Of a DNA stretch of 32,431 nucleotides, positions 1 to 32,431 are shown piece by piece. The notes under the pieces were generated by a model. That model was given only the letters and a program-made list of their open reading frames with translations. It was not told where the DNA came from and did no database searches. Within the stretch, counting starts at the first letter, position 1, and every line of letters begins with the position of its first letter. A program made the translations under genes and the position numbers. Source of the DNA: a virus; the IMG/VR virus record IMGVR_UViG_3300031841_003636, positions 1 through 32,431 of that record; one strand, given 5' to 3'.

Positions 1-329
1 TCACAGGCTTCTACACCTCTGTCTGTCTCTGTTTCGTTTTGGTGTATTGGCAATGTTACGCCAGTTACGTTCCAACCTGCACTTTTAAATAGGCTGGCTG
101 TTAAGGCACTATCAATACCACCACTCATTCCTAGCACAATATTATCTATATTATGCCCATCTCTATAATCTATTAGTTTTCTTACGAGCCCATCTTTAAG
201 TTGCTCTCTATTGTCTTCATATATGTTTATTCGTATCTGTTCATCTAACATATAATCGAACCAAGGGCTCAACTCTGGTGCAACACCATCTCTGGTATTA
301 AACTCTAATATCTTATTTTTAATTTCCAT
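1..329 (-). CDS. nadE: NAD+ synthetase, N-terminal part (3' end outside window)
   Basis: The visible first 109 residues begin MEIKNKILEFNTRDG and contain a PP-loop ATP-pyrophosphatase motif, GMSGGIDSALTA, followed by VTLPIHQNETETDRG. This arrangement fits NadE, which amidates nicotinic acid adenine dinucleotide to NAD+ using ATP. The gene runs off the left edge, so the rest of the active site cannot be checked. No Shine-Dalgarno sequence precedes the ATG; instead a late-promoter-like AATAAATA lies 5 bases upstream, so the message may be leaderless. NAD metabolism genes are known in large T4-like phages, for example KVP40. Other PP-loop enzymes such as QueC are possible but their motif context differs. 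Confidence 0.75.
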   Translation of the reverse strand, partial: MEIKNKILEFNTRDGVAPELSPWFDYMLDEQIRINIYEDNREQLKDGLVRKLIDYRDGHNIDNIVLGMSGGIDSALTASLFKSAGWNVTGVTLPIHQNETETDRGVEAC

Positions 330-334
330 ACTAC

Positions 335-342
335 TATTTATT
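335..342 (-). promoter_or_regulatory. late-type promoter AATAAATA, nadE
   Basis: On the minus strand AATAAATA is followed by five bases and then the nadE ATG. With T4 geometry (motif at -13 to -6) transcription would start on the A of the start codon at 329, giving a leaderless mRNA. The motif is the NATAAATA form described for T4-like marine phages. Confidence 0.6.
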
Positions 343-364
343 AACAACTGCTTTAACTATAATA

Positions 365-372
365 TATTTATG
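365..372 (-). promoter_or_regulatory. second late-type promoter CATAAATA upstream of nadE
   Basis: CATAAATA on the minus strand would start transcription near 359, giving a leader of about 30 bases to nadE. That leader has no recognisable ribosome binding site. It overlaps the region just downstream of the DUF3307 gene. Confidence 0.45.
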
Positions 373-377
373 AACCA

Positions 378-746
378 TTATAATGATAGATGTAAAATAA
401 GTACATAGGTCATTAAATGTAAAAACTGATCTGTTCCGTGTATCATCCAATAAGCCTGATCGTTTGGACCTAATTTTTTAGCCTTCCATAAATTACTTTT
501 AGTCCAATCAATATGGTAGTGTATTATAGCATCTAATAGTCCCATAGCAACTGACCAAAAGAAGCCAAAGCCAAACCACCATAGTAATGCAAATGTTAAA
601 AATCCATGAAACTCACTATGTGCCATTCCTTTCCAATGACCATAAGTACCTTTGTATTTCATCATCCAACTATATTGCATATAGTAGTCAGCAATCATGT
701 GTTTTGTTAAAAATCCTATAAAAAGGGGGAGGGCGTCGTGAAACAT
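378..746 (-). CDS. DUF3307-like integral membrane protein
   Basis: This 122-residue protein has several hydrophobic segments (about residues 4-20, 47-75 and 106-120) and the spaced polar motifs typical of DUF3307: HMIADYYMQ near the N-terminus, DAIIHYHIDW in the middle and DQFLHLMTY near the end. The conserved His and Asp residues inside membrane segments suggest metal or ligand handling in the membrane, but the family's role is not established. It lies 9 bases downstream of the GGCT-like gene and is probably co-transcribed with it. The family assignment rests on motif spacing only. Confidence 0.65.
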   Translation of the reverse strand: MFHDALPLFIGFLTKHMIADYYMQYSWMMKYKGTYGHWKGMAHSEFHGFLTFALLWWFGFGFFWSVAMGLLDAIIHYHIDWTKSNLWKAKKLGPNDQAYWMIHGTDQFLHLMTYVLILHLSL

Positions 747-755
747 AAGTTATCC

Positions 756-1250
756 TTAGTTTTGCCAGGTGGATGTATTCTCTTCTCTTTGTATGTTATC
801 TGATTCTAAACCTCGGTATTTTCCGTATTCCTCTTCTCCTAAGAAATACACCCAGGCTTTACCTTCACTGGTTTCTATTACTGTTCTAGTGTAAAAACTA
901 TGCTGACTTGCATTGCCAAAATTAGGCAATTTCCAGTCTACTTCCTCTTCATCTCTATCAAATCCTTCTATTCCATCAAGAGTAAAAAGAGCATCAGCAT
1001 CTACTGTCCAAACTTCACCAACAATAAAACTTTTTCCTTTTAGTAATCCAGGAAAAGCACCAAGGTCTAACATTTCGTAATCTGGGTATGAAGTTTTTGC
1101 TTTGCCTTTTGGCTCTACATTTAAGCCAAGATTATTTAAGCCTCTTATCTCACCACCAGTTTTTAAGGTGCCATAAACAAATACCTGACCACATTTTTCA
1201 ATGTCTGCAGAATATTTTTCTATATCTATTTCGTTAAAATAATTATCCAT
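756..1250 (-). CDS. gamma-glutamylcyclotransferase-like (AIG2/GGCT fold) protein
   Basis: The N-terminal FVYGTLKTGG (about residues 23-33) is the signature of the GGCT/AIG2 fold. It is followed by the family features GEVWTVD, LDGIEGFDR and a late aromatic strand ending AWVYFL. Known members cleave gamma-glutamyl peptides or gamma-glutamylamines to 5-oxoproline; the phage substrate is unknown. The length of 164 residues is normal for the fold. It overlaps the upstream 71-residue gene by 8 bases, so translation is probably coupled, and it likely shares the sigma70-type promoter at 1477-1504. Confidence 0.75.
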   Translation of the reverse strand: MDNYFNEIDIEKYSADIEKCGQVFVYGTLKTGGEIRGLNNLGLNVEPKGKAKTSYPDYEMLDLGAFPGLLKGKSFIVGEVWTVDADALFTLDGIEGFDRDEEEVDWKLPNFGNASQHSFYTRTVIETSEGKAWVYFLGEEEYGKYRGLESDNIQREENTSTWQN

Positions 1251-1458
1251 TTACTTTTTCTTCTAAGTCCTTTATTCTGGCACTCATTGTACTTAACAGT
1301 CTGCTAGTGTCAGCATCTAATACTTTTGCCTGACTAGCCACAGCCATTGCAGATAGTTCGTCAATCTTATCATTGAGCTCTGCAATAATTCTGTTTTTAT
1401 CATTTATAACATCCAGCAATTCTGCTTTAGTCATTTGTGTTGTACTTTTTACACTCAT
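1243..1458 (-). CDS. small coiled-coil protein, unknown function
   Basis: This 71-residue protein is not recognised. It is rich in heptad-like Leu/Ile and charged residues (for example KAELLDVINDKNRIIAEL and MSARIKDLEEKV), which predicts one or two coiled-coil helices with an Ala-rich central break. A ribosome binding site (GGAAAGG) stands about 10 bases before the ATG. A consensus promoter lies immediately upstream, so this is the first gene of a short operon that continues into the GGCT-like gene. Confidence 0.65.
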   Translation of the reverse strand: MSVKSTTQMTKAELLDVINDKNRIIAELNDKIDELSAMAVASQAKVLDADTSRLLSTMSARIKDLEEKVNG

Positions 1459-1476
1459 ATTCTTAACCTTTCCGTT

Positions 1477-1504
1477 ATTATACTATATTTAACCTATTTG
1501 TCAA
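1477..1504 (-). promoter_or_regulatory. sigma70-type promoter
   Basis: On the minus strand TTGACA (1504-1499) and TATAAT (1482-1477) are separated by 16 bases. The -35 box lies inside the last codons of the upstream 2OG oxygenase gene. It would drive the coiled-coil, GGCT-like and DUF3307 genes. Confidence 0.75.
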
Positions 1505-2147
1505 CTACTTTTATCCAATTTCCGAAAACAACCAGTGTTTTTCTTAATGTAAAGCCACTTTCTTTGCTTGGTGCATCAGCACTATGTGGAAAACTGCCGT
1601 CCATTAATATTATTCTGTTAGGCTTGTAATCTATTTTAGCAATTTGCCATTCGTCTACAAGTTCGTCACTAAATCCACGTTGTCCTTCTTCTATTGCGTC
1701 TTTTTTATATACCCTAAAACCACCTTCCCAATCGTCCTGCCATATTGGATTCATATGCCACATAATAGATAAGTTTTTTCTTCTGTAATTATCTTTATGT
1801 ATTGTGCCTTGTAATCCTGGTGTTTGTCCATTTATACCTGCGTAATCAAATTGCTCAAACTCAAAACCAAAGTCCTCACACATTTTATCTAGTATAGGAT
1901 CTACAATTTTAGAGTAAGTTCCTAATGGTTTTTTATGTTTGGCGTAAAAAGGATACATCCAGGTTATTTCAGTTGTACCAACATCTTCCCATGTAACATT
2001 GTTTGTAAAATTCCAATGCCCATTCTGATATACCAGTTTATTAAATTCTTCCCATAAATCTTCTGGGCACCAATTGTCTACAACGTGTATTGCATCTAAT
2101 GGAATAGTTTCTAATTTAAATGGTTTGTTATGATAAATTACTTGCAT
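1494..2147 (-). CDS. 2-oxoglutarate/Fe(II)-dependent oxygenase
   Basis: The 217-residue protein carries the Fe-binding facial triad of the 2OG-Fe(II) superfamily: H117 and D119 in TIHKDN, and H188 in SFPHSADAP. It is followed by R202 in LRKTLVVF, which should bind 2-oxoglutarate. It belongs to the type of small oxygenase common in T4-like marine phages, whose substrates are mostly unknown; protein or sugar hydroxylation are candidates. It overlaps the SGNH hydrolase gene by 10 bases at the end of the 4442-1494 operon. The requirement for Fe(II) links it loosely to the other iron genes of this window. Confidence 0.8.
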   Translation of the reverse strand: MQVIYHNKPFKLETIPLDAIHVVDNWCPEDLWEEFNKLVYQNGHWNFTNNVTWEDVGTTEITWMYPFYAKHKKPLGTYSKIVDPILDKMCEDFGFEFEQFDYAGINGQTPGLQGTIHKDNYRRKNLSIMWHMNPIWQDDWEGGFRVYKKDAIEEGQRGFSDELVDEWQIAKIDYKPNRIILMDGSFPHSADAPSKESGFTLRKTLVVFGNWIKVVDK

Positions 2148-2863
2148 TGTTCTAATTGTTCTATTATTTTTACAGATGCTATCTCATGTAATTGCCTATT
2201 GGCATGTCCTAGGTCGTTAAAATATTCTAAATTTAACATTTTATCATCTATTCTTGAAAGCCTTTGTACATCTTTCCAAAATAATTCTGAAAATCCTTTT
2301 CCACTCCATCTGGTTAAAGCCCTCCAATCTATTTTATTATGTACAGTACCTTGGGCATGAGTCATATGCTCTAAACTCCAGAAAGGATGTTTAACTAAAT
2401 TAGTCATTCTGTCTATCACAGGAGTTATGTTTGTATACTTTTCATCATTTACTTGATCTGGTAAACTCACATGACCTCCTATCATTAAAACTGGAATACC
2501 TAATAGTTGTAACCCGTCTAAGTTATTTAATGTGTATCTTTTACATTTGTTTTTATAAATTAGCTCAGTTAGTTTACCACGATTGATTGGGTCTTGTTCA
2601 AGTTCGTTTATAACATCTCTTCCAGGGTCTGTCCAAAAAACAATTACAGCATCGAACTCTGACATATTATATTCGTTTAATTTATCTAATTGGTATAAAT
2701 TACGACCACCGCTTATAGCAAAATTTACAATTTCCACATCTGGATATTTTTGATATAAAAAATGTGAAAGTCCTGGATGTGTTATAAGATTAGAATCTCC
2801 CACAAAAGACCATTCTCCGTGTGCCCAACTGTCTCCTAAAATTGCTAATCGTTTAGGTACCAT
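2138..2863 (-). CDS. SGNH/GDSL-like hydrolase
   Basis: This 241-residue protein starts with LAILGDSWAHG, the block I motif of SGNH hydrolases with the nucleophile at S12. A GGRN segment follows at about residue 52, and FNDLGHANRQLH near the C-terminus supplies the DxxH pair (D217 and H220). These enzymes remove acyl groups from sugars or lipids. No signal peptide is visible, so it probably acts in the cytoplasm or on the virion. Its ATG overlaps the stop of the TetR-like gene (TAATG), showing translational coupling. Confidence 0.75.
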   Translation of the reverse strand: MVPKRLAILGDSWAHGEWSFVGDSNLITHPGLSHFLYQKYPDVEIVNFAISGGRNLYQLDKLNEYNMSEFDAVIVFWTDPGRDVINELEQDPINRGKLTELIYKNKCKRYTLNNLDGLQLLGIPVLMIGGHVSLPDQVNDEKYTNITPVIDRMTNLVKHPFWSLEHMTHAQGTVHNKIDWRALTRWSGKGFSELFWKDVQRLSRIDDKMLNLEYFNDLGHANRQLHEIASVKIIEQLEQCK

Positions 2864-3402
2864 TATAGTATATTTCTGTTAATAAACTGCCAACTTTCTT
2901 CTACATAACTGCTAGGCTTTTCCTCAAACTCTGTGCGAATATATCTGTTTATGATGCCTTCAAATTGTATCATTATAAGCCTTGCTGTGTTTTTATTGTT
3001 TGTAAACAAAAAGAACTCCTGTTCAATTTGTGCTAGTAACATGTTTACTAGTGTTTTTATATTTTGCTCTGTGTGTAGCATGCCTTCTCTGTTTAGCATA
3101 CGACAAAATCCAGGATTGATATCCATATACATCACTAGAAACACAAATAAGTTCCTTACTCTTTCTGTAGGGTGAGTATATTTAAATTTTACTTCATTCG
3201 TTTTGTCCACAATCGTTTGCTCAATATGCCTAAACAGTTGTTCAAATATTTCTTGTTTGTTTTTAAAATGTTTGTACAATGCAGACTCTGTTATGTCACA
3301 CTTCTCTGCTAGTATTTTTGTTGTAACTGATTCCATATGAGGTTGCTGTAGTGTGTCTACCAGAGCTTCAAGTATCATTAACTTTCTGTTTACTGCTTTC
3401 AT
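2863..3402 (-). CDS. slmA: SlmA-like TetR-family DNA-binding protein
   Basis: The 179-residue protein resembles the nucleoid occlusion factor SlmA along its whole length. The N-terminal helix-turn-helix contains TTKILAEKCDITESALYKHF; a central block has NPGFCRMLNREGML (compare NPGLTRILTGHALM in E. coli) and the C-terminal block reads EGIINRYIRTEF followed by W-x-F-I (compare EGMLSRFVRSEF). SlmA binds palindromes in the chromosome and blocks FtsZ-ring formation over the nucleoid. By my alignment, several E. coli positions linked to FtsZ binding differ here (F65 to His, G97 to Met, R101 to Ile), while N102 is kept. It sits in an operon with membrane proteins; the start overlaps the upstream stop as ATGA. 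An ordinary TetR regulator remains possible. Confidence 0.7.
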   Translation of the reverse strand: MKAVNRKLMILEALVDTLQQPHMESVTTKILAEKCDITESALYKHFKNKQEIFEQLFRHIEQTIVDKTNEVKFKYTHPTERVRNLFVFLVMYMDINPGFCRMLNREGMLHTEQNIKTLVNMLLAQIEQEFFLFTNNKNTARLIMIQFEGIINRYIRTEFEEKPSSYVEESWQFINRNIL

Positions 3403-3593
3403 TTTACGTTAGACCAAAGTCTTTCATGTCCTATATATAATATAAATTTAAGCACCATGTCTACTACTACAACACCTAGTGCCGCCTTCATAGGCAAACC
3501 AAATGCCAATGCTATAACACCACTACATAGTGATGCTATCATTCTCCAAGTTATACTCTTGGCTACACTTCTCGATATTGTGTCTTTTGCCAT
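3399..3593 (-). CDS. DUF2061-like small membrane protein
   Basis: The 64 residues fit DUF2061: an N-terminal SVAKSITWRMIAS, a glycine-rich hydrophobic middle (about residues 19-52) with two membrane segments, and the conserved end YIGHERLWSNV. The family is widespread in proteobacteria, often as a stand-alone two-helix membrane protein, and its function is unknown. It overlaps the DUF6580-like gene by 31 bases and the SlmA-like gene by 4, so it is firmly inside the operon. Confidence 0.75.
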   Translation of the reverse strand: MAKDTISRSVAKSITWRMIASLCSGVIALAFGLPMKAALGVVVVDMVLKFILYIGHERLWSNVK

Positions 3594-4009
3594 AATAATT
3601 TTGTGGCATCATACAGTACCACAACTCCTAATCCACTTAAAAATAATCTCGCATCAAACAATAATGCTTCAGGACTAAAGGGTGGATACCATTGTCCTGT
3701 GTTTACCATAACATGCCACACTAACCAACTACTGCCTAATGAAATGTATTTGCTATCTAGTGTCCTACTAATAAAAGGTGCCAATGCTATTGCTGAATAA
3801 GTCATTAACATACTGTTATGAAATCCTATAATGGCATCTGATATAAACATTACTGCTAATGGAAATAAGAATGCCAAGTTGTTTTTAGTTAAGTATGGTG
3901 TAAGTACTGCTAAACCTAATAGTGGTTCACTATTAGCAGGTAGAGGAAGTAGTCTGCTTAATACCAGAGCACCAAATAATATTATACCTGCTTTAATCGT
4001 TTCGTTCAT
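3563..4009 (-). CDS. multi-pass membrane protein, DUF6580-like
   Basis: This 148-residue protein has about five hydrophobic segments. The order SRLLPLPANSEPLLGLAVL, then PLAVMFISDAIIGFHNSM, then an aromatic segment WHVMVNTGQWYPP matches my memory of the DUF6580 family, which resembles substrate-binding membrane subunits of vitamin transporters (ECF S components). No ATPase partner is visible, so transport is speculation. It overlaps the cytidylyltransferase gene by 17 bases and DUF2061 by 31 bases. Confidence 0.6.
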   Translation of the reverse strand: MNETIKAGIILFGALVLSRLLPLPANSEPLLGLAVLTPYLTKNNLAFLFPLAVMFISDAIIGFHNSMLMTYSAIALAPFISRTLDSKYISLGSSWLVWHVMVNTGQWYPPFSPEALLFDARLFLSGLGVVVLYDATKLLWQKTQYREV

Positions 4010-4442
4010 TTTCTATTTGGAAAACTCTTTTCCTTAAACTGGTACTACTAAAGGAATGGTCTCTACCGTTGTAGACCAATTTAATTCCTCTGTCCTTACA
4101 AATTTGTTTGCCTGTAAAGTCTTTACCTTTATATTCTTCTCCCATAACCTTTACGTTAATAGGTAATGTTAATAATAAATCTTCTAAGTCTGCCTCTGTA
4201 TTATAAATTACAATCTCATCTACATATTTGATTGCTGATAATTGTATCTGCCTCTCCACAATACTTTGTATTGGTGCGTTTTTATGATCTCTGTCTAGTG
4301 TAGGATCTACTTGTAACCCAACTATTAAATAGTCACAATGTCGTTTTGCTTCTTCCAGCATAACAACATGTCCTGCATGTAGCAGATCAAATGTGCTACA
4401 GGTAAATCCTATGTTGCCACAGTCTTTATAGTCTAGTTTCAT
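3993..4442 (-). CDS. glycerol-3-phosphate cytidylyltransferase-like nucleotidyltransferase
   Basis: The protein carries the cytidylyltransferase signature: GFTCSTFDLLHAGHVVML with the HxGH motif (residues 22-25) and a C-terminal HSFSSTSLRKRV that replaces the usual RTxGISTT. Such enzymes activate polyol or sugar phosphates with CTP (TagD, RfaE2 type). I chose the internal Met at 4442 because AAAGG lies 7 bases before it and because a 37-residue gene ends there with TAATG; an upstream ATG at 4472 would overlap that gene. The predicted length is 149 residues. It heads the overlapping set that includes the SlmA-like gene and fits a surface-sugar or lipid role. Confidence 0.8.
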   Translation of the reverse strand: MKLDYKDCGNIGFTCSTFDLLHAGHVVMLEEAKRHCDYLIVGLQVDPTLDRDHKNAPIQSIVERQIQLSAIKYVDEIVIYNTEADLEDLLLTLPINVKVMGEEYKGKDFTGKQICKDRGIKLVYNGRDHSFSSTSLRKRVFQIENERND

Positions 4443-4555
4443 TATATTGCCTTTGCTAATAAGTATATGCAAATAGCCATACTACAGAGTAAAAATAAAA
4501 ATACCCAACCAATATGAAACTTTTTCGTTATAAGTTTATTCCACCAATCCTTCAT
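4442..4555 (-). CDS. 37-residue single-pass membrane peptide
   Basis: A small ORF begins MKDWWNKLITKKFHIGW and continues into one hydrophobic helix of about 19 residues ending LLAKAI. Its stop shares a base with the ATG of the cytidylyltransferase (TAATG), and its start overlaps the upstream 66-residue gene by 20 bases. Aromatic and basic residues precede the membrane helix, so the N-terminus is probably cytoplasmic. No function can be assigned. Confidence 0.6.
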   Translation of the reverse strand: MKDWWNKLITKKFHIGWVFLFLLCSMAICIYLLAKAI

Positions 4556-4736
4556 GTTTTTCTCTTATAACAGGCCTTTTACTAGGTTGTAAATTACCAG
4601 CACTTGTTTCATGAGGTATATAATCTGTGTCAGCAATAATTTGTTTTAATTTTTTATTAAGTTTGTCACCGTAGTTCATTAGTTCATTTTCGTACGGAAC
4701 TTCTACTGTGATTGTTGCTCTAATTATTTTGTCCAT
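4536..4736 (-). CDS. hypothetical 66-residue protein
   Basis: The sequence is not recognised. It starts MDKIIRATITVEVPYENEL, suggesting a beta strand, followed by a helix (GDKLNKKLKQIIADTD) and a polar tail. It has no membrane segment or cysteine. Its ATG overlaps the stop of the 27-residue ORF (TAATG) and its 3' end overlaps the 37-residue membrane ORF, so it is part of the chain running down from the phosphoesterase gene. Confidence 0.55.
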   Translation of the reverse strand: MDKIIRATITVEVPYENELMNYGDKLNKKLKQIIADTDYIPHETSAGNLQPSKRPVIREKHEGLVE

Positions 4737-4819
4737 TAGTGTTTGGGTCTGTTATTTCTATCATTAAAATAAATGAATATAAGGAACATCATAACTAATG
4801 CAATTATTGTATAATCCAT
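4736..4819 (-). CDS. 27-residue membrane peptide
   Basis: A tiny ORF encodes MDYTIIALVMMFLIFIYF followed by NDRNNRPKH: one hydrophobic helix and a short charged tail. It starts one base after the phosphoesterase stop and its TAA overlaps the next ATG, which fits translational coupling. There is no clear ribosome binding site of its own. Such short membrane peptides are common in phage early regions. It could also be only a spacer. Confidence 0.45.
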   Translation of the reverse strand: MDYTIIALVMMFLIFIYFNDRNNRPKH

Positions 4820-4820
4820 A

Positions 4821-5570
4821 TTAATAACTAAAGTTTATAGTATCCTCAATTTCATTTGTGCTACTATTTACCACTATTCCAAACAAACTACCGCCCTTTC
4901 CGGCACCGCAATCAAGCCATACAGTAGTTCCACCCTGTTCGTTTGTGTAAACAAAAGGGTCTTGCTGGAAGTTATCAAAGTCTGGCTTCTCAGTTAAAGG
5001 TGCAGGATCATGTCCTACCACTAATGTAATATCTTTTGGTACTGCGTGTCTCCATTCATATGTTCTCGCAGGATAGTCTTGTCCGTTATGATAAAATGTT
5101 CGTTTATAATCTGCTTGTCCAAACATCATGTTGTCAGTCATCTTGCGTGTAATCTCTCCTGACTTTTCTGCCTGCCAAAAGTCCTGATGCATTCCACCAT
5201 GTGTTATATAAAATGTTTCGTTTAGTTTAATATAAGTTTCACAATGGTCCTCTACCATTACCCTAAAATCCAGAGCAAATTGCTTATCGCTCTCCATTTC
5301 GTTTAGTGTTTTTATATTGGGAGGACCTAGTATTACATTGGCGCCATCAAGAGCTCTGATTATTTTATGCTCATGGTTACCTTTTACAATACTTGCTTTG
5401 CCTGTTTTAAGAAGTTTAAGTAATTCGCTGACACATTTGGCACCGTCTTCCTTACCGTCTACAATATCGCCCACACTAATTAAATGTAGATCGTTCTTAT
5501 GTGCAAAGTCTATAGCCCTTTTCAATGGAACAAAATCTGCATGTACGTCGCCTATAATTAAGTGTGTCAT
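4821..5570 (-). CDS. calcineurin-like metallophosphoesterase
   Basis: The 249-residue protein has the full metallophosphoesterase motif series: GDVHAD at residues 7-12, SVGDIVDG near 32, KGNHEH near 63, THGGMH in the middle and VVGHDPAP in the C-terminal third. These residues bind two metal ions and hydrolyse phosphomonoesters or diesters. Similar proteins are annotated in many T4-like phages and resemble bacterial serine/threonine phosphatases and Ap4A hydrolases. The exact substrate cannot be told. A consensus sigma70-type promoter and an AGGTAGG site precede the start, so it is probably expressed early and leads the small-gene set below it. Confidence 0.8.
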   Translation of the reverse strand: MTHLIIGDVHADFVPLKRAIDFAHKNDLHLISVGDIVDGKEDGAKCVSELLKLLKTGKASIVKGNHEHKIIRALDGANVILGPPNIKTLNEMESDKQFALDFRVMVEDHCETYIKLNETFYITHGGMHQDFWQAEKSGEITRKMTDNMMFGQADYKRTFYHNGQDYPARTYEWRHAVPKDITLVVGHDPAPLTEKPDFDNFQQDPFVYTNEQGGTTVWLDCGAGKGGSLFGIVVNSSTNEIEDTINFSY

Positions 5571-5589
5571 AATCCTACCTATATGTTAT

Positions 5590-5617
5590 ATTATAGCAGA
5601 AATGCTTAAGATGTCAA
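5590..5617 (-). promoter_or_regulatory. sigma70-type promoter, phosphoesterase
   Basis: TTGACA (5617-5612) and TATAAT (5595-5590) on the minus strand are 16 bases apart, 20 bases before the metallophosphoesterase ATG. It stands back to back with the late-type promoter of the structural gene at 5692. Confidence 0.75.
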
Positions 5618-5649
5618 TGTTGTATATAACATCTGTATTTATAAAAAAA

Positions 5650-5657
5650 GATAAATA
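5650..5657 (+). promoter_or_regulatory. late-type promoter GATAAATA, structural genes
   Basis: GATAAATA on the plus strand would start transcription near 5663. This gives a 29-base leader that contains AGGGAG at 5680-5685, 6 bases before the ATG at 5692. It should drive both structural genes. Confidence 0.65.
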
Positions 5658-5691
5658 CATATTGTAAAACGTCATATCTAGGGAGATGTAC

Positions 5692-8295
5692 ATGGCAAAT
5701 GTAAAAAATTATGGTCTTATTGGTGTAGGTACAGAGATTCAATTTGGTGTTCAGGGTCCTAAATTAAAAGGAAATGCTGACACAGATACGTTTCAAGTAG
5801 TTACAGAAGGTGGATCAACATTAACAACTATGGAAGGCGCAAATGCCACATCTGCTGGACACTTTGTTACTAAGGCACAATTAGATGAGAATAGTGCATC
5901 AAGTGGTGCAGACCTTACATTGGGTGCATCAACTGACAGTAGTTATACTGACGGTGCGTTACAAACAATAACCAGTTCAACTAAAGTTGCAGACGGTATT
6001 GACTTTTTAAACGAAGCATTAGAGAATGTCAGAAACAATACTTTTGTAAAGAGCGTAGACTTTACAACTAATGTTGCATCAGGTGGTAATCCATTAAGTG
6101 TTACACTAACAACTTCAGTTGTTGGTAATGCTAACAGATATACAATTGACTGGGGCGATGGTAGTTCAACAACTGCTACATCAGACAGTACTCCAAGTCA
6201 TACATATACTGACAACACAAATTCACCATATACTGTGTCAGTAACAGCCTTTAACAACAGTGGCTCAGGTGAAGGTAGTACAGCAACTACAACAAAAACA
6301 AATTTTATAACACTATATACAGCAACACCGGTTGCAGACTTTGAACTTTATACATTAAGTTCAGGTGGTAGTGCATTAACAGGTAACAGTAGAGAAATAG
6401 ATGCTGGTGAGACAATTTATTTAGAAAATACAACAACAAATTCAAGTTCAGCAACTTGTACATACGAAATTAATTGGGGCGATGGAAGTGCTAATACTTC
6501 AGTAAGTTCAGGTGGTACAGGTGATGTTGGACAAGCAAGAGCAAGTCATACTTATACAGCAGACAGTGGTAGTTCAACAAGAACAATTACATTACAACAG
6601 ACTGCTCACAGTACAGCAGACCCAGGTGAGGTTGGCAGTACAACAACAGATATATTAAAAGTTTATGATCCAAGTATTGCGGCGCCAAGTGGGTTAAGTA
6701 GTAAAACATTATCATTTGATGAGAGTAGCACAGGATCTAGTCCATACTTAGCATCAGGATACACTGATAATAGCACAGAAGATAGTGTAAGTGTAGGCTC
6801 TAGTGTAACCAGAATAACAGCCAGTAGTGCAGGCTCAAACACAGACTCATCAATATTGAGTAGTTTTGCCTACAATGCCAGTGCTGGTGATGTAGTTGCA
6901 TACGTTGATGGTGTTGCTGGTGGTAGCATTACTTTAACTGGTGGAGATGATTCAGGTACAAATGGTAACCTAGTAATTACACAGGAAAGTGACTATAATA
7001 CATTAAGTACCGCAGGTAGTTCAACATCGTTTAGTGCAAGTTTATACTCTCCAGGTCTTTATAAAGGATTTAAAGCAAGAGTAAGAGCAACTACAAGTGC
7101 ATTAGCAACAGGCTCACATAGTTTTAAACTAGGACATAGTACAACAGGTAATACTAATGTTATTAGTTTTGTTAAAGATGATTTAACAAGTACACCTACA
7201 GTAGATATGAGTGGTGCAAGTTTAAGCCAAGCAAGTGCAGGTACATTGGCATATGATGCCGGTGTTCCATATTACACCAACAATGCAACATTAACATTGT
7301 CAGGTGTGGCAGTTACTAATTGGATAGGACAATGTTACAGAAACGACAGTACACCGTTTGATGTTACTAACGGTACAAACTTTGAAAGTACTTCAGGTTC
7401 AACAGTTAGTTTCCAAGGATTTAGTTATGCAAGTATAGACGGAGCAACTACTATGTTAGATAGTGGTACTCCTAAAGTAAACATTGGTACAAGTAGTTCT
7501 TATACATTAGGTGACTTAACTGTTAATGTTAATGGTGGTGGAACTGGTGTTGAACAAATTAAAGCAAAACTAGACAATGTAAATGGTACTGGTTCGTATG
7601 CAGAATACACAGGCATTAAAGTACAGGCAAAAAATAGTAGTTCAGGAATAGGTGAAACTATTGCTGTTAGTGATAGTTTAGGTGCTACACATGACGATGA
7701 TGGTAAACGTATTACAGGATTTAGTTCAGCAGGAGACAATCCAAGTTTTAGTAGCTCAACAAATTACTATACAGGAAGTGCATGGAGTGGTGCTGTAACT
7801 GTGGCAGGTACACAAGAAGCAATTACTAGATGGGGTACATTAAAACATTTTACAACAGATTTAAGTTCAGGTTATTTACCAGCAGGTCCAGACTTGAACA
7901 CAGGCAGAAGTGGTGCTCAGTACTACACATTTGCATTTAGAAGAACGGCAATGGCTAACTTTACTGTAAGACTTTCAGGCACAGTAAGTGGCTTCTTTGT
8001 TGCCGCACCAGGAACCGACATTGATGATGCAAGTTCAATAAGTGGTTGGTTAGATGCCGGCATTACATATAATGGTGCAGGTACTCCAGGTGCTGATACA
8101 AGCAATGGTGGTAATGGATCAAATGGTTGTGCATTTACATCAGGTGATAGAATTATAGACGGAACTAGTTACAGTAACGATACTTTCGAACTTACACTAG
8201 GAGACCAAAACGGTACCAATGCATTTGGTAACCAAATATTAATTAGAGTAAAACTAGAGTCAGGTGACTCAGTAACAGCATTGAGTATAGAATAG
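5692..8295 (+). CDS. large virion structural/adhesin-like protein with PKD repeats
   Basis: The protein (867 residues) begins MANVKNYGLIGVGTEIQFG and is Ser/Thr/Gly-rich throughout, typical of phage fibre or decoration proteins. Two PKD-like immunoglobulin folds can be seen around residues 148-205 and 255-310, each with the marker WGDGS followed by SHTYT. The rest looks like beta-sandwich or fibre material without a recognised tip domain. I place the start at 5692 instead of 5686 because AGGGAG is spaced 6 bases from it. It is the first gene of a two-gene plus-strand late unit. It is likely part of the tail fibre or a capsid-surface protein that binds host glycans. Confidence 0.65.
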   Translation: MANVKNYGLIGVGTEIQFGVQGPKLKGNADTDTFQVVTEGGSTLTTMEGANATSAGHFVTKAQLDENSASSGADLTLGASTDSSYTDGALQTITSSTKVADGIDFLNEALENVRNNTFVKSVDFTTNVASGGNPLSVTLTTSVVGNANRYTIDWGDGSSTTATSDSTPSHTYTDNTNSPYTVSVTAFNNSGSGEGSTATTTKTNFITLYTATPVADFELYTLSSGGSALTGNSREIDAGETIYLENTTTNSSSATCTYEINWGDGSANTSVSSGGTGDVGQARASHTYTADSGSSTRTITLQQTAHSTADPGEVGSTTTDILKVYDPSIAAPSGLSSKTLSFDESSTGSSPYLASGYTDNSTEDSVSVGSSVTRITASSAGSNTDSSILSSFAYNASAGDVVAYVDGVAGGSITLTGGDDSGTNGNLVITQESDYNTLSTAGSSTSFSASLYSPGLYKGFKARVRATTSALATGSHSFKLGHSTTGNTNVISFVKDDLTSTPTVDMSGASLSQASAGTLAYDAGVPYYTNNATLTLSGVAVTNWIGQCYRNDSTPFDVTNGTNFESTSGSTVSFQGFSYASIDGATTMLDSGTPKVNIGTSSSYTLGDLTVNVNGGGTGVEQIKAKLDNVNGTGSYAEYTGIKVQAKNSSSGIGETIAVSDSLGATHDDDGKRITGFSSAGDNPSFSSSTNYYTGSAWSGAVTVAGTQEAITRWGTLKHFTTDLSSGYLPAGPDLNTGRSGAQYYTFAFRRTAMANFTVRLSGTVSGFFVAAPGTDIDDASSISGWLDAGITYNGAGTPGADTSNGGNGSNGCAFTSGDRIIDGTSYSNDTFELTLGDQNGTNAFGNQILIRVKLESGDSVTALSIE

Positions 8296-8304
8296 GAATA
8301 AAAA

Positions 8305-9366
8305 ATGGCAATATCAGATAGTCAAAAGGTAGATTTACTTTGGAAAAAGGTCGGCTTCGGTAAAATGAAGACTGATTCAAATGCTAATAAAAAGGCACCT
8401 AACGAAGCAATAAGTTCAGATTTTATTATTAAAGCCAATCAGATATGGACTAATGCCTCAACTATACCTTCTACAATGCCTAGTACAAGCTCTACTCCTG
8501 TAACTGTATATACAGACGCAACATCAAATACTGTAGAAACTACAGAAGATGGAACAGCATCAGACAACAGAACATGGAAAACAGGACTTACTAATTGGAT
8601 ACCACCATCATTTGGTGCAACATACCAGGTTAAAGTTTATGCAACTACAACAGGCTCAGGAACTCCACAAAGTGCAAGTCAGTTATTTGAAACAGGTTCA
8701 GGTAACGATGACCAATGGTACTTTGACTACTCATCAGGTGTACTACATTTTATAGGAACTAACTTACCCTCAGCAATAGGCACAGGAACAAGTAATGTTA
8801 TATATGTATCAGGTGCTAGATATACTGGTACAACAGGTGTAGGAGATGCTAGTGCAAGTCAAACTTTTATTAAATCTAACCTAGCCGCAGTATATTCAGA
8901 TAGCGATATTGCTACAGGAGATATTATTAAAGTAACTGCTGATGCAGACGGAGAGTATGCAGTATACTTGGCAGACCAAGCCAACCCAACACAGTTAAGT
9001 CATTTAACATTAATAAGTACAAAAGACGGTGCTGAAACAGACGCAAATACTCTAAGAGCAAATGTTACTTACAATGGTGGTAATGTTACTTTAGGCGATG
9101 TAAGTACTACATCAAGACCACAGGAAGTTGTTGTAGATGTTACTGTAGCATTTGATGGTAGTTCAACTATTGACATTGGTGACGATGGTGATAACGACAG
9201 ACTAATGAGCGATTCATATATTGATCTTAGTACTGTAGGAACTTATACTGTAACACCTAAATTTGTATACATGGATACAACTGATGCTAACAACACCATC
9301 AAGGCTTATGTTGTTGCTGGTACTAGTTCGCAAGGTGCGGCTAGTATAATGGTTAGTTATTCCTAA
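8305..9366 (+). CDS. virion structural protein, T4-like marine phage type
   Basis: This 353-residue protein opens MAISDSQKVDLLWKKVGFG, an N-terminus I associate with structural proteins of T4-like marine phages. The remainder is Thr/Ser/Gly/Asp-rich with alternating hydrophobic residues, suggesting beta structure, and has no cysteine. AGGAA stands 7-8 bases before the ATG. It follows the large PKD protein after 9 bases and should be co-transcribed and co-assembled with it. Its last 14 bases overlap the end of a convergent minus-strand gene. Confidence 0.6.
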   Translation: MAISDSQKVDLLWKKVGFGKMKTDSNANKKAPNEAISSDFIIKANQIWTNASTIPSTMPSTSSTPVTVYTDATSNTVETTEDGTASDNRTWKTGLTNWIPPSFGATYQVKVYATTTGSGTPQSASQLFETGSGNDDQWYFDYSSGVLHFIGTNLPSAIGTGTSNVIYVSGARYTGTTGVGDASASQTFIKSNLAAVYSDSDIATGDIIKVTADADGEYAVYLADQANPTQLSHLTLISTKDGAETDANTLRANVTYNGGNVTLGDVSTTSRPQEVVVDVTVAFDGSSTIDIGDDGDNDRLMSDSYIDLSTVGTYTVTPKFVYMDTTDANNTIKAYVVAGTSSQGAASIMVSYS

Positions 9367-9565
9367 ACTGCTCTAATATAAGTTCGCTTATAATACCTAT
9401 ATCATCTCGTTCGAGATCGTATAAGTCACTCATATTATCTACAGCACTCTTGATGCTTACCAGAGCGTCTGACTTTGCTTCATGTATGTGTTTATATACA
9501 AATCCGCCTACTCTAAACTCTGGCTCTGTTATTATTTCTTGTGCTAATTGCTTATAGTCTTTCAT
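9353..9565 (-). CDS. hypothetical 70-residue acidic helical protein
   Basis: The sequence is not recognised. It reads as two helices, about residues 1-30 and 35-66, rich in acidic residues (for example NMSDLYDLERDDIGII). Its start overlaps the stop of the nucleosidase gene by 4 bases, which supports translation, and its 3' end runs 14 bases into the convergent structural gene. Confidence 0.5.
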   Translation of the reverse strand: MKDYKQLAQEIITEPEFRVGGFVYKHIHEAKSDALVSIKSAVDNMSDLYDLERDDIGIISELILEQFRNN

Positions 9566-10197
9566 TGTATATATGTAAATCCGTGATTCGTTTTTAACAT
9601 TTCATAAAATAGTGGTTCACCTCTAGCCATATTTTCCTGCCAATCTCCACCTGCATCTGAACTAGCATCATCTGAAATGTATTTGTAACAATGAAAGTCT
9701 TTGCCCATACTTGCACATACTTTTGCAAGGGCGTAAGCCTCCATGTCTACTATGTTAAATTTATTGTCGTCTACTAAATGTTGGAATACATCAAGTATGC
9801 TGATATCTGTAACAAATTGGTCCTGTGTTCTACAAATATATCCATCGTCTCCAAAACTTAATACACTTGCTATTGCCTCGTCATCTCCAAATGTTATTCC
9901 AGGACCTCCTACTAAATTACCACAGTTCATATCTCCTTGCAAAAATGTAGTACATTTATATAGATTACCCATCTCTACTTTATATGCTCCACCGCCTGTT
10001 CCATAATTTATAACAGTTTTTACTTCAGGATGGTTTGTAAGATACCTGGTTAAACTATATGTTGCATTTACTTTGCCTACTCCTGTAAACAAACAATCTT
10101 CTGGTAGGCTCTCAGGCAGTTCTCCTGGTAATGCTACAACTACTAAATGCTCACCATTTGGTGACTTAAGATGTGGAAAAAGTTTTCCTTGTTTCAT
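9562..10197 (-). CDS. nucleosidase/phosphorylase-like protein (MTA/SAH nucleosidase fold)
   Basis: The 211 residues fit the purine nucleoside phosphorylase/MTA-SAH nucleosidase fold. FTGVGKVNAT near residue 38 is the early glycine motif, INYGTGGG follows near 64, VDMEAYALAKVC near 150 has the conserved Met-Glu that grips the ribose, and KYISDDASSDAG near 170 contains the Asp that protonates the base. MTA/SAH nucleosidases remove methylation by-products; a phage enzyme could relieve inhibition of methyltransferases or salvage purines. It overlaps the fused oxygenase gene by 4 bases and probably works after it in one transcript. Confidence 0.7.
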   Translation of the reverse strand: MKQGKLFPHLKSPNGEHLVVVALPGELPESLPEDCLFTGVGKVNATYSLTRYLTNHPEVKTVINYGTGGGAYKVEMGNLYKCTTFLQGDMNCGNLVGGPGITFGDDEAIASVLSFGDDGYICRTQDQFVTDISILDVFQHLVDDNKFNIVDMEAYALAKVCASMGKDFHCYKYISDDASSDAGGDWQENMARGEPLFYEMLKTNHGFTYIQ

Positions 10198-11288
10198 ATT
10201 TTATACTCTAGTATTCGTTCAATGTGTTTGATGTCTGAATGTTCTCTTACACTACAGAGTTCGTTTGCAAAATGCAACTCTATATTATTTTCTATTGCAG
10301 ATTTGAGTATTTCCTTTCTGCGTGATGCATTATCAGGTAACGAATAAATGCTACATAATACTATTGCATCAACATTATAACTAGTAATAAACTGCTCTAA
10401 TGCTGGATACCAATCTAAAAATTCATTTTCAAATTGATAATCGTTTATCTTTATATTATTATTCCTACAGTATTCGTTTATAGTTGCTCTTTGCATTGGC
10501 AACGGAATACCACCACTCCAGGAATTGTTCCAACCTGCATAACTTATATATTCCTTTTCAGGATCTATAGGTCTAGTATCTGGTTTTTCTCCTATAAATC
10601 TAAAGTATCCTCCTGGTAACTTCCTGTGATATTCTCCTCCTTTAGGAAGTATCCTGCCATCCATACTCCATCTAGATATATCAGTTTCGTTATTTACGTT
10701 GCCATGTATATGATGCTGTTGAAATAAATGTGCTTGTCCTGGTTGTAACTCTACAGGAAAAGATTTCTTTACTGATTCTTGTTGTAATTTATCAAAACTC
10801 CATTCGTTTTTATAACAATCATTCGTTATTTTATCAGAGTCTTTACATGAGAGTATCTGCATTGAGTTAGTACCATAACATTTAGTTATGGGAGTCCAAA
10901 CTGTAAGTATACCTAGTCCATTTCCTGTCCATTCGTCTTTGTGGAATTGTAAAAGCCTTCCTGCTTTTGCTTGATCTGGTATTACAATTCTTACTGTAAA
11001 GAATCGTTGTATCATATATTCGTTTTCTTCTATAAGTCCTGGCACTATAGACTCATAATAATTATCAACACGTTTTATAAATTCAGCACTACCAGTTGCT
11101 TTTTGTAAATGCTTTCCTAGTTGTACTATTTGATTAGGCTTTAATGTTTTGTGTACAGTTTCTAAAGACTCTATACTGAAATATCTTTCTCTTGCAACTT
11201 CTAACCAGTACTCTGGCCAGTCGTGTGTTTGCAAATCGTAATTTGCAGTTTGGTTTTCCCATTGAGGTCTTATTTCGTTTATACTCAT
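10194..11288 (-). CDS. fusion of 2OG-Fe(II) oxygenase and LIC12192-type sporadic carbohydrate cluster domain
   Basis: Residues 1-240 look like a 2OG-Fe(II) oxygenase: H116 and D118 in FHKDEW, H195 in HHIHGN and R206 as the likely 2-oxoglutarate ligand. Residues 247-364 resemble the LIC12192 family (TIGR04323): SYAGWNNSWSGGIPLPMQ, INEYCRNN, AIVLCSIYSLP, RRKEIL and ELHFANE. In bacteria, a 2OG oxygenase family (TIGR04324) and LIC12192 proteins are known as separate neighbours in sporadic surface-carbohydrate clusters; here they are one polypeptide. The substrate is probably a sugar or lipid-linked sugar. A TATAAATA motif ends 6 bases before the ATG and no ribosome binding site is seen, so a leaderless mRNA is likely. 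Confidence 0.7.
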   Translation of the reverse strand: MSINEIRPQWENQTANYDLQTHDWPEYWLEVARERYFSIESLETVHKTLKPNQIVQLGKHLQKATGSAEFIKRVDNYYESIVPGLIEENEYMIQRFFTVRIVIPDQAKAGRLLQFHKDEWTGNGLGILTVWTPITKCYGTNSMQILSCKDSDKITNDCYKNEWSFDKLQQESVKKSFPVELQPGQAHLFQQHHIHGNVNNETDISRWSMDGRILPKGGEYHRKLPGGYFRFIGEKPDTRPIDPEKEYISYAGWNNSWSGGIPLPMQRATINEYCRNNNIKINDYQFENEFLDWYPALEQFITSYNVDAIVLCSIYSLPDNASRRKEILKSAIENNIELHFANELCSVREHSDIKHIERILEYKI

Positions 11289-11294
11289 TTGTAC

Positions 11295-11302
11295 TATTTA
11301 TA
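11295..11302 (-). promoter_or_regulatory. late-type promoter TATAAATA (minus), oxygenase fusion
   Basis: A perfect T4 late-promoter consensus on the minus strand. Predicted transcription start is 11289, one base before the ATG at 11288. It is separated by only three bases from the matching plus-strand motif. Confidence 0.65.
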
Positions 11303-11305
11303 GAC

Positions 11306-11313
11306 TATAAATA
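11306..11313 (+). promoter_or_regulatory. late-type promoter TATAAATA (plus), acetyltransferase
   Basis: A perfect T4 late-promoter consensus on the plus strand. With the T4 spacing the transcript would begin exactly at the A of the ATG at 11319. It forms a back-to-back pair with 11295-11302. Confidence 0.65.
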
Positions 11314-11318
11314 TCATT

Positions 11319-11780
11319 ATGAAGATAGAACGGCTAACATTTGAGCAAATATTTGATGTATGGAATAATGAGTTATGGCCTGATAGGCAAAGTCCTATAG
11401 AAACTCATAGTGCAATGACATGGCCTTTTGAGGGTAATCCTCAACCAATAGATATGAATATTTTTACTTACACACCTACATTTTGGGGAATGTTTATAGA
11501 TAATAAATTAATTGGTGTGAACTCAGGCCATAAAACTTCAGATACACAATATCGTAGTAGAGGAATTTGGGTTGACCCTGAGTATAGAGGTAAAGGATTG
11601 GCTCAATATCTATTTACTATTACAGAACATAGAGCAATACTGGAAAAATGTAATATGATTTGGAGTATTCCAAGAAAAACCGCCCTTAGTTCCTATACCA
11701 ATTATGGTTTCGATACTGTAGGCGATTTTATAAAAACTGAGACTTCAGAAGCAAATATTTACGTTAAAAAAATAATTTAA
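11319..11780 (+). CDS. GNAT-family N-acetyltransferase
   Basis: The 153-residue protein carries the GNAT acetyl-CoA-binding segment IWVDPEYRGKGLAQYL (about residues 84-99), preceded by the central strand GVNSGHK and followed by IPRKTALSSYTNYGFDTVG, the usual end motif in which a Tyr/Asn near a reverse turn closes the active site. The acceptor is unknown; amines on proteins, sugars or small molecules are possible. It is a lone plus-strand gene inside a minus-strand region, begins at a putative leaderless late transcript, and its end overlaps the end of the convergent peroxiredoxin gene by 4 bases. Confidence 0.8.
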   Translation: MKIERLTFEQIFDVWNNELWPDRQSPIETHSAMTWPFEGNPQPIDMNIFTYTPTFWGMFIDNKLIGVNSGHKTSDTQYRSRGIWVDPEYRGKGLAQYLFTITEHRAILEKCNMIWSIPRKTALSSYTNYGFDTVGDFIKTETSEANIYVKKII

Positions 11781-12304
11781 CTATCTTGCTCTTTTAAGTA
11801 CTCTAACATTGTATACACATCAGATACCTCAAATGGGTCTCCGTCTGCGTTGTCACATAATCCTGGTTCAACAAACATCATTTCAACAATACCATTATTA
11901 ATAATCATACTGTATCTCCAACTTCTCATGCCGAAGCCAATATTTCCTTTATCTACTAAGAAGCCTAAACGTCTGCTAAACTCTCCTGTTCCGTCTGGTA
12001 CAGGTTTTACTTTACTTACTTCTTGTGCTGACATCCAACTGTTCATAACAAAAGTATCGTTTACACTTAAACAATATACTTCGTCAATACCATTTTCTAA
12101 TAAAGTATCATACTCTTGTTCATAGCCTGGTAAATGTGTGCTTGAACATGTTGGTGTAAATGCTCCTGGTAAAGCGAACAGTACAACTCTTTTATCAGCA
12201 AACATCTCTGTAGATGTTAAATCATACCATTCAAAACCTGGTGCTTCGTCTGTTTCACGTCTTGTTTTAAACGTAACATTAGGTACTGTGATATCAAATG
12301 ACAT
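11777..12304 (-). CDS. peroxiredoxin, Prx5-like
   Basis: The 175-residue protein has the Prx5 active site FALPGAFTPTCSSTHLPG with the peroxidatic cysteine at C53, followed by the family block GYEQEYDTLLENGIDEVYCLSVND and a later FGMRSWRYSM. Prx5 enzymes reduce hydrogen peroxide and alkyl hydroperoxides using thioredoxin, glutathione or glutaredoxin. A good ribosome binding site, AAAGGAGA, precedes the ATG. It lies next to iron-sulfur assembly genes and may protect that system against peroxide during infection (inference). Peroxiredoxins are uncommon in phages. Confidence 0.85.
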   Translation of the reverse strand: MSFDITVPNVTFKTRRETDEAPGFEWYDLTSTEMFADKRVVLFALPGAFTPTCSSTHLPGYEQEYDTLLENGIDEVYCLSVNDTFVMNSWMSAQEVSKVKPVPDGTGEFSRRLGFLVDKGNIGFGMRSWRYSMIINNGIVEMMFVEPGLCDNADGDPFEVSDVYTMLEYLKEQDS

Positions 12305-12316
12305 TAATTATCTCCT

Positions 12317-12736
12317 TTATTTAGGTAGTTTTCCGTAAGGGTTTTTATATTTTAATGCTTCAGGTGTATCTTTAGCCGCTCTTACTAACCAGTAAAAGAC
12401 AATAAAGTTTAATACTGGAACTATTAGTCCTATTGTCCACCAACCACTATGACCTCTGTCGTGCAGTCTTCTAACTGTAACTGAGATACTCGCCGGTAGT
12501 GTTGCTAGTACAAATATTGCTCCAAGGATACCTGTGTTAGGCGCTCCAAAAGGGTCAAGCCAATTCCAGAATGTATAACCAATTAAATTGTCTATGCCCA
12601 TTAACACCAACATTATAATCGTTGCATACAAACCAAAAAACCAATATTCTGGTCTATTACTTCTTCCACTAAAGTCTTTCCATCTATCTACTAATACTGT
12701 TTTTAAATTATTAGTGATGTGATTAATTATATTCAT
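12317..12736 (-). CDS. DUF805 inner-membrane protein (YhaH-like)
   Basis: The 139 residues match DUF805: the N-terminal FSGRSNRPEYWFFGLY, several hydrophobic segments, and the C-terminal VRRLHDRGHSGWW followed by a last membrane segment and a polar NPYGKLPK tail. The family is widespread in bacteria but its function is unknown. It has its own AAAAGGA ribosome binding site and a late-type promoter (12765-12772) inside the preceding intergenic region, so it can be transcribed apart from the SUF operon. Confidence 0.8.
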   Translation of the reverse strand: MNIINHITNNLKTVLVDRWKDFSGRSNRPEYWFFGLYATIIMLVLMGIDNLIGYTFWNWLDPFGAPNTGILGAIFVLATLPASISVTVRRLHDRGHSGWWTIGLIVPVLNFIVFYWLVRAAKDTPEALKYKNPYGKLPK

Positions 12737-12764
12737 ATATTCCTTTTGTTATTTTATAAAGTAC

Positions 12765-12772
12765 TATTTATT
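12765..12772 (-). promoter_or_regulatory. late-type promoter AATAAATA, DUF805 gene
   Basis: AATAAATA on the minus strand just after the sufT stop predicts a transcription start near 12759 and a 23-base leader with AAAAGGA before the DUF805 ATG. It marks the change from early SUF transcription to late transcription. Confidence 0.6.
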
Positions 12773-12777
12773 ACTAT

Positions 12778-13101
12778 TTAAAGTATGCCCATTTGATATT
12801 TGGCTTCATCAGATACATGAGTGTCTGGATTCCATGGTGGATCAAATGTTAGGTTTAGTTTAATTAAGTTTACTCCTTCTGTACTGCGTACCGCAAACTC
12901 TGATTCCATCATTATCATATCGCCAAATGGACAATTAGGTGCAGTAAGTGTCATTAAAACTTGCACATCGTTTTCTTCATTTACACTGATGTCGTAAATT
13001 AAACCCAAATCTACTATGTTGATTCCTATTTCAGGATCAATTACTCTACGCAAATTTCTGCGTACTCTATCTTCTAACTTAATTTCGTTATCGCTTTGCA
13101 T
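12778..13101 (-). CDS. sufT: SufT/MIP18-family (DUF59) iron-sulfur assembly protein
   Basis: The 107-residue protein contains the MIP18 signature IDPEIGINIVDLGLIYDI (about residues 21-38) and LMTLTAPNCPFGDMIM with the conserved Cys near 57, followed by FDPPWNP. SufT proteins help mature Fe-S proteins, and related DUF59 proteins are encoded beside suf genes in many bacteria. It is the last gene of the operon and overlaps sufS by 28 bases. The symbol sufT is based on operon position; a PaaD-like or general carrier-targeting role cannot be excluded. Confidence 0.85.
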   Translation of the reverse strand: MQSDNEIKLEDRVRRNLRRVIDPEIGINIVDLGLIYDISVNEENDVQVLMTLTAPNCPFGDMIMMESEFAVRSTEGVNLIKLNLTFDPPWNPDTHVSDEAKYQMGIL

Positions 13102-14273
13102 AATGAATCTGATAATTTTTGTATGTCTTGTTCTGTGCTGTATATACCTGGACTTATTCTGACAACACCTTTACCGCCACTAACTTTATTTACTATAGGG
13201 TGAGCACACAATTTACCTACTCTTAATGCAATATTATCTAGTCCTACTAATGCACTTAAATCACTAGGGTGAAATCCATCGCATGTAAAACTATAAACAT
13301 TCCTGCCGTTTTGTCTATAACTAGGGTATATTAAATTTAAACCTTTAATATTAAAAATGCCTGCATCACTCATTGCAAAATCAATAGCAGTAAAATGATC
13401 TGTCATTCTATCATAGCCAACCCAGTTTATATATTCTGCGGCGACACCAAGTCCATGAATACCTGCAACATTTGGTGTTCCTACTTCGTGTTTAGCAGGC
13501 CCGTCATAAAAGTCTACATTACCATTAAAATCATAATGTGATACAGAGCCGCCACCTAACCTGGTTGCTTTGTACCTTTCATAAGGTAATCTGCTATACA
13601 TAAATCCGATACCTGTTGGGCCATACATTTTATGCCCACTAAACACGGCATGATCGACAGTATATCTATTAAATTCATGGGTACCAATCGTTTGGCATCC
13701 ATCAATTACAACTCTGATTCCTTTATCATGTGCGGCTTTGGTAAGTTTTTTATAGTCTGTTTTTATTCCGGTAACATTACTATGGCTGTGTATAGATAAT
13801 AAACTTGAAGGATACTGATCTAATAACTTACATGCTTCGTTTGTATCTATTGTGCCTCTTTCTGTAACAGGTAATACCACTAGTCTGCCGTTATCTACTG
13901 TTCTGCCTTGTGCTATCCAGGGTAGTATATTTGCAGTATGCTCTGCTTCTGTTATTATAACTGTAGGCACATCTTTATACCACTCTGCTATTATGTTTAA
14001 TCCTTCGGTAGCACCTGCTATAAACATTATTTGCTCTGGACTTGCATTTATTAGATTGGCTATAGACTGTCTTGCTTCTTCTATTTGTGCAGACGCCTCC
14101 TGACTTATTCTAAAATCACCTCTGTTCACATTACATCTTTTATACTCGTAGTACTCATTCATCTTGTCTAATACTCTCTGATGGGTTTGAGTACTTGCCG
14201 CACTATCCAAGTAAACCAAACTTGGGTCGTTATGTAATGTTGGAAATTCTTGTTTTAGTTGTTTAAGAAGCAT
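13074..14273 (-). CDS. sufS: cysteine desulfurase SufS
   Basis: This 399-residue protein is a full-length class II cysteine desulfurase. The PLP-binding lysine is K215 in FSGHKMYGPTGIGF. The phosphate-binding segment FIAGATEGLN, VIDGCQTIG and RLGGGSVSHYDF are present, and the catalytic cysteine C356 lies in RVGKLCAHP. It removes sulfur from cysteine and hands persulfide sulfur to the SufBCD scaffold. Its usual partner SufE or SufU is not in the window, so it may use a host partner. It overlaps sufD by 19 bases and sufT by 28. Length and key residues suggest it is active. Confidence 0.93.
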   Translation of the reverse strand: MLLKQLKQEFPTLHNDPSLVYLDSAASTQTHQRVLDKMNEYYEYKRCNVNRGDFRISQEASAQIEEARQSIANLINASPEQIMFIAGATEGLNIIAEWYKDVPTVIITEAEHTANILPWIAQGRTVDNGRLVVLPVTERGTIDTNEACKLLDQYPSSLLSIHSHSNVTGIKTDYKKLTKAAHDKGIRVVIDGCQTIGTHEFNRYTVDHAVFSGHKMYGPTGIGFMYSRLPYERYKATRLGGGSVSHYDFNGNVDFYDGPAKHEVGTPNVAGIHGLGVAAEYINWVGYDRMTDHFTAIDFAMSDAGIFNIKGLNLIYPSYRQNGRNVYSFTCDGFHPSDLSALVGLDNIALRVGKLCAHPIVNKVSGGKGVVRISPGIYSTEQDIQKLSDSLCKAITKLS

Positions 14274-15451
14274 TGTTTTAAAGTTTCCTCGGCTATATTC
14301 GTTTCTATACCTCTGCTTTCTAAGAAATATAGTTGTTGTTTATCTATGTTGCTTACCGTACAACCATGTGAACATGCAATCTCTTTTGTATTAATATCTA
14401 ATTGTGGCTCAGTTATTGCTGTAGCGGTATTACTAATAAGCAAATTCTTATTTATTAATTGTGCATCAGTTCCTATTGCTTCTTGATCAACTACTATAGA
14501 TCCTAAAAAACTACTATGAGATGTATCGTCTACAATGCTTTTTACATCTACTCTGCTCGTACTATTAGAGCCTATGTGATGTACTTCTACTAAGGTATTA
14601 TTAATGTAATTACCATATAAGTCATATGATCCTTTTATATTTGTTTTACATTCGTTATAAACATCTATAAACATAACATCTTGATTATGTTTACTTCCTT
14701 CTCCTGAGCTAGTAAAATTAAAGGTACTATTAGGAAATTGTATTACTGTAGAATCTATTATGTTAGACGATTTGTCTTTAAGTTCTACGTCATGTGATCT
14801 TTCTAAGGTAAGTCTACTAAAGTCTCTTACCAAGTAAACAATTTTATAAACTTTTAGGCCATCTTTATTTAAAAAGTTTTCATTTAAAGTTACATCAGAG
14901 TTTTTACCTATATCAATTATCACAGTGACGCAATTTATATCTTTATCTAAATATGTATCAGTATATGCAACAGCAATATTACTTCTATTATTGGCTTTAA
15001 ATTTTATACCAACTGTACCAACAGAATGTGCTACAGCAAAATCTGATATCCTGCCTGTTGGCTCAAAGTACGGTTGATATTTTGATAAATTATTTCTTGA
15101 CATATAAGGAGATAATAATTTAAATGTATTATTGTACCACATTTTAGATGAGCCTTGTTCTATATGGCCATCATCTATAATTATATCGTAATCAGTTACA
15201 CTCTCTGATTGCCATTTATCCTTCTTGGTCACATTACTTTCTGCATAATTCATATGATTAATTAATGAAGGCATATTCATACTTTTATATATTCTATTAT
15301 ACACAGGATTACCATTTTTTATAATGCTGTCTTTGTTTTTAACAGCAACCTGATGCATGTCAGATGTAGGATTAGAAAACATACTCTTGCGAAGTCCTAA
15401 CTCAAATAGGTTATGTAGATCAGCAATACTATATTCTATTTTGTCAGACAT
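14255..15451 (-). CDS. sufD: SufD, Fe-S scaffold subunit
   Basis: The 398-residue protein is divergent in its N-terminal two thirds but ends with the SufD signature EPQLDINTKEIACSHGCT, LYFLESRGI. H362 in this motif corresponds to the conserved histidine (H360 in E. coli) at the SufB-SufD interface. The middle shows the repetitive beta pattern of the SufB/SufD beta helix and a phenylalanine/serine-rich stretch. It should form the SufBC2D complex with the neighbours. It overlaps sufC by 8 bases. The divergence suggests long residence in the phage, and the family call rests mainly on the C-terminal motif and operon position. Confidence 0.9.
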   Translation of the reverse strand: MSDKIEYSIADLHNLFELGLRKSMFSNPTSDMHQVAVKNKDSIIKNGNPVYNRIYKSMNMPSLINHMNYAESNVTKKDKWQSESVTDYDIIIDDGHIEQGSSKMWYNNTFKLLSPYMSRNNLSKYQPYFEPTGRISDFAVAHSVGTVGIKFKANNRSNIAVAYTDTYLDKDINCVTVIIDIGKNSDVTLNENFLNKDGLKVYKIVYLVRDFSRLTLERSHDVELKDKSSNIIDSTVIQFPNSTFNFTSSGEGSKHNQDVMFIDVYNECKTNIKGSYDLYGNYINNTLVEVHHIGSNSTSRVDVKSIVDDTSHSSFLGSIVVDQEAIGTDAQLINKNLLISNTATAITEPQLDINTKEIACSHGCTVSNIDKQQLYFLESRGIETNIAEETLKQCFLNN

Positions 15452-16163
15452 CGAAGCCGTTCTCTAAAATATCATATGCAACTTGTATGTCATCATGCTG
15501 AGTTGCAAACCCACTTTTATTAATTATTGTTACAGTATCTGGATTTAGACTGTTAATAAGTTGAGCATAATGGCTTATAATAATCAATACTTTACCTTCT
15601 TGTTGTGCAAATACATTTAATTTTCTTGTTAAAACTTTAATAGCGTCTATATCTAAACCACTATCAGGTTCGTCTAAAATGGCTACCTGAGGATTTAACA
15701 TCTCTAATTGTATTAATTCGTTTTTCTTTTTCTCGCCACCACTTGCTTGTACGTTTAGTTGTTTTTTATCCCATTCGTCTGATAATCCTAGTTCAGTAGA
15801 CATCTCTTTAAATTTTCTTAAACTATCTCCTAACTTATCAGTTGTTTGTAAAGAGTTTAATGCTTGTCGCATAAACTGGAAATTACTTAATCCTTCAATA
15901 GGCGTAGGGTTTTGGAAACTTACAAACAGTCCTGCTCTAGCTCTTTCATATGTTTCCATTGCTAACAGGTCTTTACCATTTAATTCTACTGCACCTGATG
16001 TTTCTGTTGTTGGTGAGCCCATAAGAGCATGAGCAAATGTACTCTTGCCTACTCCATTAGGTCCCATTACAATATGAACACCTGGCCCAAATGTGAGATT
16101 AAGGTCATTTAGAATTGGATAATATCCGTCTATTTTTATACTAAACTCTTGCGTTACTATCAT
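15444..16163 (-). CDS. sufC: SufC, ABC-type ATPase of the SUF complex
   Basis: All ABC ATPase motifs are present in 239 residues: Walker A GPNGVGKST (34-42), a Q-loop FQNPTPIEGL, the SufC-type signature SGGEKKKNEL (141-150), Walker B AILDEPDSGLDID with E165, and the switch histidine H198 in ISHYA. The signature with consecutive lysines and the LDEPDSGLD block separate SufC from transporter ATPases. It drives conformational change of the SufB-SufD scaffold. It overlaps the sufB stop by one base. The protein is slightly shorter than E. coli SufC (248) and has no sign of damage. Confidence 0.95.
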   Translation of the reverse strand: MIVTQEFSIKIDGYYPILNDLNLTFGPGVHIVMGPNGVGKSTFAHALMGSPTTETSGAVELNGKDLLAMETYERARAGLFVSFQNPTPIEGLSNFQFMRQALNSLQTTDKLGDSLRKFKEMSTELGLSDEWDKKQLNVQASGGEKKKNELIQLEMLNPQVAILDEPDSGLDIDAIKVLTRKLNVFAQQEGKVLIIISHYAQLINSLNPDTVTIINKSGFATQHDDIQVAYDILENGFDV

Positions 16164-17614
16164 TATCCTACTGCTCCTTCTAATGTTACTTTAAGTAATT
16201 GATTGGCTTCTGCGGCAAACTCTAAAGGCAACTTCTGAAAGACGTCCTTACAAAATCCATTTACTACACAACTAACTGCGTCTTCTTGATCAAGTCCTCT
16301 GCTCTGTAAGTAGTATAATGATTCTTCTGATAATTTTCCTGTACTTGCTTCATGCTCTACTATACTGCTATTATTATATTGTTGCACAATTGGTAGTGTT
16401 ATTGCTCTGCTGTTGTCTAACATAAGGCTATCGCATTGTGTATAATTTCTACTGTTATGTGCATTCTTTCCTATACGAACTTGGCCTCTATATGTATTAC
16501 TACTGTCTCCAAAACTTATCCCTTTGCTTATAATTGTGCTCTTAGTGTTCTTACCTACATGTAGCATCTTGGTTCCTGTATCTGCCTGTTGCTTTCCTTT
16601 TGTTACCGCAACACTATAAAACTCACCAACACTATTGTCGCCTCGTAATATACAGGAAGGATACTTCCAAGTAACGGCACTTCCTGTCTCAACCTGTGTC
16701 CAACTAATCTTACTGCTTTCACCTTTACATAATCCTCTTTTTGTTACAAAATTAAGTACGCCACCAACTCCGTTTTCGTCACCTGGATACCAATTTTGTA
16801 CTGTGCTATATTTAATTTCCGCTCTGTCATGTGCTACTAGCTCTACTACAGCCGCGTGTAATGTATTCTCATCATATGCTGGTGCAGTACAACCTTCTAA
16901 GTAACTAACATAACTGTCCGCATCTGCTATAATCAGTGTTCTTTCAAACTGTCCTGTATTACGAGCATTGATGCGGAAGTATGTGTTCAATTCCATTGGG
17001 CACTTAGTACCTTTAGGAATATAACAAAAGGTACCGTCAGTAAAGACGGCACTATTTAGGCAAGCGAAGTAATTATCCTTTGCAGGAATAATACTACCTA
17101 AATACTCTTTTACGAGTTCGGGGTGTTCTTGTATGGCTTCACTTATACTGCAAAATATAATGCCATGTTTTTTTAATTCTTTCTGAAATGTTGTAGCAAT
17201 GCTGACACTATCAAATACAACGTCAACTGCAACTGTGGGAATAATATTAGGGTCTTTAGTCTCTATGCCTAACAATGCATCACGTTCTTGTAATGGTACT
17301 CCTAACTTATCAAATGTTTCTAATATCTCTGGTGGTATCTCATCTTTGTTTCTAAACCTAGGTGCTGAGTAATAACTTAATGCCTGATAATCTATTGGGG
17401 CATAACTAACTTCGGCCCAAGTAGGTTCTTTAATTGTTTGTAGATGTTTCCATGCTTTAAGTCTAAATTCAGTAACCCATTCAGGTTCTTCTTTTAAAGC
17501 ACTAAGCCTTTTAACTATGTCCTCTGTGAGTCCTGGTTCAAAGTCTTCTGTATCTGTAACTGTGTTAAAACCTGCTGTGTATTTATTGTTAGCAAGTTCA
17601 TCTAAATTGCTCAA
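16163..17614 (-). CDS. sufB: SufB, Fe-S cluster scaffold
   Basis: The 483-residue protein is full length. It contains [18 protein letters not shown] near the start, [35 protein letters not shown] with C242 (C254 in E. coli), and the C-terminal VEHEAST and [18 protein letters not shown]. By my alignment the cysteine C405 of E. coli, needed for de novo cluster assembly, is replaced by S402, as in some other SufB lineages. The start is a TTG, directly after the clpS stop with GGAG about 9 bases before it; no upstream ATG is in frame. It forms SufBC2D and is the second gene of the operon. Confidence 0.95.
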
Positions 17615-17911
17615 CTAAATCTTCTCCAATATAGACTTTAAAGGATGTCCATGATGTCTAGATACTAGAGTAACTTCGTTTACTTTTTGCTCGCCAATTT
17701 CTTGATTATAAATTCCAACTATTGCTTTTCCTTTCTCATGTATTTCAACCGTAAGTTGTTTGGCTTGCTCAATATTTTTATTAAACACTTCAATAATAAG
17801 TTTGATCACAAAATCCATAGGTGTGAAGTCATCATTTAAAATGATTACATTAAACCTATCTGGATATTTAAGTTCAACTTTTTGTATTGTTTTAGATTTA
17901 GATCTTGCCAT
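17615..17911 (-). CDS. clpS: ClpS, N-end rule adaptor
   Basis: The 98-residue protein matches ClpS: VIILNDDFTPMDFVIKLI (N-degron pocket), EQAKQLTVEIHEKGKAIVGIY and the tail HPLKSILEKI. ClpS binds proteins with bulky hydrophobic N-termini and delivers them to ClpAP; it also changes ClpA preference for other substrates. It stops 3 bases from the sufB start and is the first gene of the SUF operon. It has AAAAGG 6 bases before the ATG and a strong promoter. ClpX is encoded at 25608, but the usual ClpS partner is ClpA, presumably from the host. Bacteria commonly place clpS beside clpA, not suf genes. Confidence 0.9.
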   Translation of the reverse strand: MARSKSKTIQKVELKYPDRFNVIILNDDFTPMDFVIKLIIEVFNKNIEQAKQLTVEIHEKGKAIVGIYNQEIGEQKVNEVTLVSRHHGHPLKSILEKI

Positions 17912-17928
17912 ATTTTACCTTTTAAAGT

Positions 17929-17957
17929 ATTATACGAACAAACAGAGTAAATGTCAA
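17929..17957 (-). promoter_or_regulatory. sigma70-type promoter of clpS-suf operon
   Basis: TTGACA (17957-17952) and TATAAT (17934-17929) are 17 bases apart on the minus strand. The start would be near 17922, giving a short leader with AAAAGG before clpS. No other promoter is seen before sufT, so the six genes are likely one early transcript. Confidence 0.8.
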
Positions 17958-17960
17958 GAA

Positions 17961-18167
17961 TTACTTTTGATGTTTGGGTAGTTTCGCTTCAACGAACATC
18001 TCATGTTTTCTTTTAACAGGATTATACTTTTTCATTTTAAGTTTCCTGTTTTCTTGTGTAAGAGTTTTAGTTTTAACTGCTGTATAATGATATGTGTGAT
18101 GATCTCTGGACTCACCCTCAGGTATCAAATATACAATTACTTTCTTTTTATTACTTTTGCTTGCCAT
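17961..18167 (-). CDS. rpmG: ribosomal protein bL33, phage-encoded
   Basis: The 68-residue basic protein matches bL33: HTYHYTAVKTKTLTQENRK followed by LKMKKYNPVKRKHEMFVEAKLP, parallel to E. coli [31 protein letters not shown]. It lacks the zinc cysteines, so it belongs to the C-minus type. It has an extra N-terminal stretch (MASKSNKKKVIVYLIPEGES) in place of the short bacterial start. bL33 lies near the ribosomal E site on the large subunit. With bS21 at 25217 it suggests the phage modifies host ribosomes. A late-type promoter and a hairpin precede it. Phage-encoded ribosomal proteins are known in marine viral metagenomes. Confidence 0.85.
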   Translation of the reverse strand: MASKSNKKKVIVYLIPEGESRDHHTYHYTAVKTKTLTQENRKLKMKKYNPVKRKHEMFVEAKLPKHQK

Positions 18168-18178
18168 AATATATAAGT

Positions 18179-18204
18179 GGGGAGAGTTTATTTCCCCTCT
18201 CCCC
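18179..18204 (-). other. 5' hairpin at start of bL33 transcript
   Basis: On the minus strand GGGGAGAG, a 10-base loop and CTCTCCCC form a perfect 8-bp stem. The predicted late transcription start (about 18201) falls inside the first arm, so the mRNA would begin with this hairpin. It has no T-tract, so it is less likely to be a terminator of the upstream hsp20 gene and may protect the 5' end. Confidence 0.5.
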
Positions 18205-18206
18205 TA

Positions 18207-18214
18207 TATTTATG
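18207..18214 (-). promoter_or_regulatory. late-type promoter CATAAATA, bL33
   Basis: CATAAATA on the minus strand predicts a start near 18201, 34 bases before the bL33 ATG, right at the GGGG of the hairpin. It also lies just after the hsp20 stop. Confidence 0.6.
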
Positions 18215-18221
18215 TCAAAGT

Positions 18222-18674
18222 TTAGGATACTTTGATTTTTTGTGGTTTAAGTGCGTCAGGAACATTTCTGAATAGTTCGACTTTTAGAAGACCGTCTTCT
18301 AATTTTGCACTCTTAACCTCCACATACTCAGCAAGTTTAAAACTTCTTACAAAGTTTCGTTCTGCAATACCTTTATGTAAATACTCAATGTCGTCCATTG
18401 CTCCGGACTCATCGGCTTTAATGGTACCAGTAATAAGTAGGTTACCGTCTTCCAACTCAATGTCTATCTCGGACTTTTTAAATCCTGCAATAGCCAATGT
18501 AATTGAATACAGATCATCACCGTCTTTACTGATGTTGTATGGTGGATAGCCTTGTGAATTTGTTGCAGAATTCATTTGAGTTTCGAACTCATTGAATAGT
18601 CTGTCAAATCCGACTGTGGCTCTATATAGTGGGTTTAGTGTATCTGAAGTGATACGAAATTGCTTGTTTACCAT
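18222..18674 (-). CDS. Hsp20/IbpA-like small heat-shock protein
   Basis: The 150-residue protein has an IbpA-like N-terminus (PLYRATVGFDRLFNEF), the start of the alpha-crystallin domain YPPYNISKDGDDLYSITLAIAG, the core segment GIAERNFVRSFKLAEYVEV and the closing motif GLLKVELFRNVPD. Such chaperones hold unfolding proteins for refolding by Hsp70 and ClpB. Hsp20 is a common gene of T4-like marine phages. A very good ribosome binding site, AAGGAGA, is 6 bases from the ATG. It lies downstream of a 40-residue ORF and a structured leader region. Confidence 0.9.
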   Translation of the reverse strand: MVNKQFRITSDTLNPLYRATVGFDRLFNEFETQMNSATNSQGYPPYNISKDGDDLYSITLAIAGFKKSEIDIELEDGNLLITGTIKADESGAMDDIEYLHKGIAERNFVRSFKLAEYVEVKSAKLEDGLLKVELFRNVPDALKPQKIKVS

Positions 18675-18711
18675 GATTATCTCCTTAATTTAAGCAAGTT
18701 AATTTATTTTA

Positions 18712-18834
18712 CTAGTTCTTTTTAAACCCTAATGGCGAATAAAAAGATCGCGGAGTGAGGTCGTTTCCGTTTGTGCGTGTCTGTATCTCCTCACAACACT
18801 TGGCAAACTTCTTGGTTTCCTTTGATGTTGCCAT
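18712..18834 (-). CDS. 40-residue small protein ahead of hsp20
   Basis: An ORF starting MATSKETKKFAKCCEEIQTR and ending SFYSPLGFKKN is preceded by AGGA and GGAG within 12 bases of its ATG. It is basic with an internal CC pair and an Asn/Thr linker. It is 37 bases from the hsp20 start and probably shares its transcript. It matches no family I know. It could also be a leader peptide. Confidence 0.5.
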   Translation of the reverse strand: MATSKETKKFAKCCEEIQTRTNGNDLTPRSFYSPLGFKKN

Positions 18835-18858
18835 CTCCGGTCCTTTGTTGGTTGCCCC

Positions 18859-19148
18859 AAAAATAATGCCTAAGCATCATTCTAATCTGGAAGTCTTAAC
18901 CCGAGCACTTTTGAAGACCTACGTTTAAAGGCCCGTGCTCTTTTGAAGATTACAGTCTTCCTGTATCACCGAACTATTGCTAGTCCCCTAATACATAATG
19001 TAGGTCTACTTCCTTGTTACCATTCGGTTTGTTTCAGTTACCGTCCACTTACCTTGTGTATCATCTCCATTGACTCTACATGCAGTCTTGAATTAGCAGT
19101 AGACTTAATTCACTTACGATCCTTTTGCCCTTGCCTTTTCTTTCTTGC
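18859..19148 (-). ncRNA. candidate structured non-coding RNA / long leader upstream of hsp20
   Basis: This 290-base stretch has no credible gene in a genome that otherwise wastes little space. A late-type promoter predicts a minus-strand start at about 19148. Several helices can be drawn: a 6-bp stem with a GCAA tetraloop (18971-18986) inside an outer 5-bp stem (18962-18995), a 5-bp hairpin (18945-18960), a nested pair GAGCAC/GTGCTC (18903-18940) enclosing GGCCT/AGGUC, and an 8-bp hairpin with loop UUAG followed by a short U-run (18859-18881). The stems use G-U pairs only possible in the minus-strand RNA. The direct repeat CTTCAAAAG precedes both arms of the third stem. No tRNA, tmRNA or RNase P signature was seen. 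Confidence 0.5.
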
Positions 19149-19153
19149 AAGTT

Positions 19154-19161
19154 TATTTATC
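19154..19161 (-). promoter_or_regulatory. late-type promoter GATAAATA, leader RNA-hsp20 unit
   Basis: GATAAATA on the minus strand just after the GIY-YIG-like gene predicts a start near 19148. It would produce a transcript with more than 300 bases before the first ORF, far longer than other leaders here. Confidence 0.55.
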
Positions 19162-19167
19162 TTTTTT

Positions 19168-19659
19168 CTATTTTCTGCCCTTATTTAATGGAGGCAAATT
19201 ACCATATTCTGTTACAAAATGGTCCAAATACACCATTTCTAAGTCCTTATGTATAGATCTTTCTACTATTTTAGTCTCACCCATTACTTGTATCTCTACA
19301 GTAGTAACAGGTAATTGCTTTGCCCATACACTAACTTCTCCTTGTGTTACAGCATCGTAGAGCTCTTCTCTTATAACAGTATCAGTTGTGCAACCGTTTA
19401 TATACCTGCCAAGCCTACTAAAAGTTCCTTTCTTCCATCTGGGATTAGCACCTTTTGTTTCTAATAACAATGGATTGCCTGACTCTCCACACTTTACAAT
19501 GTCGTTACCTTTAACAATAAAATATAACCAACTCTTTTTATCAGGACCTACAAAATTGTAATCTACATTTTCATAGTACCATTGGTCATCTCTGTCAGGA
19601 TGTATAATAACATCACATACTTTGCTAAAACCGTCTTCTATATAATTTTGTATTTTCAT
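19168..19659 (-). CDS. GIY-YIG-like protein
   Basis: The 163-residue protein has WLYFIVKGNDIVKCGES, which can be read as the two short motifs of a degenerate GIY-YIG fold (YFI and KCGES), then FSRLGRYINGC, a helix TVIREELYDAV, and a C-terminal LEMVYLDHFVTEYGNLPPLNKG that matches the E...N pattern of the family. GIY-YIG enzymes cut DNA; the altered motifs make activity uncertain. The promoter -10 box (CATAAT) ends 6 bases before the ATG and no ribosome binding site is seen, so its mRNA is likely leaderless. Confidence 0.5.
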   Translation of the reverse strand: MKIQNYIEDGFSKVCDVIIHPDRDDQWYYENVDYNFVGPDKKSWLYFIVKGNDIVKCGESGNPLLLETKGANPRWKKGTFSRLGRYINGCTTDTVIREELYDAVTQGEVSVWAKQLPVTTVEIQVMGETKIVERSIHKDLEMVYLDHFVTEYGNLPPLNKGRK

Positions 19660-19665
19660 AATAGT

Positions 19666-19694
19666 ATTATGAGTTACTATGCAACTTTTGTCAA
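19666..19694 (-). promoter_or_regulatory. sigma70-type promoter, GIY-YIG-like gene
   Basis: TTGACA (19694-19689) and CATAAT (19671-19666) are 17 bases apart on the minus strand. The transcription start should fall at or next to the ATG at 19659. Confidence 0.6.
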
Positions 19695-19706
19695 GTGTTT
19701 CTGGTC

Positions 19707-19735
19707 AAAAAAATACCCCCAAAAAGGAGGTATTT
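19707..19735 (-). terminator. intrinsic terminator after the outer-membrane protein gene
   Basis: On the minus strand AAATACCTCC and GGGGGTATTT form a 10-bp stem (one G-U) around a TTTTT loop, followed by a T-run of about seven including the stem end. It lies 15 bases past the stop of the beta-barrel gene. Confidence 0.8.
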
Positions 19736-19749
19736 TATATTTCTAATTA

Positions 19750-20367
19750 CTAAAAATTGTAAGAATACCCTACGTAGAAGTTATCGAAATCAGTTAGTTT
19801 GTCTGCAAAGTCGTCTTCATTGTCTTCATGATCAATGTATCCTGCTTTAACTGAGCCACCTAACATATCCCATGACTTAGAAACTTGCCAGTATGCACCG
19901 CCGTCGTCCCAATCACCGTATGATAAGTCCACAAATTTTAATAAGCCAGTTGAAAATGACCACATATCACCCGCATCATCTAGTCCTGATCTGTATCTAA
20001 AAGATCCCAAACCGTCTAATGACACTGACATCAATATTTCATTCCAACCATCCATGTCTCCGCCTAGATAACCATAGTCACCATAACCAAAACCTATTTC
20101 TAATTTTTCAGATAGATCAAAGTCATATCCAATCATGCTTACAGTCATGTGATCTGCATCACCATCCATAGACATAAGTTGAACACCGGCCCAAACACCA
20201 TTGTCAAAGTTATGACTACCAAATACATGGTAACCAACTCCGTCGCTAATATTGTGTCCTCTGAAATAGTTGTCAGAACTGACACCTACTTGAACTCCTG
20301 CAAATGCACCCATTGATGAAAACATCAATACAAATGCCATCGCAGTATTTTTGAACATATTAATCAT
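19750..20367 (-). CDS. predicted outer-membrane beta-barrel protein, TIGR02001-like
   Basis: The 205-residue protein starts with a signal peptide (FKNTAMAFVLMFSSMGAFA, cleavage near residue 23). The mature part begins VQVGVSSDNYFRGHNISDG, like the TIGR02001 family of proteobacterial outer-membrane proteins, then alternates polar and aromatic residues as in a beta barrel. It ends FYVGYSYNF, with the C-terminal phenylalanine that the BAM machinery recognises. It is very acidic (many Asp). It has its own late-type promoter, a strong AAGGAGGA ribosome binding site and a terminator, so it is a well-expressed single gene. It probably enters the host outer membrane late in infection. Confidence 0.75.
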   Translation of the reverse strand: MINMFKNTAMAFVLMFSSMGAFAGVQVGVSSDNYFRGHNISDGVGYHVFGSHNFDNGVWAGVQLMSMDGDADHMTVSMIGYDFDLSEKLEIGFGYGDYGYLGGDMDGWNEILMSVSLDGLGSFRYRSGLDDAGDMWSFSTGLLKFVDLSYGDWDDGGAYWQVSKSWDMLGGSVKAGYIDHEDNEDDFADKLTDFDNFYVGYSYNF

Positions 20368-20437
20368 ATATTCCTCCTTATTTAAATAAAAAGTATGTTA
20401 TATATGGATTCTTATATGTGTTATTGATGGGTACTTA

Positions 20438-20445
20438 TATTTATC
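20438..20445 (-). promoter_or_regulatory. late-type promoter GATAAATA, outer-membrane protein
   Basis: GATAAATA on the minus strand predicts a start near 20432 and a 65-base leader ending in AAGGAGGA before the ATG at 20367. Confidence 0.65.
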
Positions 20446-20457
20446 TAGATTTAGGAT

Positions 20458-20706
20458 TTACAAGCCTTTAAGACGTCTATTTTCAAACCAAACTCGCACA
20501 TAGGTCTTACGAATTATAGCAACTGTGGTAAATACGATGTTCTGTAGTATTACCAATTTTACATTTTGTTCGTATGTAACTGCAACAATTCCTATCCAGT
20601 TAGCGAATGCAATTATACCAAATCCTATTGGTACATTCATTGCAAAGGCTAATGCTGTATCACTAAGGGATTCTTTAAATGCCTGTGTTTTACTTGCTTT
20701 AACCAT
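20458..20706 (-). CDS. small phage membrane protein, unknown
   Basis: The 82 residues begin with a polar KASKTQAFKESLSDTALAF, then two hydrophobic segments (about residues 24-45 and 48-64), and end with the basic RKTYVRVWFENRRLKGL. This pattern of SLSDT, MNVPIGF and a C-terminal positive tail is frequent in phage membrane proteins of unknown role (possibly DUF7220). It overlaps the next upstream gene by 8 bases. A holin role cannot be ruled out, but nothing supports it directly. Confidence 0.6.
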   Translation of the reverse strand: MVKASKTQAFKESLSDTALAFAMNVPIGFGIIAFANWIGIVAVTYEQNVKLVILQNIVFTTVAIIRKTYVRVWFENRRLKGL

Positions 20707-20992
20707 GTATAAATTTTCCTTCCATCATATTGTTCAGTTGTAATTTAGTATATGGTTTTCCACCATATGCCAGTTTAAATACAGCATAGTCTTCTGGTTC
20801 ATCAAATACAGCATCTACACATAAAGTAAGTGTGTATCCTATGTCTTCAAAACTCTTCTCAAAACTAACTGTGCCTTTAGAATGCTCAGCCCATTTCCAT
20901 AAATGCTCTAATGTATTCTGCATAGCATTATCATATATGTAATCATAATCGCCATCATCTTTTACATTCGCTTCAATTATTCGTACTTTCAT
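20699..20992 (-). CDS. hypothetical acidic 97-residue protein
   Basis: The protein is not recognised. It begins MKVRIIEANVKDDGDYDYIYD, has a helix MQNTLEHLWKWAEHSK and then alternating strands ending YGGKPYTKLQLNNMME. The order suggests a small soluble alpha/beta domain. It overlaps both neighbours (20 and 8 bases), which supports expression within the operon 22064-20458. Confidence 0.5.
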   Translation of the reverse strand: MKVRIIEANVKDDGDYDYIYDNAMQNTLEHLWKWAEHSKGTVSFEKSFEDIGYTLTLCVDAVFDEPEDYAVFKLAYGGKPYTKLQLNNMMEGKFIHG

Positions 20993-21233
20993 TCTTTCTC
21001 TTGAAATACATCACTATGCCATATACTGATATAAGGAACCAAAATACTTCTATAACCATACTAGCAATATTCATAGTGTATACTAATGATACTGTTACAA
21101 GTATTGCTACTATTAAATTGTTAAAACTATACCAAAAACCTTTGGGGTCTATTTTATCTAGTTGTAACATAGCATAAGTTATTATTAATAATGCTACGCC
21201 TGTAAATCCAATTAAGTCTGGTATTGTAATCAT
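20973..21233 (-). CDS. CBU_0592-like membrane protein
   Basis: The 86-residue protein has three hydrophobic segments. IPDLIGFTGVALLIITYAML, NNLIVAILVTVSLVYTMN and the aromatic EVFWFLISVYGIVMYF resemble the small CBU_0592-type membrane family, which is of unknown function. The tail is basic. The ATG overlaps the stop of the 48-residue gene as ATGA and the 3' end overlaps the next gene by 20 bases. Confidence 0.6.
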   Translation of the reverse strand: MITIPDLIGFTGVALLIITYAMLQLDKIDPKGFWYSFNNLIVAILVTVSLVYTMNIASMVIEVFWFLISVYGIVMYFKRKNESTNN

Positions 21234-21376
21234 TTTTTATCCTTTTTATCTTTTTTATTTCCAAAAATCTTTTCCCAATTCTCTGCATACTTGTCTTGAT
21301 CAGTAGGCTTTTGTACAGAACCCTTGCCACCATGCCATTGTCCTTTACTTTTTCCTATATCTTTATCTTCGCTCAT
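21230..21376 (-). CDS. 48-residue lysine-rich phage protein
   Basis: A small ORF encodes MSEDKDIGKSKGQWHGGKG, then the segment KPTDQDKYAENWEKIFG and a lysine-rich tail. A pattern of GGKG, a Pro-Thr-Asp turn and a final NWxxIFG recurs in short proteins of many T4-like phages. It overlaps the downstream ATG as ATGA and the upstream gene end by 4 bases. The function is unknown. Confidence 0.65.
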   Translation of the reverse strand: MSEDKDIGKSKGQWHGGKGSVQKPTDQDKYAENWEKIFGNKKDKKDKK

Positions 21377-21750
21377 GTAAACATCTCTGCTAGATTCATT
21401 AATACTGCCGTTCCTGTGATAGCACTACCTATCATAATCGCTTTGTCATTCCAGCAATGTCCTACATAAACCCAGGCAATACTACTCAATGCGTAGGCTA
21501 CTTTGCCTTCTGTCATGAACCCAGCACTCTGTAAAAATACACCTGTTACTGCTAACACAGTTGCTAACCATTTGATATAACTGTCTAAGCCACCTGTTGG
21601 TGTACTAGGAGAAAATATATCTACTTGCTCTTGTGCTTCTGCTAATTCTTCTTTGAGTCGCTGACGTTCAGCATTTAGTTCACGAGCAAGTTGCCCTGCT
21701 TTGCTTGTGGTATCAAGTGTTTTTACTTGTTCCTTAAATGACTTTTCCAT
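21373..21750 (-). CDS. membrane protein with N-terminal coiled coil, DUF6552-like
   Basis: The 125-residue protein has a soluble helix ARELNAERQRLKEELAEAQEQV (shown in part), likely a coiled coil, followed by three hydrophobic segments from about residue 58. The block IKWLATVLAVTGVFL and IAWVYVGHCWNDKAIMIGSA resemble DUF6552. The next upstream gene has the same plan (KWIAS, GWMIVGLLWKDRALIL), so the two look like tandem paralogs. Their genes touch at one base. Confidence 0.55.
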   Translation of the reverse strand: MEKSFKEQVKTLDTTSKAGQLARELNAERQRLKEELAEAQEQVDIFSPSTPTGGLDSYIKWLATVLAVTGVFLQSAGFMTEGKVAYALSSIAWVYVGHCWNDKAIMIGSAITGTAVLMNLAEMFT

Positions 21751-22064
21751 TATATCATGTACTCTGAAACTAATGTTCTAATAAACAATACAATACCTGC
21801 ACCATTTAAAAGTATTAATGCTCTGTCTTTCCATAACAAACCAACTATCATCCACCCTGTTACACCTACTAAACTTAGTATTGTGTCGTAAAACTGTAAG
21901 CCTTCTATACCTCTGATGCTCATGCTACTTAATATAAAACAACTTGCTATCCACTTAACATACCAACTAAGGTCATGTTTAGGTGTTGCACTCTTTTGTA
22001 TTCGTTTGCTGTTTGCTAGTTCATCTGGATGGAACTCTTGTTTATTTGCCATGTGTTTGTTCAT
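21750..22064 (-). CDS. membrane protein, DUF6552-like paralog
   Basis: The 104 residues hold a polar N-terminus (about 30 residues) and three hydrophobic segments, with WYVKWIASCFILSSM and TGWMIVGLLWKDRALILLNG. These match the same positions in the neighbour at 21373, but without its coiled coil. A duplication followed by divergence is the simplest reading. It overlaps the 72-residue gene by 23 bases. Confidence 0.55.
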   Translation of the reverse strand: MNKHMANKQEFHPDELANSKRIQKSATPKHDLSWYVKWIASCFILSSMSIRGIEGLQFYDTILSLVGVTGWMIVGLLWKDRALILLNGAGIVLFIRTLVSEYMI

Positions 22065-22260
22065 TCCTTAATTTATTATCTATGCCCATTTCTTTTAAAA
22101 ACTCTGCTTCAGTCCACATATGAAGTTCTTTATACTTTCTGAAGTGTGGAATTCTATCGTAAGTATTGTAATCAAAATCACAATTCTTACACCATTTTTC
22201 TATTGGGTGGTTGCATTCTGGTAATTTAAATCCATGTGGTAATACTAAATCTGCTACCAT
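22042..22260 (-). CDS. small cysteine-containing protein, unknown
   Basis: The 72-residue protein is not recognised. A cluster of cysteines and histidine, CNHPIEKWCKNCDF (residues 16-29), may bind zinc as a CxHx-CxxC knuckle. The rest is aromatic and charged (HFRKYKELHMWTEAEFLKEM). It overlaps the 160-residue gene by one base. Confidence 0.5.
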   Translation of the reverse strand: MVADLVLPHGFKLPECNHPIEKWCKNCDFDYNTYDRIPHFRKYKELHMWTEAEFLKEMGIDNKLRNEQTHGK

Positions 22261-22742
22261 TATCCTCTTCTCATTCTTGCGATGTCCTTTGCTTGGTCTG
22301 TACCTTTCATTACCGGTACTGCATTACTTTTGTGCATTGTAGCAATGCCCTGTATAAGGTCGCCTGTGTACATCATGGGCTCCTTCTTTGTGCCCTGACT
22401 CATACTCTCACTATTAAATGTTCCTGACTTCATTTGTTCTTCCATAAGACTAGGATACTTTTCTCTGTGTTCCTTATCTTGTTCTGCTCTCCAGTTAGTC
22501 TGCTGACGCAAAGGCTTAAATGTTCTGTAGTCACGAGGGTCTGGCATACTTACTTTACCAAAGCAATAGTCTATATACTCCTGTAATGTATCATATCTCA
22601 TATGATGCATATGATTTTGCTTCATACGTCTGTTATGCTCACGCCATCTAAGTTCCAGCTCTTTAAGTTTACCCTTAGTAATCTTAGCCTTATACTTTTT
22701 GGTATTGATCGTAGAAAACCTGTTATCTAAATGCATAGTCAT
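22260..22742 (-). CDS. phage protein of unknown function, leaderless early gene
   Basis: The 160-residue protein is basic and histidine/methionine-rich: KELELRWREHNRRMKQNHM, then HHMRYDTLQEYIDYCFGK and a polar tail. I recognise the YDTLQEYIDYCFGK style from T4-like marine phages, without a known role. Its promoter -10 box (TATAAT, 22754-22749) ends 6 bases before the ATG, and no ribosome binding site exists between them. The transcript is therefore likely leaderless. It starts the operon running to 20458. Confidence 0.55.
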   Translation of the reverse strand: MTMHLDNRFSTINTKKYKAKITKGKLKELELRWREHNRRMKQNHMHHMRYDTLQEYIDYCFGKVSMPDPRDYRTFKPLRQQTNWRAEQDKEHREKYPSLMEEQMKSGTFNSESMSQGTKKEPMMYTGDLIQGIATMHKSNAVPVMKGTDQAKDIARMRRG

Positions 22743-22748
22743 ACATCT

Positions 22749-22776
22749 ATTATAACAGGTTGTCTTAGTTTGTCAA
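22749..22776 (-). promoter_or_regulatory. sigma70-type promoter
   Basis: TTGACA (22776-22771) and TATAAT (22754-22749) on the minus strand are 16 bases apart. The start is expected at or very near the ATG at 22742. The -35 box abuts the stop of the upstream 64-residue gene. Confidence 0.75.
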
Positions 22777-22971
22777 CTACTTAATATTTAATTTAAATAC
22801 TGATGCAGTAAGTTCGCCGAATGGCTTTGCTATAAAGGCCAATGCTCCAATCATTAAGATTATGCCTATTGTTTCTTTGTCTAAGGTTAATGCTGTTAAT
22901 ACACTTGCTATTGCATATATAACTAATGATATGCCTGCAAATGCGCCTATTCCTAATAAAAAATGTTTCAT
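22777..22971 (-). CDS. 64-residue two-pass membrane protein
   Basis: The protein is almost entirely hydrophobic, with helices at about residues 3-31 and 35-50, a short KPFGELTASVF segment and a C-terminal lysine. The sequence matches no family I know. A promoter 43 bases upstream and its isolated position indicate its own transcription. Small membrane proteins like this are typical of phage early regions. Confidence 0.5.
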   Translation of the reverse strand: MKHFLLGIGAFAGISLVIYAIASVLTALTLDKETIGIILMIGALAFIAKPFGELTASVFKLNIK

Positions 22972-23013
22972 ATTTTATACCTATAATGTGTAAGATTAAT
23001 TTCTTACTCTCTT

Positions 23014-23041
23014 ATAATAGCATATCTTGTGTCTTTGTCAA
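23014..23041 (-). promoter_or_regulatory. sigma70-type promoter, 64-residue membrane protein
   Basis: TTGACA (23041-23036) and TATTAT (23019-23014) lie 16 bases apart on the minus strand. A 19-base palindrome stands 17 bases upstream of the -35 box. Confidence 0.65.
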
Positions 23042-23057
23042 GCCTTTAATACTAGAT

Positions 23058-23076
23058 ATAGTACATTATGTACTAT
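23058..23076. repeat. perfect palindrome with 9-bp arms
   Basis: ATAGTACAT, a single T, and ATGTACTAT form a perfect inverted repeat covering the end of the glycosyltransferase gene. On the plus strand it is followed by T6. It may be an operator for the promoter at 23014-23041 or a terminator on the plus strand. Confidence 0.4.
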
Positions 23077-24001
23077 TTTTTGTTAATTGTTCCCAAAATC
23101 TGTTTACTTCATACTCAATTGGGTAAGGAGGGTAGCCTAAAGGCAACCATTTATCACTATGTGGTTCGCTTTTATGTATATCTAATTTAATGTAATCTTC
23201 GTTAGTAAGTGTTGTTCCTATATTGCATTGTCCAAAAGGATAATCGTATGCTTCAGTAATCTTATCTCCGTTTTTATTGAACCATTTTTTGTCATAATAA
23301 GATTGGTTGTAGTCTTGCCACTTCTCATGATTACCTGAGCCAGACTGTAGACTAGAAAAATGATGCATGTTATAAAGTCCTGCTACATAACTAGAAATTT
23401 CGTCAGGTCCTGGTACTATATCTATATGTTCATAGTTTAGTAATTGATTATGAGTTTTTGTACCAGCCATTAACATTCTTCTCATTAAATCAGCATCATC
23501 AAAATGCGTAACAACATAATTTTCATCTACCAATAAATTATTGTTAAGCATATAATATGGACAAAAACTAAAAAACTGCCCTAAATTAAAAGTGCCACCT
23601 AAATTATCAGGTTGTGTGTCCCACATTTTTCTGGGCTCTTGCGGCCAAAATGGTATATCGTTATCATTCCATTTAGTATCAAATAGGACATCTAAACATT
23701 CTTTACTAATAATTTCTACATCTGCTTGAAGTAAAACTGCCCTTTCAAGTTTTAAAAGATTTGCTACTCTGAATATCCAATTGTAACCTCCACTACTGCC
23801 TATGTTATGCTCTGCACCATAATAAAGAGACCCGGTAAGATTACACCATTCCTCCATTAAGGGCTGGTTACCATTATCTAATACAATAAACTGATAGTCA
23901 TCATATACTTGTCCAAACATCCATGCAGGATAGAACTTATTCCATTCTTTTGCTTCTATATATGTGAGTACAAAAACTACTTTTTTGTCTTTAAGATCCA
24001 T
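23066..24001 (-). CDS. glycosyltransferase-like protein (GT-A type)
   Basis: The 311-residue protein has a Rossmann-like start KVVFVLTYIEAKEWNKFY, then YQFIVLDNGNQPLMEEW, HNIGSSGGYNWIFRVANLL and AVLLQADVEI, the order seen in family 2-type glycosyltransferases, with DVEI in place of the metal-binding DxD. A later HFDDADLMRRM suits the acceptor side. It probably moves a sugar onto phage DNA, virion proteins or host surface glycans. It overlaps the ferritin-like gene by 11 bases. Confidence 0.65.
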   Translation of the reverse strand: MDLKDKKVVFVLTYIEAKEWNKFYPAWMFGQVYDDYQFIVLDNGNQPLMEEWCNLTGSLYYGAEHNIGSSGGYNWIFRVANLLKLERAVLLQADVEIISKECLDVLFDTKWNDNDIPFWPQEPRKMWDTQPDNLGGTFNLGQFFSFCPYYMLNNNLLVDENYVVTHFDDADLMRRMLMAGTKTHNQLLNYEHIDIVPGPDEISSYVAGLYNMHHFSSLQSGSGNHEKWQDYNQSYYDKKWFNKNGDKITEAYDYPFGQCNIGTTLTNEDYIKLDIHKSEPHSDKWLPLGYPPYPIEYEVNRFWEQLTKNST

Positions 24002-24434
24002 AGTCTATTAACATTTTCCTTATCTCTAAGGCGTGTTGTTCTTCCATGCCAATTTGTCCTCTGGCATATTCTTCCAACATAATACTTGCATCAGCAACTT
24101 CTTCAAGTAGCTCTTTGTACTTCTCAACTGCCGCCATCTCATGCTCTAGACTTTCTGATAATATTTGGTTTACACTATGATCGTGATGTTCTTCTATAAG
24201 AGATATTTTTTGACTAGGATGACCGTCAAAGCCTGTGATGAATTCGCCTGCCTGCAAGGCGTGTTGTAAACTTTCGTTCGCTTGTTCTTGTAAGAATATC
24301 ACAATAGGTATTCTGTTAGGTCCTCTCACCATTAGTGAACTGTGAGCATAACGTACAACTCCAGCCATCTCAAGTTCTATAATTTCATTAAGGATATCAC
24401 AAACACGTTGTTCGTTTAGTTCTCGCATTTCCAT
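23991..24434 (-). CDS. ferritin-like/bacterioferritin-like di-iron protein
   Basis: The 147-residue protein is a four-helix bundle with the spaced ligands of the ferritin superfamily: E20 in IIELEMAGVVRY, E54 and H58 in ANESLQH, E97 and E104 in SLEHEMAAVEKY, and E131-H134 in MEEQHALEI. This resembles bacterioferritin, which oxidises Fe(II) and stores it. No haem-binding Met is obvious. It lies directly after the nucleotidyltransferase-cupin gene (0 bases apart) and before a glycosyltransferase. A rubrerythrin-like or Dps-like role is possible. Confidence 0.7.
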   Translation of the reverse strand: MEMRELNEQRVCDILNEIIELEMAGVVRYAHSSLMVRGPNRIPIVIFLQEQANESLQHALQAGEFITGFDGHPSQKISLIEEHHDHSVNQILSESLEHEMAAVEKYKELLEEVADASIMLEEYARGQIGMEEQHALEIRKMLIDYGS

Positions 24435-25214
24435 TTATTCTCCGTCGTAGTATTCTAAACGTTCTATGTCTTCTTCGTTTGTTTCTTCACCATACTGTAT
24501 CTCTACAATATGACATGGTTGTTCACTTGTATTTACTATCTGATGCCAATCGCCTACTCTAATATGTATAACTTCATCTGTTTTTAAATTAATTACATCA
24601 TACTCATCAGGCTTATCTGTGTCTCTGCCATGTTTAACTACGCATTCACCTTTGCTTACAAACCATATTTCACTGCGTTTAAAATGTCTCTGGTAACTGA
24701 TACCTTTGCCAGGCTCAATTACTAGCTCTTTAACTCTTACTGCTTCGTCTTGGAATAAGTCACTAAACTCTCCCCATACTCTGCGTTCAGTTGGATACTT
24801 CCATTCTTTTAATATCCAACTGCTACTGTTGGCTTTGTTATCGCCACCAACACTAAATTCAAAAGTGTAACCTTCTACTGCCATTTCGGGTATGTTATCT
24901 TTTCCTCTATCACCTCCGTTACAGAATACATAATCATGATCGTGTCCGAATGCATTGCGAACTTGTATAAGTCCGTTAGTTACACTTCCATCAGTATCAT
25001 CAACAGCATACACATTGTCTACCATGTCCATACGTTGAATAATAATTGATCTTTCTTCAAAAGGCATAAAAGGTCTGCCTTTCTTTCTTGTGAGCCAGTC
25101 ATCACTGTTTACCAGTACAACTAATTTGTCTCCAAATGTAGCCGCTTGTTCTAATAAATTTATATGACCTGAATGTAGTGGATCAAAACCTCCACTTACT
25201 ACAGCAATTTTCAT
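24435..25214 (-). CDS. nucleotidyltransferase-cupin fusion
   Basis: Residues 1-140 form a cytidylyltransferase-like domain, VSGGFDPLHSGHINLLEQA with the HxGH motif and NSDDWLTRKKGRPFMP, as in RfaE2/TagD. Residues about 145-259 form a cupin like the C-terminal part of mannose-6-phosphate isomerase/GDP-mannose pyrophosphorylase: ERRVWGEFSDLF, RHFKRSEIWFVSKG and GDWHQIVNTSEQPCHIVEI. It may activate and isomerise a sugar. It lies 2 bases downstream of the bS21 gene. The combination appears in surface-sugar genes of marine phages. Confidence 0.75.
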   Translation of the reverse strand: MKIAVVSGGFDPLHSGHINLLEQAATFGDKLVVLVNSDDWLTRKKGRPFMPFEERSIIIQRMDMVDNVYAVDDTDGSVTNGLIQVRNAFGHDHDYVFCNGGDRGKDNIPEMAVEGYTFEFSVGGDNKANSSSWILKEWKYPTERRVWGEFSDLFQDEAVRVKELVIEPGKGISYQRHFKRSEIWFVSKGECVVKHGRDTDKPDEYDVINLKTDEVIHIRVGDWHQIVNTSEQPCHIVEIQYGEETNEEDIERLEYYDGE

Positions 25215-25216
25215 AT

Positions 25217-25630
25217 CTAATTGGAGCCTCTACCTCGTTGTCTTAAAACTTTAACTCTTTGTACCTGATTCCAGGCTTTTCGTTTTTCTCGTTTACCTTT
25301 AAGATGTTTTAGACCTGTAGGCGTTGGAGGCATCCATTCACCTTTCATGATCATATTATCTTTTGCTTTATTATCTCTTTTTACAGCCTGGTCTTTCATT
25401 CGTTTCTTTTTAGCACTAGGCTTTTCGTAATACTCACGTTTAGACAATTCCTTTTGGAAGTCCATTCTTTCTAAAACTTTCTTTAATTTTCTAATTGCGC
25501 CGTTTACATCGCCATTATAAACGTCTATAGATCGACCTGCGAATTCTTTCTTCTCTGTTTGCTGTCTTTTTTGTCGGGATTTATTATTAAAATCCTTTTT
25601 GTAATTGTTATTGTTGTTTTTCCAACTCAT
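25217..25630 (-). CDS. rpsU: ribosomal protein bS21 with long extensions, phage-encoded
   Basis: Residues 34-85 carry the bS21 core: VYNGDVNGAIRKLKKVLER, then LSKREYYEKPSAKKKRMKDQ and AVKR, parallel to E. coli ALRRFKRSCEK and REFYEKPTTERKRAK. Bacterial bS21 is about 70 residues; this one has an Asn/Lys-rich N-terminal extension of about 33 residues and a basic C-terminal extension with MPPTPTGLKHLKGK. bS21 binds near the Shine-Dalgarno helix and influences initiation, so a phage copy may steer host ribosomes to phage mRNAs. It overlaps the clpX end by 23 bases. bS21 is the most commonly reported viral ribosomal protein. Confidence 0.85.
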   Translation of the reverse strand: MSWKNNNNNYKKDFNNKSRQKRQQTEKKEFAGRSIDVYNGDVNGAIRKLKKVLERMDFQKELSKREYYEKPSAKKKRMKDQAVKRDNKAKDNMIMKGEWMPPTPTGLKHLKGKREKRKAWNQVQRVKVLRQRGRGSN

Positions 25631-26882
25631 CTATGCCTCTGTATATTTTATATTTAGTATCTAATTCTTCTCGGTCGTCAAATATTAGAATAGGTTTTTT
25701 ATCTCCATATGGATAGTTATCAAATCTTATGGCATGTACACCACTTTTATTGAACTCATCTATCCTAAACATAATGTTTATTAAACTATTTTCTACTATG
25801 CTCTTTAATGCTCTAGCACCCATTTTAGACTTTATTGATATTTCAGATACTTCTTTGTAGTAATTTTCTGTAAATATTATATCTAAATCATCAAGTCTTA
25901 ATAATGCCTTTACTTGCATAATAACATTATTCTTAACATCTGTCAATATCTTTCTAAGTTGCTCTTTGGATAAATTCTCCATAGTAGCAATAACAGGAAG
26001 TCTACCTACTAGTTCTGGTATTATTCCATAGTGTACTACATCTTCTGATCTTATTTTGTGTAATAGTTGATTTTTATTATCTTCTGATAATATTTTACTA
26101 TTAAATCCTATTTTAGATTTGCTTTTAAGTCTTTTTTCAATTATTTCCTCTATGCCAACAAATGCTCCTCCCAATATAAACATAACATTTGATGTATCAA
26201 ACTCAATATACTCATCAGAATACTTAGATTTTGTAGTAGTTTTTATTTTACACTGAGTGCCTTCAATAAGTCTTAATAATGCCTGTTGTACACCTTCTCC
26301 TGATACATCTCTAGTACTGGTATTACCTTCAGATTTACGAGCTTTTTTGTCTACTTCATCTATAAAAACAATGCCTCGTTCTGCTACGGATATATCAAAA
26401 TCAGACAGAGTAAGAAGACGTTCCAGAACACTTTCAACATCTTCACCAACATATCCTGCTTCTGTTAGTGTTGTGGCGTCTGCTATAGCAAATGGAACTT
26501 GTAGTTTTTTAGCAAGTGTTTTTGCTAATAATGTTTTACCTGTTCCAGTAGGACCAAGTAATAATACATTTGTTTTATCTATATCTACGTCATGTATTAC
26601 ATTAGATATTCTTTTATAATGATTATAGGCGTTCACAGACAAAATTTCTTTTGCCGCATCTTGACCCATAATATATTGATCTAAATAGTTTTTTATTTCT
26701 GAGGGTTTAGGTAATTCTGAAAAATCTAATGCAGTTATGACTGCTTGGTCGTCTTGTACAATACTGTAACTTAATTTTATACACTCATCACAAATATATA
26801 CACCTGGTCCAGCAATGAGCTTTTCAACATCGTCTCTTTTTTTACCACAAAAGTTACAACTTAAGGATTTATCTTCACTCAT
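25608..26882 (-). CDS. clpX: ClpX, AAA+ unfoldase
   Basis: The 424-residue protein is full-length ClpX. The zinc domain has C9, C12, C31 and C34. Walker A is GPTGTGKT (110-117), the pore loop GYVG is at 143-146, Walker B VFIDEVDK is at 172-179 and the ClpP-docking loop IGF is at 258-260. ClpX unfolds tagged proteins and feeds them to ClpP. The intact zinc domain and IGF loop suggest it can work with a host ClpP. The ATG overlaps the upstream stop as ATGA with AGG 6 bases before it. Phages often encode ClpP-like proteases, but ClpX is rare. Confidence 0.93.
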   Translation of the reverse strand: MSEDKSLSCNFCGKKRDDVEKLIAGPGVYICDECIKLSYSIVQDDQAVITALDFSELPKPSEIKNYLDQYIMGQDAAKEILSVNAYNHYKRISNVIHDVDIDKTNVLLLGPTGTGKTLLAKTLAKKLQVPFAIADATTLTEAGYVGEDVESVLERLLTLSDFDISVAERGIVFIDEVDKKARKSEGNTSTRDVSGEGVQQALLRLIEGTQCKIKTTTKSKYSDEYIEFDTSNVMFILGGAFVGIEEIIEKRLKSKSKIGFNSKILSEDNKNQLLHKIRSEDVVHYGIIPELVGRLPVIATMENLSKEQLRKILTDVKNNVIMQVKALLRLDDLDIIFTENYYKEVSEISIKSKMGARALKSIVENSLINIMFRIDEFNKSGVHAIRFDNYPYGDKKPILIFDDREELDTKYKIYRGIDELEKQQ

Positions 26883-28771
26883 TTTTTACCTATATATTTT
26901 TTATTTGTTGGCTCTTTATCCACATCAGTTTTAGGTAATTGTACAGCCCAAAATCCTAATTTACGTTTAACTTCCTCATCTGAAGATTTTTGTAACATTT
27001 CTAATATTTGTTGTTCAGATAAATCTTCCTTGTTTAATTCACTTATTGCCATTAAATGAGCGGCATTTTTTAAATCACCACTTGCAGGTTTTTCTACCTC
27101 AACTGGTACTTCCTTTTCTACCTCAACAATCCTTTCAACTTCTTTTATAACAGGTTCTTTATTTCTTAACTGTTGTAATTCGTTTTGTAAAGATTGTATT
27201 TCTTTATTTAATCTTTTAACTCCTTCTGAGGACTCAACTCTGACGACTCTTTCTGGTCCTGGAACTTCCTTTTCGACAATTCGTTCAACCTCCTTGATGA
27301 CCTCAACCTCCTTTTCAACTTCGACTTCAACGATCTTTTCAACTGGCACCTCCCTTTCAACTACCACTTCTTTAATTACTTCAACCGGAACTTCTACAAT
27401 CTTTTCTACTTCTTTTTCTACTATAACTTCTTTTGGCTTTTTGTCAAGAGCCTTTAATGTTTTTGCGTATTTTGTTTCCAATAACGACAAGGCTTTTTTT
27501 AATTTTTCCGTTCTTTTTTTTTCGGAAGCCGATTCTGCCATTGCCTTTGCGGCATCATCTACCGCACTAGGAAGGTCTGGCATATTGTCGCCATATAGTT
27601 CTCTACTTTGTTCTTCAAAGTCACCATCCCAAAAACTATCTGGGTCGTCATCTGGTTTTTTAGGTCCAGTACTTTCTAAATTAATACCATACCTAAGTAA
27701 TGTTTGGTTGGCCGCAATTAATAACATAATTGCTAAAGGGTCAAATACAAAAACAAATAACAGTATGAATATTCTTACTGCTTTGTCCATAACAGATTGG
27801 TCTGAACTACCATAAAGAAGTTCTGCTACATATTTGATTGGGCCTATTTCTCTTTCTAAATCTCTTACTTTGCTTTCTGCTTCAAACTTAGTGTCTTTAA
27901 GTACTGCGATATTGTCGTAAATTGCGTCTATATCAGTGTTAAAAGCATTTATCTTTTCAATGTTTGCATCTTGCTGATTGGAACTAGTATTTCTAAGTCT
28001 GTTTATTTCTGCGTTTGCACCGTTAATATCAGCCTGTGCTTGTGATCTATATGCATCAATATTTGCTTGTTGTTTGTCTATGTCTGATTTAATATCTGCA
28101 CGTTGCTGTTTCTGTTGATCGTATAAGTCGTTTGCCTGTGCAACATAGTCTATTTTTTCTGTGGTATCTCCTTGGAATAAACCACCTTCATCTGTAACAA
28201 CAACCTCAACACCTTTGTTTCTTAAATCGTTTACTGCTTTGTCTAATACTGCTAATTGGTCTCTGAGTCTGTCTATTTGTCCTTGTGCATAATCTATATC
28301 GCCTTGTACTCTTTGCCATGCACCATCTCTAATTGATTCTTGTTGTGCTATGCTTTCACTTACATCTACACTACCACCTACACTAATAATCCTATCTTCT
28401 ATTATAGCAATCTTATTTTCTTCTCTGAGTATAAGTCCGTCTACACGTTCTACTTCTGCAAAGGCTACAGCACCGTCACTAGAAACATCAGAGGCGGCCT
28501 TAGACAAGTATCCATATATACCTGCTGATGTTATAACCATTAGTACAACCACGGCTGTGGTCAGATATGTCCTGAGTAATATAGATGTTTCGTTCCAGTA
28601 TCTATACAACCAACTTGCAGTAAGTAGTTTACCTACTTCTAATGTTCCAGCCATTATGGCTACACTCATTGGCATACCGCCAAAGAATATCATAAGTCCA
28701 GCAATGCTGAACCAAGCCGCCACACCTGCAATAGCAAGTGCGGTAATTAATGTAAGAATACCAAATAGCAT
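26879..28771 (-). CDS. large membrane protein with coiled coil and Val/Glu repeats
   Basis: The 630-residue protein has hydrophobic segments at about 3-30, 31-60 and 68-92, a long coiled-coil region (about 110-325), one further membrane segment (RIFILLFVFVFDPLAIMLLI, about 337-356), and a cytoplasmic tail with a Glu/Val/Lys repeat block (about 446-562, built from VEKEVE and VEVPVE units). The N-terminus IAGVAAWFSIAGLMIFFGG with LEVGKLLTASWLYRYW is one I know from T4-like marine phages. The role is unknown. It begins with a late-type promoter only 8 bases before the ATG. It precedes clpX with a 4-base overlap. Confidence 0.6.
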   Translation of the reverse strand: MLFGILTLITALAIAGVAAWFSIAGLMIFFGGMPMSVAIMAGTLEVGKLLTASWLYRYWNETSILLRTYLTTAVVVLMVITSAGIYGYLSKAASDVSSDGAVAFAEVERVDGLILREENKIAIIEDRIISVGGSVDVSESIAQQESIRDGAWQRVQGDIDYAQGQIDRLRDQLAVLDKAVNDLRNKGVEVVVTDEGGLFQGDTTEKIDYVAQANDLYDQQKQQRADIKSDIDKQQANIDAYRSQAQADINGANAEINRLRNTSSNQQDANIEKINAFNTDIDAIYDNIAVLKDTKFEAESKVRDLEREIGPIKYVAELLYGSSDQSVMDKAVRIFILLFVFVFDPLAIMLLIAANQTLLRYGINLESTGPKKPDDDPDSFWDGDFEEQSRELYGDNMPDLPSAVDDAAKAMAESASEKKRTEKLKKALSLLETKYAKTLKALDKKPKEVIVEKEVEKIVEVPVEVIKEVVVEREVPVEKIVEVEVEKEVEVIKEVERIVEKEVPGPERVVRVESSEGVKRLNKEIQSLQNELQQLRNKEPVIKEVERIVEVEKEVPVEVEKPASGDLKNAAHLMAISELNKEDLSEQQILEMLQKSSDEEVKRKLGFWAVQLPKTDVDKEPTNKKYIGKK

Positions 28772-28779
28772 TGTACCAC

Positions 28780-28787
28780 TATTTATC
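28780..28787 (-). promoter_or_regulatory. late-type promoter GATAAATA, coiled-coil membrane protein
   Basis: GATAAATA on the minus strand predicts a start near 28774, three bases before the ATG at 28771, so the mRNA would be almost leaderless. It may also drive clpX and bS21. Confidence 0.55.
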
Positions 28788-28818
28788 GTTATTTGGTTAG
28801 GGAAAATAAGAAAGTGAA

Positions 28819-28843
28819 GGGCAGTAGGTTATCTATACCGCCC
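28819..28843 (-). terminator. terminator-like hairpin after queD
   Basis: On the minus strand GGGCGGTA and TACTGCCC pair over 8 bp with one G-U around a 9-base loop, followed by a T-rich tail broken by other bases. It separates queD from the membrane-protein unit. Confidence 0.5.
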
Positions 28844-28890
28844 CCATTCAAAACTATTCGTTCATCATTTATCTTTCTTCGTTATCTCAG

Positions 28891-29385
28891 TTAGATTCCT
28901 GATTGTTGTCCAGCGAATCTAATTTTCTGAGTGTCTGCTAATTCACATGTTGCACTATTGGCATCATGTTCTTTTACAGTAACCTTTTGAACCCAGCATC
29001 TGCCACTGCTGATAACCTTCACAATTTCATTTGCTTCATCAAAGGCCATTTCGGCAAACCGTTCACATCCTGTTGCATCAACAACTCTCATGTCAATAAG
29101 ACCTTTGTCATTTAACATTTGAACTGTTTCCATTTCAGGATCGTCTCTGGCTACCAAATAAGTATGGTCGAACATGTGCTTCAACCATTCTTTAAGTGGC
29201 TTCAAGCCACCAAAGTCTACTGCCCAGTTGCGTTCATCTAATTCATCACAACCAAAAGTAAACTCAAATTGTAGAGAATAGCCATGTATTAAGTTACAGT
29301 GACTATCTGCTCTCCATTGTCTAAATGCACAACTGTGACCAGTTGCGTGGGTATATGTTTTACCTGAGTAAAATCTTTTTGCCAT
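28891..29385 (-). CDS. queD: QueD/6-pyruvoyl tetrahydropterin synthase-like protein
   Basis: The 164 residues match the QueD/PTPS fold: HATGHSCAFRQWR with H17, HCNLIHGYSLQFEF with the catalytic C30 and H34, and FDHTYLVARDDPE in the second half. In the usual CxxxHGH motif the last His is Tyr here (Y36), a change I believe is shared by related phage proteins, so zinc binding may use another ligand. QueD makes carboxy-tetrahydropterin for 7-deazaguanine synthesis, used by phages to modify DNA against restriction or by hosts for queuosine. A consensus promoter and AGAGG site precede it. Confidence 0.8.
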   Translation of the reverse strand: MAKRFYSGKTYTHATGHSCAFRQWRADSHCNLIHGYSLQFEFTFGCDELDERNWAVDFGGLKPLKEWLKHMFDHTYLVARDDPEMETVQMLNDKGLIDMRVVDATGCERFAEMAFDEANEIVKVISSGRCWVQKVTVKEHDANSATCELADTQKIRFAGQQSGI

Positions 29386-29409
29386 TACATTACCTCTATA
29401 TGTTATTCT

Positions 29410-29437
29410 ATTATATACTCTATTTAGGTATTGTCAA
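29410..29437 (-). promoter_or_regulatory. sigma70-type promoter, queD
   Basis: TTGACA (29437-29432) and TATAAT (29415-29410) are 16 bases apart on the minus strand, 24 bases before the queD ATG. Confidence 0.75.
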
Positions 29438-29450
29438 GCAAAAATACTGG

Positions 29451-29939
29451 TTACTTTTTCTTTTTTTCCATAATAGCGGTTGCTTTATCTACATCTGCTT
29501 GATTTACTATGCCTTCACGTATTAACTTATCTCTATTGACCATATGTTTTGCTTGTACTTCTTCTTTACTACCACCAAAATATGCTACTGCATTTCCTGT
29601 TTCAATAAGTACATCAGTTGCTGGACGCCATGCATCTTTGTCTGCATCATAAACATCAAAGTCGCCTAGTATTCTACCAAACTTACCTTTCATGTCTTCA
29701 CCGTCTTTGTTTACCTGTGTTTTTAATACTGGACTTTTACCTAACAGGCTTTTTAATTTTTGTTTAGCCGCTAATCCAAATAACTTTTCTACCTTGTCTG
29801 ATGTTCTGCTTTCAGGCGTATCAATACCCATCATTCTAACTCTTTCGTCTTTGAGCCAAACACCGAAACCTAAGTCGATGTCTACATCAACCGTATCGCC
29901 GTCCACGACTTTCACGACATTACATTTATACTCATACAT
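29451..29939 (-). CDS. staphylococcal nuclease-like (SNase) protein
   Basis: The 162-residue protein has the thermonuclease signature: VVKVVDGDTVDVDIDLGFG (Ca2+-binding Asp residues), RVRMMGIDTPESR and KGKFGRILGDF with the catalytic arginine. It lacks a signal peptide, unlike secreted bacterial SNases, and ends in a lysine tail. It probably degrades or processes DNA in the host cell; such genes are common in T4-like marine phages. A late-type promoter is 37 bases upstream and AGGAGT precedes the ATG. Confidence 0.85.
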   Translation of the reverse strand: MYEYKCNVVKVVDGDTVDVDIDLGFGVWLKDERVRMMGIDTPESRTSDKVEKLFGLAAKQKLKSLLGKSPVLKTQVNKDGEDMKGKFGRILGDFDVYDADKDAWRPATDVLIETGNAVAYFGGSKEEVQAKHMVNRDKLIREGIVNQADVDKATAIMEKKKK

Positions 29940-29975
29940 ACTGTTACTCCTAATTGTGTGTATTATAACAGTATA

Positions 29976-29983
29976 TATTTATC
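29976..29983 (-). promoter_or_regulatory. late-type promoter GATAAATA, SNase
   Basis: GATAAATA on the minus strand predicts a start near 29970 and a 31-base leader with AGGAGT. A TATAAT box (29967-29962) lies beside it, but its -35 region is weak, so early expression is less certain. Confidence 0.55.
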
Positions 29984-30522
29984 TAATCAGTTCTGTATAA
30001 AAATGTATGATTTCCTACAACGATAGTAACAGGATAAACTGTACTCCAACTTGGTGTTGATATGTTATGGTTGTAATAGTGTGTGGCACCTTTTGTAAAA
30101 TCTCTGCTGTAGCCGTTCATTACCTGTATTGCTGTGGCTACACTATGTTCCCAATCTCTTACATTAGGCTTAATTGCTTTTCCTTTCCTAGGCTCTGCTT
30201 TATATCGTAGTTGAGGTATGTCTTTTTTACCGTCACAATACCATGCAAACTGACACATGTCTCTAATTGGATTACCCTTCCAAAGTTTTGCTTCTAATAC
30301 TACACCACAAATTGTGTTAGGATATTTTTCATGTTTTACTCTGTTTTTTACAACATGAGCAACTGCTGATTTACCCTTCCAACTTTCACCTCGAGCTTCA
30401 TAGTAGATATTGAGAGACATACAATAAGTTTCTTCAACTTGTTGTTCGTTTAAGTCTACACCATTTGATAACATCAAAGTCATCATTAGTGCTTTAGCCG
30501 TTAAATATCCAGTTTCCAACAT
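29983..30522 (-). CDS. SleB-type cell wall hydrolase (endolysin)
   Basis: The 179-residue protein has the hydrolase_2/SleB motifs: LNIYYEARGESWKGKSAVAH with the catalytic Glu, VKNRV, CQFAWYCDG and near the end THYYNHNISTPSW. A weakly hydrophobic stretch (about residues 5-20) may be a signal or signal-anchor. SleB-like enzymes cut peptidoglycan as lytic transglycosylases, and phages use them as lysins. The gene has a consensus early-type promoter, unexpected for a lysis gene. Its function may be lysin or virion-associated entry. Its stop lies at the SNase promoter. Confidence 0.8.
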   Translation of the reverse strand: MLETGYLTAKALMMTLMLSNGVDLNEQQVEETYCMSLNIYYEARGESWKGKSAVAHVVKNRVKHEKYPNTICGVVLEAKLWKGNPIRDMCQFAWYCDGKKDIPQLRYKAEPRKGKAIKPNVRDWEHSVATAIQVMNGYSRDFTKGATHYYNHNISTPSWSTVYPVTIVVGNHTFLYRTD

Positions 30523-30546
30523 ATAGATTTCTCCTATTGCTATTAT

Positions 30547-30574
30547 ATTATAGCAAATTTATGTATTGTGTCAA
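30547..30574 (-). promoter_or_regulatory. sigma70-type promoter, SleB lysin
   Basis: TTGACA (30574-30569) and TATAAT (30552-30547) are 16 bases apart on the minus strand. AGGAGA lies between it and the ATG at 30522. Confidence 0.75.
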
Positions 30575-30578
30575 GTGT

Positions 30579-30872
30579 CTATTTTACAACTTGTATGCTT
30601 GAAGTTGCTTCTGTAAATTTGTCTGCAATCTGTTCAACTGTAGGAGCATAAGTTACTACAGTACTTTTATTTATAGTAATTTTCTCTGGTGCTGAACTCA
30701 TCATCCATGGAACTAAACCTAGTCCGCCTTCTGGATTTGCCGCCACAACACTTGCTTTTGATACATGAAATCCGTCATCATCATCGCCTTCAAATCTTCC
30801 TATAATTTCCTCTCCGGTTATCAATTTTACACTGACAACGTCATTTTTCTTTAGTGGTTTTGTAATTAACAT
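30579..30872 (-). CDS. small Sm-like phage protein, unknown
   Basis: The 97 residues begin MLITKPLKKNDVVSVKLITGEEIIGRFEG, a strand-turn-strand pattern like the Sm fold, followed by FHVSKASVVA and VPWMMSSAP, then a helical tail. Similar short proteins occur widely in T4-like marine phages, but none I know has an assigned function; RNA or nucleic acid binding is a guess. There is no clear promoter in front of it. Confidence 0.5.
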   Translation of the reverse strand: MLITKPLKKNDVVSVKLITGEEIIGRFEGDDDDGFHVSKASVVAANPEGGLGLVPWMMSSAPEKITINKSTVVTYAPTVEQIADKFTEATSSIQVVK

Positions 30873-30962
30873 GCGTTTTATCTGCCCTTTTTTGTAGTTT
30901 ATAACTGTATTTAATTGTTATAGTATAGTTTAATCACATAAAGCGGAGAGTTAAGTAATATC

Positions 30963-30986
30963 TGAATCCACAATAAAGTTGATTCA
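30963..30986 (+). other. 5' hairpin before the 76-residue membrane protein
   Basis: TGAATC and GATTCA form a 6-bp stem with a 12-base loop ending just before GGAGG (30988-30992) and the ATG at 31000. It may protect the mRNA or control access to the ribosome binding site. Confidence 0.35.
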
Positions 30987-30999
30987 TGGAGGTTAAAAT

Positions 31000-31230
31000 A
31001 TGGATATTCTTAAAAGTGTTGGCGGATGGGCCAAACAATTAACAGAAGTCGGTATTAGTGTAATTGCTCTCGGAGTAGTACTGGAGGTTCTATTCGGTGG
31101 AGCGGTTCCTTTCCTAGGAGATTTTCAAGTTGTAACAAACATCATGACTATCTTGAACGGACTAAGTAACGAAGGCTTACTAGGATTAGTAGGTGTTTGG
31201 ATACTATACCACGTCTTTAATAAGAAATAA
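31000..31230 (+). CDS. 76-residue membrane protein, probably abundant
   Basis: The protein starts MDILKSVGGWAKQLTEVG, then has two hydrophobic helices (about 18-37 and 55-71) split by a VPFLGDFQVV turn, and ends VWILYHVFNKK. I know similar short proteins from T4-like marine phages. They are of unknown function and sometimes annotated structural. A strong GGAGG site with 7-base spacing, an upstream hairpin and a perfect terminator make it a separate and presumably strongly expressed plus-strand gene in a minus-strand neighbourhood. Confidence 0.6.
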   Translation: MDILKSVGGWAKQLTEVGISVIALGVVLEVLFGGAVPFLGDFQVVTNIMTILNGLSNEGLLGLVGVWILYHVFNKK

Positions 31231-31249
31231 CATTATACACGTCACATGG

Positions 31250-31278
31250 AGCCCTGGACTTGTTCAGGGCTTTTTTTT
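31250..31278 (+). terminator. intrinsic terminator
   Basis: AGCCCTG and CAGGGCT form a 7-bp stem with an 8-base loop, followed by eight T residues, 20 bases after the stop of the 76-residue gene. Confidence 0.9.
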
Positions 31279-31327
31279 GGTATTTTTACCGCATTTCAGC
31301 ACTATTTCTGTGGTCTTTGTTAAATAA

Positions 31328-31362
31328 TATTGTTGGACAGAAGATATTTCAGTCTAACAGTA
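31328..31362 (+). ncRNA. structured RNA hairpin upstream of a 15-codon ORF
   Basis: Positions 31328-31338 pair with 31352-31362 over 11 bp, with two G-U pairs that only work in a plus-strand RNA. Inside the loop, GAA and TTC can extend the stem across an A-A mismatch. A second short stem AGCC/GGCT (31372-31375 with 31390-31393) follows. No known riboswitch consensus was recognised. Confidence 0.45.
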
Positions 31363-31416
31363 ATGAAAAGAAGCCTCCCTCGTAGAAAAGGCTAGTATAG
31401 AGCAGGAGAACTGCAA

Positions 31417-31464
31417 ATGACTGTTCCAACATTTGACATGCAAGGTGGCCACCAAGCATTATGA
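31417..31464 (+). CDS. 15-residue peptide ORF
   Basis: An ORF encoding MTVPTFDMQGGHQAL follows AGGAGA with 7-base spacing. It ends exactly one base before the stop of the convergent gene at 31465. The good ribosome binding site and the structured RNA in front suggest it is real or a leader peptide. Chance is possible for such a short ORF. Confidence 0.35.
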   Translation: MTVPTFDMQGGHQAL

Positions 31465-32199
31465 TTAGGAGAGTGTCTCTAATTGTTTCATTAGAGCATA
31501 CTTTCTAGGTGCATTCCTACTTCCATGTAGGTGTATAATTTGTGCATCTTTTATATCAGAAGCATTCCATTCGTTTGAGTATGCTTTCCTTTGTTCCCAA
31601 TCTTCAATAAACAACTGATGTCCTTGATAGGCGATTGAAGAATCTAAAGTATTATTTAAAGTCCTGCTAGGTTGATCCCATAGCATTTTGTTTAAAATAA
31701 ATTGCTCTGTGTTCCAACTATTAAAGTCCCAATTTTCTGCCATCTCTAATCCCATGTCCCAAATGTCCTGACTCATTGTACTAGGATAGTATCTTACATC
31801 TGCATTAAAAAAATGTTCGTGTTGTATATCATAATGATTTGGTTCTACACTACTTTTAGGATCTGTATAATTAAACATCATAAAGTCATCATACTTACCA
31901 AAAACATCAGTAGGCTTCATCATTATGTTGTCTGGCCCACAATATAATATATTCGTATCGCCTTGTTTCCATATATCATATATTTCAAAGAAATGGTCTT
32001 TGAATACTTCCTGAATGTTCTCAACTTCCTTGTTAAAGAATATAAACTCCCAATCACCTTGTAAATGTTTCTCAAAACTTTTCAAACTGATATCATGCAT
32101 TTTCATATACCAGTCGTATAAATCTCCTTCCCCACTACGGTCTTCAAACCACATTGGAGATTTAATTTTGTACAGACTTCTAATTAAATAGTTTTTCAT
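31465..32199 (-). CDS. glycosyltransferase-like or sugar-processing phage protein
   Basis: The 244 residues contain ILYCGPDNIMMKPTDVFGKYDDFMMFNY, where PDN could be a metal-binding DxD-like site, then HFFNADVRYYPSTMSQDIWDMG, SWNTEQFILNKMLW and near the end AQIIHLHGSRNAPRK. The order (donor site, NAD motif, final His-Gly) resembles small GT-A enzymes of the GT8 type. The usual DxD is imperfect, so this is tentative. It overlaps the upstream methyltransferase fragment by 4 bases. Confidence 0.5.
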   Translation of the reverse strand: MKNYLIRSLYKIKSPMWFEDRSGEGDLYDWYMKMHDISLKSFEKHLQGDWEFIFFNKEVENIQEVFKDHFFEIYDIWKQGDTNILYCGPDNIMMKPTDVFGKYDDFMMFNYTDPKSSVEPNHYDIQHEHFFNADVRYYPSTMSQDIWDMGLEMAENWDFNSWNTEQFILNKMLWDQPSRTLNNTLDSSIAYQGHQLFIEDWEQRKAYSNEWNASDIKDAQIIHLHGSRNAPRKYALMKQLETLS

Positions 32200-32431
32200 T
32201 TTACAAACATTACTCTTGGAAAGTATTGAACATATTGTGTAGACTTTCCTTCTCTTACTTCTTCTACATTAGATCTTATCTCATCAAAGAAGTTCCAAGC
32301 AAGTGGAACAACAACTATGTGTTTGTCTATATCTAGACTACTTCTGTCTTTGATAGGTATGTTAGTGCCTGGTGTAAGTAAGCCTTGTTTAAGTTCATTG
32401 TCATCCACAATCCAGTCCAACTGTATGTCAT
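32196..32431 (-). CDS. C-terminal domain of a sugar C-methyltransferase (5' end outside window)
   Basis: The reading frame is open to the right edge, so this is the end of a longer gene. The visible part, LDWIVDDNELKQGLLTPGTN, IPIKDRSSLDIDKHIVVVPL and AWNFFDEI, matches the C-methyltransferase C-terminal domain (Methyltransf_14) of the NovU/TylC3 type, which methylates deoxysugars. A TTG at 32420 is an unlikely start because the reading frame continues upstream with compatible sequence. It would act with the neighbouring glycosyltransferase-like protein. Confidence 0.6.
   Translation of the reverse strand, partial: DIQLDWIVDDNELKQGLLTPGTNIPIKDRSSLDIDKHIVVVPLAWNFFDEIRSNVEEVREGKSTQYVQYFPRVMFVK

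Follow-up and report, generated by a model that had tools for sequence, protein, structure and literature searches.

A modular structured leader ahead of a phage hsp20 gene, with a putative ROSE-like thermometer at its 3' end

Introduction

The minus strand of a 32,431-nucleotide viral DNA (IMG/VR record IMGVR_UViG_3300031841_003636, analyzed in full and here called the window) has a gene-free stretch between the end of a 163-aa open reading frame (ORF) (19168) and the hsp20 gene (18674). What does this stretch encode, and does it act on hsp20? A reading of the sequence alone had proposed a new structured RNA at 18859-19161 that could serve as a regulatory leader, small RNA (sRNA) or thermosensor for hsp20. 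ROSE-like thermometers, whose signature was described for Pseudomonas ibpA, have as their stated hallmark a U(U/C)GCU motif placed against the Shine-Dalgarno sequence, with UUGCU and UCGCU both listed (PMC3669281). Structured RNAs of other kinds are associated with phages. GOLLD and ROOL RNAs are linked to phages, and the T4-like marine phages Melnitz and Mosig have a glutamine riboswitch (glnA motif) (PMC9004378). Here we describe the window element as structured, conserved, modular and placed before hsp20. We read it, with a probability of roughly 0.62, as a cis-acting modular leader of hsp20 that ends in a ROSE-like thermometer.

Results

The interval 18859-19161 is gene-free on the minus strand and folds at -75.4 kcal/mol versus -60.8 +/- 4.4 kcal/mol for dinucleotide shuffles (z -3.29), with an equally good energy in 1 of 100 shuffles. 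The complete leader (18672-19160) reached -122.2 kcal/mol versus -99.4 +/- 5.7 kcal/mol (z -4.04), a value matched by none of 100 shuffles. The claim of a real structured element was confirmed, but the element is larger than claimed. Its proposed end at 18859 failed: the conserved structure runs past this position as far as the start codon of hsp20 (18672), with the best thermosensor candidate at 18681-18746. The interval is the 5' part of a leader of about 490 nt (18672-19161) that extends between a late-type promoter and the start codon of hsp20 (Table 1).

Table 1. Features of the hsp20 leader in the window, from the 5' border to the gene.
Feature	Position	Strand	Basis or remarks
Late-type promoter element GATAAATA	19154..19161	-	5' border of leader
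5' BB domain, two module B copies	19017..19160	-	Alignment A5; model R2
Module B copies	First 19096-19132, second about 19020-19055	-	GNRA loop GUAA in RGAUCGUAAGUGAA...CUACU
Variable stem with GCAA tetraloop	18961..19002 (loop stem 18973-18984)	-	Three compensatory pairs, window versus L003
Module A hairpin	18889..18960	-	Alignment A4; model R1; z -2.85
AU-rich hairpin with U-run	18860..18881	-	Sequence; not kept in all homologues; no terminator called
Domain C: GGYAAC...GUUACC-type closing stem, inner stem, GCAA hairpin	18802..18860	-	Helices 1-4 of alignment A3; compensatory changes
Domain D: stem GUGAGG/CCUCAC closing conserved ACAC-rich loop	18755..18794	-	Helix 5 of A3
Possible pseudoknot stem GCGA/UCGC, overlapping hairpin I	18735..18751	-	81% of cells paired
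Thermometer hairpin I: CUUUUUA..CGCC-AUUA-GGG..UAAAAAG	18718..18746	-	Helix 6 of A3; in other phage hsp20 leaders
Thermometer hairpin II: ACUUGCU with Shine-Dalgarno AGGAG, G opposite G	18681..18699	-	Helix 7 of A3
hsp20 gene, 150 aa	18222..18674	-	PF00011, E 5.7e-17; phrog_432

A search with hsp20 returned 28 viral loci, most of which had conserved noncoding sequence 5' of the gene in local alignments. This upstream conservation persisted even where Hsp20 identity was just 62-69%. Further contigs were recovered with patterns internal to the RNA, without use of hsp20; at every place checked, the patterns for the D loop and BB stood immediately 5' of hsp20. In total, we collected 45 distinct hsp20 leaders. 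The constant same-strand position immediately 5' of hsp20 supports a leader function. The late promoter that had been proposed at 19154 is represented by GATAAATA, and ATAAATA at the 5' border was invariant in 16 of 16 homologues; enrichment of TATAAATA was looked for in the window and not found. Searches of an annotated phage collection yielded no DNA relatives of the element, the only matches being to the thermometer region with the L059 and L054 leaders as queries. Nor did the upstream part (18755-19161) match any Rfam family at gathering score, permissive searches giving chance-level hits only, and no tRNA or tmRNA was detected by ARAGORN or Rfam.

One alternative, that the region encodes a small protein, rests on a 40-aa ORF (18712-18834) that remains open in both the window and L043. 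In most homologues, however, this ORF has lost its start or meets a stop at codons 3-14. Stops also occur in all three frames of the 5' half, and conservation tracks base pairing. The claim that no credible gene is present therefore held; the ORF was rejected as a conserved gene, and a coding function for the region is practically ruled out.

The BB domain, module A and the C/D domain all carry strong compensatory base changes. Module B has a GNRA loop (GUAA), and across 16 BB sequences 95.0% of cells held standard pairs versus 84.4% in shuffles, with double (compensatory) changes in 11 of 20 pairs. On each of five measures, all 500 shuffles fell short, and moving the pairing partner by one column lowered pairing to about 32%. 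Furthermore, the BB model recovered a second hsp20 lineage (L052-L054) that was absent from its training set. The GCAA stem that follows had been noticed earlier and held; it alone maintains pairing through three compensatory changes relative to L003, an 83%-identical relative of the window.

Module A has two mirrored CUUCAAAA/GG internal loops flanking a GNGCNC stem. In 28 sequences, 97.5% of its cells were paired, and the two variable core positions used AU/UA/CG/GC and UA/AU/GC with zero broken cells. Taken alone, the count of double-change pairs was unexceptional, with 116 of 500 shuffles matching it, since many of the pairs are invariant; the cell counts and covariation score were exceptional. 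A 9-base direct repeat reported in this region also held and proved longer: it is an 18-nt repeat (18900-18917 and 18932-18949, 89% identical), each copy of which precedes one arm of GAGCAC/GUGCUC. We also noted that UUCAAAA with its GG partner resembles a tRNA T-loop, a likeness only.

Domains C and D, aligned with the thermometer in 21 sequences, showed 93.8% pairing versus 78.8% in shuffles. Double changes affected 21 of 32 pairs, a result with no equal in 500 shuffles, and all five pairs of the domain D stem had compensatory changes. Because the structures were predicted from these very alignments and the sequences share ancestry, the counts do not represent independent events, a concern that the slid controls answer only in part. 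The hairpin with a U-run at the 5' side of domain C had been read as the final one of the element. This claim held in part, since the hairpin is present but is not found in all homologues, and its candidacy as a terminator was rejected with terminator criteria unmet.

The last 76 nt before the hsp20 start codon form two hairpins. Hairpin I is a covarying stem with the apex (U/C)GCC-NNNN-GGG. Hairpin II, in which CUUGCU pairs with AGGAG around a G opposite G as in the ROSE signature of Pseudomonas ibpA (PMC3669281), was paired in 100% of cells in the 21-sequence alignment. In a broader alignment (A6) of 39 leaders, including those of Mosig, HTVC008M, Melnitz and P-SSM4, every leader retained the U-G, C-G and U-A pairs next to this G opposite G, whereas the pair closing the loop was UA in 25, AU in 13 and other in 1. 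Thus, the CUUGCU/AGGAG pairs hardly vary, and covariation there amounts to one closing pair. In cultured phages, UCGCU replaces UUGCU. The segment 18672-18747 meets three features of ROSE membership: U(U/C)GCU imperfectly paired with the Shine-Dalgarno sequence in the 3'-proximal hairpin, a position within the 5' UTR of a gene for a small heat-shock protein (hsp20, PF00011), and a stable hairpin (the covarying hairpin I) ahead of the Shine-Dalgarno hairpin.

We also surveyed 62 independent hsp20 loci that were not used in building the thermometer model (R3). The model matched 55 of them, always on the coding strand and at the start of hsp20, with no matches elsewhere in these loci at E values up to 1. 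Its score is raised by the inclusion of the Shine-Dalgarno and start-codon sequence. UYGCU..GGA was present in all 51 distinct matches and, by eye, in several unmatched loci too. The upstream modules were absent from the surveyed loci except for a BB domain in two (L127 and L129). As most surveyed phage hsp20 genes have the thermometer without these modules, the modules are not needed for it. Two long contigs had a weak second R3 match (26 bits) apart from the main hsp20 match (G001:66610-66685 and G002:119039-119114).

Similarity to the Rfam family ROSE_3 was detectable but sub-threshold. The window hairpin II scored 17.1 bits against a gathering score of 43 bits, which was reached nowhere. 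Higher scores were obtained at other hsp20 starts (L079, 34.1; L061, 33.2; L065, 27.6; L183, 32.4; L176, 32.0 bits), the best phage locus being L185 with 37.4 bits. In the full window leader, the modeled accessibility of the Shine-Dalgarno sequence rose from 0.06 at 5 C to 0.25 at 15 C, 0.54 at 25 C and 0.71 at 37 C; the energy model gave no heat response for L158 and L176. We regard these values as weak evidence because non-canonical ROSE pairs are poorly handled and any weak hairpin opens with heat. Heat-induced opening and translation of hsp20 are inferred by analogy with tested ROSE elements, without transcript, probing or reporter data.

A referee could argue that UYGCU/AGGAG is an ordinary translation-initiation element or a phage promoter motif with no temperature response. 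ACTTGC is likewise present after the promoter at the leader's 5' border, within a 17-nt repeat, and ROSE_3 scores remain below threshold. Against this, a DNA pattern joining UYGCU and the Shine-Dalgarno sequence to an ORF of at least 60 aa matched hsp20 starts only. Cultured phages swap UUGCU for UCGCU, both of them ROSE forms (PMC3669281), the loop-closing pair covaries, and a second covarying hairpin stands ahead. We consider this alternative unlikely and retain the ROSE-like thermometer as the preferred reading of the 3' end.

Modules are lost and reordered between phages. With R for the thermometer, the leaders showed the orders A-R, A-BB-R, BB-A-R, BB-A-D-R, BB-D-R, A-D-R, D-R and R alone, and R lay constantly 20-24 nt before the start codon. 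The pattern used to call module order misses some D copies that are seen in alignment A3 and, in a few leaders, scores one B too many. Module A occurs once per whole-searched carrier contig, except for a weak second match in G014.

A two-copy pattern for module A also matched six other loci (L086-L091). In all of these except L090 the module A hairpin forms a terminator stem, GGGUCGUAGAU...GUCUACGACCC, with a U-run behind it. The L086 terminator folds at -40.3 kcal/mol (z -7.1). The five loci are from another group of uncultured phages, with the module A terminator after gp32-type genes; L060, which carries a variant of module A, is placed with them. A gp32 ssDNA-binding gene (PF08804; phrog_224) lies directly 5' of module A in L087 and L090, the L090 copy being without the long outer stem. 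The apical part GGGCCUUUAAACGUAGGU is identical in L086 and the window. The presence of module A in gp32 terminators with an identical apical part argues for a portable element that is not itself the thermosensor. On the gp32 3' side of four cultured phages, the next gene is near or overlapping (from annotation only, spacer sequences not included). Weak matches of the module A model in Mosig and P-SSM4 were rejected as lying inside coding genes. We also observed a tandem repeat like module A (39.8 bits) between comEC-like and pth-like reading frames on a contig of an Alistipes bacterial metagenome-assembled genome (L094:2206-2415); despite its score, we take it to be unrelated.

Two further alternatives concern the upstream modules. 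In the first, BB-A-C/D would be a separate stable noncoding RNA acting in trans, and hsp20 would have its own thermometer leader. The dispensability of the upstream part for the thermometer and the U-run hairpin favor this view, as does a near-repeat of the promoter region just 5' of hsp20, a possible second start. Yet no terminator was called within the leader, homologues do not all keep the U-run hairpin, domains C and D extend past it toward hsp20, and the collected BB and C/D copies sit before hsp20. We consider a separate RNA improbable. The near-repeat itself is 17 nt long and 88% identical, with copies on both sides of the structured element (18694-18710 and 19147-19163; minus-strand sequences AAAATAAATTAACTTGC and AAGATAAATAAACTTGC). 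A second promoter, or the remains of a duplication or insertion, could explain it.

In the second alternative, the upstream modules would be a riboswitch-like sensor of a ligand or ion that sets the thermometer or termination. These modules form large covarying structures whose loops are highly conserved, and they stand immediately 5' of a regulated ribosome site; the GCGA/UCGC pairing could connect domain D with hairpin I. However, the modules are freely lost and reordered, unlike an aptamer bound to one expression platform, and module A is present in the terminator after gp32. Covariation was looked for in the connecting GCGA/UCGC pairing and none was found, so this stem is unproven. A riboswitch-like function is, in our view, also unlikely.

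Discussion

Shuffled controls, conservation in related viral contigs and covariation, strong in three regions, all failed to refute the sequence-only reading. Its interpretation of a new structured RNA that is a regulatory leader of hsp20 is thus supported and is the best reading. The thermosensor function is supported for the 3' end alone, outside the proposed interval, and by structure and sequence alone. A discrete sRNA is not supported, although the lack of transcript data means that it is not excluded.

In the mechanism that we propose, the late-type promoter would start a transcript whose 5' end is the hsp20 mRNA leader, a long fold of independent modules (BB, A and C/D) ending in a two-hairpin ROSE-type thermometer. 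Hairpin II, which holds the Shine-Dalgarno sequence, would keep the ribosome site closed at low temperature; warming would open it and allow Hsp20 to be made. The upstream modules may protect the transcript or bind proteins, an idea prompted by the presence of module A in the 3' terminator stem of gp32-type transcripts. For modules A, B, C and D this role is a guess, inferred from context only.

The element resembles ROSE (ROSE_3, RF02523; Pseudomonas ibpA, PMC3669281) in its small heat-shock gene and the two hairpins directly upstream. U(U/C)GCU faces the Shine-Dalgarno sequence in the second hairpin, where ROSE_3 aligns in several phage loci. Unlike ROSE_3, it is phage-borne, scores below the gathering threshold and has a temperature response that is only inferred; about 400 nt of extra structured modules lie 5' of its thermometer. 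Like the large ornate RNAs GOLLD and ROOL (PMC12286853), it is long and highly structured, but it is shorter, modular and tied to hsp20, with no Rfam match and no sign of a stand-alone RNA. It is cis-regulatory like the glnA motif of Melnitz and Mosig (PMC9004378), but it lacks an Rfam match, precedes a different gene and has no known ligand.

The 3' part belongs to a known type of element, of which it forms a phage branch, and the upstream modules are RNA folds for which no matching described family was found. A limited search of open-access literature, excluding subscription papers, found no description of a phage hsp20 thermometer or structured leader. The leader appears to represent a layer of gene control that has not been described before in marine phages. 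A ROSE-type signature that is nearly universal would imply that RNA-based temperature sensing lets phages time a chaperone. The added modules are new covarying RNA folds, one of them in two gene contexts, which makes their role directly testable. In a bolder reading, modules A, B and C/D would be RNA classes not described so far, and marine phages would build riboregulators by combining them as interchangeable blocks; module A would serve at both the hsp20 5' and gp32 3' ends as a common recognition or protection element in infection. For this reading, we judge the balance to tip slightly against.

The phage fragment also encodes most of an iron-sulfur assembly set and protease parts near hsp20. 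The minus-strand regions 13074-17911 and 25608-26882 contain genes for SufB, SufC and a second SufBD-core protein, together with a class-V aminotransferase (SufS-like), ClpS and a ClpX-like protein. Just ahead of the clpS gene is a promoter sequence that matches TTGACA-17-TATAAT perfectly (17929-17957, minus strand).
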